Source: Pseudanabaena sp. PCC 6802 (GTDB lineage Bacteria > Cyanobacteriota > Cyanobacteriia > Pseudanabaenales > Pseudanabaenaceae). Taken from it: a DNA stretch of 64,000 bases. Where the stretch lies: the NCBI RefSeq assembly GCF_000332175.1, contig NZ_KB235914.1, positions 3,406,868 to 3,470,867 of the forward strand, written 5' to 3'. Within the stretch, counting starts at the first letter, position 1. Every line of letters starts with the position of its first letter. A program made the translations under genes and the position numbers. Shown one piece after another: positions 1 to 64,000 of the stretch. The notes below the pieces were generated by a model. It did not search any database. It had not been told where the DNA came from and saw only the letters and a program-made list of their open reading frames with translations.

Positions 1-491
1 GATGTAGTTGGTTGTCCGAATAGATTGAGCTGTCGGTATCCCACCTGCGGCGCAAAATTGTAATACGATCCGAGCGGCATCATGTAATAACGGATATTGG
101 CATCCCAACTGCTTTCCCTGCCGCTGAACTCCTGCTGGTAGCTCCCACTAATAGCAAGGGGCGTTGTACCGATAAAAGCATCTTCAAGCCCGACCTCTAT
201 GCCGAGGTCATGGTTCCGAGCTGTGATGCCCAGTCGTAGTTTAGTATTAAAGCTAGGCGTGTTGTAAATGTCATATAACACATCCGGTGGGTCAGCCAGC
301 CAACGCCGCAATACCGGACTGCTTTCAATTAATTCGCGATCCAGATTAAGATCTTGGGATGCTAGTGGCACTGAAATTGGTTCGGCTCCGGCAGCACCGG
401 AAAAGCTCAAGTATATTAAAAAATAGGCTGAGCAGACTTGGGCTAACTGCCTGGCATATCTATATGCGGACGGATAGGAAAAATTAACCAT
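1..491 (-). CDS. Partial secreted/outer-membrane barrel-like protein (C-terminus beyond window)
   Basis: An ATG at 491 on the minus strand opens a frame that runs off the left edge, giving about 163 codons. The N-terminus is mildly basic, followed by a hydrophobic stretch (YFLIYLSFSGAAG) that reads as a signal peptide ending near residue 40. After that come alternating polar/hydrophobic strands rich in Tyr and Gly (for example LRLGITARN, GIEVGLEDAF, SGSYQQEFSG), as in a membrane beta-barrel. I do not recognise a named family. It is divergent from the S8 peptidase at 542, with only 50 bases between the two start codons, so the promoters must overlap or share that gap. Coding potential looks real; the function is inference. 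Confidence 0.6.
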   Translation of the reverse strand, partial: MVNFSYPSAYRYARQLAQVCSAYFLIYLSFSGAAGAEPISVPLASQDLNLDRELIESSPVLRRWLADPPDVLYDIYNTPSFNTKLRLGITARNHDLGIEVGLEDAFIGTTPLAISGSYQQEFSGRESSWDANIRYYMMPLGSYYNFAPQVGYRQLNLFGQPTT

Positions 492-541
492 TTATAGGAA
501 CTGCCAGGTACAAGGGTTATTCTAAGGGATTACAAGTAAAA

Positions 542-2224
542 ATGAGGCATCGGATTTTCGCGATCGCAAGTGGCATATCAATAATTGGGGTGACTGCTGT
601 CGATCTTTTAGTAGTACCAATAGTGCCGATTGCCTCGGCACTGGAGCAATCGGGTGGCGAGCAGGGCATACAAGCTCGTAGACTACAAGCCCCGCCCTAT
701 AACCTGACGGGCAAAAATATCTTTATCGGCCAAGTCGAACTCAGTCGCCCCAGTAAGTTTGGTGTTGATAAGTCAGTAAATCGTCTCGTACGGCTCGATC
801 GCGTCTTTGTCAAGCCATTTAGCGTATTTTTTCGCGACAATCGGGCTACTCCTAACCGCAATACAGACAATCACTCGCACCAGGTGGCAGCGGTGATGAT
901 CGGCACTAATAAGCGCCATCGCGGGATTGCCCCCAACGCCAACCTGTTATCTACTGCCTATTCGATGCGACGACGGGACGGTCAGCCGGAGGCGGCGATC
1001 GCAGCCCAGCATATCGCCAGGCAAAACAATGGTGATGTCCGAGCCATCAACTTCAGCTTTGGAGAACCCCTGGACGAAGATCCCCGCCCTCAGGCAAAGC
1101 TAGATGGCAACGCCCTCTTGACGCTCTGTATCGATTGGTTGGCGACACAGTACAATACCCTACCTGTAATTGCCGGCAACCAGGGTAAAGGCGGCATTCC
1201 CATCCCCACGGATCAGTACAACGGCATCACCGTGGGATTCACCCGCAGCGTACAGGGCGAGTATCGGCAATTAGATCGAGGTAACTTTATCGACGAACCG
1301 TATATCGATCGCAATGGGAATGGCAGATACGATCTGGGCGAATATTTTACCGATTTAAATAAGGACAAACGCTGGACTGAGGGTGTTGAAAGTCCGGTCA
1401 ATGGCAGGCGATCGCTATCCCTGCTAGCACCCGGCAACGACATCATGCTTCCCGATCTCAGAAGTAAATTTACGTCTGTCAGCGGCAGTAGTTTTGCTGC
1501 TCCTCATGTGGTGGGGACGATCGCCCTTTTGCAAGAGTATGCCGATCGACAAATTGCCAGGGGTAAATGGCAGCTAGACGCTCGCCGCCACGAGGTCACC
1601 AAAGCCGTATTGCTTAACTCAGCCGACAAAATCGCCGATCGCGGTGACGGTAAGGCTCTGGGGATGAGTAAAACCATCTTAGATGCCCAGGGAAATACAT
1701 GGCTGGATTCTGAAGCTTATAAAGACAGACAGATCCCGCTCAGTTTGCGCCTCGGTACCGGACAACTTAATGCATTTCGGGCTTTACAACAACTTCAGGC
1801 CGGACAACAATCACCTGGCAATGTCAATGCTTTGGGATGGGATTTCAATTTTGTCAATCAGGGGCAATATCGGGAATACGTTTTGACAGAATCACTACAG
1901 GCGGATAGCTTTGTCGCATTAACTCTAACCTGGGATCGCCTCGTCGTGCTGAACGATAAAAATAACAATCGCAAATTCGATCTAGGTGAGAGTTTCCGCG
2001 ATCGCGGCGTTAATAATCTCGATCTCTATCTCATGCGATCGCAAGATAACGATATTGCTAATAGTGTATGGTCTTCGGTCAGTAAAATCGACAATACCGA
2101 GCATATTTTTATCAAAGTCCCTACGGCTGGAAAATACAAGCTGCGCGTCGTCTTCAATTCTCCCACCGCCAATGAATCTCTTCAGCGCTACGCGATCGCC
2201 TGGTGGACTGCCCCAGCAAAGTGA
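542..2224 (+). CDS. Secreted S8 (subtilisin-like) serine peptidase
   Basis: 560 residues. A hydrophobic N-terminal segment (about residues 5-32) is a probable signal peptide. Subtilase landmarks are present in order: the strand normally carrying the catalytic Asp reads IGQVELS, with Glu66 where Asp is expected; HSHQVAAVM gives catalytic His111; AGNQG gives the oxyanion Asn at about 213; GSSFAAPHVVG gives the nucleophile Ser at about 317. Two Asp-rich loops (about residues 256-267 and 472-483, pattern DxNxNxxxDLGE) look like calcium-binding sites. The C-terminal 150 residues resemble a pre-peptidase-type beta domain. Activity with Glu in place of Asp is uncertain, although this reading may be normal in a cyanobacterial subfamily. 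The gene stands alone; the gene upstream is divergent. Confidence 0.85.
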   Translation: MRHRIFAIASGISIIGVTAVDLLVVPIVPIASALEQSGGEQGIQARRLQAPPYNLTGKNIFIGQVELSRPSKFGVDKSVNRLVRLDRVFVKPFSVFFRDNRATPNRNTDNHSHQVAAVMIGTNKRHRGIAPNANLLSTAYSMRRRDGQPEAAIAAQHIARQNNGDVRAINFSFGEPLDEDPRPQAKLDGNALLTLCIDWLATQYNTLPVIAGNQGKGGIPIPTDQYNGITVGFTRSVQGEYRQLDRGNFIDEPYIDRNGNGRYDLGEYFTDLNKDKRWTEGVESPVNGRRSLSLLAPGNDIMLPDLRSKFTSVSGSSFAAPHVVGTIALLQEYADRQIARGKWQLDARRHEVTKAVLLNSADKIADRGDGKALGMSKTILDAQGNTWLDSEAYKDRQIPLSLRLGTGQLNAFRALQQLQAGQQSPGNVNALGWDFNFVNQGQYREYVLTESLQADSFVALTLTWDRLVVLNDKNNNRKFDLGESFRDRGVNNLDLYLMRSQDNDIANSVWSSVSKIDNTEHIFIKVPTAGKYKLRVVFNSPTANESLQRYAIAWWTAPAK

Positions 2225-2280
2225 GTGAGACTTCTCCCACCCATGCAGATTGGCAACAAACATTTTTCCTGAAATAATCT

Positions 2281-2765
2281 AAGGTACAGCAACGCTGCAT
2301 CACTCACAAAGTCCGAGGCATTGAACGCTATTTAAGCTATGCTCAGTTACCTCAAGTAAATCCCAATGGACAAATCGCTCCAACTCGATGAAGCCAAGCG
2401 GCTACGTCGCTTTCAAATCGTAGCTGAGGCGTACCAGATTTACGAAGCTGACAGTTATGAAGGCAGCCCAGCAACGGTTACAGCAGTTCATCGTCAATTG
2501 GGAACTGCTCGAACCCAAAGCAGTACAAGTCTTTCAACGCGATTTAGCACTGACGTTTACCTTCTATCAATTCGATCGCACTTTGCATCGTCATATTCGC
2601 ACAACTAATCATCTGGAGCGCTTATTCCGCGAGTTTCGCACCAAATCTGATGAAATTGGCGCTTTCCCTCGCGAAACCAGTTGCTTGACTGTCTTCTTCT
2701 TGGTGATTCAGCGCGATCGTGCTAAACATGACCGTAAATCTGTGGCGAAAAATTCATGCCACTAA
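2281..2765 (+). pseudogene. IS256/Mutator-type transposase relic, multiply frameshifted
   Basis: The C-terminal third of a Mutator-type transposase can be read only by joining three frames. The first (about 2287-2387) reads QQRCITHKVRGIERYLS and ends at TGA. The second (from about 2366) reads RRFQIVAEAYQIYEADSYE. The third (from 2457) reads AAQQRLQQFIVNWE and later RTTNHLERLFREFRTKSDE, the conserved C-terminal motif of the family. The N-terminal and most catalytic parts are missing, so the copy is dead. It lies between the S8 peptidase and the carotenoid oxygenase gene, and no clean terminal inverted repeats were found. Confidence 0.85.
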
Positions 2766-2788
2766 CCATAACGCTACATAGTATTATG

Positions 2789-2807
2789 AGGTGGGCATTG
2801 CCCACCT
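2789..2807. repeat. GC-rich palindrome (AGGTGGGCA-T-TGCCCACCT)
   Basis: A 9-base perfect inverted repeat around a single central base. A close relative with 11-base arms lies at 39323-39345, downstream of rpoC2. Such units are common intergenic repeats in cyanobacteria. Here it sits 38 bases upstream of the carotenoid oxygenase start codon. Confidence 0.7.
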
Positions 2808-2844
2808 TACAAATTATAGTTGCAGTTAGTTGGGGAGGATTTCT

Positions 2845-4977
2845 ATGACGACTACACCTCAGGCTTCATCTGTCAGTACAGCTCCCGCTACATCTATCCC
2901 ACCGCAGTTTCCTCTATCCATCCTGTCGGTTAGTCGCGAGGAATTCTACGGTCAGGACGACGAACACCAACCCTTACAATTGCAGATTGATGGGACGCTG
3001 CCAAACGATCTCCAGGGTCACGTGTTTATTATCAGTCCCGTCGGTTCGATCGACTCGAAAGGGATTCCTGATACGCCAATAGTTCTACCCGCCGCCGACG
3101 GTTGGACTCCTCTCTACAATGGCGATGGCATGATCTACCGTCTCGACTTCGATCGCTCAGCGCAGGGGAAGGTATCGTTATGCTCGCGGCTAGCAAAACC
3201 ACCGTGCTACTATGCCGATGTTGCCACCAATAACGATCCCAGATTTGCCCCGCTCAAGTTTAGTAATATGGGTATTGCTCGGCAATCTAGCAAGCTTGGT
3301 TCTCGCAATCAACTCAATACAGCTTTTTTGCCCATGCAGTTTGGTGCGGAGGAGCACGGGCGGATGCTGGTTACCTGGGATCCCGGTCGTCCCTACGAGA
3401 TCGATCCCAAAACGCTAGCAACAGTTACGCCTATGGGAAGTAATGCAGAATGGAAGCCAGTCAATCCTTTTTTAACGGAGGCTGTTCCAGGCCCATTCCC
3501 ACTAGTGGTTACCTCGGCTCATCCCTGCTTTGACTCCCATGCCGATCGGGTATTTACGGTTAATGTAGGGAAGTCATTATCTACACTCCTATCCGTCGAG
3601 GAATTTATCGCCCAGAGTGAAGAGTGGGTCAAACGCATCGATGGCTGGTTGAAGCAAATTCCTTTTTTAAGAGAGATTGCTCGACTAATCTTTGCTTTCT
3701 TGAGAGTATTCATAGGATTTCTCAGGGATATATGGCACTTCCTCCAGAAATTTTTCCCAAGCATCAAAAATAATAACTTTGTCGATCTGCTGCGTTGGGA
3801 TGGTGCGGGGGCTATGGAAAGATGGAAAGTCGTCCTGCCCGACGGCAGGCCAGTCAAAATTGCAGAAACCGCACATCAAATAGGAGTAACCCGTAACTAT
3901 GTAGTGTTGATGGATACTGCTTTTAAACTGTCACCAGAGCAACTTCTTCCGCCTCCTGCATACAAAAAGGGAAAAGAGGCAGAAATTCTATTGCGTGACT
4001 TATTCGATTATCCCCAGACTGCAGAAACGAAGCTATACATCGTCTCTCGCAGCGACCTGCAACCTGGCAAACTTACCGTCACAGCTAGGCAGTTAGTCAT
4101 CCCTCGCGAGACAGCTCACTTTCTCGTCGATTATGAAGATGCTGATGGTATAGTCGTGCATCTGATGCATGTATGTGCCTGCGATGCTTCGGAATGGCTG
4201 AATCATAGCGATCGCACTGTAAGCCAACCCAATACCTCAGGCGATAACCCGCGCGCTGGGATAGTTGTCAGCCCTATGGATATTAACTGGGTGGGGCGCT
4301 ATACGATCGACGGTGCCACTGGTAGCCTGACCGGCCAAATGCTCAGACGGCAGGATGCCTATACGTGGGGACCATCGATCTATGCCTACCGTAATATGCC
4401 ATCGGGGCAGATCGATAATCTCTATTGGAACTGTTGGGGTTCTTGGAATCAATTGCTGACACAGCATGTTTTCTCTTTATATAAAGACTATAAATACCGC
4501 ACGATTCCAGCTAGCGATATTCCCGCGATCGCATTGCAAGGTAAAGCATCTAACCTGTTCAGAGTAGAAACCAGCACCTTGAATATTGTCGATACCTACA
4601 CTTTCCCAACAAACTACTTTGGTAGTTCGCCGCAATTTGTGCCGCGCCCAGGGAATGAGAACGATTCTACACATGGATATATTACCTGTACCGTGCTTTA
4701 CGACGAGCCGCACAGCGATCCGCCAGTGAAGAGCGAGATTTGGATTTTTGATGCGGCTAATCTCAAGCAGGGTGCTATCTGTAAATTAAGCCACCCTCAG
4801 CTTAAGTTGGGCTTTACCGTGCATACTACATGGGTGGCAAAGGTGGAGGAGCGCAATGCTGCCTATAATATCCCCGTCCGTCACGACTATGAGGAGATTC
4901 TGAAGAAGCAGCCAGAGGCAGATAGGGAGCTAATTCAGGAATTGTTCGAGCAATATATTTACCCAAATTTTTCGTAG
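2845..4977 (+). CDS. Carotenoid oxygenase (RPE65/CCD family), extended form
   Basis: Non-haem iron enzymes of this family cleave carotenoids or related polyenes. The ATG at 2845 is chosen over the TTG at 2830 because GGGGAGGA lies 6 bases ahead of it; this gives 710 residues, against about 450-550 usual for the family. Candidate iron-ligand histidines lie at H226 (SAHPCFDSH), H344 (AETAHQIG), H439/H442 (VVHLMHV) and H660 (FTVHTTWV). Between the first two is an aromatic, amphipathic insert of about 45 residues (residues 260-310, with FAFLRVFIGFL and HFLQKFF) that could bind membrane or carotenoid. The TpsA-type gene starts 3 bases after its stop, so the two may be cotranscribed. The substrate cannot be told. 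Confidence 0.85.
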   Translation: MTTTPQASSVSTAPATSIPPQFPLSILSVSREEFYGQDDEHQPLQLQIDGTLPNDLQGHVFIISPVGSIDSKGIPDTPIVLPAADGWTPLYNGDGMIYRLDFDRSAQGKVSLCSRLAKPPCYYADVATNNDPRFAPLKFSNMGIARQSSKLGSRNQLNTAFLPMQFGAEEHGRMLVTWDPGRPYEIDPKTLATVTPMGSNAEWKPVNPFLTEAVPGPFPLVVTSAHPCFDSHADRVFTVNVGKSLSTLLSVEEFIAQSEEWVKRIDGWLKQIPFLREIARLIFAFLRVFIGFLRDIWHFLQKFFPSIKNNNFVDLLRWDGAGAMERWKVVLPDGRPVKIAETAHQIGVTRNYVVLMDTAFKLSPEQLLPPPAYKKGKEAEILLRDLFDYPQTAETKLYIVSRSDLQPGKLTVTARQLVIPRETAHFLVDYEDADGIVVHLMHVCACDASEWLNHSDRTVSQPNTSGDNPRAGIVVSPMDINWVGRYTIDGATGSLTGQMLRRQDAYTWGPSIYAYRNMPSGQIDNLYWNCWGSWNQLLTQHVFSLYKDYKYRTIPASDIPAIALQGKASNLFRVETSTLNIVDTYTFPTNYFGSSPQFVPRPGNENDSTHGYITCTVLYDEPHSDPPVKSEIWIFDAANLKQGAICKLSHPQLKLGFTVHTTWVAKVEERNAAYNIPVRHDYEEILKKQPEADRELIQELFEQYIYPNFS

Positions 4978-4980
4978 GGG

Positions 4981-7524
4981 ATGGCGCAGATGGGTCGAAT
5001 GCACGCGGAATCGCTCGGGATCGTATTGGCGATCGCGCTACTACCATCTCCAGCGGTAGCTCAGATAATTCCAGATCGAACTCTAAGGCAAAATTCAGTT
5101 GTGACTCCGAATGGAAATCTGATTACTGTAACCGGAGGTAGTGAAGTAGGGAAGAATCTATTTCATAGCTTTCAACAGTTCTCGCTCAATGCTGGCAATA
5201 CTGCCTTTTTTAATAATTCCACGAATGTAGAAAATATTATTACGCGCATCACGGGTAGTTCGATCTCCAATATTGATGGACTAATTCGAGCAAATGGTAG
5301 TGCTAATCTATTTCTGATCAATCCCAATGGGATTGTATTCGGCCCTAATGCCAGCCTGAATATTGGCGGTTCGTTTTTTGCTAGTACGGCTGAGGCGATC
5401 GCTTTCAATAATGGCGATCGCTTCAGTGCGGTGAATCCTCAACCTGCGCCTTTACTAACAGTAAGCGCGCCTGTGGGTCTGGTGTTTGGCAGCAATCCAG
5501 GTAATATTGTCAACCGCTCTCAAACCACTATTCCGACGACTAACCCAGATCCTACCGCTCCTCCTTTTGTCAAGGTGGGATTGCAAGTACAGCCGCAGAA
5601 AACCATTGGTTTAATCGGTGGAGATATCCTTATCGATAATGGCAGCATCACGGCACCGCAAGGTAGAATCGAGTTGGGCAGCGTTAAGGGTAAAGGTACG
5701 GCGAGCATTTTGCCCGATGATTCCGGCTTTAGTTTGGGATATACTAACATTCCCAACTTTGGCAATATCGAGTTATCCAATCTAGCCAAACTCAATACCA
5801 GCGGCCTGACTGGTGGTGCGATTAGTTTGCAGAGTCATAATTTGAATATCACCAGTGGCTCGCGAATTGAATCTACTACCTTTGGTGAAGGTACGGGCAA
5901 GCCGATATTCGTGAATGCTGCTAATTCCGTTAATATCTCTCAAGGCGATCTATTTGTTGTCGAAGGAGAATCCGTCTTATCGCCACCAACTCGCCTCAGC
6001 GGTATCATCACTAACACGGTAGGAACCGGCAAAGGCGGCGATATTCGCGTTCTAACTTCCAAATTACTCTTAAAAGATGGGGGTAGATTGGGGATTGCAA
6101 CAGCCGGAAGCGGTCAGAGCGGCAACCTATTCGTCAAAGCATCGGACTCCATAGAAATTACGGGAGTGGCAAATCTCACGGGTGGGACTCCGGTGGTTCC
6201 ACCTTTCTTAAGCTTAGGTGCCGCTGCCAGATTGCCGGCTAATTTCTTTGCCGAGATTTTTACGCTCAGCGGCATCTTGCTACAGGGTCTTAGTACTGGC
6301 TCCTCTGGCCAGATTGTAGTAGAGACAAACAATCTCACAATTAAAGATGGGGGGCTTGTCTCAGCATCGGTTTTCATTGGCTCGGGCAGAGGAGGTAACG
6401 TAGATGTTCGCGTAGCAGAATCGACCAATATAAGCGGAATCTCACCGCGTTTGGCATCACCCAGCGGCATATTCACGACATCGTTTGGAGTTGGTAGTGC
6501 TGGCGATCTGAGCTTGCAAACTAAGCAATTGCGAGTTAGAGATGGGGGAGCAGTAGCAGCATCTTCAGCAACTGTGGGCGATGCTGGGAATCTTCGAGTT
6601 ACTGCTACCGACATCATCGAATTGAGCGGTCGAGTTGGTAATTTCCCCAGTGGTATTTTTGCGCAGTCGGTAGGGGTAGGGAATGCTGGCAATCTGCGCA
6701 TATCGGCAGATCGCTTGATTGTCAAAGATCGTGCGGTTATTACGGTAGCGGCTGAGGCAACTGGGTCAGCAGGCAACCTGGAGATTTTAGCTCGTACGCT
6801 TAGGGTGGAAAATGGTGGAGAAATCACGGCTGCCAGTAGAACTACGACTGGTGGTAACATTCGCTTTGAAGTTGGGGATTTGGTACTTCGCAATAGCAGT
6901 GTCGTTTCTGCCACTGCTGCCAATTTGGGCAATGGTGGAAACCTGGACATTAATGCCGATACGATCGCGCTTTTAGATCGCAGTCGCATCACTGCTAGCG
7001 CGTTTCAAGGTCAGGGTGGCAATATTCAGATCGACACTCAAGGTCTTTTCCGCACCGCGAATAGTTCGATTTCAGCCACTTCACAGCTAGGCATTAATGG
7101 TGTAGTGGAGATTAGAACGCCCGAAATTGACCTGCAAAATTCCCTCGCGCCGATCGCAATTTCCTTTACCGATCCCAATAGCTTAATTACAAATAGTTGC
7201 TTGGCACGCCGCAACGCCGAGCGTGGGAGCTTTGTAATTACGGGTCAGGGGGGCTTGCCGCGATCGCCCTACGATGACAAAGTCGCGAGTCAATATCAAG
7301 TGAGCGAGCTACAAGGTCAGGACGCAACCTCGAATTCTGCTAACTCGAATATAGATCGAGATCGGGTTGAATCGGAACGCGATCGCTCTGCATCGCCAAC
7401 TACAACTAAACCTGCATATCCCATTCAAGAAGCACAGGGTTTAGTCGTCGCAAATGGGAGAGTATTATTGGCAACTTCAATGCCACAAAACAGTCCTAAT
7501 ATTGAGGGCTTAATATGCTATTAA
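4981..7524 (+). CDS. Filamentous-haemagglutinin N-terminal domain protein (TpsA-like, secreted)
   Basis: 847 residues. A signal peptide is likely (about residues 7-28, ending PSPAVAQ). The haemagglutination-activity domain follows, with its hallmark NPNGIVFGPNA at about residue 113. The rest is a long right-handed beta-helix of degenerate repeats containing GSGRGGNVDV, GSAGDLSL, GNAGNLRI and GSAGNLEI. The end carries the motif seen in many cyanobacterial members (NSCLARR...GSFVITGQGG). Such proteins are normally exported by a TpsB/Omp85 partner; none is visible here. The start follows the carotenoid oxygenase stop by 3 bases. A 292-codon antisense ORF inside it is a shadow of the repeats. Confidence 0.85.
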   Translation: MAQMGRMHAESLGIVLAIALLPSPAVAQIIPDRTLRQNSVVTPNGNLITVTGGSEVGKNLFHSFQQFSLNAGNTAFFNNSTNVENIITRITGSSISNIDGLIRANGSANLFLINPNGIVFGPNASLNIGGSFFASTAEAIAFNNGDRFSAVNPQPAPLLTVSAPVGLVFGSNPGNIVNRSQTTIPTTNPDPTAPPFVKVGLQVQPQKTIGLIGGDILIDNGSITAPQGRIELGSVKGKGTASILPDDSGFSLGYTNIPNFGNIELSNLAKLNTSGLTGGAISLQSHNLNITSGSRIESTTFGEGTGKPIFVNAANSVNISQGDLFVVEGESVLSPPTRLSGIITNTVGTGKGGDIRVLTSKLLLKDGGRLGIATAGSGQSGNLFVKASDSIEITGVANLTGGTPVVPPFLSLGAAARLPANFFAEIFTLSGILLQGLSTGSSGQIVVETNNLTIKDGGLVSASVFIGSGRGGNVDVRVAESTNISGISPRLASPSGIFTTSFGVGSAGDLSLQTKQLRVRDGGAVAASSATVGDAGNLRVTATDIIELSGRVGNFPSGIFAQSVGVGNAGNLRISADRLIVKDRAVITVAAEATGSAGNLEILARTLRVENGGEITAASRTTTGGNIRFEVGDLVLRNSSVVSATAANLGNGGNLDINADTIALLDRSRITASAFQGQGGNIQIDTQGLFRTANSSISATSQLGINGVVEIRTPEIDLQNSLAPIAISFTDPNSLITNSCLARRNAERGSFVITGQGGLPRSPYDDKVASQYQVSELQGQDATSNSANSNIDRDRVESERDRSASPTTTKPAYPIQEAQGLVVANGRVLLATSMPQNSPNIEGLICY

Positions 7525-7558
7525 ACTAAAATTTAGACAATGCGAGCGTGAGGGCGAG

Positions 7559-8791
7559 GTGAACTTGCAAAATCAATTTCTGAAAAAGATCGTGCCGACT
7601 TACCTTTTAGCGTTATTTATAGGTATTCCCTCTACGCTGGAAACTAATGCTGCCATTTCTAAGCCTCGCCCTAAGGTAAACCGTCCACCTGTTAAGGTAA
7701 TCCCAATTCAACGCGCCAGGAAAATTAGCCGTGCTACTAGCGATCGGGTATTGGTTAAGCTGGATCCTAAAAACACTGCTGCTCTGGAGGCTTTGCCCAA
7801 CGACGACCTGCTGGCCAGCGATCGCCCTAAACTCCTGGCCGCGATCGATCGCAGCCTCGCATATATCAACACGCCTGCGGCGGCAAAGAGCTATCCCGTG
7901 GCTGGAATTAGTCGCGAACGGGTCGAACGCAGCCTGATCCGGTTCCGACAGTTGGTAAAAACTGTTCCTGATGCCAAAGCTCTCAAAGCTGCCGTCATCC
8001 GCGAATTTGACTTTTATAAATCCGTAGGAGTAGATCGCCAGGGTACCGTTCACTTTACCGGCTATTACGAAGCAGTTTACGAAGCGAGTCGCACTCGCAC
8101 CGAGAAATTCAAATATCCCCTCTACGCTTTGCCTAATGAATTTTATGCATGGCCGAAGCCACATCCTACTAGAAAACAATTTGAAACGGGGAATAGATTA
8201 AAGGGGCTGGAAATTGCCTGGTTGAGCGATCGCTTCCAAGCATTTCTGGTGCACGTACAGGGTTCAGCGCGCCTGATTCTACCGGATAAATCCATCATGA
8301 CTGTAGGCTTTGCCGCTAAAACCGATCGCCCTTACTCATCTGTGGGAAGGCACCTGGTGAACGATGGCAAGATGAAGTTGGAGGAAGTGACGCTGCAATC
8401 TCTGATGGCATACTTCGACAAATATCCCAATCAACTGGAAGGATATCTCCAACGCAATGAGAGCTTCGTTTTCTTTCGGGAAACCCAAGGATCGCCTGCT
8501 ACAGGTAGTATTGGCGTACCCGTCACGGCTGAGCGCTCGATCGCCACTGATAAATCGATCATGCCGCCAGGGGCGATCGCATTGATTCACACATCCATTC
8601 CCATGCCTAAGGGAAAATCAGGCAAACTTGAGTTTCAGCCCATCGGTCGCTTTGTACTGGATCAGGACACTGGCGGGGCGATTAGGGGTGCGGGTAGAGT
8701 TGATGTGTTTATGGGTACGGGCAATGTTGCCAAAAATCGAGCAGGTTTGATGAATAACGATGGAGCGCTATATTACCTGGTGATTAAGTAA
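7559..8791 (+). CDS. mltA: Membrane-bound lytic murein transglycosylase A-like (MltA + 3D domain)
   Basis: Cleaves the glycan strand of peptidoglycan with 1,6-anhydro ring formation. 410 residues from a GTG start preceded by GAGGGCGAGG. A hydrophobic N-terminal segment (residues 10-30) suggests export or anchoring. MltA landmarks are FTGYYEA (about residue 167), VQGSARLILPD, GRHLVNDGKM and, at the end, the 3D domain DQDTGGAIRGAGRVDVFMGTG, whose aspartates (about 368, 370, 382) include the likely catalytic one. It lies 34 bases downstream of the TpsA-like gene on the same strand, so it may share that transcript. Family assignment is firm; the symbol follows from it. Confidence 0.85.
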   Translation: MNLQNQFLKKIVPTYLLALFIGIPSTLETNAAISKPRPKVNRPPVKVIPIQRARKISRATSDRVLVKLDPKNTAALEALPNDDLLASDRPKLLAAIDRSLAYINTPAAAKSYPVAGISRERVERSLIRFRQLVKTVPDAKALKAAVIREFDFYKSVGVDRQGTVHFTGYYEAVYEASRTRTEKFKYPLYALPNEFYAWPKPHPTRKQFETGNRLKGLEIAWLSDRFQAFLVHVQGSARLILPDKSIMTVGFAAKTDRPYSSVGRHLVNDGKMKLEEVTLQSLMAYFDKYPNQLEGYLQRNESFVFFRETQGSPATGSIGVPVTAERSIATDKSIMPPGAIALIHTSIPMPKGKSGKLEFQPIGRFVLDQDTGGAIRGAGRVDVFMGTGNVAKNRAGLMNNDGALYYLVIK

Positions 8792-8828
8792 TACCAAATC
8801 CGCATTAATTACCCCTTAAAATTTGCTG

Positions 8829-8942
8829 GCGACTGGAAGTCGCGGCTATACAGACAAAGTCCGCCTGCGCGGACTCCAAGAAAAGGGGGGTAACAAACCA
8901 GAATTTGTTGTATAGCCGTAGACAGATCTGTCTACGGCTATA
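8829..8942. repeat. Cluster of palindromic repeats including a perfect 32-bp palindrome
   Basis: Three hairpins follow the MltA gene: GCGACT-GGA-AGTCGC (8829-8843), AGTCCGC-CTGC-GCGGACT (8858-8875) and a perfect 32-base palindrome at 8911-8942 centred on AGATCT. The first two match a type of interspersed repeat widespread in cyanobacteria. The long palindrome could end transcription of both convergent neighbours (7559 and 9021), although no clear T run follows. Confidence 0.75.
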
Positions 8943-9020
8943 TTTGCTATATCGCAGTATAAATCATCCAGGAGAAGTTTAGTATTTTTGTAAATTGTTT
9001 GAATAGGGTGATTTCAAGGT

Positions 9021-9611
9021 TCATACCTTTGGTGACGATATCGATCGCCCGAATAGCAGTCTCTTAGAAGTATTCAAACACAAAGCAGCTTCTTGTTGCT
9101 GTTGTGCGGCGAGTAATTGCTTTGATAGTCTGCTACTGGCTTCTTGGGTCCATGCATTGCGGATTAACTGCGCATTGGATGTTTTGCAATCAAGCGGATA
9201 AGGAGAATTTGGCACAAACGAGGCAGAACTCTTATCTTTAGACTTAACCAGGTTGACGAGCCAGGGGAGGAAGTCTAAGATTTCCTCCGGCAATAGAGTT
9301 AGCTCAAAGTACCAACTCCGATTGAGTCCCTGACAGCCTTTTCCCCGCTTGGTCATCCCAACATAAGCACCTTTGTTAATAGCAATGCGCAGAATTAAGG
9401 GACGTTTAGGCACTAATTCATCTGGTGCTGTATACGCAAAAACGTGAACGTAATTCAGTTTCTGTTGGTTATCTAACCAAGAGGCTACTGGAGGATTGCT
9501 CGAATATGAGTTCGTAATCGAAATATTCACTGGAACCTTCATGGCATCAGCAAAGAGAGAGTAGAACTCAGTCCTTAGTTGAGAAAGTATGCGTATTGCA
9601 TCTGGAGTCAT
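9021..9611 (-). CDS. Hypothetical protein, 196 residues
   Basis: I do not recognise the family. The start ATG at 9611 gives a soluble protein with a mixed alpha/beta N-terminal part (residues 1-75, with NYVHVFAYTAPDELVP), a central motif GMTKRGKGCQGLNRSWYFEL, and a C-terminal helical region (about 140-185) with a Q-rich coil (LLAAQQQQEAA). No signal peptide or membrane segment. It is convergent with the MltA gene and separated from it by the palindrome cluster. Codon use and base composition look native. The extended open frame and conserved-looking core support a real gene. Confidence 0.6.
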   Translation of the reverse strand: MTPDAIRILSQLRTEFYSLFADAMKVPVNISITNSYSSNPPVASWLDNQQKLNYVHVFAYTAPDELVPKRPLILRIAINKGAYVGMTKRGKGCQGLNRSWYFELTLLPEEILDFLPWLVNLVKSKDKSSASFVPNSPYPLDCKTSNAQLIRNAWTQEASSRLSKQLLAAQQQQEAALCLNTSKRLLFGRSISSPKV

Positions 9612-10238
9612 GCGATCGCTCCATTAAAGTAGACATGACTTAGGGTTGCATTTGTCAGGCTTAGCCTGTTTGAGTTTATTTTTACGAGGAACACGGCACG
9701 TCTCCAAAATTAAAGAGTGTAGAGAGTTAGTTTCGGAGAAACGCCTGTAAAACGAATTACACAACCAAAATAATTCCTATTGTGGATTCTACCACAGTTT
9801 CCAAGCCTGTAGGGGAATTGAGCCAAAATGAACCCAGCAGCATCAAGCAATTATGCCCGATCTCCGCTCTCCTTAACTGACCAGGGGCGATTGGTATTCA
9901 TAACTACAGAGCAGAATTCTGTAATTTAGGGTTGCCTAAAGACTCACACTAATGCGAATAGTGCCATTAGTGGATGCGGTCGGGAGCCAGTTAAGTAGCG
10001 ATCGATAGATTTCTATCATAGTCCAATGAAACGCAACGCACCAATTCTTTGAGGATTTCGATCGATCTGAAAATAAAAAGCAGGAGGACTATGGTTGTTA
10101 AATCCGCATCTTAACTATACGTGATGTATAAAGTGAAGCACGACTTACGATCGCTCTTGATATTTCCTTTTCAGACAAAAGTAAAGATTATTTTTAGAGA
10201 CTTTTTAAGCACCCAACCGATAAGCTTAAACAGAGTTA
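9612..10238. other. Intergenic stretch without a recognisable gene
   Basis: No ORF with convincing coding character. A small hairpin (TGTGG-ATTCTA-CCACA, about 9780-9795) is the only clear structure. The stretch ends at a MITE-like element at 10239. None of the conserved landmarks of tmRNA, RNase P RNA or SRP RNA were seen. Confidence 0.5.
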
Positions 10239-10351
10239 TATAGCGGTTTTCAGATCGCAAAGAGTAGGGGATTTGGGGGCGTTGCCCCCAAGAAGGGGTG
10301 GAACCCCTTCACCCCAAAAATAAAACCCGTTCTCAAATGAAAACCGCTATA
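10239..10351. mobile_element. MITE-like element, family A, copy 1 (113 bp)
   Basis: Terminal inverted repeats TATAGCGGTTTTCA and TGAAAACCGCTATA match over 14 bases. The interior holds two GC-rich hairpins (GGGGGCGTTGCCCCC and GGGGTGGAACCCC). Further copies lie at 50851-50962 (complete, opposite orientation) and 39189-39252 (truncated). The TA ends fit a TA target-site preference as in IS630/Tc1-type elements. The element ends 29 bases before the pirin start codon. Confidence 0.75.
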
Positions 10352-10380
10352 GCATAAACCCTTATCTGCCAAGCTTAATC

Positions 10381-11250
10381 ATGAGTCAGAGCATTCAGCA
10401 ATTAATCGAACCGCACGTTCAAGATCTTGGTGGCTTCTATGCCCGTCGCTTGCTGCCCTCGGATGTGCGAACCCTGGTGGGGCCGTTTATCTTTTTCGAC
10501 CATCTCGGCCCCGCTGTATTTCCCCCAGGTAAAGGCGTTGACGTGCGACCGCATCCCCATATCAATCTGGCAACCGTTACTTACTTGTTTGAAGGCGTGC
10601 TCCTGCACCGCGATAGTTTGGGCTACGTGCAGGAAATTCATCCTGGGGCAGTAAACTGGATGACCGCAGGGCGCGGTATCGTGCATTCCGAACGTACCCC
10701 TCCTGCCGTTCGCGATCGCGAAGCAACCCTGCATGGCATTCAAACCTGGGTGGCACTGCCGGACGAACATGCAGAAACCGAACCCTGGTTCCGCCACTAC
10801 CCCGCTGCCGATCTGCCCAGATGGGAGCAGGACGGCGTTTTGTTTACGTTAATTGCTGGGCAAGCCTACGATCGCTCATCTCCCGTACAGACGTTTTCAC
10901 CCATTATTTACCTTGATATCCAGATGAAGTCCGGATCGCGCTTCACATTGCCCGATGATTACAGCGAGCAATCCGTCTACAGCGTCACCGAAGGGCTAAA
11001 AATCGATGGCGAGCCGCTGGCACAACATCGGTTAGCAGTATTGAAGACAGGGGCAGCAGTTGAAATTGAGTGCGATCGCGACGCTCGTTGCATTATTGCT
11101 GGCGGCGAACCAGTTGGGGAGCGGCATAAATGGTGGAATTTTATTTACAATAAGCCAGAGCGACTCGAACAAGCCAAGCAGGATTGGCGCGACGGGAAAT
11201 TAGGGCAGGTACCTGGAGAAACCGAGTTTATTCCTCTGCCAGAAAGTTGA
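10381..11250 (+). CDS. Pirin family protein
   Basis: Bicupin protein of 289 residues, matching the family's usual 230-300. The N-terminal cupin carries the metal-binding pattern HPHINLATVTYLFEG (histidines at about 58 and 60) and AGRGIVHSER (His at about 102); the C-terminal pirin domain begins near residue 170. Bacterial pirins include quercetin 2,3-dioxygenases and regulators that bind partner enzymes, so the precise role is open. No adjacent gene suggests a partner. A GC-rich MITE-like element directly upstream may sit in its promoter region. Confidence 0.88.
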   Translation: MSQSIQQLIEPHVQDLGGFYARRLLPSDVRTLVGPFIFFDHLGPAVFPPGKGVDVRPHPHINLATVTYLFEGVLLHRDSLGYVQEIHPGAVNWMTAGRGIVHSERTPPAVRDREATLHGIQTWVALPDEHAETEPWFRHYPAADLPRWEQDGVLFTLIAGQAYDRSSPVQTFSPIIYLDIQMKSGSRFTLPDDYSEQSVYSVTEGLKIDGEPLAQHRLAVLKTGAAVEIECDRDARCIIAGGEPVGERHKWWNFIYNKPERLEQAKQDWRDGKLGQVPGETEFIPLPES

Positions 11251-11302
11251 GATTTGAGCAAATAAGACGATATTCGCGAAAAATACCAATATTTGCAGTT
11301 AA

Positions 11303-11411
11303 TGTAGGGGTATTGCCTTCGTGCCTGCCCCCAATCGGGCATTCGGGTATTTTTGCAGAAGATGTAGAGGCAGCGCCTTCGTGCCTGCCCTCGATCGAGT
11401 GGGCGATTGCG
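11303..11411. repeat. Two tandem copies of a GTGCCTGCC-type interspersed repeat
   Basis: Two units of about 60 bases, each with TGTAG(A/G)GG(C/T)A followed by GCCTTCGTGCCTGCCC (11303-11332 and 11363-11391), then GGGCGATTGCGGAG. Relatives lie at 15648-15695 and 61425-61487 and share the tail GGGGCGATCGC(G/A)GAGA. They occupy the gap between pirin and glyS. Confidence 0.65.
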
Positions 11412-11528
11412 GAGGGATGGCTGGCTGTAAGAATTATTTGCAGGTGGCAAGCCAAAGAATTAAGATGGTAACCTGCCTGGAAGTTTTGGGCATTATCCGC
11501 GCACGGTTCTCCGGTTTTAAAGATCGTA

Positions 11529-13724
11529 ATGGCTGCCAAAAAGACTAATCATTCTAAGAATTCACTGACTTTTCTACTAGAAGTTGGGACGGAAGAGTTA
11601 CCAGCTAGCTTTGTTTCTAGTGCCATAGAACAGTGGCGATCGCGCATTCCCCTCAGTCTCGGAGATCGTCACCTCACGCCCACACAGGTGAAAATTTACG
11701 GTACGCCGCGCCGCCTTGCTGTTGTCATCGAAGGCTTGCCTGCCCAGCAAAGCGATCGCGAAGTTGAGAGCAAAGGCCCCGCCGTTGCCGCCGCGTTTGT
11801 CAATGGTGATGTCAAAGGAGAATTAACTAAAGCAGCACTCGGATTTGCTAAATCTAAGGGTGTAGAACCCAGCGCTCTGTTCGTGCAGGAAACGGATAAA
11901 GGTGCTTTTGTGTTTGCCAAGCAGCAAATTACGGGACAGCCCACCGCCGAAATTTTGGCAGAGATTGCACCGGAGTGGATAACCGGACTCGAAGGCAAAA
12001 GATTGATGCGCTGGGGTACGGGCGACCTGAAATTCCCGCGTCCGATTCGCTGGTTAGTAGCTTTGCTGGATGACAAAATCCTGCCGCTGAGTTTAGAGAA
12101 TCTGCACAGCGATCGCATTACTCAAGGGCATCGCGTACTGCATCCCCAACCCGTCATTATCGATACTGCTGCCAATTACGTTTCAGCCCTGCAAGCCGCA
12201 CATGTGATGGTGGATACTGAGGCGCGCCAGGCAACGATCTGCAATCAAATTAATGGCGTAGCGGAATTGATGCGATCGCAGCCGGAAATCCCTTCAGACC
12301 TATTGGCAGAAGTAACGCAACTCGTGGAGTGGCCGACCGCATTAGTAGGTGAATTCGAGCGGGAATTTTTAGAATTACCCGTAGAAGTAATCAAAACGGA
12401 AATGGTCAGCCACCAGCGCTACTTCCCCATGCATGCATCGGTTAATTCTGAGTCTGAAGACAGCGCGGGAAATGTGCCTGGGCAATTGCTCCCCTACTTT
12501 ATTACTATTTCCAACGGCGATCCCGATAAGTCAAAATTGATTGCGGCTGGGAATGGGCGCGTGATCCGCGCCCGCTTGGCTGACGGTAAGTTTTTCTACG
12601 AAGCCGATCGCGCTCGATCGCTAGAGAGTTATCTACCTGAATTGGAGAAGGTCACATTCCAAGCACAACTTGGCTCGGTAAGCGCTAAGGTAGATAGGAT
12701 TCGACAGGCGGCTCGGGCTGTAGTTGAGGCCATCCCAAATCTCAAAATTACCAAGGCAGATAGCAAGCATATAGATCGCGCCGCGCAATTGTGCAAAGCC
12801 GATCTGGTAACGCAGATGGTGAAAGAATTTCCCGAATTGCAGGGAGTAATGGGGCGATACTATGCCCAATCCAGTGGAGAAGATGCCGAAGTTGCCACAG
12901 CAATCCTGGAGCATTACTTACCCAAGGGAGCAGGTGATGCTTTACCGCAGACGCTCGCGGGTCAGATTGTGGCGATCGCCGATCGCATCGACACTCTATT
13001 TGGCATTTTCGGCCTGGGTATTATTCCCACTGGCTCCTCCGATCCCTTCGCGCTCAGACGGGCAGCGACAGGCATCGTGCAGATTGCTTGGAATGGGAAC
13101 TACGCGCTGGATATCCCACAATTACTCGCATCAATGGCATCCATCTATCAAGCGCAAATAGAGCTGCCCCAACCGGGCGAGCAAATTCTATCCAATCTCT
13201 ACAAGTGGTTCGAGCAGCGCGCGCGCACTCTATTACAAGAGCGCGATGGTATCGACTACGACCTGGTTGATGCGGTATTTGGGATGGAAGATGATGACTA
13301 TGCCGTCGATGCTCTCCACAATCTCAGCCGCACTCGCGATCGCGCCCTATTCCTCCAACAAGCTCGTCAAGGTGGCAGTATGGCAGATGTATATGAAGTC
13401 GTCAATCGTGCTTCTCGCCTTGCCACGCAGGGAAGCTTAGGTAAAGATGTGACTGAGATTCAGAGTGTAGTGGATGCCTCCACGCTAGCAGCACCTGCGG
13501 AACGAGATTTATATCAAGCGATCGCGGCTTTGCCGGACGATCCTAGTTTTGAGCAGCTATGGCAATCGTTAGAAGCGATCGCCCCAGTGCTGGCGAAGTT
13601 TTTCGATGATGTGCTGGTGATGGATGAAGACCTCCAGGTCAGGCAAAATCGCCTGCATATGTTAGGCATAATTCGCAACTACAGTCGCATTCTGGCTGAC
13701 TTCAGCGCCATTCGGCCTGCTTGA
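11529..13724 (+). CDS. glyS: Glycine--tRNA ligase beta subunit
   Basis: Beta chain of the bacterial alpha2beta2 glycyl-tRNA synthetase, which charges tRNA-Gly in the cytoplasm; the beta chain supplies tRNA binding and an HD-like region. 731 residues, as expected. Landmarks: N-terminal LLEVGTEELPASFV (residues 12-25), KRLMRWGTGDLKFPRPIRWLVAL cut into two recognisable blocks near residue 160, the HQRYFP block, LADGKFFYEAD, and a C-terminal anticodon-binding-like domain (about 600-731, FFDDVLVMDED). The alpha subunit gene is not in the window. It is convergent with the kinase gene, 10 bases apart. Confidence 0.95.
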   Translation: MAAKKTNHSKNSLTFLLEVGTEELPASFVSSAIEQWRSRIPLSLGDRHLTPTQVKIYGTPRRLAVVIEGLPAQQSDREVESKGPAVAAAFVNGDVKGELTKAALGFAKSKGVEPSALFVQETDKGAFVFAKQQITGQPTAEILAEIAPEWITGLEGKRLMRWGTGDLKFPRPIRWLVALLDDKILPLSLENLHSDRITQGHRVLHPQPVIIDTAANYVSALQAAHVMVDTEARQATICNQINGVAELMRSQPEIPSDLLAEVTQLVEWPTALVGEFEREFLELPVEVIKTEMVSHQRYFPMHASVNSESEDSAGNVPGQLLPYFITISNGDPDKSKLIAAGNGRVIRARLADGKFFYEADRARSLESYLPELEKVTFQAQLGSVSAKVDRIRQAARAVVEAIPNLKITKADSKHIDRAAQLCKADLVTQMVKEFPELQGVMGRYYAQSSGEDAEVATAILEHYLPKGAGDALPQTLAGQIVAIADRIDTLFGIFGLGIIPTGSSDPFALRRAATGIVQIAWNGNYALDIPQLLASMASIYQAQIELPQPGEQILSNLYKWFEQRARTLLQERDGIDYDLVDAVFGMEDDDYAVDALHNLSRTRDRALFLQQARQGGSMADVYEVVNRASRLATQGSLGKDVTEIQSVVDASTLAAPAERDLYQAIAALPDDPSFEQLWQSLEAIAPVLAKFFDDVLVMDEDLQVRQNRLHMLGIIRNYSRILADFSAIRPA

Positions 13725-13734
13725 TACCGCTATA

Positions 13735-15006
13735 TTAAAGTTTAGCAATCTTAGATATCGCTTGAGGTAATGTAACTGTGAAGATTGTACCTGTACCAGG
13801 AGAACTCTCAACTTTTATTTGACCGCGATGATTGTCGGCGATCGCTTTGGCAATTGCTAATCCCAAGCCGGAGCCGCCCGTAGATTGCGGTTGATGGCGG
13901 TAGAAGCGATCGAAGATATGGGGGAGAGCCGATTCTGGTATGCCCACACCCGTGTCGCGTACCTGTACTTGAATTTGATTTTGTGGAGTTACGATCTGAT
14001 AGGAAATACTGACTTTGCCCCCATTTGGCGTGTAGGCGATCGCATTCCCGATCAGATTGGTAAACAGACGCATAAGCCGATCGCTGTTGCCTAAGACTGA
14101 GAGATTGATATCGCGATAGGATAACTCCAACTCGATCTGCTTTGCCTGGGCAATTATCTGCTGCTCCTCGACCACCTGGTGCAAAACCCGATAGAGATTG
14201 CATGGTTCCATTGGTGAGTTGACGATACCGCTGTCCTGGCGCGCTAGAAATAAGAGATCGTCCAGTAGTTTGCCCAATCTTCGTGTCAGACGCTCGATAA
14301 TCTCTAATTGTTGATATTGCACCGCCGGATCGAGATCGGCTAAAGCCACTTGGGCATTGGTCTGAATCACTGCGATCGGATTTCGCAACTCATGCGAAGC
14401 ATCCGCCGTAAATTGCTTTAACCGCTGATAGGAATCGCGTACGGGTTCCATGGCAATGCCAGACAACCACCAACCGCACAACGCCACCACCACCACCATA
14501 ATCGTCGTGCCAACCGTCAAGTCGAGAAATAACTGCTGAATTGGCTTCGTTACCTCAAACCAGGGGTGACTGATGCGGAGAAACCCCAACAACTCCTTGC
14601 TGGAGGCGATCGGCTCCGTAATCTGGCGTAGCGGATCGGTGGGCGTGAGATACACCGTGCGATAGGTGGGCTGCATCGTCTCTAAACTTTGCTTTGGCAG
14701 CGGCACGATAGGGAGATTGGGCATGGTCGTCCAGAGCAAATCTCCCCTAGGGCTGAACCATTCAATTTCGATGCGATCGTCTTCCAGATCGGCGGCGCTG
14801 TCGCTAAAACTATCTTTAAAGTTAGGCGAACTATCTTTCAGCAGCGATCGCTCCAGTACCTCAGCCACATGGGTAATCGTGTCGTCAATCCGGTCAATTA
14901 AAGTTAAGCGCACGTAACCGTAGAAACCACTGGCAAATAATAGGAGTAAAACAGCAGTCACCATGGTGTACCACAGGGCGAGGCGACGGCGAGTTGTTTG
15001 GAACAT
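13735..15006 (-). CDS. Sensor histidine kinase (RppB/NrsS-like)
   Basis: Membrane sensor of a two-component system, 423 residues from the ATG at 15006. The longer frame would need a TTG at 15033 and add nine residues not expected for this family, whose members start MFQ-TRRRLALWYT. Two membrane helices (about residues 12-33 and 155-178) flank a periplasmic domain of about 120 residues. HAMP-like linker, then the H box DASHELRNP (His205), the N box (LIGNAIAYTPNGG), G1 DTGVGIP, F box FDRFYR and G2 GGSGLGLAIAKAI are all present. No response regulator lies next to it, so it is an orphan here. The resemblance to RppB/NrsS is from memory of the N-terminus. Confidence 0.9.
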   Translation of the reverse strand: MFQTTRRRLALWYTMVTAVLLLLFASGFYGYVRLTLIDRIDDTITHVAEVLERSLLKDSSPNFKDSFSDSAADLEDDRIEIEWFSPRGDLLWTTMPNLPIVPLPKQSLETMQPTYRTVYLTPTDPLRQITEPIASSKELLGFLRISHPWFEVTKPIQQLFLDLTVGTTIMVVVVALCGWWLSGIAMEPVRDSYQRLKQFTADASHELRNPIAVIQTNAQVALADLDPAVQYQQLEIIERLTRRLGKLLDDLLFLARQDSGIVNSPMEPCNLYRVLHQVVEEQQIIAQAKQIELELSYRDINLSVLGNSDRLMRLFTNLIGNAIAYTPNGGKVSISYQIVTPQNQIQVQVRDTGVGIPESALPHIFDRFYRHQPQSTGGSGLGLAIAKAIADNHRGQIKVESSPGTGTIFTVTLPQAISKIAKL

Positions 15007-15406
15007 GCCAGAACTTGCAAGAGGATTTGCCAAAGAATTTGCTAATTTATATAAAAAGGTGTATTATCAGTCGCTGTTAAAAGTTCTATTATCAGTTTAG
15101 CTATTCTGTAGTGATATTGAAGTAAGGATCGAAGTGGGGTTGTAGGGGCTGCGCCCCTGCTTGGGGACAAGCCCCCAAACCCTTAGCCTTTAAATATCCT
15201 TATTTCTTCAGGACTACCAGCTATTCTATATAAATAGTTACAGATAAGTTACAGTCAGAGATGGCTCAATTTCGGATCGATTATAGATAAGCAACACCGA
15301 ATCTCTATCAAAGTAAAACTGCAAATACGCATACTCAGCTTAGCGGCAGAGATAATTACCGCGCAGGCTGCTACTAAATAAACTAATCTTACAACTTAGG
15401 TAAAAT
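15007..15406. other. Intergenic region with a double GC-rich hairpin
   Basis: Divergent promoter region between the sensor kinase and the DUF4327 gene. Two adjacent hairpins, AGGGGC-TGC-GCCCCT (15144-15158) and TTGGGG-loop-CCCCAA (15161-15178), resemble the interior of the family A elements but lack their ends. No coding signal seen. Confidence 0.5.
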
Positions 15407-15628
15407 ATGATTACGACACAGGTTGCTCACCCTATGGTGAAGTTTCAAAATCAAGTGCGATCGCTGGTGGAATCAAAACTGGTTAAGCCCACCGATAGCC
15501 TCTGGCAAATTGCACTAATCTTTGGGGATGATTGGAAGCATTGGAAACAGGAACTTCTGGAGTTCGACTTTACCATGCAAGACCCGATTTCCTATCTACT
15601 AGCAGTAGAAAATTGGGAAGAAGACTAA
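15407..15628 (+). CDS. DUF4327 family small protein
   Basis: 73 residues, starting with ATG after TTAGG. The pattern QVRSLVESKLVKPTDSLWQI followed by DDWKHWKQELLEFDF and a C-terminal acidic WEED matches my memory of the cyanobacterial DUF4327 proteins (about 70 residues, ending in a W-acidic motif). Function unknown. It is a lone gene; the convergent pabB/trpE-like gene ends 88 bases downstream, after a copy of the GTGCCTGCC repeat. Confidence 0.7.
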   Translation: MITTQVAHPMVKFQNQVRSLVESKLVKPTDSLWQIALIFGDDWKHWKQELLEFDFTMQDPISYLLAVENWEED

Positions 15629-15647
15629 TTCAAAGTATACCAATAAT

Positions 15648-15695
15648 TGTAGGGGCTGTGCCCCCGTGCCTGCCCGAAAATCTGGGGCGATCGCG
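15648..15695. repeat. GTGCCTGCC-type interspersed repeat
   Basis: TGTAGGGGC...GCCCCCGTGCCTGCC followed by GGGGCGATCGCGGAGAG. Related to the copies at 11303-11411 and 61425-61487. It lies between two convergent genes, where its hairpin may help end transcription. Confidence 0.6.
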
Positions 15696-15716
15696 GAGAG
15701 ATTACGAGAGTTTTCT

Positions 15717-17120
15717 TTAAATAATCCCTAGAGCGACAAGCTGCGCTTGCGCTTTGTGGAGAGATTCCTGCCATTCTCTCTCAGGCAAGCTATCTGCTAC
15801 AATACCCGCGCCTACCTGCCCCCAGATGAGATCGCCGCACTTTAATAAGGTGCGAATCAGAATATTCAGATCCATTCCGCGCCTATCGATATAGCCGCAG
15901 GAGCCGTAGAACAAACTGCGGCGATGCGGTTCTAAGGCTTCAATAATCTCCATACAGCGTACCTTGGGACAGCCGGTAATCGTTCCCCCAGGGAATACAG
16001 CTTGGATTAGATCGATCGCATCGCGATCGCTTCGCAGTTGGCCGATGACATTACTGACAATATGCATGACATGGCTGTAGCGTTCGATCTCCAATAGCTC
16101 GTCTACCTGCACGCTACCCCAGGTACACACTCGCCCTAGATCGTTGCGCTCCAGATCTACCAGCATGATGTGCTCTGCCCGTTCCTTGGGACAGGCCAGC
16201 AACTCCTCTGCCTGCAACCGATCGCTGCGGGCATCTTTGCCTCGCGATCGCGTGCCAGCGATCGGGCGAGTCTGCACGCGATCGCCCTGTAGTTGCACGA
16301 GTCTCTCCGGCGAGGCGCTAATTACTTCGCCCCAAGGCGTGCGCCAATAACTGGCGAAGGGCGATGGATTGATGCGTTGCAAGCGTTTGTAAATCTCCCA
16401 ACCATCACTAGAGCATTTCGCCCCAAATCGCAGTGATAGGTTTGCTTGAAAGATATCACCCGCATAAATATGTTTCTGAGCTTGGCGGACGATGTTGGTG
16501 TAGATGTCAACATCCGGCGTGAAAGTTAAATCTTGATGATTATGACTGGTGAGATCGAGAATGCACTCTCGGTCGGAGTTTTGCTGCTTATTTCTCGATT
16601 CCAGATCTAATTCTCGCGATAGCCGATCGCTGAGATTCTGCAACTGCAGGCGATCGCTCGCTGCTAGCCAGGCTAAATTTTCCTGACTGTCGATGACGAC
16701 AAAGCATTCCGGTTCGTACCAAAAAGCAACCGGAAAGGGCAAAACATCAGATTTGAGATAGGGCAGTTTTTCGATTTCCCATGCCAGATCGTAGCCTAAC
16801 CAACCTAAATAGCCGCCTGTAAATGGTAAGTCTTGCCATTCTGCCTCAGATGCTGAAGCTTTGTCGGTGGGATCGCAAGAGGATGTCAAACTCGACTGCA
16901 ATGCTCGCAAACAAGGCAATATTTCACCAACCGGCGGCAACCACATTTGACGAGGACTACCTGCGGCAATCGCATAGCGAGAAAGCCTTGATAAAGCATG
17001 GGCGGGACTTTCCAGTAGAACCGCGAGCGGCAAATCGGCAAAAAGGGCTTCCCACACCTGCGCTCCCGTAGTTCCCTCTGGGAGCGATCGCGACTGCCAG
17101 TGGTACGAATTAATAATCAC
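15717..17120 (-). CDS. Chorismate-binding enzyme, component I (PabB/TrpE-like)
   Basis: Uses chorismate to make aminodeoxychorismate (folate) or anthranilate (tryptophan). 467 residues from a GTG start. The catalytic C-terminal domain shows IFQANLSLRF, PIAGTRSRG, LVDLERNDLGRV, SHVMHIVS and PGGTITGCPK with a following GSCGYI. The length is nearer PabB (about 450-470) than TrpE (over 500). The PIAGT motif (Ala rather than Lys) is typical of TrpE, but many PabB proteins share it, so the pathway is not settled. It ends convergent to the DUF4327 gene and begins 37 bases from the rpiA stop on the same strand, so rpiA lies immediately upstream. Confidence 0.85.
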   Translation of the reverse strand: MIINSYHWQSRSLPEGTTGAQVWEALFADLPLAVLLESPAHALSRLSRYAIAAGSPRQMWLPPVGEILPCLRALQSSLTSSCDPTDKASASEAEWQDLPFTGGYLGWLGYDLAWEIEKLPYLKSDVLPFPVAFWYEPECFVVIDSQENLAWLAASDRLQLQNLSDRLSRELDLESRNKQQNSDRECILDLTSHNHQDLTFTPDVDIYTNIVRQAQKHIYAGDIFQANLSLRFGAKCSSDGWEIYKRLQRINPSPFASYWRTPWGEVISASPERLVQLQGDRVQTRPIAGTRSRGKDARSDRLQAEELLACPKERAEHIMLVDLERNDLGRVCTWGSVQVDELLEIERYSHVMHIVSNVIGQLRSDRDAIDLIQAVFPGGTITGCPKVRCMEIIEALEPHRRSLFYGSCGYIDRRGMDLNILIRTLLKCGDLIWGQVGAGIVADSLPEREWQESLHKAQAQLVALGII

Positions 17121-17157
17121 GCCGATTACAAAAATTCACCTGCCCGATTCGGGCACT

Positions 17158-17871
17158 TTAGCTAATTTCGCGAATAATAGGGTTGCCATCTTTGAACTCG
17201 CCGACCAGGATTAGATCGGCTACGCCCACAAATAGACCATTTTCCAGTACGCCAGGAATATTATTCAGGGTTTTCTCCAACTCAGCCGCATTGGGAATAT
17301 CGCTAAAAGTCACGTCCAGTACCATGTTGCCCTGATCGGTAATTACGGGACCGTCCTTTTTGACTCCCATGCGTAACTCGGGTTTCCCACCTAACTGCTC
17401 GATCGCTTTACTTACAGGCGCGATCGCCATCGGTAACACTTCTACTGGCACTGCGAACGTGGAACCAAGTTTATCGACTAATTTCGACTCATCTACGACA
17501 ACAATAAAAAGCTCGGCGAGGGAATCCACTACTTTCTCGCGGGTATGGGCAGCCCCCCCACCCTTGATCAAGTTCTTAGCAGGATCGACCTCATCCGCTC
17601 CATCAATTGCCACATCAATCCGATCCACGTCGTCAAGGGAGCGGATCGGCACGCCATACTTTTTCCCCAATACCGATGCTTGAAATGAGGTAGGGATGCC
17701 CACAATATCCTTCAGATCTCCCGATGCAATTCTGGCTCCTAGCTCGGCGATCGCAAATGCTGTTGTCGAACCCGTACCTAAGCCGACAACCATGCCTGAC
17801 TTCACTCGTTTAGCAGCGGCAATTCCTACTTCTTGCTTGAGTTGTTTAATGGCATCGGGGGATGTAGTCAT
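17158..17871 (-). CDS. rpiA: Ribose-5-phosphate isomerase A
   Basis: Interconverts ribose 5-phosphate and ribulose 5-phosphate in the pentose phosphate and Calvin cycles. 237 residues, full length. Landmarks: [14 protein letters not shown] (phosphate loop, residues 29-42), [24 protein letters not shown] (about 90-114, with the catalytic Asp/Glu/Lys cluster), and VVDESK. The ATG at 17871 is preceded by AGGA at a 6-base spacing. Divergent from the DUF4079 gene. As the only gene upstream of the pabB/trpE-like gene on this strand it may share its transcript. Confidence 0.96.
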
Positions 17872-17987
17872 GAATATTCCTAGGGTTTCTTAAAAATGCA
17901 CCATCGATCCTAGCGCAGGTTGGGACGCTTTCTTAATTTATCTTCACAATTTAGAATATTTCTGTAACATGCAGGGAATTTAACACT

Positions 17988-18479
17988 ATGTCTAACGCAA
18001 CGTCTAACTTAGCTGAGTTTCTACAGCCAATTGCTGATGGTTTTAGTAAATTGGGCGTACCAGCGCCAGTCGTGCATTGGGGGCACCCATTTTTCATGGC
18101 GATCGTGATTTTTGTGATGGGTAGTTTTGTTGGTCTGGCTGGTTGGCGCGGTCGCACGGCTACCGATCCCGAGGTAGCAAATAAAAATAAAGCCGAACAC
18201 CGCAAAATAGCCTCTTTGATGACAGTATTTTTGGCAACAGGATATACAGGCGGCTTACTATCTCTAGTCATGCAAAAGGAACCACTGCTGGAAAGCCCCC
18301 ACTTTCTGACTGGCTCCGCAGTACTGACTTTATTAGCAATCAACGGTGCGATTTCACTAACAGGATTTGGCGGCAACAAGCCCGCCCTTCGCACAGCCCA
18401 TGCTTATCTTGGCAGTGCCATTTTAGTGTTATTAGTCGTCCATGCTGCCCTGGGTCTTAAATTAGGCTTGTCAATTTAA
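17988..18479 (+). CDS. DUF4079 family membrane protein
   Basis: 163 residues with four predicted membrane helices (about 35-55, 72-95, 105-122 and 138-158). Conserved-looking histidines near the first and last helices (VHWGHPF, RTAHAYLG, VVHAALG) recall a haem-binding b561-like fold. DUF4079 occurs in photosynthetic organisms; its role is not established. A hairpin at 18539-18559 and tRNA-Asp follow. Confidence 0.8.
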   Translation: MSNATSNLAEFLQPIADGFSKLGVPAPVVHWGHPFFMAIVIFVMGSFVGLAGWRGRTATDPEVANKNKAEHRKIASLMTVFLATGYTGGLLSLVMQKEPLLESPHFLTGSAVLTLLAINGAISLTGFGGNKPALRTAHAYLGSAILVLLVVHAALGLKLGLSI

Positions 18480-18538
18480 TTCGGGCCAAGACTTGCAGAA
18501 CTGTATTGACAAAAACATATTTAGTCTGCAAAATGAAG

Positions 18539-18559
18539 ATCGCTCAAAAAATGAGCGAT
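18539..18559 (+). other. Hairpin abutting tRNA-Asp
   Basis: ATCGCTCA-AAAAA-TGAGCGAT, an 8-bp stem ending two bases before the tRNA. It has no T run, so it may be a processing signal or a weak terminator for the DUF4079 gene. Confidence 0.4.
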
Positions 18560-18560
18560 T

Positions 18561-18634
18561 GGGACTGTAGTTCAATTGGTTAGAGCACCGCCCTGTCACG
18601 GCGGAAGTTGCGGGTTCGAGCCCCGTCAGTCCCG
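18561..18634 (+). tRNA. tRNA-Asp (GUC)
   Basis: The cloverleaf is complete: acceptor GGGACTG/CAGTCCC with discriminator G, D arm GTTCAATTGGTTAGAGC, anticodon stem CCGCC/GGCGG with loop CTGTCAC (anticodon GTC), T arm GCGGG-TTCGAGC-CCCGT. CCA is not encoded. A tyrosine-recombinase relic begins 14 bases downstream, which suggests use of this gene as an integration site in the past. Confidence 0.97.
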
Positions 18635-18647
18635 TTAAACATCAAAC

Positions 18648-18818
18648 AAGTATCGTCCAGACAAAGAGCTACTATCGCGGCAAAAATACCTGTCAGTGGT
18701 AGAAATTTTCGACCAGTACCTAGCTAAAAAGACGAAACATATCGATCGGCGTACCTTGGAGAAATACCAGACCGTGCGATCGCACTTGCTTAACTTCTTT
18801 GTATCTAGGAATGTCTAA
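18648..18818 (+). pseudogene. Tyrosine recombinase (integrase) fragment, core-binding domain
   Basis: An open stretch of 56 codons with no start and a TAA end reads EIFDQYLAKKTKHIDRRTLE then KYQTVRSHLLNFF. This is the SAM-like core-binding region of phage-type integrases. The catalytic R-H-R-Y domain is missing. The position directly behind tRNA-Asp is the usual one for such genes. I see no second copy of the tRNA end nearby, so the element has been lost apart from this scrap. Confidence 0.7.
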
Positions 18819-18823
18819 AAGTA

Positions 18824-19204
18824 ATGGGTTCAATGAAATTTAGATGGCAAAATCTGTTAGCCCAAATAGGAATTGCTCAGGGAAAAATCGTGTCCCCTTG
18901 CAGCGAGGCAGAGATTTTAGAAGTTGAAACATCTCTAGAAATTTTGCTGCCTTCTGAATTCAAGGCTTTTAGTTAAGTCTTTGGAGGAGGAACCCTCGGG
19001 GATGTTTATTTTGAACGTCTCGACTCTTCTTGTTTAGCAAATGTAGATTGGAATGGAGCAAAATCCTTTCGACTCAGTACTGTCAGTACAAGTGTTTTTC
19101 ACCGCTTGTGAGTCTACGATTATCAGGGTCGTCCATTTCGGCTTTTTTCTACCTGTGCTCTGACCTGGCTATGCAAGGCCGCCATGATTTGGTCTAACAC
19201 CTAG
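18824..19204 (+). pseudogene. SUKH (SMI1/KNR4) family pseudogene with two in-frame stops
   Basis: One frame from ATG at 18824 to TAG at 19204 (126 codons plus stop) is broken by TAA after LPSEFKAFS and TGA after SVFHRL. The order EILLPSEFKAF, FGGGTLGDVYFERL, YDYQGRPFRLF fits the SUKH fold (helix, then a GGG turn and a beta sheet). SUKH proteins often act as immunity proteins for contact-dependent toxins, and an intact member lies at 33055. The gene is decayed and sits beside the integrase scrap, so both may come from one lost element. Confidence 0.6.
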
Positions 19205-19307
19205 ATTTTTTACAGCCACAAATCCTTCACCCGAGTAGGGTGAATTTACTACTTTAGGCTGTACTCGTTTCTGTTAATATTTGTAAAAGTTAATAATGTT
19301 TGTTTAA

Positions 19308-19313
19308 TATAAT
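19308..19313 (+). promoter_or_regulatory. Possible -10 box of the ycf39-like gene
   Basis: TATAAT ends 10 bases before the ATG at 19324, in a very AT-rich stretch. If used, transcription would start almost at the start codon, giving a nearly leaderless mRNA. No well-spaced -35 box was found. Confidence 0.3.
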
Positions 19314-19323
19314 ATAAAGTCCT

Positions 19324-20277
19324 ATGAGCTTACTGATCGTTGGTGCGACAGGTACACTTGGTCGCCAAATTACTCGTCACGCGCTAGATCGGGAGCTTAA
19401 GGTCAAATGCTTAGTACGCAACTCTCAAAAAGCGGGCTTTCTGAAGGAGTGGGGCGCAGATCTAATTGTCGGAAACCTTACCAAACCGGACACCATTGAG
19501 AAAGCTATGGAAGGTGTCACGCAGGTAATCGATGCTGCGACCACCAGAGCAACCGACGCACTCAGAATTAAGGAAGTGGACTGGACTGGTAAAGTGTCTC
19601 TGATTCAGGCGGCAGAAAAAGCTAACGTGGAAAAATTTGTCTTTTTCTCGATTCTGAATGCAGAGAAATATCCCAACGTCCCTTTAATGGATATTAAACA
19701 CTGTACGGAGAAGTTCCTAGCCCAAACCAAACTCAATTACACTATCCTCAGACCCTGTGGGTTTATGCAAGGTCTGATCGGTCAATATGCTATCCCCATT
19801 CTGGAAAACCAAACTGTTTGGATCACGGGCGAAACATCCCCGATCGCTTACATGAATACCCAGGATATTGCCAAATTTGCGATCGCAGCGCTAGCGCTCG
19901 AACCAGCCAAACGCCAAACCTATGCGATCGCCGGGCCTAAGACCTGGTCGCCCAGCGAGATCGTACGTCTGTGCGAGCGCCTATCAGGACGTACTGCTCG
20001 TACGGCCAATATGCCAATTGGCCTGCTCAGGTTTGTCCGCAATGTCACAAGCGCCTTTGAATGGGGTTGGAGCATATCAGAGCGCATGGCATTTAGCGAA
20101 GTTCTGGCTAGCGGCATACCTTTAGCGGCAGATATGGATGAGACCTGTCAAATTTTTGGTATCGACACAGCCGAGCTAACTACGCTTGAGTCATACCTAC
20201 AAGAATACTTCGCCCGCATTCTGCGCAAGCTCAAAGAACTTGACTACAAAGAAACAAAAGTGAAAGCGCCCTTCTAA
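19324..20277 (+). CDS. ycf39: Ycf39-like NAD(P)-binding photosystem II assembly factor
   Basis: Atypical short-chain dehydrogenase/NmrA-fold protein of 317 residues. Ycf39 works with high-light-inducible proteins in early photosystem II assembly and chlorophyll delivery to D1. The nucleotide loop GATGTLG (residues 7-13) is intact; later landmarks are FVFFSILNAEKYPNVPLMDIK in two parts, LRPCGFMQGLIGQYA and SPIAYMNTQDIA, all typical of the Ycf39 group, and the C-terminus is basic. The usual YxxxK catalytic pair of classical dehydrogenases is absent, as is normal here. A lone gene, with the pyruvate dehydrogenase E2 gene 101 bases downstream. Confidence 0.88.
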   Translation: MSLLIVGATGTLGRQITRHALDRELKVKCLVRNSQKAGFLKEWGADLIVGNLTKPDTIEKAMEGVTQVIDAATTRATDALRIKEVDWTGKVSLIQAAEKANVEKFVFFSILNAEKYPNVPLMDIKHCTEKFLAQTKLNYTILRPCGFMQGLIGQYAIPILENQTVWITGETSPIAYMNTQDIAKFAIAALALEPAKRQTYAIAGPKTWSPSEIVRLCERLSGRTARTANMPIGLLRFVRNVTSAFEWGWSISERMAFSEVLASGIPLAADMDETCQIFGIDTAELTTLESYLQEYFARILRKLKELDYKETKVKAPF

Positions 20278-20378
20278 AGGTATGGGGGTTGGGAAAGAGA
20301 GTTTATAGCGACCCAAAACAAGATAGTATTGATCCTGGCATTTTGTGCCCATAACCCTTATATGTCTGACGTATAACT

Positions 20379-21671
20379 ATGATTCACGAGATATTCATGC
20401 CTGCCCTAAGCTCTACAATGACGGAGGGCAAGATTACATCCTGGCTGAAGTCGCCTGGCGACAAGCTGGAGAAAGGCGACATTGTCGTGGTTGTAGAATC
20501 CGACAAGGCGGATATGGATGTGGAAACCTTCTATGAGGGTTATTTAGCTAAAATTGTCGTCCCCGCTGGCGAAGTGGCGGCGGTTGGTAGCGCGATCGCC
20601 TACGTGGCTGAAACTGAGGCGGAAATTGCTGAAGCGGAGCAGAAAGCTTCCAGCACTAATGGTTCTAGTGCCGCTACCGTCTCTACACCAGCGGTAGCAC
20701 CCGTGGCGGCGGCTGTAGGAGCAATACCCGATGTAATTACCACCCCCCCCGCACCTATTAGAACTAGCGATCGCATAATTGCTTCGCCCCGCGCTAAGCG
20801 TCTAGCTAAAGATCGTCGCATCGATCTCGGCACCATTAGAGGTACGGGGCCCAATGGTCGCATTACAGCAGCGGATATTGAGAGCTTGCTCAAGCCATCT
20901 GCTCCCTCTATTACCCAACCTGCAATCGCGGCTCAACCTGCTGGCAGCTATACCCCCCCTGCGGCGATCGCGTCACCTGGTTATGCACCCGTTCAACCTG
21001 GTACGGTACAGCCTTTGACCACGCTCCAAAGTGCCGTGGTACGCAATATGAATGCGAGTTTGAGCGTCCCCACTTACCATGTGGGCTATACGATTACTAC
21101 AACAGAACTCGATCGGCTCTACAAGCAAATTAAGTCCAAGGGTGTTACCATGACTGCTTTGCTGGCAAAAGCTGTAGCAGTAACGCTGAAAAAGCATCCA
21201 CTCCTCAATTCAGCTTTTACAGAACAGGGGATTGCCCACAAGGGCGATATTAATGTAGCTGTAGCTGTGGCAATGGATGATGGTGGTTTAATTACACCAG
21301 TCTTGCCTCGCGCCGACCAGATGGATATCTATAGCTTGTCGCGCCATTGGAAGAACCTCGTAGAACGGGCGCGAGCCAAGCAACTGCAACCGGAGGAATA
21401 TTCGACTGGCACGTTTACGATTTCTAATCTAGGCATGTTTGGTGTCGATCGCTTTGATGCGATTCTCCCACCCGGTACGGGCGCGATTCTGGCGATCGGA
21501 GCATCGATTCCGACTGTAGTAGCGACATCTGACGGTGCGATCGCCGTACGCAATCAAATGCAAGTAAATATCACCTGCGATCATCGCGTCATCTATGGCG
21601 CTCATGCAGCACAATTCCTCCAGGATCTAGCCAAACTGATCGAAACTAACGCTCAGTCCTTAGCGCTTTAG
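20379..21671 (+). CDS. pdhC: Dihydrolipoamide acetyltransferase, E2 of pyruvate dehydrogenase
   Basis: Transfers the acetyl group from lipoyl-lysine to CoA in the pyruvate dehydrogenase complex. 430 residues: one lipoyl domain (1-75; lipoylated Lys43 in ESDKADMDVE), an Ala/Pro-rich linker, the E3-binding domain (about 128-165, ASPRAKRLAKDRRIDL and GTGPNGRI), a second linker, and the catalytic domain (about 210-430). The active-site motif is HRVIYG with His402; Tyr replaces the Asp of the usual HRxxDG, as in plastid-type E2 proteins. A lipoate ligase-like protein is encoded at 28267. Family certain; assignment to pyruvate rather than oxoglutarate follows from the plastid-like sequence. Confidence 0.92.
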   Translation: MIHEIFMPALSSTMTEGKITSWLKSPGDKLEKGDIVVVVESDKADMDVETFYEGYLAKIVVPAGEVAAVGSAIAYVAETEAEIAEAEQKASSTNGSSAATVSTPAVAPVAAAVGAIPDVITTPPAPIRTSDRIIASPRAKRLAKDRRIDLGTIRGTGPNGRITAADIESLLKPSAPSITQPAIAAQPAGSYTPPAAIASPGYAPVQPGTVQPLTTLQSAVVRNMNASLSVPTYHVGYTITTTELDRLYKQIKSKGVTMTALLAKAVAVTLKKHPLLNSAFTEQGIAHKGDINVAVAVAMDDGGLITPVLPRADQMDIYSLSRHWKNLVERARAKQLQPEEYSTGTFTISNLGMFGVDRFDAILPPGTGAILAIGASIPTVVATSDGAIAVRNQMQVNITCDHRVIYGAHAAQFLQDLAKLIETNAQSLAL

Positions 21672-21749
21672 TGAAAGTCAGTTTATGAGAGGTATAAGGG
21701 AAATTTTCAGAAGTGGCAAGTGATAGAACCTAAGTAGCAATTAAACTAA

Positions 21750-21962
21750 TCACTTGCCAAAAACTTCGTCTTCTTTGCCAATCCACCATTCTCCTAGGTT
21801 GACTGAATCTTGATGGAGTTCTCGAACAGATTGGAAGTATTCTTCAGGAGAAAGATAATCCCGATTCTCTTTAAGCATTTGGAGGCGCAACAGCACCAAA
21901 AGCCAAGGCTTGGAAATGCCATCAGTTGCTTCAATATATCTCGCTAAATCCCGACTATTCAT
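21750..21962 (-). CDS. Small hypothetical protein, 70 residues
   Basis: Family not recognised. Helical and acidic, with MNSRDLARYIEA at the start and GEWWIGKEDEVFGK at the end. It lies 44 bases downstream of the HEAT-repeat gene on the same strand, so cotranscription is likely. There is no membrane segment or metal motif. Confidence 0.5.
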   Translation of the reverse strand: MNSRDLARYIEATDGISKPWLLVLLRLQMLKENRDYLSPEEYFQSVRELHQDSVNLGEWWIGKEDEVFGK

Positions 21963-22006
21963 AGGTAATGACTCAATATTAACCTTCTTACCAATTTTGG
22001 GATCTC

Positions 22007-22663
22007 CTATACTAGACCCTCCAAGGTGGCTCCAACAACTCGATAATCGGAATCATACCGCAAGTCCAGTAAAGCAGCTTTCGCCCGAGGCTCGTCAAAG
22101 GAGCTCAAGACTCTGGCTACTTGTGCCCGGATTTCTCCATCGTCGGCATTAGCAAGGGATAGCAAAACAGCTAGAGCCTCTGACTCTTGAGGTGTTCCCT
22201 GGAGTTGTCCTAAATTAGCGATCGCAGCTAACTTGACCTCCCGGTTATTTCCCTCGACACCCCAACGACAGAGCTTTAGAAGCCCGTCGGGGTACTCATT
22301 CCCCTCCACAGAAGCCAGAATGCTCTGTCGCACCAGCCAGTTAGAATCTCGTTCAAATAATTTCAGCAAATGAGGGATAGCTGACTCCCCGTATTTGGCA
22401 AGAGAATTAGCAGCCTCAGCTCGGACATTAGAATCAGTGTCGTATTCGAGCAAGTCCAGTAACGCCTCAAAAGCTTCCTCCGTCTGCTTCCGCCCCAGAC
22501 CTATTGCTACAAAGGAGCGAATGATAAATTCTTTGTCACTCATCCGCCGCCTGAGTAAAGGGACGACCACTTCAGGGGCGTAGTGCCTCAATTCGGTAAT
22601 TGCCCTCATGCGCTCTTGAGGATTTGGGCTGTCGAGGTAGGCTTCAATTTGGCGTAGTTCCAT
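22007..22663 (-). CDS. HEAT-repeat protein
   Basis: About 218 residues from the ATG at 22663 (MELRQIEAYL); an ATG 24 bases further upstream is also possible. At least five HEAT/PBS-lyase-type repeats of about 31 residues are visible, with patterns such as FIIRSFVAIGLGR, SNVRAEAANSLAKYG, WLVRQSILASVEG, REVKLAAIANLGQL and GEIRAQVARVLSSF. Such repeats form a curved helical scaffold. In cyanobacteria some members help attach bilins to phycobiliproteins, but nothing nearby supports that here. It is followed by a 70-residue ORF. Confidence 0.8.
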   Translation of the reverse strand: MELRQIEAYLDSPNPQERMRAITELRHYAPEVVVPLLRRRMSDKEFIIRSFVAIGLGRKQTEEAFEALLDLLEYDTDSNVRAEAANSLAKYGESAIPHLLKLFERDSNWLVRQSILASVEGNEYPDGLLKLCRWGVEGNNREVKLAAIANLGQLQGTPQESEALAVLLSLANADDGEIRAQVARVLSSFDEPRAKAALLDLRYDSDYRVVGATLEGLV

Positions 22664-22687
22664 AGTCTCCTCAGGAATATTCAACAA

Positions 22688-23131
22688 AATTTACATTTAT
22701 TTTACATTTCTTTACATTAAAGAGCAAGGGGACAACTGAGTTCGATCGGGAATACCAGCCGCTAAAATCATTATTTTACAGGGTTTTGCTGAAGACGGAC
22801 TTTATTTATTGCCAGAAGCCGAGTGCTAGCCTTGACTGTGGGCTGTTAAAATCTTCGCTCATATGGGGTAATAGGTGGAGCTATTTAACGGGCTTGCCTG
22901 GAATCTTTGCAGTGGCAAGATAAAAATTTTTCATGTATACGATTTTCACCTGCTTGCCGATATGAGCGTTTACTTTAAAGGAACTTAGATACGGAAAGTG
23001 CGCTCCATACATTTCTCTCAATTGCAAAAGTCAAGCTTTTCAAGATTTTTAACGTTTTCTAAAGTTTCTGTCAAATAGGCTACAAAATGTTAGAAATTAG
23101 AAGTGGAGCTGGAAATAGGAGATGTAGTCTT
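22688..23131. other. AT-rich intergenic region
   Basis: Divergent promoter space between the HEAT gene and the repeat-protein gene at 23132. It starts with repeated TTTACATTT/TTTACATTA motifs (22690-22720). No gene or RNA recognised. Confidence 0.5.
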
Positions 23132-23452
23132 ATGAGTACCGCCGACGAAACCAGAGAATTGTTAACTCAAGAACGCTTGGGAGCAGAACGATCGCAGCAA
23201 AACATGCTGGAACGAACTGCCGAAGCACTGGCACACGGCTCTGGCAAGCTTACGGAAGCAGCGAGAGAGGAAATCGCCCAAGCGCGTCTAGAAGCAGAGC
23301 GATCGCAAGAAATCATCCTCGAACGGGTAACTGAAGCTCTAGAACAGTCAGAAGGCCCAGTAAACGAAGCAGGAAGGGAGTTACTGACTCAAGAAAGGTT
23401 AAAAGCCGAGCAGAGGCAGCAAACTGTTCTCCAGCGCGCTACTGAAACCTGA
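23132..23452 (+). CDS. Tandem-repeat helical protein, 106 residues
   Basis: Start ATG at 23132, preceded by AGGAG about 9 bases upstream; a frame starting at 23087 has no comparable signal. The protein consists of three repeats of about 35 residues: (E/Q)ERLGAERSQQNMLERTAEAL, ARLEAERSQEIILERVTEAL and ERLKAEQRQQTVLQRATET. It is highly charged, with no Cys, Pro or aromatic residues to speak of, so it should form a long amphipathic helix or coiled coil. Family not recognised. A stem-loop follows at 23465. Function unknown; a scaffold or stress-type role would be speculation. Confidence 0.65.
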   Translation: MSTADETRELLTQERLGAERSQQNMLERTAEALAHGSGKLTEAAREEIAQARLEAERSQEIILERVTEALEQSEGPVNEAGRELLTQERLKAEQRQQTVLQRATET

Positions 23453-23464
23453 ATATCGAATGCA

Positions 23465-23504
23465 GGAGGGTAAGGGAACTTGCTGAGAGGCATCCTCACC
23501 CTCC
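23465..23504 (+). terminator. Stem-loop after the tandem-repeat gene
   Basis: GGAGGGTAAGG pairs with CCTCACCCTCC (10 of 11 bases) around an 18-base loop, followed by GATTTTA. It begins 13 bases after the stop codon. Confidence 0.55.
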
Positions 23505-23744
23505 CGATTTTACGGATTTATTCCCTTGCTGAAATTTCAACGAGAAATTTCTCGGCTGTGGGATTTGCAAAATTAAGCAAAATTTTATCTCGATCTTATA
23601 TCCTCGATCTATGCTAGGAACAGGAGTGAAGAATCGAGAGCATCTTGAGTTTGCACTGCCATAACCTTACCGATACTACCATTGTTAAAGGGAGGCGCGT
23701 AGGTCTGACTGTTATAAAAAATCAGCATAAAATACATAAAACTT

Positions 23745-23900
23745 ATGTCTTCCAAAAAAATAAATCGCACTAACTGGTTTGAGATATTCGGCTACGGCCT
23801 GGCGATCGCGATCGGTATAGGCTGGGGCTTGAGTGGAATTATCAATTTACCAAAGCCTCAAGAACAAGTAGCCCCACAGAATACCAAGTCTGATTATTAA
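23745..23900 (+). CDS. 51-residue single-span membrane protein, coupled to ABC ATPase
   Basis: Starts at ATG 23745 with a basic N-terminus (SSKKINRTNWF), followed by one membrane helix (about residues 12-32, YGLAIAIGIGWGLSGII) and a short polar tail. Its stop TAA overlaps the next start in TAATG, so translation is probably coupled to the ABC ATPase gene at 23900. No family recognised. It may be a small subunit or regulator of the transporter, judged from position only. Confidence 0.6.
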   Translation: MSSKKINRTNWFEIFGYGLAIAIGIGWGLSGIINLPKPQEQVAPQNTKSDY

Positions 23901-24703
23901 TGCGATCGCCCTTTAATCAGATCGATCTAAGCGAACCAACTAGAAAAGTTGCGATTCAATTTCGCCATGTTTCCTATGGGGTGAAACAACAGCAAATTCT
24001 GCGCAACTTGCATCTGCATGTTTATGAGGGCGAAATGCTGGTTTTGTTGGGGACTAGCGGTTGTGGCAAAACTACGACTTTGAAACTAATCAATCGTTCG
24101 ATCGAGCCATCGGATGGCGAAGTGATAGTTGAGGGGCGCTCTACGCAACAGTGGCAGCCAATCGCACTCCGCCGTCGCATCGGCTACACGATCCAGGAAA
24201 CTGGGCTATTTCCCCATTTCAGCGTGGCGCGTAATATTGCACTGGTGCCGACATTAGAAGGCTGGCATCGCGATCGCATTGTCAAGCGCGTGCGCGAATT
24301 ACTTGAGTTAGTGGGACTAGAACCCCAAAAATTTGCCCAACGCTATCCCCACGAGCTATCGGGCGGGCAGAAGCAACGGGTTGGTGTAGCGCGAGCGCTC
24401 GCTGCCGATCCTCCTATCGTGCTGATGGACGAACCATTTGGAGCGCTGGATTTGCTGACGCGATTGGAGATCCAGAAGGAATTTCGCCAACTGCAACAAC
24501 AACTGGGCAAGACAGTGGTTTTTGTCACCCACGATATCCAGGAAGCATTTTTTCTGGCCGAGCGCATCGGTCTGATGCATGAGGGACAATTAGTAGAGCT
24601 AGGTTCTAAACAAGAATTTCTGCGATCGCCCGTTCCAGAAGTACGCGCTTTTGTGCAATGTCTGGAAACACTAAAGCAATCTCTTATATTGCCTGGAGAG
24701 TAG
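23900..24703 (+). CDS. ABC transporter ATPase, osmoprotectant (OpuCA-like)
   Basis: Energises uptake of a quaternary amine or similar solute. 267 residues: Walker A GTSGCGKTT (51-59), Q loop TIQETGLFPHFSV, signature LSGGQKQRVGVARAL, Walker B IVLMDEPFGALD and the switch HD in VTHDIQEA. The pattern EIQKEFRQLQQQLGKT is typical of the glycine-betaine/proline class. It lacks the C-terminal CBS domains of many OpuCA/ProV proteins. The permease gene follows after 33 bases. No substrate-binding protein is encoded nearby. Confidence 0.88.
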   Translation: MRSPFNQIDLSEPTRKVAIQFRHVSYGVKQQQILRNLHLHVYEGEMLVLLGTSGCGKTTTLKLINRSIEPSDGEVIVEGRSTQQWQPIALRRRIGYTIQETGLFPHFSVARNIALVPTLEGWHRDRIVKRVRELLELVGLEPQKFAQRYPHELSGGQKQRVGVARALAADPPIVLMDEPFGALDLLTRLEIQKEFRQLQQQLGKTVVFVTHDIQEAFFLAERIGLMHEGQLVELGSKQEFLRSPVPEVRAFVQCLETLKQSLILPGE

Positions 24704-24736
24704 AATGATAGTTTATGAGTTGGTGGATGGAGCCTA

Positions 24737-25384
24737 GTGAACTTTCTAGAATTTTTCTCTCGCTTTGGTGCAGAAATACTCCAACGCAGTTGGGAGCATC
24801 TATTTTTAGTTGGGATATCCAGTGGCATGGCAATTCTAATTGGCATACCGCTAGGTATTCTCATTACACGCCAACCTGCTTTGCGGAAAACAGTTATTGG
24901 CTTTGCTAATGTCGTACAGACAATTCCTAGTTTGGCATTATTTGGTTTCTTGATTCCCATTCCCTTCATTGGTGGAATTGGTTCGCGCACGGCAATTATT
25001 GCTCTATTTCTTTATGCTCTCCTCCCAATTATCCGTAACACATACGTGGGCATCACCAGCGTCGATCCTGCCATTCGCGAAGCAGGCAAGGCGATGGGTA
25101 TGACTGACTGGCAGCTATTGACGCAAGTGGAAATACCGCTATCCTTGGGAGTAATTCTGGCTGGCGTGCGAGTAGCTGTAGTGATTTCTGTCGGTATTGC
25201 TCCCATTGCTGCTGCGATCGGAGCGGGAGGTTTGGGTGAATTTATTTTTAGGGGAGTGGCTGTGGTCGATAATCAACAGATTTTAGCGGGTGCAATTCCG
25301 GCTGCGTTGATGGCATTGCTAATCGATCTAGGTTTGGGACAGATCGAACGCCGATTTATCGCTCCTATTTCCAATAAAGTCTAG
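24737..25384 (+). CDS. ABC transporter permease, osmoprotectant (OpuCB-like)
   Basis: 215 residues from a GTG preceded by GGATGGAG. About five or six membrane helices; the EAA-type motif contacting the ATPase is AIREAGKAMGMTDWQLL (about residues 113-129). IAAAIGAGGLGEFIFRG is typical of this permease class. The stop TAG lies inside a 10-base repeat (AAGTCTAGTG) that borders an IS fragment, so the last codons sit exactly at an insertion or deletion scar. The protein end still looks complete (FIAPISNKV). Confidence 0.87.
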   Translation: MNFLEFFSRFGAEILQRSWEHLFLVGISSGMAILIGIPLGILITRQPALRKTVIGFANVVQTIPSLALFGFLIPIPFIGGIGSRTAIIALFLYALLPIIRNTYVGITSVDPAIREAGKAMGMTDWQLLTQVEIPLSLGVILAGVRVAVVISVGIAPIAAAIGAGGLGEFIFRGVAVVDNQQILAGAIPAALMALLIDLGLGQIERRFIAPISNKV

Positions 25385-25929
25385 TGCTCGTCCCGTTTTG
25401 CTTTATCCTGCGATCGCGCAATCCGACGCTCCGTGCCATCAACGACAAACTCTAACCCCGGACAGGCTGCCAACACTTGCTTCAGGCGATACGCTCTGCG
25501 TTCTGGCAACAGTTGCTCATATCCGAGTGCCTGATTCAACACTCCTGTTAAGCGATGTATCCATTCATGCGCTTGCGCTTGCCCAATCCCAAACAAATAT
25601 CCTTGCACTGCTTGCGTGGGATACTGCCGAAAGTAAAACAGAATGAACAACAGCTTGTCTTGCGTTTCGAGCAGTTCTGCCTTGCGCCCTCCTCCATATC
25701 TGCGCAGGCGATTGTCTCGCTTCTTGTAATGCTGGGTTAGATAGTCTTGCCATGCCCGCTCAAAGCTGACTAGTAATTGCGCAAATTCCGATCTACTCAG
25801 TCCGGTTAAGCTCTGTAATATGCGTGGTTTGTTTTGTAATTCTTTGTAGCTCAGCATTGCTTTTGCGACCATTAAGTCAGCAACCTATCTTATCAGCTTC
25901 TGACTATTTATTTCCGATTAAGTCTAGTG
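25377..25929 (-). mobile_element. IS5-type insertion sequence remnant between 10-bp direct repeats
   Basis: AAGTCTAGTG occurs at 25377-25386 and again at 25920-25929. The 533 bases between hold the N-terminal half of a transposase on the minus strand (25381-25872). The element has lost its right half, including most of the catalytic domain. The repeats could be a target-site duplication or the product of a deletion joining two such sites. Confidence 0.65.
25381..25872 (-). pseudogene. IS5-family transposase, C-terminally truncated
   Basis: 163 residues. The helix-turn-helix N-terminal domain (LTGLSRSEFAQLLVSFE) is followed by RRYGGGRKAELLETQDKLLF and VVDGTERRI, where the Asp is the first residue of the DDE triad. 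The frame stops at DKAKRDEH, before the other two acidic residues. It overlaps the end of the OpuCB-like gene by four bases on the other strand. Inactive. Confidence 0.85.
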
Positions 25930-25963
25930 ATAAAAATCGCATCCCCAATCTACAAAACGAAAA

Positions 25964-26012
25964 CTGGCGATCGCTCCCATCTCGATTTCCATCTTGAAAT
26001 AGCGATCGCCAG
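25964..26012 (-). terminator. Rho-independent terminator of the TPR gene
   Basis: On the minus strand CTGGCGATCGCT pairs perfectly with AGCGATCGCCAG (12 bp), followed by TTTTCGTTTTG. It lies 24 bases past the stop codon of the gene at 26036. Both arms contain the HIP1 octamer. Confidence 0.75.
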
Positions 26013-26035
26013 AGATTACCACTTTGCCTTAACTA

Positions 26036-26914
26036 CTAGCACTTAGAGTTACTCAGCGATGAGTACTCGCTATTAATCTGTTTGGTTAGCTCGGGTGGGA
26101 GTTGCTTTGACTTATCCAGAGCTTGGCGATACTCTTTCTTGGCGGCTTCTACACCGCTACATCCCTTCATCCACAGAATTTGCCCCTTGAGATAACGCAG
26201 TTCGGGGTTCTCGGGAGCGGCAGCTAGTGCTTTGTCAACCGCATCAAGTGCTTCTGTGGGCTTTTTAGCATCGCGATATCCCAGAGCGATACCGCGATAC
26301 TTTAAGTAGTCCGGTGCCGCATTGCGGAGGCTAGATAAAGCTTTTTCCAAATCGGATGGAAAAACAGAGGCAATCAGCATATCCATGTAGCCCTTAATCA
26401 GATTCAGTTCCGGATCGTTGGGGTCGATATCCTGGGCGGTTTCGATTTCTTTAAGTAGCTTATCTACCAAGCCCAAGGCTGCGGGCGCACCACTGACCAC
26501 ACCCTGGGAAGTGACTATGTAACCTGCTTCCAGCAGGTAACTCACGCCAGTGTAGAGGTGACCGCGCAGCTTATCAGTGCCCAACAGTTTCTGGGCAGCA
26601 GCACGGGTTTTGTTGGTGTAGATCTGCATGCTAGCCAGGTCTTTTTCGATGTAAGCCATCGATGCCCGCATCCCCTGTGCTAAAGGATCGTCAGCCTCAT
26701 TGCGTAAGGCTTTATTTAATTGTCTAGCAGCAGCATTATAGTCGCCTTGCTTAAACATCAGTTCAAAGGCGGCTTGCGTATCAGACCCGATTGGTTTTGG
26801 GTTTCTAGTACGGAAAGGATCGCCGGCTGAGGCGGGTAAGGCGATCGCAGAGGCAAGCAAGGCAGCCAGCAGGGGAGTCGAGACTATTGGCAGAAATCGC
26901 TTCATACACTTCAT
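26036..26914 (-). CDS. Exported TPR-repeat protein
   Basis: 292 residues from the ATG at 26914, which has AGG 8 bases upstream; the open frame extends to 26998 without such support. A signal peptide covers residues 1-30 (MKRFLPIVSTPLLAALLASA then ALPASAGD). The mature part is helical, with TPR units (QAAFELMFKQGDYNAAARQL, PNDPELNLIKGYMDML, PTEALDAVDKALAAAPENPE, and others). It probably binds partner proteins in the periplasm or thylakoid lumen. I recall similar exported TPR proteins in other cyanobacteria, with no assigned function. Ends at a strong terminator. Confidence 0.8.
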   Translation of the reverse strand: MKCMKRFLPIVSTPLLAALLASAIALPASAGDPFRTRNPKPIGSDTQAAFELMFKQGDYNAAARQLNKALRNEADDPLAQGMRASMAYIEKDLASMQIYTNKTRAAAQKLLGTDKLRGHLYTGVSYLLEAGYIVTSQGVVSGAPAALGLVDKLLKEIETAQDIDPNDPELNLIKGYMDMLIASVFPSDLEKALSSLRNAAPDYLKYRGIALGYRDAKKPTEALDAVDKALAAAPENPELRYLKGQILWMKGCSGVEAAKKEYRQALDKSKQLPPELTKQINSEYSSLSNSKC

Positions 26915-27071
26915 AGAATTTACCTGTTTATACGTTCGGCTAGGGCAATATGTACAGTAGATAGTTTGAGTAGTGATAGGCTGTCTTGAGTCGTGCATAC
27001 TAAACTAGCCACCCTAGCCTATGCACCCAGTCGCAAGACGCAACCTATTTGTGGGGGTTCCTTTATATTTT

Positions 27072-27710
27072 ATGCTGTCAATTCAAAATCTGATTTACCA
27101 CCCTCCGGCTACCCCCGAGCCGATTTTAAAAGGAATTTCCCTCGAATTAGCACCGCAGGAGTTGGGGTTAGTTGTCGGTCCTAGCGGTTCGGGTAAAAGT
27201 ACCCTACTAGAAATTTTAGCTGGTTTTGTGGAGTGGCACAGTGGGGGGATTTATTGGCGCAGTCAAGACTTAACGCCAGATCGCCTGCAACAGTTATGCG
27301 GGTTGGTGTTTCAGTTCCCCGAGCGCCATTTCTGCGGCAATACAGTCCTGGAAGAACTGCGGCTGGGGCATATCGACCTGGAGGGCGATCGCCTCGATGC
27401 AGCATTGCAAGCGGTTGGTTTAGAGCAGATACCGCTGAGTACGTCTCCAAACTCGCTGAGTGGCGGCCAGCAACGCCGCCTGGCTCTGGCAGTACAGCTA
27501 ATTCGGCAACCAGCGTTGTTGTTGCTAGACGAACCAACCGCAGGCTTAGATTGGTCGATGCGCCGCCAATTAATCAAATTATTAGAAAAACTTAAGAAAG
27601 ACTGGACTTTATTAGTAGTCAGCCACGAACCAGAGGAACTGAAGTCTCTGGCAGATCGCAGTTGGCGGATCTCGCATGGCAGCGTTACGCCTTTGGTTGG
27701 TAATTCTTAA
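27072..27710 (+). CDS. ECF-type ABC transporter ATPase (plant ABCI11-like)
   Basis: 212 residues from the ATG at 27072 (MLSIQNLIYHPP); the frame extends 17 codons further upstream but that part is not family-like. Walker A GPSGSGKST, Q-loop region FQFPERHFCGNTVLEEL (typical of EcfA/CbiO), signature LSGGQQRRLALAVQL, Walker B LLLLDEPTAGLDW and switch SHE are present. ECF ATPases pair with a second ATPase and an EcfT membrane protein to take up vitamins or metals. The likely partner ATPase is at 61841; no EcfT gene is in the window. Confidence 0.8.
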   Translation: MLSIQNLIYHPPATPEPILKGISLELAPQELGLVVGPSGSGKSTLLEILAGFVEWHSGGIYWRSQDLTPDRLQQLCGLVFQFPERHFCGNTVLEELRLGHIDLEGDRLDAALQAVGLEQIPLSTSPNSLSGGQQRRLALAVQLIRQPALLLLDEPTAGLDWSMRRQLIKLLEKLKKDWTLLVVSHEPEELKSLADRSWRISHGSVTPLVGNS

Positions 27711-27782
27711 TGTAGGTTTAACATGGGCAAACTGCGGTCTCTGGTATAGAGTTAAATCATGACCCTTTAAGATGAGCAAATT

Positions 27783-28241
27783 ATGACATCCAGCACTGAA
27801 ACCATGGTAGATACTGGAGCCTCGATTGATTCAGCCAATATTTTCAACCATGCTGAAACAATTCAAACCGTTATTTCCTCGCTAGATACGGAGAAAACCG
27901 CCGTAGTTAACCAAACCGGAGATACCTGGAAATTCCAGTACGGCACTGTTGAGGTGATTGTCAATATTACGGGAGAGAGCAACTCAGATATATTTACGGT
28001 ATTGGCAACCGTACTCACCTACCCGGTAAAGGATGAAGCCAAACTGATGAAGACGTTGTTAGAAAAGAATGCGGCGGAAACCTTTGAGGCAAGGTATGCC
28101 ATCCAGGGCGATCGCGTCATCGTCATTGCCGCTCGTTCGGTTGAGGACTTATCGCCTAAGGAAATTGCCCGCATTATTAGTATCGTGGCAGCGATCGCCG
28201 ATGAGAATGACGAGCCTCTGAAGGCGGAATTCGGCGCTTAG
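27783..28241 (+). CDS. YbjN domain protein
   Basis: 152 residues, acidic, soluble. The alternating beta-alpha pattern (DTWKFQYGTVEVIVNITGES, FTVLATVLTYPVKDEAKLMK, FEARYAIQGDRVIVIAARSV, LSPKEIARIISIVAAIADE) matches the YbjN/type III chaperone-like fold. The biochemical role is not known; related proteins affect motility and stress in enterobacteria. It lies between the ECF-type ATPase gene (72 bases) and the lipoate ligase-like gene (25 bases), and could be cotranscribed with the latter. Confidence 0.75.
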   Translation: MTSSTETMVDTGASIDSANIFNHAETIQTVISSLDTEKTAVVNQTGDTWKFQYGTVEVIVNITGESNSDIFTVLATVLTYPVKDEAKLMKTLLEKNAAETFEARYAIQGDRVIVIAARSVEDLSPKEIARIISIVAAIADENDEPLKAEFGA

Positions 28242-28266
28242 GTTCTGTTAAATCCTATCTGAGCCG

Positions 28267-29025
28267 ATGCCAACAAATATCTGGCGACTATTGCCGCAAA
28301 TTCATGCACCTGGAGCTAGCCAGATGGCTCTGGATAGTTGGTTGCTAGATCGACATTGCCAAGAAGATTTGCCCCAGTCGGTGCTGCGATTTTATCACTG
28401 GTCGCCAGGGGCAATTTCTTTGGGCTATCACCAGAGAGAAATTCCCGATCGCTGGCACGATCTAGCGATCGCGTACGGCTTAGATATCGTGCGCCGTCCC
28501 AGTGGCGGTCGCGCTGTCTTGCATGGGGGCGATCTAACCTACGCTGTGATTACCAATGTTAATTCTAAAAACCGTCGTGCTGTCTACGCCCATATCAGCG
28601 AGTTTTTAGTTAAAGGATTGGCAAGCCTGGGTGTTCGACTCAGTTACGGCCAGCCCAGCTACAACCAGCCCGAACGGGTTTATATTCGCGATCGCAATTG
28701 CTTCGCCACCGCTACCAGCGCCGATCTAGTTGCATCCGATGGTCGAAAACTAATTGGTAGCGCCCAGTTATACCGCCATAATTCCGTATTGCAGCACGGG
28801 TCGATCGCGATCGCGCCCAACTACGAACTACTCGAACAAATATTTGAATCAAATACCTCTGTGGTGGGCTTAGCGGAGTTGCTCGATGGGACAGCGAACG
28901 TAGATGAAAGTGATGTAGAGAATCTGAGCGATCGCTTAATTTCTGCTCTCACCGATGCCGCCGCGCAGCATTTCGATGTTGAGTTTGTGGATATGCTTCC
29001 GCCAGCTAAGGGATTAGCGCTTTAA
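28267..29025 (+). CDS. Lipoate/octanoate--protein ligase-like protein (LplA/LipM family)
   Basis: 252 residues. The BPL/LplA catalytic domain shows RRPSGGRAVLHGGDLTYAV (about 77-95), the conserved glycine-rich substrate loop, and KLIGSAQLYRH with the conserved lysine (about 160). The protein should attach lipoate or octanoate to E2 or glycine cleavage H proteins; an E2 gene lies at 20379. Whether it is a ligase or an octanoyltransferase cannot be told. The YbjN gene lies 25 bases upstream. Confidence 0.85.
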   Translation: MPTNIWRLLPQIHAPGASQMALDSWLLDRHCQEDLPQSVLRFYHWSPGAISLGYHQREIPDRWHDLAIAYGLDIVRRPSGGRAVLHGGDLTYAVITNVNSKNRRAVYAHISEFLVKGLASLGVRLSYGQPSYNQPERVYIRDRNCFATATSADLVASDGRKLIGSAQLYRHNSVLQHGSIAIAPNYELLEQIFESNTSVVGLAELLDGTANVDESDVENLSDRLISALTDAAAQHFDVEFVDMLPPAKGLAL

Positions 29026-29118
29026 TAATGTACCAATCTTGAACCTAGCAATGATGCGTTACGGCTTTCGCCTAACACATCCTACAAATGGTATTTTATT
29101 TGCGAGCAAATCCCTAAC

Positions 29119-30057
29119 CTATGCTTTCAGGAGCGCATTCGCGAAGAAATCTAACACGCGCTTAGCATATTCGGCTGGATGCTTTGCTAGCCCTTCGCCA
29201 TGTCCGACATCTGGAATTTCCCATAGCTGCTTTGGCGCGATCGCGACGGAGTAATACCATCCCACTTGCTGAAGCTCCCGTCCTCGACCAGTTTGTCCAG
29301 TTGAAATAAATAAAATTGGATGTTTTGACTGTTGCGATAGGGCGCTGACGACGGACGTAGGTGCTGAGACCTGCAAACGTTGTGCTAAGAACCAATCGGT
29401 CATCCGATCGTTCAACCAGTCAGCGATAAAGCGCGGCCATTGACCTGGGTTCTGAGGTGGGAAAAGATCTGCTGAAACTGCGGCACTGGCACCATCTGCC
29501 ACAATTGCCCGTAGATCGTCAAATTTTGCTGAGGCTCGCAATGCAACCTGCCCTCCCATCGAAAATCCCAAAATCCCAATTCGATCGCGATCGATATCAG
29601 GTTGTTGCCGAACATAGGCAAGCATAGTTCCCACATCATCGACCTCCAGCCATCCCCAAGAGCGGTAGTCGCCCGTACTTTCTCCGTGGGCGCGGCGATC
29701 GCAGGCAAGTACGCCATAACCCGCCTTCACTAGCATTTTGACGTGCGGCAGCATTGCCAAGCGATTCCCGCCTTCGCCGTGCAGGACGATGATGGCGGCG
29801 CGATTGCGAGACGGCATATACCAGCAAGCTAGCTGGACTTTGTCTTGAGTGGTGAGCCGCAGCACCTTATGCGGCAGATTGCGATCTGTTGGTACGGTGC
29901 AGCAACCTGGCGATCGCGCCGGCGCAGTAATTTCTGGGATGCGCTTGTAAACATTGATGGCTATACTGGTCAAGCCAATACCTAACAGTCCAAGACTGCC
30001 GATCGCAAACCACCATAGGCGCTTGCGCCATCTCCGAACTCGTGTATTTATTGGCAT
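29119..30057 (-). CDS. Membrane-anchored alpha/beta hydrolase
   Basis: 312 residues. An N-terminal signal anchor (about 15-33) is followed by an alpha/beta hydrolase domain: oxyanion region VLHGEGGNRLAML, YRSWGWLEVDDV, nucleophile elbow GFSMGGQ, and a C-terminal HGEG holding the likely catalytic His. The catalytic acid is probably in the ILFISTGQTGRG strand region, but the usual Asp is not obvious there. The substrate is unknown. The gene is convergent with the lipoate ligase-like gene and divergent from ccs1. Confidence 0.82.
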   Translation of the reverse strand: MPINTRVRRWRKRLWWFAIGSLGLLGIGLTSIAINVYKRIPEITAPARSPGCCTVPTDRNLPHKVLRLTTQDKVQLACWYMPSRNRAAIIVLHGEGGNRLAMLPHVKMLVKAGYGVLACDRRAHGESTGDYRSWGWLEVDDVGTMLAYVRQQPDIDRDRIGILGFSMGGQVALRASAKFDDLRAIVADGASAAVSADLFPPQNPGQWPRFIADWLNDRMTDWFLAQRLQVSAPTSVVSALSQQSKHPILFISTGQTGRGRELQQVGWYYSVAIAPKQLWEIPDVGHGEGLAKHPAEYAKRVLDFFANALLKA

Positions 30058-30165
30058 AGCTAACCAGAGGTATCTACAAACGTTTGCCAGTTAATGTTAC
30101 AGCGATCGCCTGAAAGCAAACTAAGATAGAAATGATTATTTTAGGTGTTAATCGTAGGTAGCGCT

Positions 30166-31515
30166 GTGACTGAGTTACTGCAAGGTGCAAGAAAATATTG
30201 GCGACGGGAAATGCTGCCGTTGCTGGCTAATTTGAAAGTGGCGATCGTGCTTTTGCTTCTAATCGCCTTCTTCAGCATGTCCGGTACGGTAATCGAGCAG
30301 GGACAAACGCTGGATTTCTATCGCGAAAACTATCCCGAACACCCAGCTCTGTTTGGATTTCTCACCTATAAAGTTATTTTAGGAATTGGGCTGGATCGAG
30401 TTTATGGTAGCTGGTGGTTTTTATCTCTGCTGATCCTCTTTGGTGCCAGTTTAACTGCCTGCACGTTTTATCGACAGTTCCCCATTCTCAAAGCCGCCAA
30501 ACGATGGAGTTTTTACACCAAGCCACAAAGCTTTTCTAAGCTGGCGATCGCGGTGGAATTAGCAGGGCGATCGCTAAGCGAACTAGAACAACCGCTCAAA
30601 CAAAAAGGCTATCAAATTTTTCAGGAAAATGAGAAGCTCTATGCTCGTAAAGGCTTAATGGGACGAGTTGGCCCCATTCTCGTCCATGCCAGCATGTTAC
30701 TGATTCTGGCTGGTTCCATCGGTGGTGCCTTGACTGGATTTATCGCTCAAGAGATGGTGCCCAGTGGCGAAACATTCTCCATCAGCAATATCACGGAAGC
30801 AGGTATATGGGCAAAACCACAGATACCCAAGGATTGGTCGGTAAAAGTGAATCGATTTTGGATCGACTACACGCCGAGCGGAGTCATCGATCAATTCTAT
30901 TCCGATCTATCGGTTTTGGATAAATCTGGGCAAGAAGTAGATCGCCAGACTATTCATGTAAATAAGCCTCTTCGCTATCATGGCGTGACGCTCTATCAAG
31001 CCAACTGGGATATCGCAGCGGTGAGATTTACGCTCAATCAAAGCCCAGTTTTGCAGTTGCCCATGTCTAAACTGCAAGCTCGCAGTAACGGCAGCCAGGT
31101 GTGGGGAACCTGGATTCCCACCAAGCCCGATCTCAGTGCTGGCGTGACATTGATTACGCCAGATTTGCAAGGTACTTTTCTCATTTATGGCGAGGACGGT
31201 CAATTACTTACTACGGTTCGCACCAATGGCAGCACGGAGGTCAATGGCGTAACTCTAACGATTAAGGAAGTAGTGGGTAGTACGGGGCTTCAGATTAAGG
31301 CCGATCCCGGTATTCCGATTGTCTATACTGGCTTTGGCTTGCTGATGCTAGGCGTAATGATGAGCTACGTTAGCCATTCTCAAGTGTGGGCACTTCGAGT
31401 TGGCAATACTCTCTATGTTGGCGGTAAAACCAACCGTGCCAAGGTTGCCTTTGAATCAGAAATCGTCCAGATTTTGGAGAATTTGCCGAAGCAGGACTTA
31501 TCTATTGCTACATAA
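30166..31515 (+). CDS. ccs1: Cytochrome c biogenesis protein Ccs1 (ResB)
   Basis: Works with CcsA in system II to deliver and keep haem reduced for attachment to apocytochromes c (f and c6) on the lumenal side. About 449 residues from the GTG at 30166, which has AGG 7 bases upstream; a GTG at 30145 is the alternative. ResB landmarks: [19 protein letters not shown] with TVIEQG after the first helix, [20 protein letters not shown], a third helix ([15 protein letters not shown]), a long lumenal domain with [19 protein letters not shown], and a last helix near residue 390. CcsA is not in the window. Confidence 0.92.
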
Positions 31516-31545
31516 ACTTGGCAATATACAAGTTGAAATAGCAGG

Positions 31546-33036
31546 CTAGAATGTGATGTGAAAAGATTCTCTTACTTTCTGGCGACTAATTTTCCCGGAC
31601 TCAGTTTTGGGTAGAGCATCTACTAAATACAGAAGGCGCGGCAGTTTGTAGCGAGCGAGTTGATGGGAAGTACAAAATTCTTGCAACTCATTCAGCGCGA
31701 TCGCCTGCCTGGTGACAGCAACAGCCGTAACTATCTGTCCCCATTCCATATCGTCTGTCCCGATCGCACAAACTTCTACAATCGCTGGATGCATTTGCAA
31801 AACCGCTTCTATTTCTGCGGGATAGATATTCTCACCGCCGCTGATAATGAGATCGGTGCGGCGACTGACTACATACAAAAATCCTTCAGAATCGATATAG
31901 CCCAAATCCCCTGTGCAAAGCCAGCCAGACTGAATTGTATCTTGAGATTGATGAATGTATCCTTTCATCATATTCGCGCCCCGTACCAGAATTTGCCCGA
32001 CTTCACCGATCGCGACTTCAGCATGAATATCCTCGATCGCCGTGATTTTAATGCGATCGCACAGCAGAGGCTGTCCCGACGAGCCTGGCTTCCTTGCTAG
32101 ATCCTTTGGTAATAGAGTCGTCACCTGAGAAGCTGCTTCTGTCAAGCCATAGGTGGGCATAATCGGCAGGTTTAGTTTCAAACATCGCTCGACTAGTAAC
32201 CGATGGGGAGCCGCCCCGCCGAGTAAAATACCCCGTAGATTTTGCCAATAAGGTAGGGAAGTTGAGAACTCCTCGCAGTCGAGAATGCGCGCCAGCATGG
32301 TCGGTACCAGCGAAATCGTAGTTATGGAGTCGGTAGAGATCGCCCGTATAATTGCCTCCGGTTCAAATCTCTGATGCAGAACTACACTCGTTCCTGCGAT
32401 CGCGCTGCGCCAAACGATCGCTAAACCGCCCACATGATAAAGTGGCAGGCACAACAACCAGCGATCGCTCCTCTCAATGCCCAGGTTAAAAGCGGAGGCA
32501 ACCGCGCTGTGCCAGTGATTCCCGTAGGTGAGTTGTACGCCTTTAGGATTTCCCGTAGTACCGGAAGTATAGATAATTGACTGAATGGCATCTAGATCGA
32601 TATCGTTTTGTAGTGGGTAATGGATATTTGTAGTAAATGGATGCTTGAGATCTTCTATGTCGAGCGATCGCCATTTCCGACCTACGCTGTCAGAAGGGAT
32701 TAGGGTTGCGGTGGTGCGATCGTAAATTAGTAATTCTGCCTGACAGTCTTGCAGTTGCCATGCAATTTCGCGCGGGTTCAGGCGAGTGTTGATTAATGCC
32801 GCGATCGCACCTAACCTGGTTAAAGCATGAAGTAGGATTACATAATCCGGACAATTGGACATCAATATGCCTGCGCAGGTGGAGCAAGTAACTCCATGCT
32901 GCGCGATCGCGATTGCCATCTCGCTAGCGAGCGCGTCTAACTCTGCATACGTCCATTTCTGCTGGGCAAAATAAAGAGCAGGGCGATCGCCTTTAGTTAA
33001 GGCTTGATATGATAACCAATTGGGTATTGATGACAT
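31546..33036 (-). CDS. menE: 2-succinylbenzoate--CoA ligase
   Basis: AMP-forming ligase of the menaquinone/phylloquinone pathway, which supplies the photosystem I quinone. 496 residues. Landmarks: IYTSGTTGNPKGVQLTYGNH (P loop, about 156-175), LLCLPLYHVGG, PTYGLTEAASQ, GWLCTGDLGYID, RRTDLIISGGENIYPAEIE and the C-terminal PKTESGKISRQ catalytic Lys. Other acyl-CoA ligases share these motifs, but the length and the GGLAI block fit MenE. The SUKH gene ends 18 bases upstream on the same strand, so the two may be cotranscribed. Other men genes are absent from the window. Confidence 0.85.
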   Translation of the reverse strand: MSSIPNWLSYQALTKGDRPALYFAQQKWTYAELDALASEMAIAIAQHGVTCSTCAGILMSNCPDYVILLHALTRLGAIAALINTRLNPREIAWQLQDCQAELLIYDRTTATLIPSDSVGRKWRSLDIEDLKHPFTTNIHYPLQNDIDLDAIQSIIYTSGTTGNPKGVQLTYGNHWHSAVASAFNLGIERSDRWLLCLPLYHVGGLAIVWRSAIAGTSVVLHQRFEPEAIIRAISTDSITTISLVPTMLARILDCEEFSTSLPYWQNLRGILLGGAAPHRLLVERCLKLNLPIMPTYGLTEAASQVTTLLPKDLARKPGSSGQPLLCDRIKITAIEDIHAEVAIGEVGQILVRGANMMKGYIHQSQDTIQSGWLCTGDLGYIDSEGFLYVVSRRTDLIISGGENIYPAEIEAVLQMHPAIVEVCAIGTDDMEWGQIVTAVAVTRQAIALNELQEFCTSHQLARYKLPRLLYLVDALPKTESGKISRQKVRESFHITF

Positions 33037-33054
33037 GGATTTAGAAGATTTCCA

Positions 33055-33855
33055 TTAGCCCATATCTTTGAGCATGGTGTACTCCAACGCCATGAAGTCG
33101 GGTTGAATTGTAATTTCTTCGTCTGGGGCTAGACTGGAAATATCGATTTGAGAAGATTGTGCGTTGGTATCATAGCGATCGTACTCGATATTTTTGAGAT
33201 ATTCCGGCAATCCCCATTGTTGCAGTTCTTCCCAAGAGAGTTTGTCTCGCGACTCAATATATCCATTCGCGATCGCGTCGTAATGCCCTGCCTCAAGTGC
33301 ATCTGCATATTGTTCTAAGTATGCCAAATACGATGGGGCAATGACTTGAGACTGACAGGCTTCGGCATCGATCTCGATGACCTGTCCCATAATGCCGCCT
33401 TGCGGCGGATCGAAGTCGAGGAAGCGGACGACATCGCCATTTGCATCAGCAAAAGGGAACCACTTGGGCGATCCGATTAGGGGCTTCACCGCTCCCTTAA
33501 TAAAGATAATGCCATCTTCCACCTGCGACTTCCATTGGGTTGGAGTGTCATCGGTACCGAACAACTCAGCCGCAAGGTCTTTAAGTTGTGCCCAAGCCTC
33601 ATACGCCTGTTCCAAGGGCATCAACCAAAATCCGTCCGCTAAAACGCCTGGTGGATAGTTATGCTCTTCGCCATCGTGAAGCTGGTAGCTGACTTTCAGA
33701 GCTTCTGGCAGCTTCATTTGGATGCGGGATTCAATCGAGGCGATCGCCTCATCGCTAGCAGGCGCGCGCAAATTATCCAAACCTTCAGGGAAATTTTCGC
33801 TCAGCCATTTCTCTAGCCGTTGCCATACCGCTTTTGTTCGTTGTGCTTCACTCAT
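33055..33855 (-). CDS. SMI1/KNR4 (SUKH) family protein
   Basis: 266 residues. The SUKH core lies at residues 30-190: ASDEAIASIESRIQMKLPEA, LKVSYQLHDGEE, WLMPLEQAYEAW and WFPFADANGDVVRFLDF, with a C-terminal extension of about 70 residues containing YIESRDKLSWEEL. Bacterial members include immunity proteins and uncharacterised housekeeping proteins. No toxin gene is adjacent. A decayed SUKH gene lies at 18824. It precedes menE by 18 bases. Confidence 0.82.
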   Translation of the reverse strand: MSEAQRTKAVWQRLEKWLSENFPEGLDNLRAPASDEAIASIESRIQMKLPEALKVSYQLHDGEEHNYPPGVLADGFWLMPLEQAYEAWAQLKDLAAELFGTDDTPTQWKSQVEDGIIFIKGAVKPLIGSPKWFPFADANGDVVRFLDFDPPQGGIMGQVIEIDAEACQSQVIAPSYLAYLEQYADALEAGHYDAIANGYIESRDKLSWEELQQWGLPEYLKNIEYDRYDTNAQSSQIDISSLAPDEEITIQPDFMALEYTMLKDMG

Positions 33856-33895
33856 ATAGATTTGTTGAAATTTTGCTCTAATTTAGCAGTTTTTA

Positions 33896-34510
33896 CTAAA
33901 TCTGATTCTTAACCCACTGACGGAACGCACCGATTAAGTCTAGATAATCGGCTGTTGTTGCTTGCTCTAAAAAACTCTGAATTTCTAGTAAAGGTAGATT
34001 TGGGAACGCTAAACTCTGCGTACAAGCAATATATGCGCGATCGCGTAATTGATAAATCGTAAAAGTTTGACCGTTATAACGCCAGATTTCCGGTACGCCC
34101 ATATCGGCATAAATAGCGAACCTATTTCTAGAACCACTTGTAATATCAATTTCCACTACTAGATCGGGAGGCGGATCTAAGTCTAGATCCAATCTTTTTT
34201 TTCCCTGGATAGCTCTTAAGTTTTTGATGTAAAAGCACTCATCAGGCTCTGCTCCAATAGCTTCTGGCAGTTTGAAAGTGGTCGAGCCAAGCGGGACGAT
34301 CTTGATTTCTAGTTCCTCAGCTAGAGTTTCTACAAATCTGCCGACTACTTTTTTATAGAACTCATGTTCTGGTAATGGAGCCATAATTTCCAGGTTGCCA
34401 TGATAGTAAGTAAGGCGCAGTCGGCGATCGCGCAATTCATCGAGCAAAGTTTCATAAGTCTGCCAGCTAATCCCAGATAGCTCAACCTGAGGGAGTGTTT
34501 GAGTTGTCAT
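33896..34510 (-). CDS. Uma2 family endonuclease-like protein (DUF820)
   Basis: 204 residues from the ATG at 34510, preceded by TGGAG at a 5-base spacing; an ATG 18 bases upstream is weaker. A PD-(D/E)XK-type core is visible: EPDECFYI, PDLVVEIDITSGS (Asp and Glu of the motif) and MGVPEIWRYNGQTFTIYQL. The family is greatly expanded in cyanobacteria, and the function of its members is unproven; some are linked with mobile DNA. It lies 40 bases upstream of the SUKH gene on the same strand. Confidence 0.85.
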   Translation of the reverse strand: MTTQTLPQVELSGISWQTYETLLDELRDRRLRLTYYHGNLEIMAPLPEHEFYKKVVGRFVETLAEELEIKIVPLGSTTFKLPEAIGAEPDECFYIKNLRAIQGKKRLDLDLDPPPDLVVEIDITSGSRNRFAIYADMGVPEIWRYNGQTFTIYQLRDRAYIACTQSLAFPNLPLLEIQSFLEQATTADYLDLIGAFRQWVKNQI

Positions 34511-34785
34511 AGAGACTCCAGTTGCCATTCGATCGTAGCTACTCCCTAGTCTACTGCCAAATTTAAACTTTAAGCCCCAAAATCAATTTCTTTAGTAGTA
34601 GCGATCGGCTCCTGAATTTATTTCTTAAGGTGGAGATATTGCATAAGTACTTTTGCGCATAATAATTATTACCAACGCATTTGCGAGATCTGGGTGTGAG
34701 GAGTGGACGATATACATATGTGCAACAAGCAGTTATCGTGCTTGCAGCTTTTGGTGGCCTGCCGATTTTTTAACGAACTGGTCTT

Positions 34786-35883
34786 ATGAGTCGGCAGTTA
34801 ACTAATTTACTGCGAGCGATCGCAATTACCTTAGTAGTTGCGATTCATGCCTCTAATAGTTGGTACTTTGGGGCTAATGGGGATGTCTCGCTCGCGCATC
34901 TAAATCCGGTGGTTTTCCTAGATACGGCGATCAATCAGGCAGGACGATTTACGGTGCCGCTGTTTGTAATTTTGTCTGGCTTTGGTTTAACCATGTCAGA
35001 GACATCGCGCCCTTTTTGTTTTGTGGGATTCTGGCAGCGGCGATCGCTCAGGATTATTCCACCCTACATTTTTTTCTCGCTAGTCAGCATTGCGAGTCAG
35101 CCGTTATTCCAATCCGCAAGTTTGCCGGATAAGCTCAACCATCTCTGGCAGGTCAGTCAAGACGGTGCCGCTGACTATCACCTCTACTTCTTGGCAATTA
35201 TCATCCAATGCTATATTGCCTATCCATTGCTCAGACAGATTCCCTTCTCTACTCGTAATCTTGCCCTGCTTGGCAGTTTTACAATTTGCCTGTTTACATT
35301 GCGCTGGTCTGTTTCCCTATTCGATCTATTTCCCGCGATCGCCCCATATCTGTCAGACTCAAATCATTGCATTTTCTGGCTGCCATATTTCCTATTAGGT
35401 ATGTGGCTGGCGAAAGCTCCCGATTGGTTCGCCAGCCAGGTACGACGGCTAGCCTCCAGGCAATGGGGATGGATATGGGCGATCGCATCTACTATTGAAG
35501 TTTCAGAATTCTACTTCGCTGCCCTGAAGATGGGATCTGCGGATGCGGCAGGTCACTACGGACGACCGACCGTGTTGTTAATGACGATCGCTTTTTTATT
35601 ATGGGCAATGTCCTGGCAGTATCGTCAGCGATCGTGGAGCACTCATCTAAATCTCTCGCACCGTCATAGAGAGATAGCTGCTACTATAATTGGTATCCTG
35701 GGAAGTGCAAGTTTTAGTATCTTTTTAACCCATGTCTGGGTATTGCGGCTGATATCTCCCCTGGAGGTAGCTGGCGGTATTGCCTATCTATTCATTGCCG
35801 CGATCGCCTCGTGGGGAATAGGTCTTTCGATCTGGCAACGGGTGCGATCGGTCAAGGTCTTGAATCTGATTCTGGGAGCTTAG
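34786..35883 (+). CDS. Acyltransferase 3 family membrane protein (OafA-like)
   Basis: 365 residues with about ten membrane helices. The start shows the family motif LLRAIAITLVVAIHASNSWYF, with the conserved His in the first helix, then FTVPLFVILSGFGL and FWQRRSLRIIPPYIFFS (Arg-Arg-rich loop). Such enzymes transfer acetyl or other acyl groups to sugars of polysaccharides or lipids in the membrane. No polysaccharide genes are adjacent, so the substrate is unknown. Its stop overlaps the end of the convergent Sel1-like gene by four bases. Confidence 0.85.
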   Translation: MSRQLTNLLRAIAITLVVAIHASNSWYFGANGDVSLAHLNPVVFLDTAINQAGRFTVPLFVILSGFGLTMSETSRPFCFVGFWQRRSLRIIPPYIFFSLVSIASQPLFQSASLPDKLNHLWQVSQDGAADYHLYFLAIIIQCYIAYPLLRQIPFSTRNLALLGSFTICLFTLRWSVSLFDLFPAIAPYLSDSNHCIFWLPYFLLGMWLAKAPDWFASQVRRLASRQWGWIWAIASTIEVSEFYFAALKMGSADAAGHYGRPTVLLMTIAFLLWAMSWQYRQRSWSTHLNLSHRHREIAATIIGILGSASFSIFLTHVWVLRLISPLEVAGGIAYLFIAAIASWGIGLSIWQRVRSVKVLNLILGA

Positions 35884-36863
35884 CCAGCGTTATTGAAATT
35901 GCATTTATCATCAGCCCAGGAGCGAAATTCTCCTTGATAGTCTTCGGGAGTATAGGGAGGAGTGGCTTGTTGTGGAGTAATTTTTTTGAGGCAGACCAAG
36001 CGATAAATCTCGCGTTTACCATATCTGGAGATTGGATTGAGTTCGTTTTCGTGTTGCTTGCCTTCGATCGCCATTTTCTTGTACCAAAACAAAGCTTGAG
36101 GAATATTTGGTGCCGTACCAATCCCTTGCTCGTACATTTCACCAACTTTCTTCCACGTATAGGGGTTATTGCTATCTTGCCACACCTTTAACGCCTCAGC
36201 ATAACGCTTGGCATCATACAGCGAACTGCCGTAATAATCTGATACTGATGTGTTTTTAGGATTCAAGCTATAAGCCTGTTGGAGATAATTGAGGTGAGCG
36301 GTAATATTCCTTGGAATTGATGGGAAAGACACATCGGAATTAGAAGTATTGGGATTACTATAGCGAGCGAACTCCAGCAGAATATCGCTTTTGGCTTTGC
36401 CAGCGGACACTTCCAAAGACTTATGCAGCCATTTGGCCGACTCCGTGTAGTCGGCCTTAATGCCCATAAAACCCCAGCGATAGGAATGATACAGGAATTG
36501 GATTGCAGGTAGATAATTTAACTCTGCCGCTCGGCGATACCATTTCAACGCCATCGGTCGATCGCTATCCTTCCCTATTCCAAATTCGTACCAATCGTAG
36601 GTTTTAGCCAGCCAGTAAGCAGCCACTGGGTCATTGACATCCGCAAGGGGTTGCAGTTTTGCTCGCAGAGCGATCGCCTTTTGAGGATCGAATTTACCAA
36701 ACTGAAATACCTGCTCGAATGCACGAATCTGAGTAGGTGAGATTTGCGTTTTCAGGGGATAGGCAGTGGCTTGATCGTCAACCGGATAAACAGTTTGAGC
36801 AAGACATGGCTGGATAAAGATTATGCCAGCAGCGATCGCGAAAGAAGAGAATAGATGTTTCAT
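35880..36863 (-). CDS. Exported Sel1-like/TPR repeat protein
   Basis: 327 residues from the ATG at 36863; the frame remains open to 37103 but only as a shadow of acs. Signal peptide at residues 1-22 (HLFSSFAIAAGIIF then QPCLAQ). Sel1-type repeats follow: DPVAAYWLAKTYDWYEFGIG, PMALKWYRRAAELNYLPAIQ, YTESAKWLHKSLE, EALKVWQDSNNPYTWKKVGE and NIPQALFWYKKMA. The protein is probably a periplasmic or lumenal scaffold. It lies 49 bases downstream of acs, with a hairpin between. Confidence 0.8.
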   Translation of the reverse strand: MKHLFSSFAIAAGIIFIQPCLAQTVYPVDDQATAYPLKTQISPTQIRAFEQVFQFGKFDPQKAIALRAKLQPLADVNDPVAAYWLAKTYDWYEFGIGKDSDRPMALKWYRRAAELNYLPAIQFLYHSYRWGFMGIKADYTESAKWLHKSLEVSAGKAKSDILLEFARYSNPNTSNSDVSFPSIPRNITAHLNYLQQAYSLNPKNTSVSDYYGSSLYDAKRYAEALKVWQDSNNPYTWKKVGEMYEQGIGTAPNIPQALFWYKKMAIEGKQHENELNPISRYGKREIYRLVCLKKITPQQATPPYTPEDYQGEFRSWADDKCNFNNAG

Positions 36864-36879
36864 AGAATTGCTGTTGTAG

Positions 36880-36900
36880 GGGCGAACAGCCCGTTCGCCC
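36880..36900. repeat. Hairpin GGGCGAAC-AGCCC-GTTCGCCC
   Basis: A perfect 8-bp stem with a 5-base loop, between acs and the Sel1-like gene. It could act as an attenuator or processing site in a shared transcript. The flanking TGTAGG links it to the GTGCCTGCC-type repeats. Confidence 0.5.
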
Positions 36901-36912
36901 ACTGTTAATCTC

Positions 36913-38889
36913 CTATGCTCCCTCGCGCAACTTATCGAGAATCGTGCGATCCTCAAGCGTAGAAGTGTCGCTGGTAATTTCTTCGCCAGCCGCCAGCGTA
37001 CGCAGGAGACGGCGCATAATCTTTCCAGAGCGCGTCTTGGGCAAAGCTTCCGCAAAGCGAATTTCAGCCGGACGGGCGATGATGCCGATTTCCGACACGA
37101 CATGCTGCTTCAGTTCCTTAGCAAGATCTTCGGTGGGATGCTGTATCCCTTCTAATGTTACGAATGCAACGATCTCTTCGCCCTTGATTTCATCTGGTTT
37201 GCCTACTACCGCTGCCTCTGCCACGGCGGGATGCGATACGAGGGCGGATTCAATTTCCATCGTGCCCAGACGGTGACCGGCGACGCTAATCACGTCATCG
37301 ACGCGACCCATTACCCAGAAGTAGCCGTCATCATCGCGACGCGCTCCATCCCCAGCGAAATAGACGTACTGTCCATCCTTGGGTGGGATATGTTCCCAAT
37401 AGCTCTTGCGAAAGCGATCGGGATCGCCGTATACAGTACGCATCATCCCTGGCCAGGGATGCTTGACCACTAGATATCCTCCCTCGTTATCGGCTGCGGC
37501 ATTGCCATTGAGATCGACCACATCGGGAATGATGCCAGGGAAAGGTAGAGTTGCAGAGCCTGGTTTTGTCGGAATCGCACCTGGTAGAGGCGTAATCATA
37601 ATCCCGCCCGTTTCGGTTTGCCACCAGGTATCGACAATCGGACATCTACTGCCACCAATTACGCGCTGATACCACATCCAGGCTTCGGGATTGATTGGTT
37701 CTCCCACCGTTCCCAAGAGTCGCAGCGAAGAGAGGTCGCGGGATTGGGGATGTTGCTCGCCCATTTTAATAAAGGCACGGATTGCCGTCGGTGCGGTGTA
37801 AAATATATTCACGCCGTACTTCTGAATTACATCCCAAAAACAGCCAGGGTTAGAAGGTCGCGGCGCGCCCTCGTACATGAGAGAAGTAGCACCATTGGAT
37901 AGAGGGCCGTAAACGATATAGCTGTGACCTGTAATCCAGCCTACATCGGCGGTACACCAGTAAACATCCGTATCCTGGAGATCGAAAATCCATTTGGTAG
38001 TCATGTGGGAATAGAGATTGTAACCACCCGTGGTATGTACGACTCCCTTCGGTTTCCCCGTGCTGCCGCTGGTATAGAGAATGAACAGCATATCTTCGGC
38101 ATCCATCGGTTCTGCCGGACAGTCTGATGAGACTCCGCGCTGTAATTCGTGCCACCAATGGTCTCGCCCAGGCTGCATGTGGATTTCCTGCTTGCTGCGC
38201 TGCACTACCAGTACATTTTGCACAGTGGGAACGGCTCCATCGGCAAGTGCTTTATCTACTTGATCCTTGAGGTGCACGATCGCATCTTTACGCCAACCCC
38301 CATCAGCGGTAATTACCAATTTAGCTTTACCATCAACCAGGCGATCGTGCAAAGCCTCGGCACTAAACCCACCAAACACGACACTATGGGGTGCACCAAT
38401 GCGGGCGCAGGCCAGCATCGCGATCGCTGCCTCGGGAATCATAGGCATGTAAATACCCACAACATCACCCTTCTGGATGCCTAATTGCTTGAGGACATTG
38501 GCAAACTGACAGACTTCGCGGTGCAGTTGGGCGTAGGTGAGGGTGCGCGAGTCACCTGGCTCGCCCTCCCAGATTAAAGCAGCTTTGTTGCGCCGCCAGG
38601 TCGTGAGGTGGCGATCGAGGCAGTTATAGGTAATGTTGATCTTGCCGCCATCAAACCACTTAGCAAAAGGCGGTTGCCAGTCCAGCACCGTGTGCCATTT
38701 TTGAAACCAATGCAGTTCGGTTTCGGCCAATTCAGCCCAAAATTGCTGCGGATCTGACTTGGCCTTAGCATAAATTTGCTGATAGGCTTCTAAGCTTTTG
38801 ATCTGAGCTTGCTGGGAAAACGCCTCGGAGGGGTAAAATAAACGCTTTTCCTGAAGAATAGATTCAATCGTAGGTTGTGCTTGTACCAT
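36913..38889 (-). CDS. acs: Acetyl-CoA synthetase
   Basis: Activates acetate to acetyl-CoA by way of acetyl-AMP. 658 residues, full length. N-terminal [19 protein letters not shown] loop [20 protein letters not shown] (about 262-281), [13 protein letters not shown], the hinge region [20 protein letters not shown], and C-terminal [14 protein letters not shown], whose Lys is both catalytic for adenylation and a known site of regulatory acetylation in this family. The start ATG at 38889 is well placed. No gene for acetate transport or deacetylation is adjacent. Confidence 0.95.
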
Positions 38890-39188
38890 AGGACAAAGAG
38901 GGGATAATGTATAGCTTTCAGCGGTCAGCTTTTGCAGAGCCTGTGCTGTAAGTGTTCCAGTACTTTAATAGAGGTTAGATTCAGGCGGATGTAATTGCTG
39001 ACTTGAAAACTGGTGTACTAAATATCCCCTCAACTTGTCACACAACGGCTCAAATGTTAAGGATAAAAATCTTAAATGTGTTACCTATCATCTAAAAGCC
39101 ATGTATAGCAATCCTATCTGAGTTGTAAAATTTCTTCGCTGACTGCTGACTGCTGACCGCTTAACTTGCACAAATTATTTCGGATTGC

Positions 39189-39252
39189 TATAGCAGTTTT
39201 CACTTGAGAACGGGTTTTATTTTTGGGGTGAAGGGGTTCCACACCTTCACCC
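39189..39252. mobile_element. MITE-like element, family A, truncated copy
   Basis: Begins TATAGCAGTTTTCA and shares the next 40 bases (CTTGAGAAC-GGGTTTTATTTTTGGGGTGAAGGGG in segments) with the copies at 10239 and 50851, then diverges after the first inner hairpin. The right terminal repeat is missing. Confidence 0.65.
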
Positions 39253-39322
39253 CGTTCGATCTCTCGTGTTTACCGTTCAAATTGGTATCAGATCCATAGG
39301 TGTTAATCTTGATGAAATTTAA

Positions 39323-39345
39323 TAGGGTGGGCATTGCCCACCCTA
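39323..39345 (-). terminator. Palindrome downstream of rpoC2, possible terminator
   Basis: TAGGGTGGGCA-T-TGCCCACCCTA, 11-base arms, 60 bases past the rpoC2 stop. It is related to the repeat at 2789. On the minus strand it is followed by an AT-rich sequence but no strong T run, so a role as terminator is uncertain. Confidence 0.45.
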
Positions 39346-39405
39346 CAAGTGATTGGGAGTCGTTTTACTCAGGCATTTGCATTACAAGTCCTGACGCTTA
39401 GGCAT

Positions 39406-42400
39406 TTATTCGAAGTCATCGTCGTCGCCATCCTCAAATTCATCCTCAAATTCATCTTCATATTCGGCATCATCGTCTACCAACTCATCATCGTAGTCGC
39501 CGCTAGGAGGACTGGGGATGGGATAAGTGGGCAGGCTGCGGGCGATGTTGTCGTCGATTACGACATTCTCGTCTTCTTCGTCATAGGCGATCGCCGAGTC
39601 ATAGGCAGGTTCCATATCGTTGGAGACATTATCGTAGGCATTAAAGCCAGTCCCTGCTGGGATCAGGCGACCGATAATTACGTTCTCCTTCAAACCGCGC
39701 AACCAGTCTGATTTACCCTCGATCGCAGCTTCGGTAAGTACTCTAGTGGTTTCTTGGAAACTAGCAGCAGAGATGAAGCTATCGGTGTTCAAACTCGCTT
39801 TGGTAATACCCATGAGAATGGGCGTGTATTCGGCGGGGATGCTACCCGTAATTTCCATCGCCTCATTGATTTGTTCCACCTGATGCAGATCTACTAGCTC
39901 GCCTGGTAAGCGAGTAGTATCGCCGCCATCGTCAATTCGCACCTTTGAGGTCATCTGTTTGACAACCACCTCAATATGCTTATCGGAAATGTCAACCCCC
40001 TGAGATTGATATACTGATTGGACTTCGTTCACTAGAAACTCCTGTACCTGTTGCAGGCTCAGCAGCGCGGATTCTCTCACACCTTTAGTCTCGCGGTGTA
40101 ATCTAAAGAAGATATCTAGAATATCGTGGGGATTGGCAGGGCCGTCAGTGAGCGGTTCCGCAGCATTCACCATTTGCCCATCGGCTACGATTAAACTTTG
40201 GCCGGGGTTAATGGGATAGTCGCTGACATTACCATCTTCCTCTACGATCTTGACTTCAGCATTGTCGTCGGAGTCGTAAACGACCTGGACGCGACCTGCT
40301 TTTTGAGCCAGAACGCACATTTCCTTAGGCTTGCGACCCTCTAGTAATTCTTCAATCCGAGGCAAACCCTGGATAATATCCCCGGTTTTGGCTCGTTCAA
40401 ATACCAGTAGTGCCAGGTTATCGCCCCGTTGCACTAGATCGGAACGATCGATTTGCAACACTGCACCTGGGGAAACTAAGTACGGACGACCGATGCGGAT
40501 CGTAACATTGCCACTCTCGATCGCTACGACTTGCCCGGATTCGGGTACGGTCACCCCAGAACCTATCGTATCGCCCGAACGCAGCAGATCGTTAACTGCT
40601 ACATTGGGCTTAGCACAGGGAATTGTCAGGCGATCGGCATCGGTCATGACGAGCACGCGACGTACCAGTTCTGCCCCTTCACGAATACCGCGCACTTCGC
40701 CTGCTTGCTTGCAGAGGATTTCGGTGCGCGCCACCACTGCACCTGGCTCGATCTTATCGCCCTCAGAGACGAGAATACGGGTGCGGGTGCTGCCTTGGGT
40801 GAGATCGGCTGCAATATCCTGACGAATAACTAGGGATTCCAGAATAACGAGCTGTAAGAGCCAGTTATTCGGATCGGATTTATCAAACTCAATGTCTGCT
40901 GCCAGTTGAGGCGCGTCCGTATCAATTTCTAAAATCAATTGCGTCCGCAATAGCTCCAGCCCGTCAATTGACTTGACGCGCTCGCCATCTTTATAAGAGA
41001 CGCGCTGCACGGCTCTCAAACGAATCGATCTACCCATTTGATTGGTAGACTCCTGGCTGGGTACAGTTGGGCTGTCGGGTACGGCAAATTCCTCGACGGG
41101 GCGCAACAGCAAGGCCGATCCTTCTGGGGTTTCCACATATTCAACATAGCGTAGCTCGTTGGCTACAACCCCTGGAATTACTTCCTGGCCGGGATAGGCA
41201 AACGTGTCGTGCTTCTGCATGGCTGCTTCCGGGTCATCCACCAGATGTAGATCCCCAGGTTTAATCGCAATTTCCCGTAAAATGTCGTTTTTCTGCGTGA
41301 CTTCTACTACGCCCGCACTTTGGCAAAAGATGTCTTTCACCACTTCCGTACCAGCTTCGAGATATTGCCCGTCTTCGACCATCAGTAACGAGATATCTTT
41401 ATTGACCTCGTGAGCTTCTTCGGGTATCCAGAGGAGCGTACCGCCACCGATCACTTCATAGCCTTGCTTGGCTTTGCTACGCTTCGCCACCTCCACGCCG
41501 GAATACTTAATGATGCCGCCACTATTGGTGTGATAAGTGTCGTCGATGAGTTCTGCAATTACTTGATTGTTGACTACCTTTGTACCTGGAGCGGCTCTGA
41601 GCATGAATCTCTGACCGCCCTGAGCTTCCAGGATATAGTGCTCGCGTCCTTGCGAAACCTCTTCCTCAATCCTGGCTCGATCCAGCACGACAGAAGCAGT
41701 AATAATCTCTACTTCGCGGGAGTTACGGGAGTCAGTGGGACTGAGCCGCACCACGCCGCCGTGTTCCGTAATCAATCTGGTTTCAGCCAGGACACCGCCT
41801 GCTTCAACGCGATCGCCGTTTCTTACTACGGGTTCAGCACCTGTAGGCAAGTTATAAACTTCACCGGATAGAATCCAGATTAAGCCCCCTCTAGGTGCAA
41901 TATAGGAGGTATTGCCCTGTCTGTCTTTTTTCTCTTCTGGGACGAGGTTGTCAAAGAGAACTTCACCTGCTAAGTCCGTATTTACATCCTTAGTAGCCTT
42001 CTCCGTAGTCTTGCGCGCCGTACGACCAGTCGCAGCAACTTCTGCTAATAACTGGTTCTCAGATACTTTTTGTCCATCTTTCACCAACAAGGTCGAGCCT
42101 TGGGTGATGGGAAATGTCTCCTTCTTCCCTTCACTGCCTTCCAGGCTAAATTCGCCATTTGCCTCCACAATAAAGGCATCATCGCCATGACGAGTGCGCA
42201 TCGGACGCAGGCGCAGCTTTTTCGGCAGCTTGATCGTTCCATTAAAAGCAGCACGGCGCTGCTGCGCTACCTCTCCGGTAAATACACCGCCAGTGTGGAA
42301 AGTACGCATGGTTAGCTGGGTACCTGGCTCGCCAATTGATTGGGCCGCAATAATTCCCACCGCTTCACCAATATCTACGATTTTGCCGTGGGCGAGGCTC

Positions 42401-43353
42401 CAACCATAGCAAGTTTGACAGACGGAACGGGTAGACTCGCAGGTGAGAGCAGAACGCACAGTGACTTCCTCAATTCCTGCTTTGACCACCTTTTTCGCTA
42501 GCTCGTCGCTAATCTCCTGGTTGCGTTCCAGGATGACTTCGCCAGTTTGCGGGTCGATCGCTGCCTCGGCAGCAACGCGGCCAAAGAGACGGTCTTCCAG
42601 TTTAATTAAGGTGCGATCGCCATCGCGCATGGCTTTAAGCTTAATGCCACGCGAAGTACCGCAGTCCGTCTCGCGAATAATCACATCCTGGGAAACGTCC
42701 ACCAAGCGCCGCGTTAAGTAACCGGAGTCCGCCGTGCGCAAGGCGGTATCCACCAGACCTTTACGCGCACCGTAGGAAGAAATGATGTATTCAGTAACTG
42801 TTAAGCCTTCACGGAAGTTAGTCTTAATGGGCTGGTCGATAATTTGTCCTTGCGGATCTGCCATCAATCCCCGCATACCGACTAACTGACGCACCTGCGA
42901 AATATTACCTCTAGCGCCCGAGAACGCCATCATATAAACCGAGTTGAGCGGGTTGCTGCTCTTAAAATTGCGTACCACTTCATCCTTGAGGTTTTCATTC
43001 GTCAAGTTCCAAGTGTCGATTACTTTCTGGAACCTCTCTACCTCAGTAATTTCACCACGGGTATAGCGCGACTCCGTCAGTTCGATTTCCTCTTCGGCTG
43101 CTGCCAGTAGATTTTTCTTCTCAGGCGGTACTTGTAAATCGTCAACGCTAATGGAAACACCTGCCTGGGTGGCAAATCGAAATCCCAAAGATTTCAATTC
43201 ATCTGCCATATGGGCGGCACGCGATGTCCCGTAGTGGGTAAAAGCCCAAGCAATCAGTTTCTTAAGTTGCCCCTTATCGACAGTACTGTTGATGAATTTC
43301 TTAGGTTGGGGTTTAGGATTAAGTGCTGAACCGTTAACTGTTAGATCTGCCAT
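39406..43353 (-). CDS. rpoC2: DNA-directed RNA polymerase beta' subunit, C-terminal part
   Basis: The C-terminal half of beta', a separate polypeptide in cyanobacteria and plastids. 1315 residues. Zinc site [11 protein letters not shown] (about 300-315), [20 protein letters not shown] and [10 protein letters not shown] (trigger-loop region), followed by the long cyanobacterial insertion of sandwich-barrel repeats (about 350-1000), then the conserved end with [16 protein letters not shown] and [20 protein letters not shown]. The last 60 residues are very acidic ([17 protein letters not shown]). It lies 118 bases downstream of rpoC1. Confidence 0.97.
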
Positions 43354-43471
43354 GGTGTGATTCAGTAGTTAATTGATTGGATATTAGTAATTAATCGATT
43401 AGCGATCCGTTATCCTGGCTGCTTTGCGATTGATGGCGACTAAAACAAATAACGCCCGCTAACTAGCTGCC

Positions 43472-45391
43472 CTAACTGGCTAACGAATGATGAATTGCCT
43501 GATTAAAGATGATCCGACCGGGAGTAGTGAGAACGTATTGAGCCAATACGTTGCCATCGGAGTCTTCACGCACCCGTCGCGCCGGATAAACTCTGATCTT
43601 AAAGCCGCTTTCATCTACTTTCTCCTCGATTAAGTCATCCCCGTCAGCGCCTTCACCTTCGATTTCACCCTCAAAGCGCAGCCAAATTTGGGAATGCAAA
43701 CTGACCAGGTTTTGCTCGTAGGCCATGATCGCATCGTCAAAGCTAGCAAAATAACGACCAGCACCGCGCTGTACCTCAGGATTATGGGCGGTGAGGTAGT
43801 AGCAGCCCAAAACCATATCCTGGCTGGGCGCGACGATGGGACGACCAGTGGCGGGGGAGAGGATGTTATTCGATGCTAACATCAGCAATCTGGCTTCCGC
43901 CTGGGCTTCTAGAGACAGAGGGACGTGTACTGCCATTTGGTCGCCGTCAAAGTCAGCGTTAAAAGCCGGACAAACTAAAGGATGCAGTTGGATCGCTCTT
44001 CCTTCTACTAAAATTGGCTCAAATGCCTGAATCCCAAGTCTGTGTAGTGTCGGTGCCCGATTCAGCATGACAGGGTGATCGCGAATGACATCTTCCAGTA
44101 CGTCCCAGACGGTTGGATCGTTCCGTTGAATCAGCTTTTTAGCTGCCTTGATGTTATTGACCAGACCGGCACGAATCAGGCGGTTAATTACGAATGGCTG
44201 AAATAATTCGATCGCCATTTCTCTCGGCAACCCACACTGGTGAATCTTGAGGTTTGGCCCCACCACGATCACCGAACGACCGGAGTAGTCTACGCGCTTG
44301 CCGAGCAGGTTCTGACGGAAGCGTCCTTGCTTACCTTCAATAATGTCAGAGAGCGACTTTAGCGGGCGATTATTCGCTCCCACCACAGTCCGACCGCGCC
44401 TACCATTATCGATGAGGGCATCGACAGCCTCCTGCAACATGCGCTTTTCATTCCGCACGATAATTTCCGGTGCCAGAATCTCCTGCAATCGAGCAAGGCG
44501 GTTGTTACGGTTAATCACACGGCGATATAAATCGTTCAGGTCGCTGGTAGCAAAACGACCGCCATCTAACTGCACCATAGGACGCAAATCGGGAGGTATG
44601 ACAGGAATTACATCCAGTACCATCCACTCTGGCTTAGAGCCAGTGGCAACAAAGTTATCGACAACGCGCAGGCGCTTAATTAGCTTCGCTCGCTTTTGTC
44701 CCTTAGAGTTGGCAATTTCCTCGCGCAGTCTTTCTGCTTCTTCTTCGAGGTTGATGTTGGATAGCATTTTTTGGACTGCCTCGGCCCCAATCATTGCCCA
44801 ATCCTTTGGCAACTCCAGACCAGAGCCTTCCTCATAGCTCTTGTCTTCAATTTCCATGAACTGGTCTTCGTTCAACAGTTGCTTGTAGGTCAGAGGCGAC
44901 TCGTTGGGCATCAAATGCTTTAGTGCCGGATCGGCAGCATTGCCCGGGTCTATGACCACGTAAGCATTGAAGTAGACGATCTGCTCCACATCGCGCAGTG
45001 GCATGTCTAATAGCGTTGCCATGTAACTGGGAATACCCTTGAGATACCAGACATGGGTGACGGGTGCCGCCAGTTTAATAAAGCCCATGCGATGGCGACG
45101 CACGCGAGACTCGGTTACCTCAACGCCGCAACGCTCGCAGACAATCCCGCGATGGCGGACGCGCTTGTACTTACCGCAGTGACATTCCCAATCTTTAGCG
45201 GGGCCAAAGATACGCTCGCAAAACAGGCCGTCCATCTCGGGCTTGAGGGTTCGGTAGTTAATGGTTTCAGGCTTGGTAACCTCACCTACTACCTGCATGT
45301 TGGGCAGAGTGCGCTCTCCCCATTGACGAATGCGCTCTGGCGATGCTAAACCGATCTTGACGTAATCAAACCGCTGTTCCACTTTTGTCAT
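43472..45391 (-). CDS. rpoC1: DNA-directed RNA polymerase gamma subunit (N-terminal beta')
   Basis: Carries the catalytic centre of RNA polymerase. 639 residues. Zinc-binding site [20 protein letters not shown] (about 70-90), rudder/lid region, [35 protein letters not shown], and the absolutely conserved metal-binding [12 protein letters not shown] (about residue 480). The acidic insert near the end ([17 protein letters not shown]) is unlike the core. It follows rpoB after 144 bases and precedes rpoC2; the three genes form the usual rpoB-rpoC1-rpoC2 cluster. Confidence 0.97.
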
Positions 45392-45535
45392 CAGTAAAAC
45401 GTCCTAAAATTGTTTTATATGCTTTTGTTATGTGCGATCGATCGCGAGTTGCAAGCAGCTAATTACTGCGAACAGAAGCTAGCGCGAGCAAACTGACTCT
45501 AGTCGCTAGCTTCTTGTACTTAATCACCCTATGAC

Positions 45536-48500
45536 TCAGTCGTCTTCAAAGTCCTCATCGTCTTCTCTATAGATAGATTCGTAGGTCGGGCGCGATGGCG
45601 TACGACGGGTACCGACATCAACCATTAGATCGACTTCAGTATCCTGATTGTTACCATCTTCGCGAGACTCTAGCTTGTGTACCGAGACATCCAGGCACAG
45701 AGACTGTAGCTCGCGTACCAATACCTTAAACGACTCGGGCGTACCAGGACGTGGGATGGCATGACCTTTGACGATCGCATTAAGTGCTTCATTACGTCCG
45801 GTCATATCATCGGATTTGACGGTTAGCAGTTCCTGCAGCGTGTAGGCAGCACCAAAGGCTTCCAGCGCCCACACTTCCATTTCGCCAAAGCGCTGACCGC
45901 CCTGCTGTGCCTTACCGCCCAAAGGTTGTTGCGTCACCAACGAGTAGGGTCCCGTAGAACGGGCGTGAATCTTATCGTCAACCAGGTGAACTAGCTTCAG
46001 CATGTAGGCTTTACCAACGGTGATGGGTTGATCGAATGGCTCCCCAGTACGCCCGTCAAATACCTGCAACTTACCTGGATTGACTGGATCGAACAACCAG
46101 TCGTCACCCGTCGCGCGCTGCGATTCTTTCAGCTTGGCATGTACCAGGGCGCGAGATGCCTCCTCGCCATACATTTCATCAAATGGCACCACTTTGAACC
46201 GCACGTCCAGGTTTTCGCCCGCCCAGGCTAATAGACACTCAAACACCTGCCCCACATTCATCCGTGAAGGTACGCCCAATGGGTTCAAGACAATATCAAT
46301 TGGGGTGCCATCGGGGAGAAAAGGCATATCTTCCTTAGGCAAAATGCGGGAAATAATCCCCTTATTGCCGTGGCGGCCTGCCATTTTGTCGCCTACCTGG
46401 ATTTTGCGCTTTTGGGCGACGTACACCCTTACCACCATATTGGCTCCAGGCGGCAGCTCGTCGCCCTGCTCGCGGGTAAAAATGCGCACGTCCACCACGC
46501 GTCCCTTTTCACCATTAGGTACGCGCAGGGAGTTGTCGCGCACATCTCGGGCTTTTTCACCGAAAATAGCGCGCAATAGCTTTTCTTCCGGCGGCTGATC
46601 CGATTCGCCTTTAGGAGTTACCTTGCCAACTAGAATGTCACCTGCTTCCACCCAAGCACCAGTGCGAATGATGCCCTGTTCGTCGAGTTGACGCAGCGAA
46701 TCTTCGCTGACATTGGGAATTTCGCGGGTAATTTCCTCGGGACCTAGTTTGGTCTGACGCGCCTCAATTTCGTATTTTTCAATGTGAATGGAGGTATAAA
46801 CGTCGTCGTAGACCAGACGCTCGTTGATCAAGATGGCATCTTCATAGTTGTAACCTTCCCAAGGCATGTAGGCAACCAGAATATTTTGCCCCAAAGCTAG
46901 CTCTCCACCCTCGGTAGCGGAGCCATCCGCCAGAATTTGACCTGGAATTACTTTATCGCCCACAAAAGCGATCGGACGTTGATTCAAACACGTGTCCTGA
47001 TTAGATCGCTGGTACTTTTGCAGGTAATAGCGAGTTTCCGAACCATCTTCTGCTCGGACGCGAATTTCATCCGCCGAAACGTAGGTCACTTCGCCATCGG
47101 TGCGCGATACGATCACCATGCCTGAGTCGCGTGCTGCCTGTGCTTCTAAGCCAGTTCCTACTAGAGGACGCTCTGGTTTGAGCAGGGGCACTGCCTGGCG
47201 TTGCATGTTAGATCCCATCAGGGCGCGGTTAGCGTCATCGTGTTCGAGAAAAGGAATCAAAGAAGTCGCCACCGAAATAATTTGCACGGGCGATACTGCT
47301 ACGTAGTCAACTTCGTCCGGTGCTGCCGTGCCAAATTCCTGCCGATATCTTACCGGGACAAGCTCGCTGGTAATCGTTCCTGCCTCATCCATCGAGATGT
47401 CACCGGGGGCGACGCGAAATTCATCTTCCTCATCGGCAGTCATGTAAACCGGAGCCAAATCGCGTCGCACGCGACCGTTGTCAACTGGATAGTAGGGTGT
47501 TTCGATAAAACCATACTGGTTGACCCGCGCGTGGGTGGCAAGGGAACCGATCAAGCCAGCATTAGGTCCTTCTGGCGTTTCAATCGGGCAAACGCGACCG
47601 TAGTGGCTGGGGTGAATGTCGCGCACGGCAAAGCCAGCCCGCTCGCGGGTGAGACCGCCAGGACCTAGGGCGCTGAGACGGCGTTTGTGAGTTAGTTCTG
47701 CCAATGGATTGGTTTGATCCATGAACTGAGATAGTTGGCTGGAGCCAAAAAATTCCTTAATCGCTGCCACTAGAGGTTTCGGGTTAACCAGAGAAGCTGG
47801 AGTGAGGGCATCAGCATCGGAAACCGTCATGCGCTCGCGAATGATGCGCTCCAGGCGATTTAGACCCACGCGCACCTGGTTTTGCAATAGTTCGCCCACG
47901 GAACGCACGCGACGGTTACCCAGATGGTCGATGTCATCGGTTTGCCCAACATCAAATTCCAGGTTGATCAGGTAGTTAATCGCTGCCAGAATATCTTCTG
48001 GAGTAAGGACGCGCGTAGTTTCTGGTACGGTCAAGCGCAGTTTTTTGTTTAGCTTGTAGCGACCAACTCGACCGAGATCGTAGCGCTTTGGATCGAAAAA
48101 GCGAGACTCCAGGAGTTGCTGACCGCCAGTGACGGTCGGAGGCTCTCCAGGTCTGAGCTTGCGATACAACTCCATCAGGGCTTCTTCTTCGCCAAATTGC
48201 CCTTCCTTTTCAATTGTCTTCTGGAAGTATTCGGGGTGACGTAGGGAGTCAAAGATTTCCGCATCGCTCAACCCTAATGCTTTCAGCAGGATCTGAGCTG
48301 ATAGCTTGCGCGTCTTGTCAATGCGCACCCACACCAGGTCATTTTTATCGGTTTCAAACTTAAGCCATGCTCCACGGTTAGGTATGAGACTAGCGTTGTA
48401 GGTGCGACGACTATTCTTATCGGTCTCCGATTTGTAGTAAACCCCAGGACTGCGGACAATTTGGTTAACAATGACCCGCTCGGCACCATTAATGATAAAC

Positions 48501-48838
48501 GTACCCCGATCTGTCATCAGGGGAAGGTCGCCAATAAAGACTTCTTGCTCTTTGATTTCTCCGGTTTCTTTATTAATTAGACGGGTGGGCACGTACATTT
48601 GGACTGCATAGGTGGCATCCCGCCGTTTTGCTTCATCAACCGCGTATTTAGGGCTTTTAAGCTTGTAATCTTTACCAACAAAATGCAACTCCATTTTGCC
48701 GGTATAGTCAGTGATTGGCGAAAAACTACTCAGTTCCTCAATCAAACCCTCTTCTAGGAACCATCGGAAACTCTCCCGCTGAATTTCTACTAAGTCTGGT
48801 AGAGCAAAAGCAGGAGTTATGGGTGTTGGTTTGTTCAT
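45536..48838 (-). CDS. rpoB: DNA-directed RNA polymerase beta subunit
   Basis: 1100 residues. Fork loop and rifampicin region [20 protein letters not shown] then [12 protein letters not shown] (about 385-420), [20 protein letters not shown] in overlapping blocks, [24 protein letters not shown] (conserved lysines) and the C-terminal [19 protein letters not shown]. The rifampicin-region residues look wild type. It is the first gene of the cluster; the gap to tRNA-Arg (48839-49048) should contain the promoter, but I could not pick out its boxes. Confidence 0.97.
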
Positions 48839-49048
48839 GCACTAATGACTGCAGTTCTAGTGACAAAATGTATCTCGCCTAGCAAGACATAAGCATTCAA
48901 TCATATCCGAGTTATTCTTTCTGTGTCAATATTAATTCAGTGGATTAAGCGGATTAAGTATAAATACTAGATCGGATCGCGATGCAGGCTTTGGTTTGCG
49001 ATCGCCTTTGCAATAGATCTATACTTAATTAGGTCTGCAAGGTTTTAT

Positions 49049-49122
49049 GGGGCTGTGGCTCAGTTGGATAGAGCAAGCGCCTCCTAAGCGCTAGGTCGGC
49101 GGTTCAAATCCGCCCAGTCCCG
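49049..49122 (+). tRNA. tRNA-Arg (CCU)
   Basis: Acceptor GGGGCTG pairs with CAGTCCC (one G-T), discriminator G; D arm GCTCAGTTGGATAGAGC; anticodon stem AGCGC/GCGCT with loop CTCCTAA (anticodon CCT, reading AGG); T arm GGCGG-TTCAAAT-CCGCC. CCA is not encoded. Divergent from rpoB. Confidence 0.97.
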
Positions 49123-49424
49123 TTCGATATAGCTGTCGCCACCAGGTTGTAGGAGGGGGTGCAGCCAGTTTGTCACAAATTTAGCAGTTAAATAAGTTTT
49201 CTAACCTTAATCTTAAATTTTATGTACTTAAGGCTTTAAACTTAACATTGAGCTGTGGCAAGGCTAGGAGTACTGCGAATATTGACTGAGATTTCACAAG
49301 CAATTCTAGAAAAAATTTCATTGGTACTGGTAATGATTATCATTCTCGAAGTTATAGTTGCTGACAACAAACCAAAATTTCCTAAATTTCCTACAAGAGG
49401 TTTTAGTTAGGGGGAGCGGGTAAA
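49123..49424. other. Intergenic region upstream of the PBP4-like gene
   Basis: AT-rich, without ORF or clear structure. The GGGGGAGCGG just before the GTG at 49425 is a plausible ribosome-binding site. Confidence 0.5.
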
Positions 49425-50321
49425 GTGCTGAGACTGAGAAAATTTGGCATAAAAAATTGGCTGTACAGGATCGCGATCGCGCTAACAGCCATGCTGGTTG
49501 CGGTGGGCTGGAGTCACTGGAGTAAAGATTCTGCCATCGCGCAAGTAGCCCTAAAGCGTACTGAAGTTAATTCTCCCGAACTGGTTGCAGTTAGATCCGG
49601 TTTCTGTCAAAGCTCTTTGGAAGCAGCGATCGAATCAATTATTGGGAGTCCGGAGTTTACAAGAGCTCGATGGGGAATTCAAATTGAACCGCTATCCGAC
49701 CCTACTGTACTCTATAGCCACAATGGCGATCTCCCCCTAATTCCAGCTTCTAATGTCAAACTGTTGACCACAGCGGCAGCGTTACGGATTATCGACATTC
49801 GCACTCCTCAGGATCTTTCGACTGTGGATAATTTGGTTACGGAGATCAATCGCGAGAGTGACAATGAATTAGCTGACTACCTACTACGTCATATCGGTGG
49901 TCGAAACGTGGTTAAGCAGCTTCTGGCTTCCATAGGGGTAAGTGCAAATAGCTACGAGCAGGTGGATGGCTCTGGCTTATCTCGCAGCAACCGAGCCGAA
50001 CCATCCACCTTCATAGCGCTGTTGAAAGCGATGCACGCTCAGAACTTATACAGTGGGATGTTTTACCACTCTTTGTCTGTAGCGGGAGTAAATGGAACCT
50101 TGCGAAATCGCTTTCGGAATACCTTCATTCAAGGCAGAGTCCATGCTAAGACAGGAACCTTGAACGGGGTGAGAGCGTTATCCGGCTATTTAGACAATCT
50201 CGACTACGGCGCGCTCGCTTTTAGTATTATGGTCAACCAGCCCGGACAGTCTGGGCAAGTAATGGTAGATGCGATCGATCGAATAGTCCTCAATGCCGCC
50301 CAGGTAAGTCGTTGTAGTTAG
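49425..50321 (+). CDS. Compact PBP4-like D-Ala-D-Ala carboxypeptidase (peptidase S13)
   Basis: 298 residues from a GTG. An N-terminal hydrophobic segment (about 14-30) directs export. The three penicilloyl-serine motifs are intact: SNVK (Ser109, Lys112), SDN (145-147) and KTG (242-244, in HAKTGTLNGVRALSGY). Family members such as E. coli PBP4 have some 240 residues between the first two motifs, holding two extra domains; here there are about 33. The result is a minimal catalytic domain, either an ancient short form or an internal deletion. No frameshift is visible, so it is probably expressed. Activity on peptidoglycan peptides is likely but unproven. Confidence 0.85.
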   Translation: MLRLRKFGIKNWLYRIAIALTAMLVAVGWSHWSKDSAIAQVALKRTEVNSPELVAVRSGFCQSSLEAAIESIIGSPEFTRARWGIQIEPLSDPTVLYSHNGDLPLIPASNVKLLTTAAALRIIDIRTPQDLSTVDNLVTEINRESDNELADYLLRHIGGRNVVKQLLASIGVSANSYEQVDGSGLSRSNRAEPSTFIALLKAMHAQNLYSGMFYHSLSVAGVNGTLRNRFRNTFIQGRVHAKTGTLNGVRALSGYLDNLDYGALAFSIMVNQPGQSGQVMVDAIDRIVLNAAQVSRCS

Positions 50322-50370
50322 CTGCCTAGTCCTTTTACAGCGTCTTGTGTATTTGCGCCATGCCATAACA

Positions 50371-50580
50371 CTACTTTTCGCTTAATTTGCGCCACCGTTT
50401 AAGTCCCAGATATATAACCGTCCAGGCTAGGCAGACAGGGGAAAGCCATTGCAGGTCTGGCAAAGGCAAGCCAAAATTGGGTAGAGCCAGGACAAGCAAA
50501 TCGTCAACAAAACTGAGGGCAATGGGTAGAGCCTTTTCAACTAGATCTTCTACTACAAAAACTTCAAAGAAGGGTTCCAT
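50371..50580 (-). CDS. Small hypothetical membrane protein, 69 residues
   Basis: ATG at 50580 with AGAGGA 10 bases upstream. An acidic N-terminus (EPFFEVFVVEDLVE) is followed by two hydrophobic stretches, the first of them moderate (ALPIALSFVDDLLVLALP and LSPVCLAWTVIYLGL), and a basic tail (KRWRKLSEK). I do not recognise the family. It is convergent with the PBP4-like gene. The competing plus-strand frame has no such signals. Confidence 0.5.
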   Translation of the reverse strand: MEPFFEVFVVEDLVEKALPIALSFVDDLLVLALPNFGLPLPDLQWLSPVCLAWTVIYLGLKRWRKLSEK

Positions 50581-50850
50581 TTTGCCACATCCTCTAATAG
50601 ATGTATTTGCTGACTTACAAACTGCTATGTAACAATTAGACTCTGTTAGTCTGAGGTTATCCTGAGAGAAAAATGAGCGTCCTGTAAACTTTACATGTAA
50701 TCTTGCTTAAGACAGATAGATGATTGTCCAGTATGATTGTTGCTCTAACGTTAAATTACCCCTTACAAGCACTGGAACACTTCACCTTTTTTGACTAACC
50801 GCTAGGGTGATTTCCATTTCACCCGCATTGTCAAATTACCGTTGTTGCGT
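50581..50850. other. Intergenic region, nothing recognised
   Basis: AT-rich spacer between the small membrane protein gene and the MITE-like element at 50851; no coding or RNA signal seen. Confidence 0.4.
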
Positions 50851-50962
50851 TATAGCGTTTTCACTTGAGAACAGGTTTTATTTTTGGGGTGAAGGGGTAG
50901 AACCACTTCTTGGGGGCAACGCCCCCAAACCCCCTACTCTTACCGATCTGAAAAGCGCTATA
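50851..50962. mobile_element. MITE-like element, family A, copy 3 (112 bp)
   Basis: Ends TATAGCG(T)TTTCA and TGAAAAGCGCTATA. The interior matches the 10239 copy in opposite orientation, including GGGGGCAACGCCCCC. A short ORF spanning it is spurious. Confidence 0.75.
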
Positions 50963-51137
50963 AACATTGGATTTCGATCGGGTTCAGCTTGGTACGACTG
51001 TACTGATAATCAGGAGAGCTGCTGTCGAGATCAGGCAATATTCAACTGTGAACAGAAAGCTTTTGTAGATACTCATGGTCGATCGCAGAATTAATAAAGT
51101 ATCCGAATCAGGTTAATAGTTGAGCGAGTAGTTAACT

Positions 51138-51230
51138 TTAGCGAGCAGTTAAAGCGCTAGTTGCCAGCAAAGCAAAGAGGGACACACCATAGAGTTTGAA
51201 AATAAAATTAGCAATCTTGTAAATACTCAT
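51138..51230 (-). CDS. Possible 30-residue single-span membrane peptide
   Basis: ATG at 51230 with AGAGGA 8 bases upstream. The product has a short polar N-terminus, then one hydrophobic helix (ANFIFKLYGVSLFALLATSA) and ends TAR. The size and layout resemble small photosystem or cytochrome b6f subunits, but I cannot match it to any of them. Evidence is the ribosome-binding site and the hydrophobic pattern only. Confidence 0.35.
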   Translation of the reverse strand: MSIYKIANFIFKLYGVSLFALLATSALTAR

Positions 51231-51452
51231 ATCAAATTCCTCTCTCTCATCTGCACTAAATCTAACCTGGCTGCACTTACTAACCAGCGATCGCGATCGC
51301 CCCCACTTGTGATTTCGATCGCAGGTGAATTTCCAGCAGATTTTGTTGCCGCTAAAGCTCAAGTCAAGCTTGCCGCCATTCCCCGCCAATCGTGCCAACC
51401 CCGAACATAATGTTAAGCTAGTGCACGTAATGTAAGCATACCCACAAAAACT

Positions 51453-51719
51453 ATGTCTACAGACAACAAATACATTTCTTCCGAGCACTATCGCCAAATG
51501 CTAGTGCGCGATGGCGATCGCCGCTTCCAAGAATGGCACAGCAAATTTCTGCAATATCAACAGGAATTTATCAACCGCCCCCGCGTTGAGTCCGGCAAGG
51601 TTGACATGCCTAGAGATTCCGAAGCATACCGCCAGATGCTAGTGCGCGATGGCGATCGCCGTTACCGCGAATGGCATACCAAATTCCTGCAATCGCAAAA
51701 GGAGTTTTTGAATCGCTAG
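51453..51719 (+). CDS. Small protein with duplicated 40-residue unit, overlapping prmC
   Basis: 88 residues made of two almost identical units: YRQMLVRDGDRRFQEWHSKF and YRQMLVRDGDRRYREWHTKF, each followed by LQ(Y/S)Q(Q/K)EF(I/L)NR. The DNA of the two units is also nearly identical, so the duplication is recent. Charged and helical, no membrane segment, family unknown. Its stop TAG overlaps the proposed prmC GTG (TAGTG), suggesting translational coupling. Confidence 0.6.
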   Translation: MSTDNKYISSEHYRQMLVRDGDRRFQEWHSKFLQYQQEFINRPRVESGKVDMPRDSEAYRQMLVRDGDRRYREWHTKFLQSQKEFLNR

Positions 51720-52579
51720 TGGAGTTCTGGCAGTGGTACGAGCGATCTCGCCAGGCGGCAATCGCAGCCAACATTGACAGTCTTGAACTGGACTGGTTGC
51801 TAGAGCGAGTGGCTGGTATTGATAAGCTGGCTCTGCGCTTAAGGCAGATAGAGCCGGATGTGTCCGTGCAATTAAAATTAGATAGCTTATGGCAGCAACG
51901 TTTGTGCGATCGCTTACCCGTGCAATATTTAGCAGGTGAAACGACCTGGCGCGATTTAGATTTATACGTCACCCCAGCCGTTCTGATTCCACGTCCCGAA
52001 ACCGAGCTGTTAATCGATTTAGCGTGGGATTATTGCGATCGCACTAAGGCCGATACAGGTGAGTGGGTCGATTTGGGTACGGGTAGCGGCGCGATCGCGC
52101 TTGGCTTAGCAAAGGCTTTACCAAAAGCAAATATTCATGCCGTCGATCGCAGTGCCGAAGCATTGGCGATCGCCAAACAAAATGCCTTGAGACATGGTTT
52201 GGAGAGTCAGATTAGGTTTTATCAGGGTAATTGGTTTGAGCCTTTAGAAGCAATTAGGGGCAAAGTCGCGGGTATGGTCTCCAATCCCCCTTACATTCCC
52301 ACTGCAGAGGTCGAGCAACTGCAACCGGAGGTAAGAGATTGCGAGCCGCGCCTTGCCCTTGATGGCGGTAGTGACGGTCTGGAGGCAATTAGATATCTCA
52401 TCGCTACAGCACCCTTTTATCTGGCGATCGGAGGATATTGGATTGTGGAAGTCATGGTAGGGCAAGCCCCCACCGTAGCAGAGATGCTTGCGCGATCTGG
52501 TTTATACGCGCAAATCGAGATTCACCAGGATCGATCCGGCATAGAGCGGTTTGTGGCAGCGATAGTATCGGTAAGATAA
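51719..52579 (+). CDS. prmC: Peptide chain release factor N5-glutamine methyltransferase
   Basis: Methylates the Gln of the GGQ motif in release factors RF1 and RF2. 286 residues from the GTG at 51719; the frame is open further upstream (to 51671), but the family N-terminus begins near VEFWQWYERSR. Landmarks: N-terminal helical domain, PVQYLAGETTWRDL, VLIPRPETELL, SAM-binding DLGTGSGAIALGLA (about 117-130) and the catalytic NPPYIP (about 196). Overlaps the stop of the upstream duplicated-unit gene. PrmC is also known as HemK. Confidence 0.92.
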   Translation: MEFWQWYERSRQAAIAANIDSLELDWLLERVAGIDKLALRLRQIEPDVSVQLKLDSLWQQRLCDRLPVQYLAGETTWRDLDLYVTPAVLIPRPETELLIDLAWDYCDRTKADTGEWVDLGTGSGAIALGLAKALPKANIHAVDRSAEALAIAKQNALRHGLESQIRFYQGNWFEPLEAIRGKVAGMVSNPPYIPTAEVEQLQPEVRDCEPRLALDGGSDGLEAIRYLIATAPFYLAIGGYWIVEVMVGQAPTVAEMLARSGLYAQIEIHQDRSGIERFVAAIVSVR

Positions 52580-52812
52580 GATCGCTTTGCTGCAAGCAAT
52601 CTCCACACCAAATCCAGTTCTGCACCATCTTCAAAACGATCCTGACGAATTTACCGTCGATCGCTTTAGGGAGCGACTTCAGAAGGTAGTAGAGTTTAAG
52701 TCGCAGAGAAATACTCAAATGCTACAATCTAACAGTAGTAACAAATCCACGTTCATTACCCTAATATTGCCTGTATGAAGGCTGCTTTAGCGCGTCATTG
52801 AAAAACGCTATA

Positions 52813-54858
52813 TTACCGCAATTGGCTCATGAGGTTTTCGGGAAGCTGGCGATACTCGGCAAACTCCATTGTGAAAGTTGCCATCCCTTGCGAAAGCGAT
52901 CGCAATTCTGTAGCATAGCCAAACATCTCTGCTAGCGGCACTTCAGCGCGGACGATCGTGTAATGGTTCCTGGTTTCCGTACCCAGTAACAAGGCGCGGC
53001 GAGATAAGAGTTTCCCCTGAATCTTGCCCCAAAACTCGCTTGGTGTCTCTACTTCTAGTAGCATCATTGGTTCTAAAATCGTTGGTTTGGCGCGAGCGAA
53101 GCCTTGCTCGAAGCCTTGCCTGGCAGCATAACGGAATGCTATCTCAGAAGAATCAATAGCATGGTAAGAACCTCCTGAAAGGATGACTTTGACACCGACG
53201 ATCGGATAGCCTTTAAGCCATCCTGTTTTCAAGGCATCGCGGCATCCCTGTTCGCAAGCAGGAACGAACTGTGCCGGAATCGCACCGCCACTAATGCGGT
53301 TCTCAAACAGAAATGGTTCCGTGCAGGGTTCCAAACTGCCTACAACGTGGGCGTACTGTCCTGCACCGCCCGTTTGCTTCTTGAACGTGTAGTCAAACCC
53401 CGATTTGCCAGTAATCGTTTCTCGATAGGCAACCGCAGGCGCGCTGACATAGGCTTCCGCGTGATATTCCCGCTTCATGCGCTCCAAGTAGATATCTAAA
53501 TGCAGCTCGCCCATACCTGCCATCAAGGTTTTATGCGACTCCGGATCGGTACTGACATGCAAAGTGGGATCTTCCCGCTCGAATCGGTGCAATGCCTTCG
53601 AGATGCGATCGATATCCTCCCGACTCTTTGGCGTAATCGCAATGGAGATTACTGGCTCCGGTACGAATATGCCTTCGAGCGCAAGGTTGGTTCCTACGGA
53701 ACACAGCGTATCGCCAGAGGCGCAGTTAACTCCTACCAATCCGACAATTTCCCCTGCTGAGGCGAACTCAAGTTCCTGTCGTTTATCGACTTCAATTCGC
53801 ACCAGGCGGTTGACGCGCACCGTTTTCTTGGTGCGGCTATTGAAGAGGCGATCGCCGCGATGTAGGGTCCCGGCATAGAGGCGCGTGTAGGTAAGCTGTC
53901 CGAACTCATCTTCAATGAGTTTGAATGCTAGCGCTACAAACGGATCGGATGGTTCGGGAGAAATCTGCACTTCCCGTGCCATAGCGACATCAGTGGCTGT
54001 CACGGCTTCCCGTTCGAGTGGAGATGGCAAGTAGAGCGCGATCGCGTCGAGTAAGTTCTGGATGCCCTTATTTTTAAAGGCCGATCCCATCAGGACTGGT
54101 ACAAATTCGCGACTTAGAGTCAACTGGCGAATGGTGTCCCAGATCGTTTGCTTGGGAATTTCGAGACCATCGAGCAGCTTCGCCATCATCTCTTCTGAGT
54201 GAATGGATATGCGATCGAGCAGTCGATCTCGGGCTGCTTGCGCTTCTACCTGTAAATGTGGGGGAATGGACTGGCTCAGAACGCGCTCGCCATTCTCCCC
54301 TTCAAAGTAGTTGGCAGTCATTTCGATTAGATCGATAACTCCCACAAATTTATCCTCCATCCCAATGGGATATTGCAGGAGGATGGGATTGAGATCGAGT
54401 TTCTCCTTGAGAGTATCGAACACGCGGAAGGGATCGGCTCCCACTCGATCCAGTTTGTTAATAAATACCAATCGCGGTACCTGATAGCGTCGCATCTGCC
54501 GATCCACCGTATAGGTTTGAGACTGCACGCCTGCTACTCCATCCAGCACCATAATTGCGCCATCCAGAACGCGCAGCGATCGCTCGACTTCAATTGTAAA
54601 ATCTACGTGACCCGGAGTGTCGATCAGGTTAATTTGCGTGTCTTTCCAGAAACAGGTAATTGCCGCCGAAGTGATAGTAATGCCCTTTTCGCGCTCCAAT
54701 TCCATGTAGTCCATCGTGGCACCATCGCCATCGCCCCCGACCTCTTCGATTTTGTGGATCTTACCCGTGTAGAAAAGGATGCGCTCGGAAATCGTCGTCT
54801 TCCCAGCGTCGATGTGTGCGGAAATCCCTATGTTGCGTATTTTATCCCGAGGAGTCAT
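52813..54858 (-). CDS. Elongation factor G paralogue
   Basis: Ribosomal translocase GTPase, 681 residues. G1 AHIDAGKTT (15-23), G2 KGITITSAA, G3 DTPGHVDF, G4 NKLD and G5 SAFKNKG are intact, followed by domains II-V. The sequence (ISAHIDAGKTTISERILFY) resembles the EF-G1/mitochondrial-like branch rather than the str-operon copy. It stands alone, without rpsL, rpsG or tuf, so it is most likely a second EF-G. Cyanobacteria usually carry several; the specific role of this one is not known. Confidence 0.88.
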   Translation of the reverse strand: MTPRDKIRNIGISAHIDAGKTTISERILFYTGKIHKIEEVGGDGDGATMDYMELEREKGITITSAAITCFWKDTQINLIDTPGHVDFTIEVERSLRVLDGAIMVLDGVAGVQSQTYTVDRQMRRYQVPRLVFINKLDRVGADPFRVFDTLKEKLDLNPILLQYPIGMEDKFVGVIDLIEMTANYFEGENGERVLSQSIPPHLQVEAQAARDRLLDRISIHSEEMMAKLLDGLEIPKQTIWDTIRQLTLSREFVPVLMGSAFKNKGIQNLLDAIALYLPSPLEREAVTATDVAMAREVQISPEPSDPFVALAFKLIEDEFGQLTYTRLYAGTLHRGDRLFNSRTKKTVRVNRLVRIEVDKRQELEFASAGEIVGLVGVNCASGDTLCSVGTNLALEGIFVPEPVISIAITPKSREDIDRISKALHRFEREDPTLHVSTDPESHKTLMAGMGELHLDIYLERMKREYHAEAYVSAPAVAYRETITGKSGFDYTFKKQTGGAGQYAHVVGSLEPCTEPFLFENRISGGAIPAQFVPACEQGCRDALKTGWLKGYPIVGVKVILSGGSYHAIDSSEIAFRYAARQGFEQGFARAKPTILEPMMLLEVETPSEFWGKIQGKLLSRRALLLGTETRNHYTIVRAEVPLAEMFGYATELRSLSQGMATFTMEFAEYRQLPENLMSQLR

Positions 54859-55049
54859 GGCAGGCAGTTAGTCTGAGCTTAATTATCCACATGGTACTAC
54901 CCACAAGCGTACTTGCTACCTGTACGGGTTACCTCTCTGTCGTTTTTCTGGCTTTGCAACGATCTGTAATTAGTCGGCTATCATATGTAATGGACGTACG
55001 TTCGTTAAAAATATCGTATGTTGAAATTATTTTAATTTATAATCTCACC

Positions 55050-55187
55050 TTACGCGGAAGATCCCGAAATCCTCACCCCTAGCCCCTCTCCCTCAGGGAG
55101 AGGGAAAACCAGAGCGGGGGCTACGCCCCTGCGACCCTTATTTATAGAGGGTACGTATAGGTTAAAGGAGATAAGGATTCCGCGTAA
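55050..55187. mobile_element. MITE-like element, family B (138 bp)
   Basis: Left end TTACGCGGAAGATCC and right end GGATTCCGCGTAA are imperfect inverted repeats. The interior has a 9-bp hairpin (CCTCTCCCT/AGGGAGAGG, 55085-55103) and GGGGGCTACGCCCC. The frame of the gene fragment at 55188 begins right at its right end. The AT-rich stretch to its left (54859-55049) shows no gene. Confidence 0.65.
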
Positions 55188-55706
55188 CATCAGCTATTTA
55201 ATCGTGCTATTTCACTGCTGCTACTGAATCGCTGGGATGAGGGAATCGTAGCACTAATAGATGCGTTCAATCACCACGGTCATGGAGAAGAATTAGCCCC
55301 TGAGGGTATCGAGTTGATTCTCCATAATCTATTCGGGATTCAGCAAGATAAAGCAATTTGGTTAGATCGGATAAAAGAAATCATTGCTCGGACGTGGTTA
55401 GAGATATGGCAAGAGTTAGTAGGCGATCGCCGCGAATTTCAAATCCCTTTACGCCTTCTCAATGCTGCCGTGCGCTACCGAGAAACAAAAGGCGTTAGCG
55501 AAGCTCCTACGAAGGAGGCTCGCCGTGTTTTGCTTGAGCTTCCCGTCGAAGAACGCAACCTGTTGCAGTCCCTATTAGAGGTTGGAGATAACCAATCTGA
55601 ATTCCAGCCAAGCAAAAACAAAATAAGTGGGAAAATTTTAAGTTTTATGAGCGATCCGAATCGCTGTCTAAACAACCTTGTTCAAATTTTCTCTCCTTGT
55701 TTCTAG
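55188..55706 (+). pseudogene. C-terminal fragment of a helical (TPR-like) protein
   Basis: The frame begins directly at the right end of the MITE-like element, without a start codon, and reads LFNRAISLLLLNRWDEGIVA, LIDAFNHHGHGEELAPEGIE, then IIARTWLEIWQELVGDRREF and VLLELPVEERNLLQSLLE. The repeated helical pattern at the start resembles a TPR unit. A TTG at 55314 could start a 130-residue product, but the missing N-terminus suggests a broken gene. Its last codons run into a 28-base direct repeat (55631), so the original C-terminus may also be altered. Confidence 0.5.
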
Positions 55707-56030
55707 CCGCTTCATCTTTTGTTCGCGAATATGCTTATCTAATCCAGCCTGTACTTCTTCTAATTGAAACCCAAATTCTTGCAGGTCTAAAACGCCTTGA
55801 CGCAAATTCTTCAACAAAAGTTTTCTAGTTTCTTCGTCAGGAATACGAGATTTTTCATTCATGATAAGTTTCACTCTATTTTGCCATATGGCCTTTTTAG
55901 ACTGCGTAAGCAATGGTCTCACAAAGTGGCTTGGCGATCGCCCGCGCTCGATCTCTCGAATAGCGCGATCGCTGACCAGTCTCCGCAAAGCATAAGATCC
56001 GCGAAATTTTAAGCTTTATGAGCGATCCGA
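55631..56030. repeat. 28-base imperfect direct repeats bounding a 340-bp segment
   Basis: TTTTAAG(T/C)TTTATGAGCGATCCGA occurs at 55636-55659 and 56007-56030, with GAAA(A) before each. The segment between carries a minus-strand ORF (55668-55862). Such repeats suggest insertion of the segment, or a duplication with divergence. Confidence 0.6.
55668..55862 (-). CDS. Small helical hypothetical protein, 64 residues
   Basis: From the ATG at 55862 (MNEKSRIPDEETRKLLLKNL); the frame extends to 55988 but the extra part looks non-coding. The product is a charged amphipathic helix pair (RQGVLDLQEFGFQLEEVQAG, KHIREQKMKRLETRRENL). Ribosome-binding signal weak (GAG about 11 bases upstream). No family recognised. 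It lies entirely between two direct repeats. Confidence 0.4.
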   Translation of the reverse strand: MNEKSRIPDEETRKLLLKNLRQGVLDLQEFGFQLEEVQAGLDKHIREQKMKRLETRRENLNKVV

Positions 56031-56093
56031 TCCTGGTCAGGCAAGGTTTGGTAGGATCTAAAGTAAGGCAATGAGCCTTTTAGGGGGTACGTT

Positions 56094-56585
56094 ATGAGTA
56101 AGTACTTAGTTGCTGCAATCGATGGTACTAAAGCCCGTTTCTTAACTCTGGAAAATGGTGAGTTAGGTGCGCCCGGTCCCCATCCTGTCGAGCATGAAGG
56201 GTTGGTCAGCCCTGCTAAAGCAATGCAAGGGCAAGAGCTGTGGTCGAGTTCTAAAACCGGACGCAACCGAGGAGTTAGCGGTCAAGCCCACAGCTACGAC
56301 GATCGCCGCGAACACCACACGATTGAGTTTGAACGGCGGTTTGCCCATGCGATCGCCACCAGAATTGTCGATTTAGTCCAAACCCACCGCACTGAGCAAC
56401 TGCTCCTGGTTGCCGAACCGCAAATTTTGGGTTTGATGCGAGAAGCCCTAGCGCCCGCACTACCCAAACACCTCAAGATGAGCGAACTTGCTAAGGATCT
56501 TTGCCACTTCAAACCCCACGAACTGCACGAATATCTCGCGAGTAGGGAGTTACTGCCCGCATATAAAAAAGCTGGCGCTACCTAG
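56094..56585 (+). CDS. Host-attachment family protein
   Basis: 163 residues. It shows the start YLVAAIDGTKARFLTLENGE and the C-terminal half ERRFAHAIATRIVDLVQTHR, LLLVAEPQILGLMREALAP and KDLCHFKPHELHEYL, which match the family first named in Agrobacterium for attachment to host cells and related to release-factor eRF1-like folds. The role in a cyanobacterium is unknown. GGGGGTAC lies just ahead of the start. Stands alone between the scarred region and a convergent minus-strand gene. Confidence 0.8.
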   Translation: MSKYLVAAIDGTKARFLTLENGELGAPGPHPVEHEGLVSPAKAMQGQELWSSSKTGRNRGVSGQAHSYDDRREHHTIEFERRFAHAIATRIVDLVQTHRTEQLLLVAEPQILGLMREALAPALPKHLKMSELAKDLCHFKPHELHEYLASRELLPAYKKAGAT

Positions 56586-56650
56586 CGATTCGGTAACCCT
56601 TTGAAGAGATAATTTGACGATCGCTTTTATCCCAATTCTTCAAAATCAAA

Positions 56651-57364
56651 TTAGGGCGATCGCCGCTTGCGTGGTTTGGGTAATACTGCACTGAGTGGAA
56701 TGTCATCGCTTAGTAAATAGGTGACAAATTTACCGCTTAATTGCAGTGATTTTGATAAAAGCGATCGCGCTGTTGTATTACTCTCATGAATCTCCAATAT
56801 TTTATTTTTCAGTAATGGAGCTTTAGGCTGCAAAGTATTTCTCGACGCGCGCCATTCTAGATCGGAGCGACAAAAAAGGCGTAATGCCAGATCGACGGTG
56901 GGTTGGCGGCAATTATCATCATCGCCGTTCAAGAAGGCATAGAGCTTCTCATAGCGGCGACTGATTTCGGGTGCTAGGCAAAGAATTATCAGATCGCGTT
57001 CAAATTTGCCCAGGCCTAATTGCTGGCAGAGTGTAGGTGCGTTGAGAACGATACCATGTTCGATGCTGGCGGCAATGCGATCGCCATACCGCCCCAAGGG
57101 ATGGCCGTAAACTTGAGCGTTGGTCTGCATATTCAGGTCATTGCTAACCTGGCTACCGCCCTTAGCCGGATCGAGGTTGATAAAACCTTGCCACCAATGG
57201 CTGGTTGCCTTGTCAGCAGCCGAACGGGCAACGCGACTAACTTCGCGATCGGATTGACGATGTTTCGCCATTGCCCGCATCAGCACGCGGTCTAGCCAAG
57301 CTAACTCAGCCTTTAAATAACTCCAGTTATCCTGAAACAGAGCTACCTTAGGCTCTACTTTCAT
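56651..57364 (-). CDS. AAA-ATPase N-terminal (winged-helix) domain protein lacking the ATPase
   Basis: 237 residues from the ATG at 57364 (MKVEPKVALF). The sequence WSYLKAELAWLDRVLMRAMA, SAADKATSHWWQGFINL and FERDLIILCLAPEISRRYEK matches the N-terminal region of large cyanobacterial AAA ATPases (usually some 600 residues or more). The gene ends with KPRKRRSP before any Walker motif, and the next 65 bases downstream hold no remainder. The start overlaps the permease stop (ATGA), so the two are coupled. It is either a truncated gene or a stand-alone adaptor. Confidence 0.65.
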   Translation of the reverse strand: MKVEPKVALFQDNWSYLKAELAWLDRVLMRAMAKHRQSDREVSRVARSAADKATSHWWQGFINLDPAKGGSQVSNDLNMQTNAQVYGHPLGRYGDRIAASIEHGIVLNAPTLCQQLGLGKFERDLIILCLAPEISRRYEKLYAFLNGDDDNCRQPTVDLALRLFCRSDLEWRASRNTLQPKAPLLKNKILEIHESNTTARSLLSKSLQLSGKFVTYLLSDDIPLSAVLPKPRKRRSP

Positions 57365-58236
57365 GCCACGCCTCGCCGCAATACTCCTCGAATCGCCATA
57401 CCCACGATCGCAGCAAATGCGGCTAGGGCACCGATCGCGCCCAGGATAGTCATATCTCCCCAAGGGGCTTCTAACACCACGCTCTGCCAGCTCCAGTCAC
57501 TATGCCCGTAGACGTATCGAATTGGCGCGATCGCAAATGAAAGCGGATTTAAACTCGCGATCCATTGCAACCAGGCGGGCATAAATGAAAGCGGCGCTAG
57601 AGCAATGCTGGAGAAAATGAGCGGTAAATTCACCAGAAAAATAAATGCTAGCAGCTCTTGATGCCCTGGCATCGCAAAGGCCAACCCAAGGCTCAGCATG
57701 GTAAACCCAAACACCAGCAGGGCGATCGCTAATGTAGCGACACCTAAGCCAGCTAAATTCGGCAATCCTGCCCCCATCAACGCACTGACAGCAATAATTG
57801 CTATGGTTTGAACGGCACTGGTGGCAATAATAAATATCGCCGATGCCAGCACGATCGAGAATCTGGATGCGAGCGGAGCCACCAGGATGCGATTGAGAAA
57901 GCCAAATTCCCGGTCAAATAGAACGGGTAGGCCAGAATTCAAGGCGCTACTAAAGGCAGTAAATACAATGATGCCAGCCGCCAGGAATTTGATATATGTC
58001 TGACCGTCGCCAAGCAAACCCTCTGGCGCATAGCGAAATAGCGCGCCAAATAAGATCAACCACATCAGCGGCTGGATTACTCCTGCAATCAAGGTTGTAG
58101 GGCGGCGACGCAGTTGAATAAACAAGCGTTTTGTGAGGGCAAAGGTCTCCTGGCGAAATTCGGCAGAAAATAAGCTGGGTTGGGCTGTGCGATCGCCTCC
58201 AGGAATTTCGGTCAAGGTTGGTGAAATCTGAGTCAT
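57361..58236 (-). CDS. ABC-2 type transporter permease
   Basis: 291 residues from the ATG at 58236 (a GTG lies three bases upstream). Six membrane helices with the family pattern LIAGVIQPLMWLILFGALFR, DREFGFLNRILVAPL, a run of helices (VATLAIALLVFGFTML), and FIFLVNLPLIFSSIALAPLS, resembling DrrB-type exporters. Its ATPase is not adjacent. The stop overlaps the start of the AAA N-terminal domain gene, which makes that protein a possible partner. Substrate unknown. Confidence 0.85.
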   Translation of the reverse strand: MTQISPTLTEIPGGDRTAQPSLFSAEFRQETFALTKRLFIQLRRRPTTLIAGVIQPLMWLILFGALFRYAPEGLLGDGQTYIKFLAAGIIVFTAFSSALNSGLPVLFDREFGFLNRILVAPLASRFSIVLASAIFIIATSAVQTIAIIAVSALMGAGLPNLAGLGVATLAIALLVFGFTMLSLGLAFAMPGHQELLAFIFLVNLPLIFSSIALAPLSFMPAWLQWIASLNPLSFAIAPIRYVYGHSDWSWQSVVLEAPWGDMTILGAIGALAAFAAIVGMAIRGVLRRGVA

Positions 58237-58365
58237 CACACACTAAGATTGGTTTACGATGAGTATTACGATGAATATTGAATATTCTAGCCCACACTTT
58301 AGCCCGTACTGCCAAGGGCATTGTTAACCACTGCACCCGCTAACTAGCCGCGCAAAAACAAAAAT

Positions 58366-58596
58366 ATGGCAATCAGCAATCGCAAGCTCTCATGCTCTTT
58401 ACCGCATCATCTTTACAATCAGTTCAAGGCATGGAAAGTCAAGCAGGGGATTGCTACTGATAGTAAAGCGCTGATCGAAATCGTAGAGCAATTTTTAAGT
58501 TTTACTCCACCAGACAGCAATCCTGGCAGCGAACTTAACGGCGAGTATGCGACTAAAGCCGAGGTACGGTTACTCATGGGAAAATTAATGCCCTGA
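58366..58596 (+). CDS. Short product of a two-frame gene: putative ribbon-helix-helix-like protein
   Basis: 76 residues. The N-terminus (SCSLPHHLYNQFKAWKVKQG followed by DSKALIEIVEQFL) looks like a CopG-type ribbon-helix-helix: a short strand, then two helices. A polar linker follows, then ATKAEVRLLMGKLMP and the stop. At codons 72-73 the frame crosses a GGGAAAA slippery heptamer; a -1 shift would continue into the frame ending at 59141 and replace the last three residues. DNA binding is inferred from pattern only. Confidence 0.6.
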   Translation: MAISNRKLSCSLPHHLYNQFKAWKVKQGIATDSKALIEIVEQFLSFTPPDSNPGSELNGEYATKAEVRLLMGKLMP

Positions 58597-58625
58597 GTGA
58601 AAAGTTGGAGGCATTCACCCAGGGC
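58561..58625 (+). promoter_or_regulatory. Candidate programmed -1 ribosomal frameshift signal
   Basis: GAGG (58561-58564) acts as a possible internal Shine-Dalgarno 13 bases ahead of GGGAAAA (58578-58584), read G-GGA-AAA in the zero frame. A 5-base spacer (TTAAT) precedes a hairpin: GCCCTG pairs with CAGGGC and GTGAA with TTCAC around one A-C mismatch (58590-58601 with 58614-58625), 12-base loop. The zero-frame TGA (58594) lies in the stem. Confidence 0.55.
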
Positions 58626-59141
58626 GATCGCAAGTTAGCCGACAATAAAGTTAACGGCACTGAACTCCCACCCCAACCTGAAGATAGCTCTAAACAAAAC
58701 GCTGACACTTCTCATTCTAAAGATTCTGCCAATCCATCTCACGATCGAGATGATGACAACAGGGAACTAGATAGCGATCGCCAAGTGCATGACGAAGGTA
58801 CTCAATCTTCTACTGCTGAAGCCACCGATATCCCAGCAGATAAAGCTCCAGAACCAGAAGCGCCATCGCCAATTGCATGGCAAGTATGGACTTATCTGGA
58901 AAGGCATCGCAAAGATACGCTCCAATGCATCGGCACTTTTGATTCGGAATGGAAGGCGCAAAGATTTATCGCCGATGCCGAACGCCAGAATAGGAACCAT
59001 TTGCGCGTTCACTATGAAATTCATCCCCTTTTAGAATTAGACGAGGAAGAATCGCGTAATGGTACGAGCGATGACACGGGTGATGCGGAAGTGATAACCG
59101 ATGCGATCGACGTAGAAATAATGTCCGATAGTGGTGCCTAA
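58584..59141 (+). CDS. Frameshift extension: acidic protein with C-terminal globular domain
   Basis: Read after a -1 shift at 58584, this frame adds 185 residues to the 73 of the upstream frame, 258 in all. It begins INALSEKLEAF, continuing a coiled-coil heptad pattern from the other frame (EVRLLMGK), then a long acidic, Ser/Asp-rich disordered stretch (to about 58860), then a compact region WQVWTYLERHRKDTLQCIGT, WKAQRFIADAERQNRNHL, HYEIHPLLEL and an acidic tail. Independent translation would need a TTG at 58605 without any ribosome-binding site. A plain frameshift mutation or sequencing error is the alternative. Confidence 0.55.
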   Translation: MNALSEKLEAFTQGDRKLADNKVNGTELPPQPEDSSKQNADTSHSKDSANPSHDRDDDNRELDSDRQVHDEGTQSSTAEATDIPADKAPEPEAPSPIAWQVWTYLERHRKDTLQCIGTFDSEWKAQRFIADAERQNRNHLRVHYEIHPLLELDEEESRNGTSDDTGDAEVITDAIDVEIMSDSGA

Positions 59142-59281
59142 GGGGGGCGGCACCCTTGCGATCCTTTAATGTGGAGTTACCCCCAGGTTAGGAAAGATTA
59201 TGGTTCCCCAGCATCGGCGTTATTGAGAAAAGATTAAGATTTGCTGTTTTCCTGGCTAGTTAGAACTAGGGTTTGTATGGT

Positions 59282-59297
59282 AGTGATTTAAATCACT
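59282..59297. promoter_or_regulatory. 16-bp perfect palindrome upstream of the VWA gene
   Basis: AGTGATTTAAATCACT, 76 bases ahead of the ATG at 59374. The symmetry and position suit a dimeric regulator's operator. It may be chance in an AT-rich stretch. Confidence 0.4.
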
Positions 59298-59373
59298 GGG
59301 CGTACCCCCAGCACGCCTTAAAATATGTCTAAAATAAGTTAATCCTTTAGGATAGCTAGTTAAGTCACTGTAA

Positions 59374-60654
59374 ATGAGCGTAAATCTGTCTTGTAGTTTA
59401 AGCGATCGCTGTCTTGACAGTTCCCAGGGCAACAGCCAGCAACGTCAATTAGCAATCAAGGTATCGGCAATTAACGATACCCGTATGGGTGGCGCACCGC
59501 TCAATCTTTGTCTGGTATTAGATCGTAGCGGTTCTATGGGGGGTAGACCTTTAGATACGGTAAAAGCCGCAGCGATCGATCTCATCGATCGCATGCATTA
59601 CAGCGATCGGCTGAGCGTGGTGGCATTTGACCATAAAGCCAAAGTAATCGTCGAAAATCAAACCCTCGATCGGCCAGAAATGCTCAAAGACAAAATTCAG
59701 TCGCTGAAAGCCTCTGGGGGAACCTGCATTGACGATGCGATCAAACTGGGATTGCAAGAACTTGGCAAAGTTAGAGAGGGCACGATCGCTCAAGCGTTTG
59801 TTTTAACCGACGGTGAAAACGAGCACGGCGATAACGACCGTTGCTTGCAGTTCGCTCGCCTGGCGGCAGAATATAACATTACGCTGCATACTCTTGGATT
59901 CGGCGATGCATGGAATCAGGATGTTCTAGAGCGCATTGCCGATGCCGGTGGCGGTACTATGGCTTATATTGCCTCCCCGGATCGGGCAGCCGATGAATTT
60001 AATCGTCTATTGCAGCGGGTGCAGTCTGTTGGTTTGACAAATGCCCACTTGCTGCTAGAACTGGCACCCAACGTGCGCCTGGCCGAGCTTAAGCCCATTG
60101 CTCAAGTGGAACCCGAAGCGATCGAGTTGCCCGCTCAATCGGAAGGCAATCTAGTTATGGTGCGTTTGGGGGATCTAATGACTGAAGCTGAAAGGGTAGT
60201 AGTGGTTAACCTTTACATTAACGCTAACTCCCCCGAGGCCGTACCTGGCAGTTTGCCCAATACGATCGACATACTGACTGCCCAAATTCGCTACGACAAT
60301 CCGGCGATCGCGAAGACAAGCGTCATTTCTGAACCAGTGACTGTAGAAGCGGAGCTAGTTCGGGACTTTCGCGCCCAAACCGATCCATCGGTGCAAAATT
60401 ACGTGCTGGCGCTTGCCAAATATCGACAGACGCAACTAGCTGAGGATAAGCTTAAACAGGGCGATCGCACTGGCGCTGCCACGATGCTACAGTCTGCTGC
60501 TAAAACTGCTTTGCAAATGGGCGATCGACAAGCCGCGACCGTTTTACAAAGTAGTGCTACAAGGCTGCAGTCCGGTAGCAATCTGAGCGAGGCAGAACGT
60601 AAGACCACTCGTATTGTTTCTAAAACCGTGTTGCAAAAACCTTCTCACGAATAA
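59374..60654 (+). CDS. VWA domain protein
   Basis: 426 residues. The von Willebrand A domain (about 40-225) has the metal site DRSGSMGG (Asp50, Ser52, Ser54), SGGTCIDDAI (Thr) and VLTDGENEHGD (Asp). A beta-rich middle part follows (about 225-330), then a helical C-terminus (YRQTQLAEDKLKQGDRTGAA, QSAAKTALQMGDRQAATVLQ). No signal peptide, so cytoplasmic. The FHA gene starts 3 bases after its stop; the two are surely cotranscribed and probably act together. Similar VWA proteins with this layout occur in many bacteria without defined roles. Confidence 0.88.
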   Translation: MSVNLSCSLSDRCLDSSQGNSQQRQLAIKVSAINDTRMGGAPLNLCLVLDRSGSMGGRPLDTVKAAAIDLIDRMHYSDRLSVVAFDHKAKVIVENQTLDRPEMLKDKIQSLKASGGTCIDDAIKLGLQELGKVREGTIAQAFVLTDGENEHGDNDRCLQFARLAAEYNITLHTLGFGDAWNQDVLERIADAGGGTMAYIASPDRAADEFNRLLQRVQSVGLTNAHLLLELAPNVRLAELKPIAQVEPEAIELPAQSEGNLVMVRLGDLMTEAERVVVVNLYINANSPEAVPGSLPNTIDILTAQIRYDNPAIAKTSVISEPVTVEAELVRDFRAQTDPSVQNYVLALAKYRQTQLAEDKLKQGDRTGAATMLQSAAKTALQMGDRQAATVLQSSATRLQSGSNLSEAERKTTRIVSKTVLQKPSHE

Positions 60655-60657
60655 CCC

Positions 60658-61389
60658 ATGATTACTTGTCCTAGTTGTTCTCACCAAAATCCAGACAACG
60701 CAACTCAATGCGAAGCTTGCTTGACACCCTTACCAGTCGTAACCACAATTGACTGCCCCAGTTGTGGCACTTCTGTTCAGTCAGATGCCAGTTTTTGCGG
60801 TCATTGCGGGTTTGACCTGCGTGCAATTAGCCATCATGAAGAACATGCCAGTCGTGCGGCAGATGATGCCTCTACTTTTGCCGTAGATCCTGCTGCTTTT
60901 GTTCCAGTGACAGAAACTGTTCCGCCTGTAAAGGTAGCTGCTATGCCAGAGAAAACTGAGGTGAGCAATCCATCTGCAGCCAATGTATCGCTGTCGCTTG
61001 AAACTTTGCCCGAGCTTCCCAAGGCTCCCATTAATGTCAAAACCCAGCTTCAGAGAATATCCGCTTCCCTACTGCACGTCCAGACTAATGTAACCATGGA
61101 GTTACCGACCAATCTGCAGGTGGTTCATATCGGCAAGCCCAATAATATGATCCCGCCAGACATTGATGTATCGGGATTTCCCGACTCAGACATCGTCTCT
61201 CGCGTACATGGCGACATTCGCTACGAGGGTGGGGCTTTCTACTTTGAGGATACGGGCAGTTCTAACGGTACCTACATAAATAACATTCCACTGGCTAGTG
61301 GCAATCGCCATCGCCTTCGGGCTGGCGATCGCGTCTCTCTAGGTAAAGGCGATAAAGTCAGCTTTATCTTCCAGGTGTCAGAGGGTTAA
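60658..61389 (+). CDS. Double zinc-ribbon and FHA domain protein
   Basis: 243 residues. Two zinc ribbons at the N-terminus (C4, C7, C18, C21 and C33, C36, C47, C50), a low-complexity Ala/Thr/Pro linker (55-135), and a C-terminal FHA domain (about 150-240) with IVSRVHGDIRYEGGAFYFED and TGSSNGTYINN, the residues that contact phosphothreonine. It should bind a phosphorylated partner. No Ser/Thr kinase or phosphatase is adjacent. The gene is 3 bases after the VWA gene. Confidence 0.9.
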   Translation: MITCPSCSHQNPDNATQCEACLTPLPVVTTIDCPSCGTSVQSDASFCGHCGFDLRAISHHEEHASRAADDASTFAVDPAAFVPVTETVPPVKVAAMPEKTEVSNPSAANVSLSLETLPELPKAPINVKTQLQRISASLLHVQTNVTMELPTNLQVVHIGKPNNMIPPDIDVSGFPDSDIVSRVHGDIRYEGGAFYFEDTGSSNGTYINNIPLASGNRHRLRAGDRVSLGKGDKVSFIFQVSEG

Positions 61390-61424
61390 TTGTACCGATA
61401 ATTGTAGGTAGGGGTTGTAGGGGC

Positions 61425-61487
61425 TGTAGGGGCAGCGCCCCCGTGCCTGCCACCCACGTCTACCCTAAATCGATCGGGGCGATCGCA
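61425..61487. repeat. GTGCCTGCC-type interspersed repeat
   Basis: TGTAGGGGCAGCGCCCCCGT then GCCTGCC, tail GGGGCGATCGCAGAGA, preceded by partial copies of TGTAGGGG. Related to units at 11303 and 15648. Confidence 0.65.
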
Positions 61488-61574
61488 GAGATGAATTGTC
61501 TCTACGTCGGTCTTGGTGTCATACTGAATAGTAGGCACCTGAACTGCTATTAATTTACGGACGTAACTGTTTAC

Positions 61575-61835
61575 ATGTATACCATCGAGTTAACTCTGAA
61601 AAGAAATCCCATTGCTCTATCAGTTCAACGTAAGGACAGGGAATCCGCTGAGAGTTTGTACAAGCTAATTTTGTCAGCCATCAGCCCCAACAGCAACACT
61701 GTTGTCCTAGAACTGACTTGCGATAAGCAAGAAGATAAAAAGTTAGCAATTATTACCAGCGAAATTTCTGCGGTTCAAATATCGGAGAAAACAGGAGCTT
61801 CCGCCAACCTGGGCGCTGGCTTCGTGCGCAATTAA
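61575..61835 (+). CDS. Small hypothetical protein, 86 residues
   Basis: Family not recognised. It reads as a compact alpha/beta protein (MYTIELTLKRNPIALSVQRK, AESLYKLILSAI, NTVVLELTCDKQEDKKLAII, TSEISAVQISEK) and ends GAGFVRN. The ABC ATPase gene starts 5 bases after its stop, so the two are probably cotranscribed. It may serve as a partner or regulator of that transporter, judged from position only. Confidence 0.6.
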   Translation: MYTIELTLKRNPIALSVQRKDRESAESLYKLILSAISPNSNTVVLELTCDKQEDKKLAIITSEISAVQISEKTGASANLGAGFVRN

Positions 61836-61840
61836 ACACA

Positions 61841-62524
61841 ATGGCTACCAATCTCCCAGTAGCAACAAGTGCGATCGCGGTGCAAGATTTAACTTTTGCC
61901 TGGAATTCAGGCGAGGTTGTCCTGGACGAGTGTACGCTCAGCGTTCCCAAAGGTGAGTTCTGGATGCTACTGGGGACTAATGGTAGCGGGAAGTCAACTC
62001 TTTTAAAACTATTGGCAGGCCTGCTAGTTCCTGCGTCAGGCCATATCGAGATCGAGCGACCCGTGGGTTTTGTATTTCAGAACCCCGATCACCAGTTGGT
62101 AATGCCTACAGTTGGAGCGGATGTGGCATTTGGCTTAGTGGCAGAAAATCTCTCTTACCTCAATACCCAAATACGCGTGGATCGGGCACTTAGTGCTGTT
62201 AACCTGGATAACTTTCAACGCCGCCCCATCTATGCGCTCAGCGGCGGGCAAAAGCAACGGGTAGCGATCGCCGGAGCGATCGCTCGACATTCCGAAGTAT
62301 TGCTCTTAGACGAACCAACTGCGCTACTTGACGGCGACAGCCAGATCGACTTAGTTGCCGCTGTCCGTAGCTTAGTCAAAGAAAAATCCCTCACAGCATT
62401 ATGGGTAACCCATCGACTTAACGAATTAGACTATGCCGACGGAGCCTTCCTTTTGCAAGACGGGAAAGTAATCGACCAGGGCGATCCGATGCGTCTGAAG
62501 AGTTTATTGGAGGATGGAGGTTAG
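61841..62524 (+). CDS. ECF-type ABC transporter ATPase (plant ABCI10-like)
   Basis: 227 residues. Walker A GTNGSGKST (about 47-55), Q-loop region FQNPDHQLVMPTVGADVAFG, typical of EcfA/CbiO, signature LSGGQKQRVAIAGAI, Walker B VLLLDEPTALLDG and switch TH in WVTHRLNEL. The natural counterpart is the ECF-type ATPase at 27072; plants carry a homologous pair (ABCI10/ABCI11) with a T component. No EcfT or S component is near. Nucleotide binding is certain; the substrate is unknown. Confidence 0.85.
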   Translation: MATNLPVATSAIAVQDLTFAWNSGEVVLDECTLSVPKGEFWMLLGTNGSGKSTLLKLLAGLLVPASGHIEIERPVGFVFQNPDHQLVMPTVGADVAFGLVAENLSYLNTQIRVDRALSAVNLDNFQRRPIYALSGGQKQRVAIAGAIARHSEVLLLDEPTALLDGDSQIDLVAAVRSLVKEKSLTALWVTHRLNELDYADGAFLLQDGKVIDQGDPMRLKSLLEDGG

Positions 62525-62532
62525 AGGCTGGA

Positions 62533-62592
62533 GTTTAGCATTTGCGACGAATGCTTGCATTTGATGCGACGATTGTCAGACAAATGCTAAAC
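62533..62592. terminator. Inverted repeat between convergent genes
   Basis: GTTTAGCATTTG and CAAATGCTAAAC (12 bp, perfect) enclose a 36-base loop that itself contains smaller repeats of GCGACGA and ATGC. It lies between the ABC ATPase gene and the convergent DUF427 gene and may end both transcripts. Confidence 0.4.
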
Positions 62593-62625
62593 CCTTGCGA
62601 CGATGAGGGTTAGAGGGAACCCCAT

Positions 62626-63126
62626 CTACCAGCCCATTGTCCCTGGCTCGCCCTTAAAGGGACCTACAATATCTTTAGTAATCCAGCCGCCGTAAAATCC
62701 ACCTGGCTGCGGTTCTACTTTCTCGCCATCAACATAGCAAGCATCCATCAGATGCGGGTAAAAAGCCACGCAGTCTCTAATGGCGGCAAAAGCAGGGGTT
62801 GGGTTGGGATAAAACCAGGCAGCATTTTGGCATTGCTGACCGTTGACGGAAATAGAATAGTAGCCTGCTAATCCTTTCCACTCGCAGAAACTAGAGTTCC
62901 GCGATCGCTCCAAATATTCCATCTTGATATCCTCTGGCGGGATGTAGTAGACGGGGGGATGGCTGGTTTCCAGTACTCGTCTGGCATTGCGCGTATCGGC
63001 GATCGCCACGTCGTTAAATATGACGCGGATATGCTTAGGCGAAGCCTCCAGGCGAGGCGGACGGGGATAATCCCACACTGACTCTTGACCGGGCTGTGGG
63101 GGAATAGGCTGAGGACGATCGAACAT
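62626..63126 (-). CDS. DUF427 family protein
   Basis: 166 residues. The core FNDVAIADTRNARRVLETSH, VYYIPPEDI, CEWKGLAGYYSI and AAWFYPNPTPAFAAIRDCVA matches DUF427, a small beta-rich domain of unknown biochemical role found widely in bacteria and fungi. The end DGEKVEPQPGGFYGGWITKD is also typical. The start ATG at 63126 is 18 bases past the stop of the GH16 gene on the same strand, so the two may be cotranscribed. Confidence 0.85.
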   Translation of the reverse strand: MFDRPQPIPPQPGQESVWDYPRPPRLEASPKHIRVIFNDVAIADTRNARRVLETSHPPVYYIPPEDIKMEYLERSRNSSFCEWKGLAGYYSISVNGQQCQNAAWFYPNPTPAFAAIRDCVAFYPHLMDACYVDGEKVEPQPGGFYGGWITKDIVGPFKGEPGTMGW

Positions 63127-63144
63127 ATTGCACCTGGCTTTAAC

Positions 63145-64000
63145 CTAAGCTCTTTGATAAATCTCAACCCAGTCTACTTGCATTGTCGTGGGGAATTTAG
63201 TTTTAGCATCGGGCGAACCTATGAAGGTATTACCAGGAGCACCCACACCAGTACCGATCGCGATCTTCCATTTGAGATTGGGTGGAATAGCAGAAGGGGT
63301 TGCGGTTTTGCGCAATTGCCCGTCAACATACCAACGAATAGAACCAGGTTCGTATTCAACCGTGTATGTATGGAAGGCGGTAGTAAAGTCACTGCCAACA
63401 TATGTAGTGGCATCATATTGGGGACCAGAACTTCCCTGCGTCCACACTGTCATCACGTTATTTTTGGGGTCTTTGCCCTGTACTTCCATAAATACAATTT
63501 CTGGCGGCCATACCGGATTACCTTGGGCATCTTCAGCATAAAGTCCCACATATCCACCTACTCCTATTCCGGCTGGGGCTTTAGCTCTTACGGACCACTT
63601 ACCGTATTCCTGCTTATAGCCGAAGCCAGTATCGATACCTGCGGCGGAATAATGCTTATCCCCATTCACCTCGGGCTTAATCGTAAGTTGCAGAAATCCG
63701 TTAGCAACAGTAGCATTGGCTGGCTTGTTCCATGAATCAATATCTGACGTACTGGGAACGCCGCTGTAGCGATTCCATTCTGGCCAACTCACATCTGTGG
63801 AAAAGTCTTCTCGATACTTTAATACCCAAGTTCCAGAATTGACTGTTGTTTTAGTCAAGAGGTTCGCCACGTTCGCCCCCGAAACCACGTTATTAGTTAC
63901 GAGATCGATCTGTCCATCTCGATTAAAGTCTCCAGCACCCACAGGTTTTGTATTGGGGAGCGTTGGGAGTACTACGATTGGAGAGCCGCTATTAGTGATG
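63145..64000 (-). CDS. Partial VCBS/FG-GAP + glycoside hydrolase 16-like protein
   Basis: The C-terminal 284 codons of a larger secreted protein; the N-terminus lies beyond the window. At the left of the visible part is an FG-GAP/VCBS-type calcium repeat (GDFNRDGQIDLVTNN), followed by a GH16 jelly-roll domain (YREDFSTDVSWPEWNRYSG, YGKWSVRAKAP, HTYTVEYEPGSIRWYVDGQL, VDWVEIYQRA). The catalytic stretch reads PPEIVFMEVQG: both glutamates of ExDxxE are present, but Val replaces the Asp. Ordinary GH16 enzymes cut beta-glucans, agar or carrageenan; activity here is uncertain. Confidence 0.8.
   Translation of the reverse strand, partial: ITNSGSPIVVLPTLPNTKPVGAGDFNRDGQIDLVTNNVVSGANVANLLTKTTVNSGTWVLKYREDFSTDVSWPEWNRYSGVPSTSDIDSWNKPANATVANGFLQLTIKPEVNGDKHYSAAGIDTGFGYKQEYGKWSVRAKAPAGIGVGGYVGLYAEDAQGNPVWPPEIVFMEVQGKDPKNNVMTVWTQGSSGPQYDATTYVGSDFTTAFHTYTVEYEPGSIRWYVDGQLRKTATPSAIPPNLKWKIAIGTGVGAPGNTFIGSPDAKTKFPTTMQVDWVEIYQRA

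Follow-up and report, generated by a model that had tools for sequence, protein, structure and literature searches.

Two overlapping open reading frames lie between positions 58,366 and 59,141 of a 64,000-nucleotide stretch of Pseudanabaena sp. PCC 6802 DNA (the whole of which is called the window here), the second being in the -1 frame of the first. This raises the question of whether they represent two genes, the remains of a broken one, or a single gene whose product is extended by a change of frame during translation. Judged from the comparative sequence evidence described below, the locus is very probably one regulator-like gene, present as a single chromosomal copy in Pseudanabaenaceae-like cyanobacteria and not mobile, whose two isoforms would arise by programmed -1 ribosomal frameshifting.

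The zero-frame ORF ends with ...ATG GGA AAA TTA ATG CCC TGA, and a slip of one base at the heptamer produces a fused reading of 73 + 185 = 258 aa, the -1 frame being open to 59141 (Table 1). A sequence-only reading of this locus had described an in-phase GGGAAAA, a 5-nt spacer, an 11-bp hairpin with one mismatch, a zero-frame stop inside the stem and products of 76 and 258 residues; each element was recovered at its exact position and both lengths were reproduced. It had also counted a GAGG as a third recoding element. This tetranucleotide is indeed present (58561-58564, 13 nt 5' of the heptamer), but it is not conserved among relatives, being absent in one genus (g7, see below) and replaced by GAGA or GAAA in about one third of the genomes of another (g5), so it is probably no working part of the signal, and a stimulatory role for it was rejected. 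When the entire 64-kb window was examined, one other in-phase X_XXY_YYZ heptamer was found within 15 codons of an ORF end with a -1 frame of at least 60 codons. This site (CCCAAAA, near 3406) was dismissed as a chance occurrence, as the frame near whose end it lies is spurious and falls within a genuine gene of more than 500 codons. At the frameshift locus, the best argument against chance comes from sequence comparison, namely that 31 genomes have kept the entire arrangement.

Table 1. Coordinates of the features of the frame-broken gene in the window.
Feature	Position	Strand	Description and basis
Zero-frame ORF (short product, 76 aa)	58366..58596	+	Ribbon-helix-helix (RHH) domain and start of coiled coil; profile and fold matches to RHH proteins
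RHH domain (predicted)	58366..58503	+	Strand at about residues 7-13, helices 14-27 and 32-45; AlphaFold2 model, Foldseek and VIA-align matches
Slippery heptamer G_GGA_AAA	58578..58584	+	GGGAAAG (g6) or GGGGGAG (g5, g7) at the equivalent position of 30 other genomes
-1 frame segment, 185 codons and stop	58584..59141	+	Rest of coiled coil, acidic linker, C-terminal domain and DAIDVEI tail; purifying selection in relatives
Spacer TTAAT, 5 nt	58585..58589	+	4-6 nt in relatives
Putative stimulatory hairpin	58590..58625 (arms 58590-58601 / 58614-58625)	+	Folding; covariation across genera, 6/10 pairs changed on both sides
Zero-frame stop TGA in hairpin 5' arm	58594..58596	+	9 nt past the heptamer; kept in 31/31 frame-broken genomes, 12 nt past the heptamer in g7
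Conserved C-terminal domain (AWQVWTYLERHRKDTL...FDSEWKAQRF...LRVHYEI.P)	58860..59051	+	22 invariant residues across genera
Conserved acidic tail motif DAIDVEI	59100..59120	+	Alignment of relatives

Homologs were searched for with a profile of the C-terminal domain in approximately 390 cyanobacterial genomes, and the gene was detected in 32 of them, which belong to one family and five genera and include species of Pseudanabaena as well as MAGs (e.g., UBA999 and UBA8156). No copy was found outside the family among these genomes by the profile, and none was seen in a collection of 84,980 species. The genera are labeled g1 (the window), g4 (with an unbroken gene), g5 (Pseudanabaena, 26 genomes), g6 (two genomes) and g7 (two genomes); the same search revealed no copy in the genera g2 and g3. 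The 5.62-Mb host genome has a single copy. In 31 of the 32 homologs, representing four genera, the second half is encoded in frame -1 relative to the upstream RHH-like ORF, and the break is at the homologous position. The alignment of homologs proposed in the sequence-only reading thus showed a persistent frame break together with an in-phase slip site, a maintained spacer and compensatory changes in the stem. As the two open frames overlap by only 34-40 nt in most genomes, the change of frame must occur within this stretch. A sequencing error or a decaying pseudogene was rejected and has a negligible probability, since the same break recurs in 31 independent genomes, from isolates as well as MAGs, with purifying selection on both parts of the gene (pN/pS of 0.18 for the N domain and 0.08 for the C domain), even though short homopolymers often give rise to erroneous frame breaks and the g4 homolog is unbroken. 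Separately, one locus (L006 in genome G011) has a second frame break about 60 nt past the heptamer at a run of ten C, which is probably a MAG assembly error.

The g4 homolog is a single ORF of 515 codons with the RHH domain, the coiled coil and the C-terminal domain, and its RIDYLSNRLDSL aligns with the fused KINALSEKLEAF of the window. An uninterrupted homolog without a slippery site had been named in advance as an observation that would speak against recoding, and the existence of one genus that does without the shift does count against it to this extent. This is one of 32 genomes, however, its fused ORF corresponds to the predicted frameshift product, and the rpoB tree, with the groupings (g3,(g1,g4)), (g7,g5) and (g6,g2), nests it among frame-broken relatives, suggesting that the frameshift is probably ancestral and the g4 form derived. 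Support in this tree was 0.999 for g5 plus g7 and just 0.64 for the pairing of g1 with g4. With regard to the order of events, GGGAAAR was probably the older motif, GGGGGAG probably arose in the ancestor of g5 and g7, and the g4 gene is probably a later fusion.

The slip site is in the correct phase at the junction in the window and in the other 30 frame-broken genomes, whereas the exact motif named in the sequence-only reading was not conserved, as most relatives carry GGGGGAG instead of GGGAAAR: GGGAAAA occurs in one genome, GGGAAAG in two (g6) and GGGGGAG in 28 (g5 and g7). The junctions read G GGA AAA TTA ATG CCC TGA in g1, G GGA AAG TTC AGG CCC TGA in g6, G GGG GAG TCC AAA GCC TGA in g5 and G GGG GAG TGC TAC GCT TGG TGA in g7. 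Only the window and g6 (three genomes) therefore have a canonical X_XXY_YYZ heptamer, and G_GGG_GAG in the 28 genomes of g5 and g7 is outside the rule. In g5, re-pairing of a tRNA one base back appears feasible solely on the G run. In g5 and g7, slippage would take place on G_GGG_GAG with tRNA-Gly re-pairing from GGG to GGG, and tRNA-Glu would either re-pair imperfectly (GAG to GGA) or not yet have entered. Laboratory precedent for GGGGGAG as a shift site is weak: G_GG.G constructs in Escherichia coli were thought to act as Shine-Dalgarno sites and not as shift sites, and G_GG.A_AA.A was inefficient in E. coli according to earlier work (PMC4066793). On balance, we lean toward the view that G_GGG_GAG is a natural and efficient cyanobacterial -1 slippery site. 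It would have taken the place of the canonical G_GGA_AAR in the ancestor shared by two genera, with no loss of hairpin, spacer or stop, and would act by a one-tRNA slip (GGG to GGG) or an imperfect slip of two tRNAs, a type of slippage considered poor under the present rules for bacteria.

The same G-rich motif is central to the main rival of the frameshift, namely translational coupling or internal initiation, in which the second ORF would restart at a codon overlapping the stop (CTGA in g1, g5 and g6; TTG/GTGA in g7), GGGGGAG would serve as a Shine-Dalgarno sequence, and two separate proteins would be made. GGGGGAG would make a good Shine-Dalgarno sequence in g5 (8 nt before CTG) and g7 (8 nt before TTG), and G_GG.G has been suspected of -1 frame initiation in E. 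coli reporters (PMC4066793), but a strong sequence of this kind is missing at this point in the window and g6, and in 29 genomes the overlapping codon is CTG and never ATG, GTG or TTG. The -1 frame of the frame-broken homologs contains no conserved ATG, GTG or TTG at all; in three genomes the first such codon is 233 nt downstream, beyond conserved domain sequence with a pN/pS of 0.09. The substitutions inferred between heptamer and stop provide further evidence, as 8/11 are synonymous in the -1 frame vs 1/11 in the zero frame (p of about 0.002-0.008 under a simple uniform model and with a small sample). For example, VLRLV is unchanged through three changes between the two g7 genomes, with the zero-frame tail altered from CY to FC. 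The pattern of these substitutions shows the -1 frame to be translated from the slip site onward. This protection extends to the part before the overlapping codon, where changes are synonymous in the -1 frame (3/3 in g7 and 1/1 in g6) and the zero-frame residues change, which argues against re-initiation at that codon. Moreover, a start codon there would be buried by the conserved hairpin. The best or tied-best hydrophobic heptad register is equal on both sides of the junction in four genera, in agreement with the earlier observation that the coiled-coil pattern continues into the second frame; this continuity, together with the fusion in one frame in g4, also speaks against two separate proteins. 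Internal initiation is thus considered unlikely.

Additional support for recoding comes from the structure downstream of the heptamer. In the window, the hairpin consists of 11 pairs plus an A.C mismatch and has a folding energy of -17.1 kcal/mol (z = -2.83 vs dinucleotide shuffles). In all 28 copies that were folded individually the hairpin started 4-6 nt past the heptamer, and three further g5 junctions kept both stem arms. When 20 distinct sequences were aligned, the stem occurred in one register with 89.5% of cells paired, and 6 of the 10 pairs had changed on both sides (e.g., GC to CG and CG to UA), a covariation score that was reached by none of 500 shuffles and by no slid register. Stem variation within g5 alone is one-sided, so the covariation rests on the comparison between genera. 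Within g5, the tree of 26 genomes revealed no changes in the heptamer and most stem positions, whereas the sites of the linker that follows mostly had 5-9 changes. Synonymous divergence was 0.25 in the 13 codons after the slip site vs approximately 0.6 in the remaining part of the -1 frame. Transcriptional slippage, by which RNA polymerase would add one base on the A4 or G5 run and restore the frame in part of the mRNA, would not involve a covarying hairpin at the spacing of a ribosomal signal. Although such slippage would be expected to yield the same protein products and a homopolymer is present at the junction, known sites use longer runs (more than 7 A or more than 8 T; PMC3711429), and this explanation appears very improbable. 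A candidate pseudoknot was also observed in g5, in which the loop GGGA would pair with a downstream UCCC (96.6% of cells pair); it is unproven, as it shows no covariation and its CCC doubles as a conserved Pro codon.

Under the proposed ribosomal mechanism, ribosomes would start at the ATG at 58366 and translate the RHH domain and the first turns of the coiled coil, after which a fraction of them, on reaching G_GGA_AAA with the hairpin lying 5 nt further on, would move back by one base. Non-slipping ribosomes would stop at the TGA within the stem and release the 76-aa protein, whereas slipping ribosomes would produce the 258-aa fusion, in which the coiled coil continues in the same heptad register and is followed by the acidic linker and the C-terminal domain. 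We infer that the event is ribosomal and that the two products are an RHH dimer and a longer version with the same DNA-binding half; as both would share this half, the frameshift would set their ratio through the efficiency of the slip. The retention of a TGA soon after the slip site in 31/31 genomes suggests that the cell needs the short form and does not make it merely as waste. In analogy to OrfA and OrfAB of the IS3 family (PMC5009743), this form may compete or assemble with the long form on DNA.

The RHH-like nature of the first protein, proposed in the sequence-only reading, was corroborated by fold and profile matches in the window model and in relatives. The AlphaFold2 model of the N-terminus has an extended segment followed by the two helices given in Table 1, and its matches in Foldseek and VIA-align were mostly RHH proteins (NikR, MazE, MatP and ParD), each of which was weak when taken singly (Z up to 5.0). 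At the profile level, a g7 member matched the Arc-like repressor phrog_6506 (E = 3.7e-6), the best match to the CopG_antitoxin family of Pfam among 17 members had an E of 2.6e-4, and a weak match to Mnt was obtained (0.023). The window protein alone is too diverged and gave no significant family match. The N-terminus is therefore predicted to have an RHH fold of DNA-binding type, and binding of a dimer to DNA through the strand would follow from this fold. The acidic extension described earlier was also found, as the shifted part contains an acidic linker and a conserved C-terminal domain. Sequence searches with this domain gave no match to families of Pfam, NCBIfam or PHROG or to a solved structure. 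For the C part of g5, the AlphaFold2 model was poor overall (mean pLDDT of 58), and only the middle beta domain, which resembles small SH3-like barrels, was confident. Between coiled coil and linker, g5 and g7 have an inserted small beta domain resembling SH3-like barrels (KPLFNSL...IKSL; residues ~45-105 of L010:1498-2346:-), which g1, g4 and g6 do not have.

Several known systems resemble this gene in part. Bacterial X_XXY_YYZ plus hairpin signals (such as those of dnaX, IS3/IS911, phage tail genes and csoS2) likewise combine an in-phase heptamer, a 4-6 nt spacer and a downstream hairpin with a zero-frame stop soon after and two nested products. In contrast to them, the gene described here is non-mobile, encodes an unrelated product with no recognized enzyme domain, has GGGGGAG in most relatives and lacks a conserved upstream Shine-Dalgarno stimulator. 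The IS3-family OrfA/OrfAB pair is similar in that a short DNA-binding-type product acquires a second domain by -1 fusion, and OrfA is able to act alone as a regulator (PMC5009743). However, no transposase catalytic domain was detected in the shifted ORF by family search, the gene is not multicopy, it has no plasmid or phage match, and its N-terminus is RHH and not helix-turn-helix. RHH regulators with an extra C-terminal part (Mnt, NikR and MatP) share the predicted RHH N-terminus, with a weak profile match to Mnt and structural matches to NikR and MatP, and the coiled coil after the RHH domain would be a further feature shared with Mnt; they differ in that here the C-terminal part, which has no sequence match to theirs, would be joined by frameshifting. 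Searches of open-licence papers for frameshifting in Pseudanabaena, in cyanobacteria and in RHH proteins yielded no account of this gene and none of a frameshift in an RHH-type DNA-binding gene. To our knowledge, well-supported frameshifts in non-mobile bacterial genes are few. The evolutionary record of this gene comprises a canonical slip site, its exchange for a G run that left hairpin, spacer and stop in place, and a single probable loss, in which the frames became fused; this record offers a natural test case for the features that a bacterial slip site requires. The gene further suggests that the ribosome can determine in what proportion a DNA-binding protein is made with or without a partner domain. 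Automated annotation will probably record such a gene as two fragments or as a pseudogene.

With regard to genomic context, an origin from a mobile element or phage was rejected, as there were no matches to plasmid, phage or viral contigs in plasmid and phage collections and no neighbor genes common to the genera compared, other than generic ABC-type ATPases. Upstream of the gene in the window, approximately 100 nt 5' of the ATG, a direct repeat TTACGATGA occurs twice, 12 nt apart (58254-58274); it was not seen in the other genera checked and might be an operator for the RHH protein. In g5 loci (e.g., L010), a conserved TATAAT-type -10 element and a leader ending in AAGGGCAAATA-ATG are present within 130 nt 5' of the N ORF, and a single promoter and a single ribosome-binding site apparently serve both frames in this genus.
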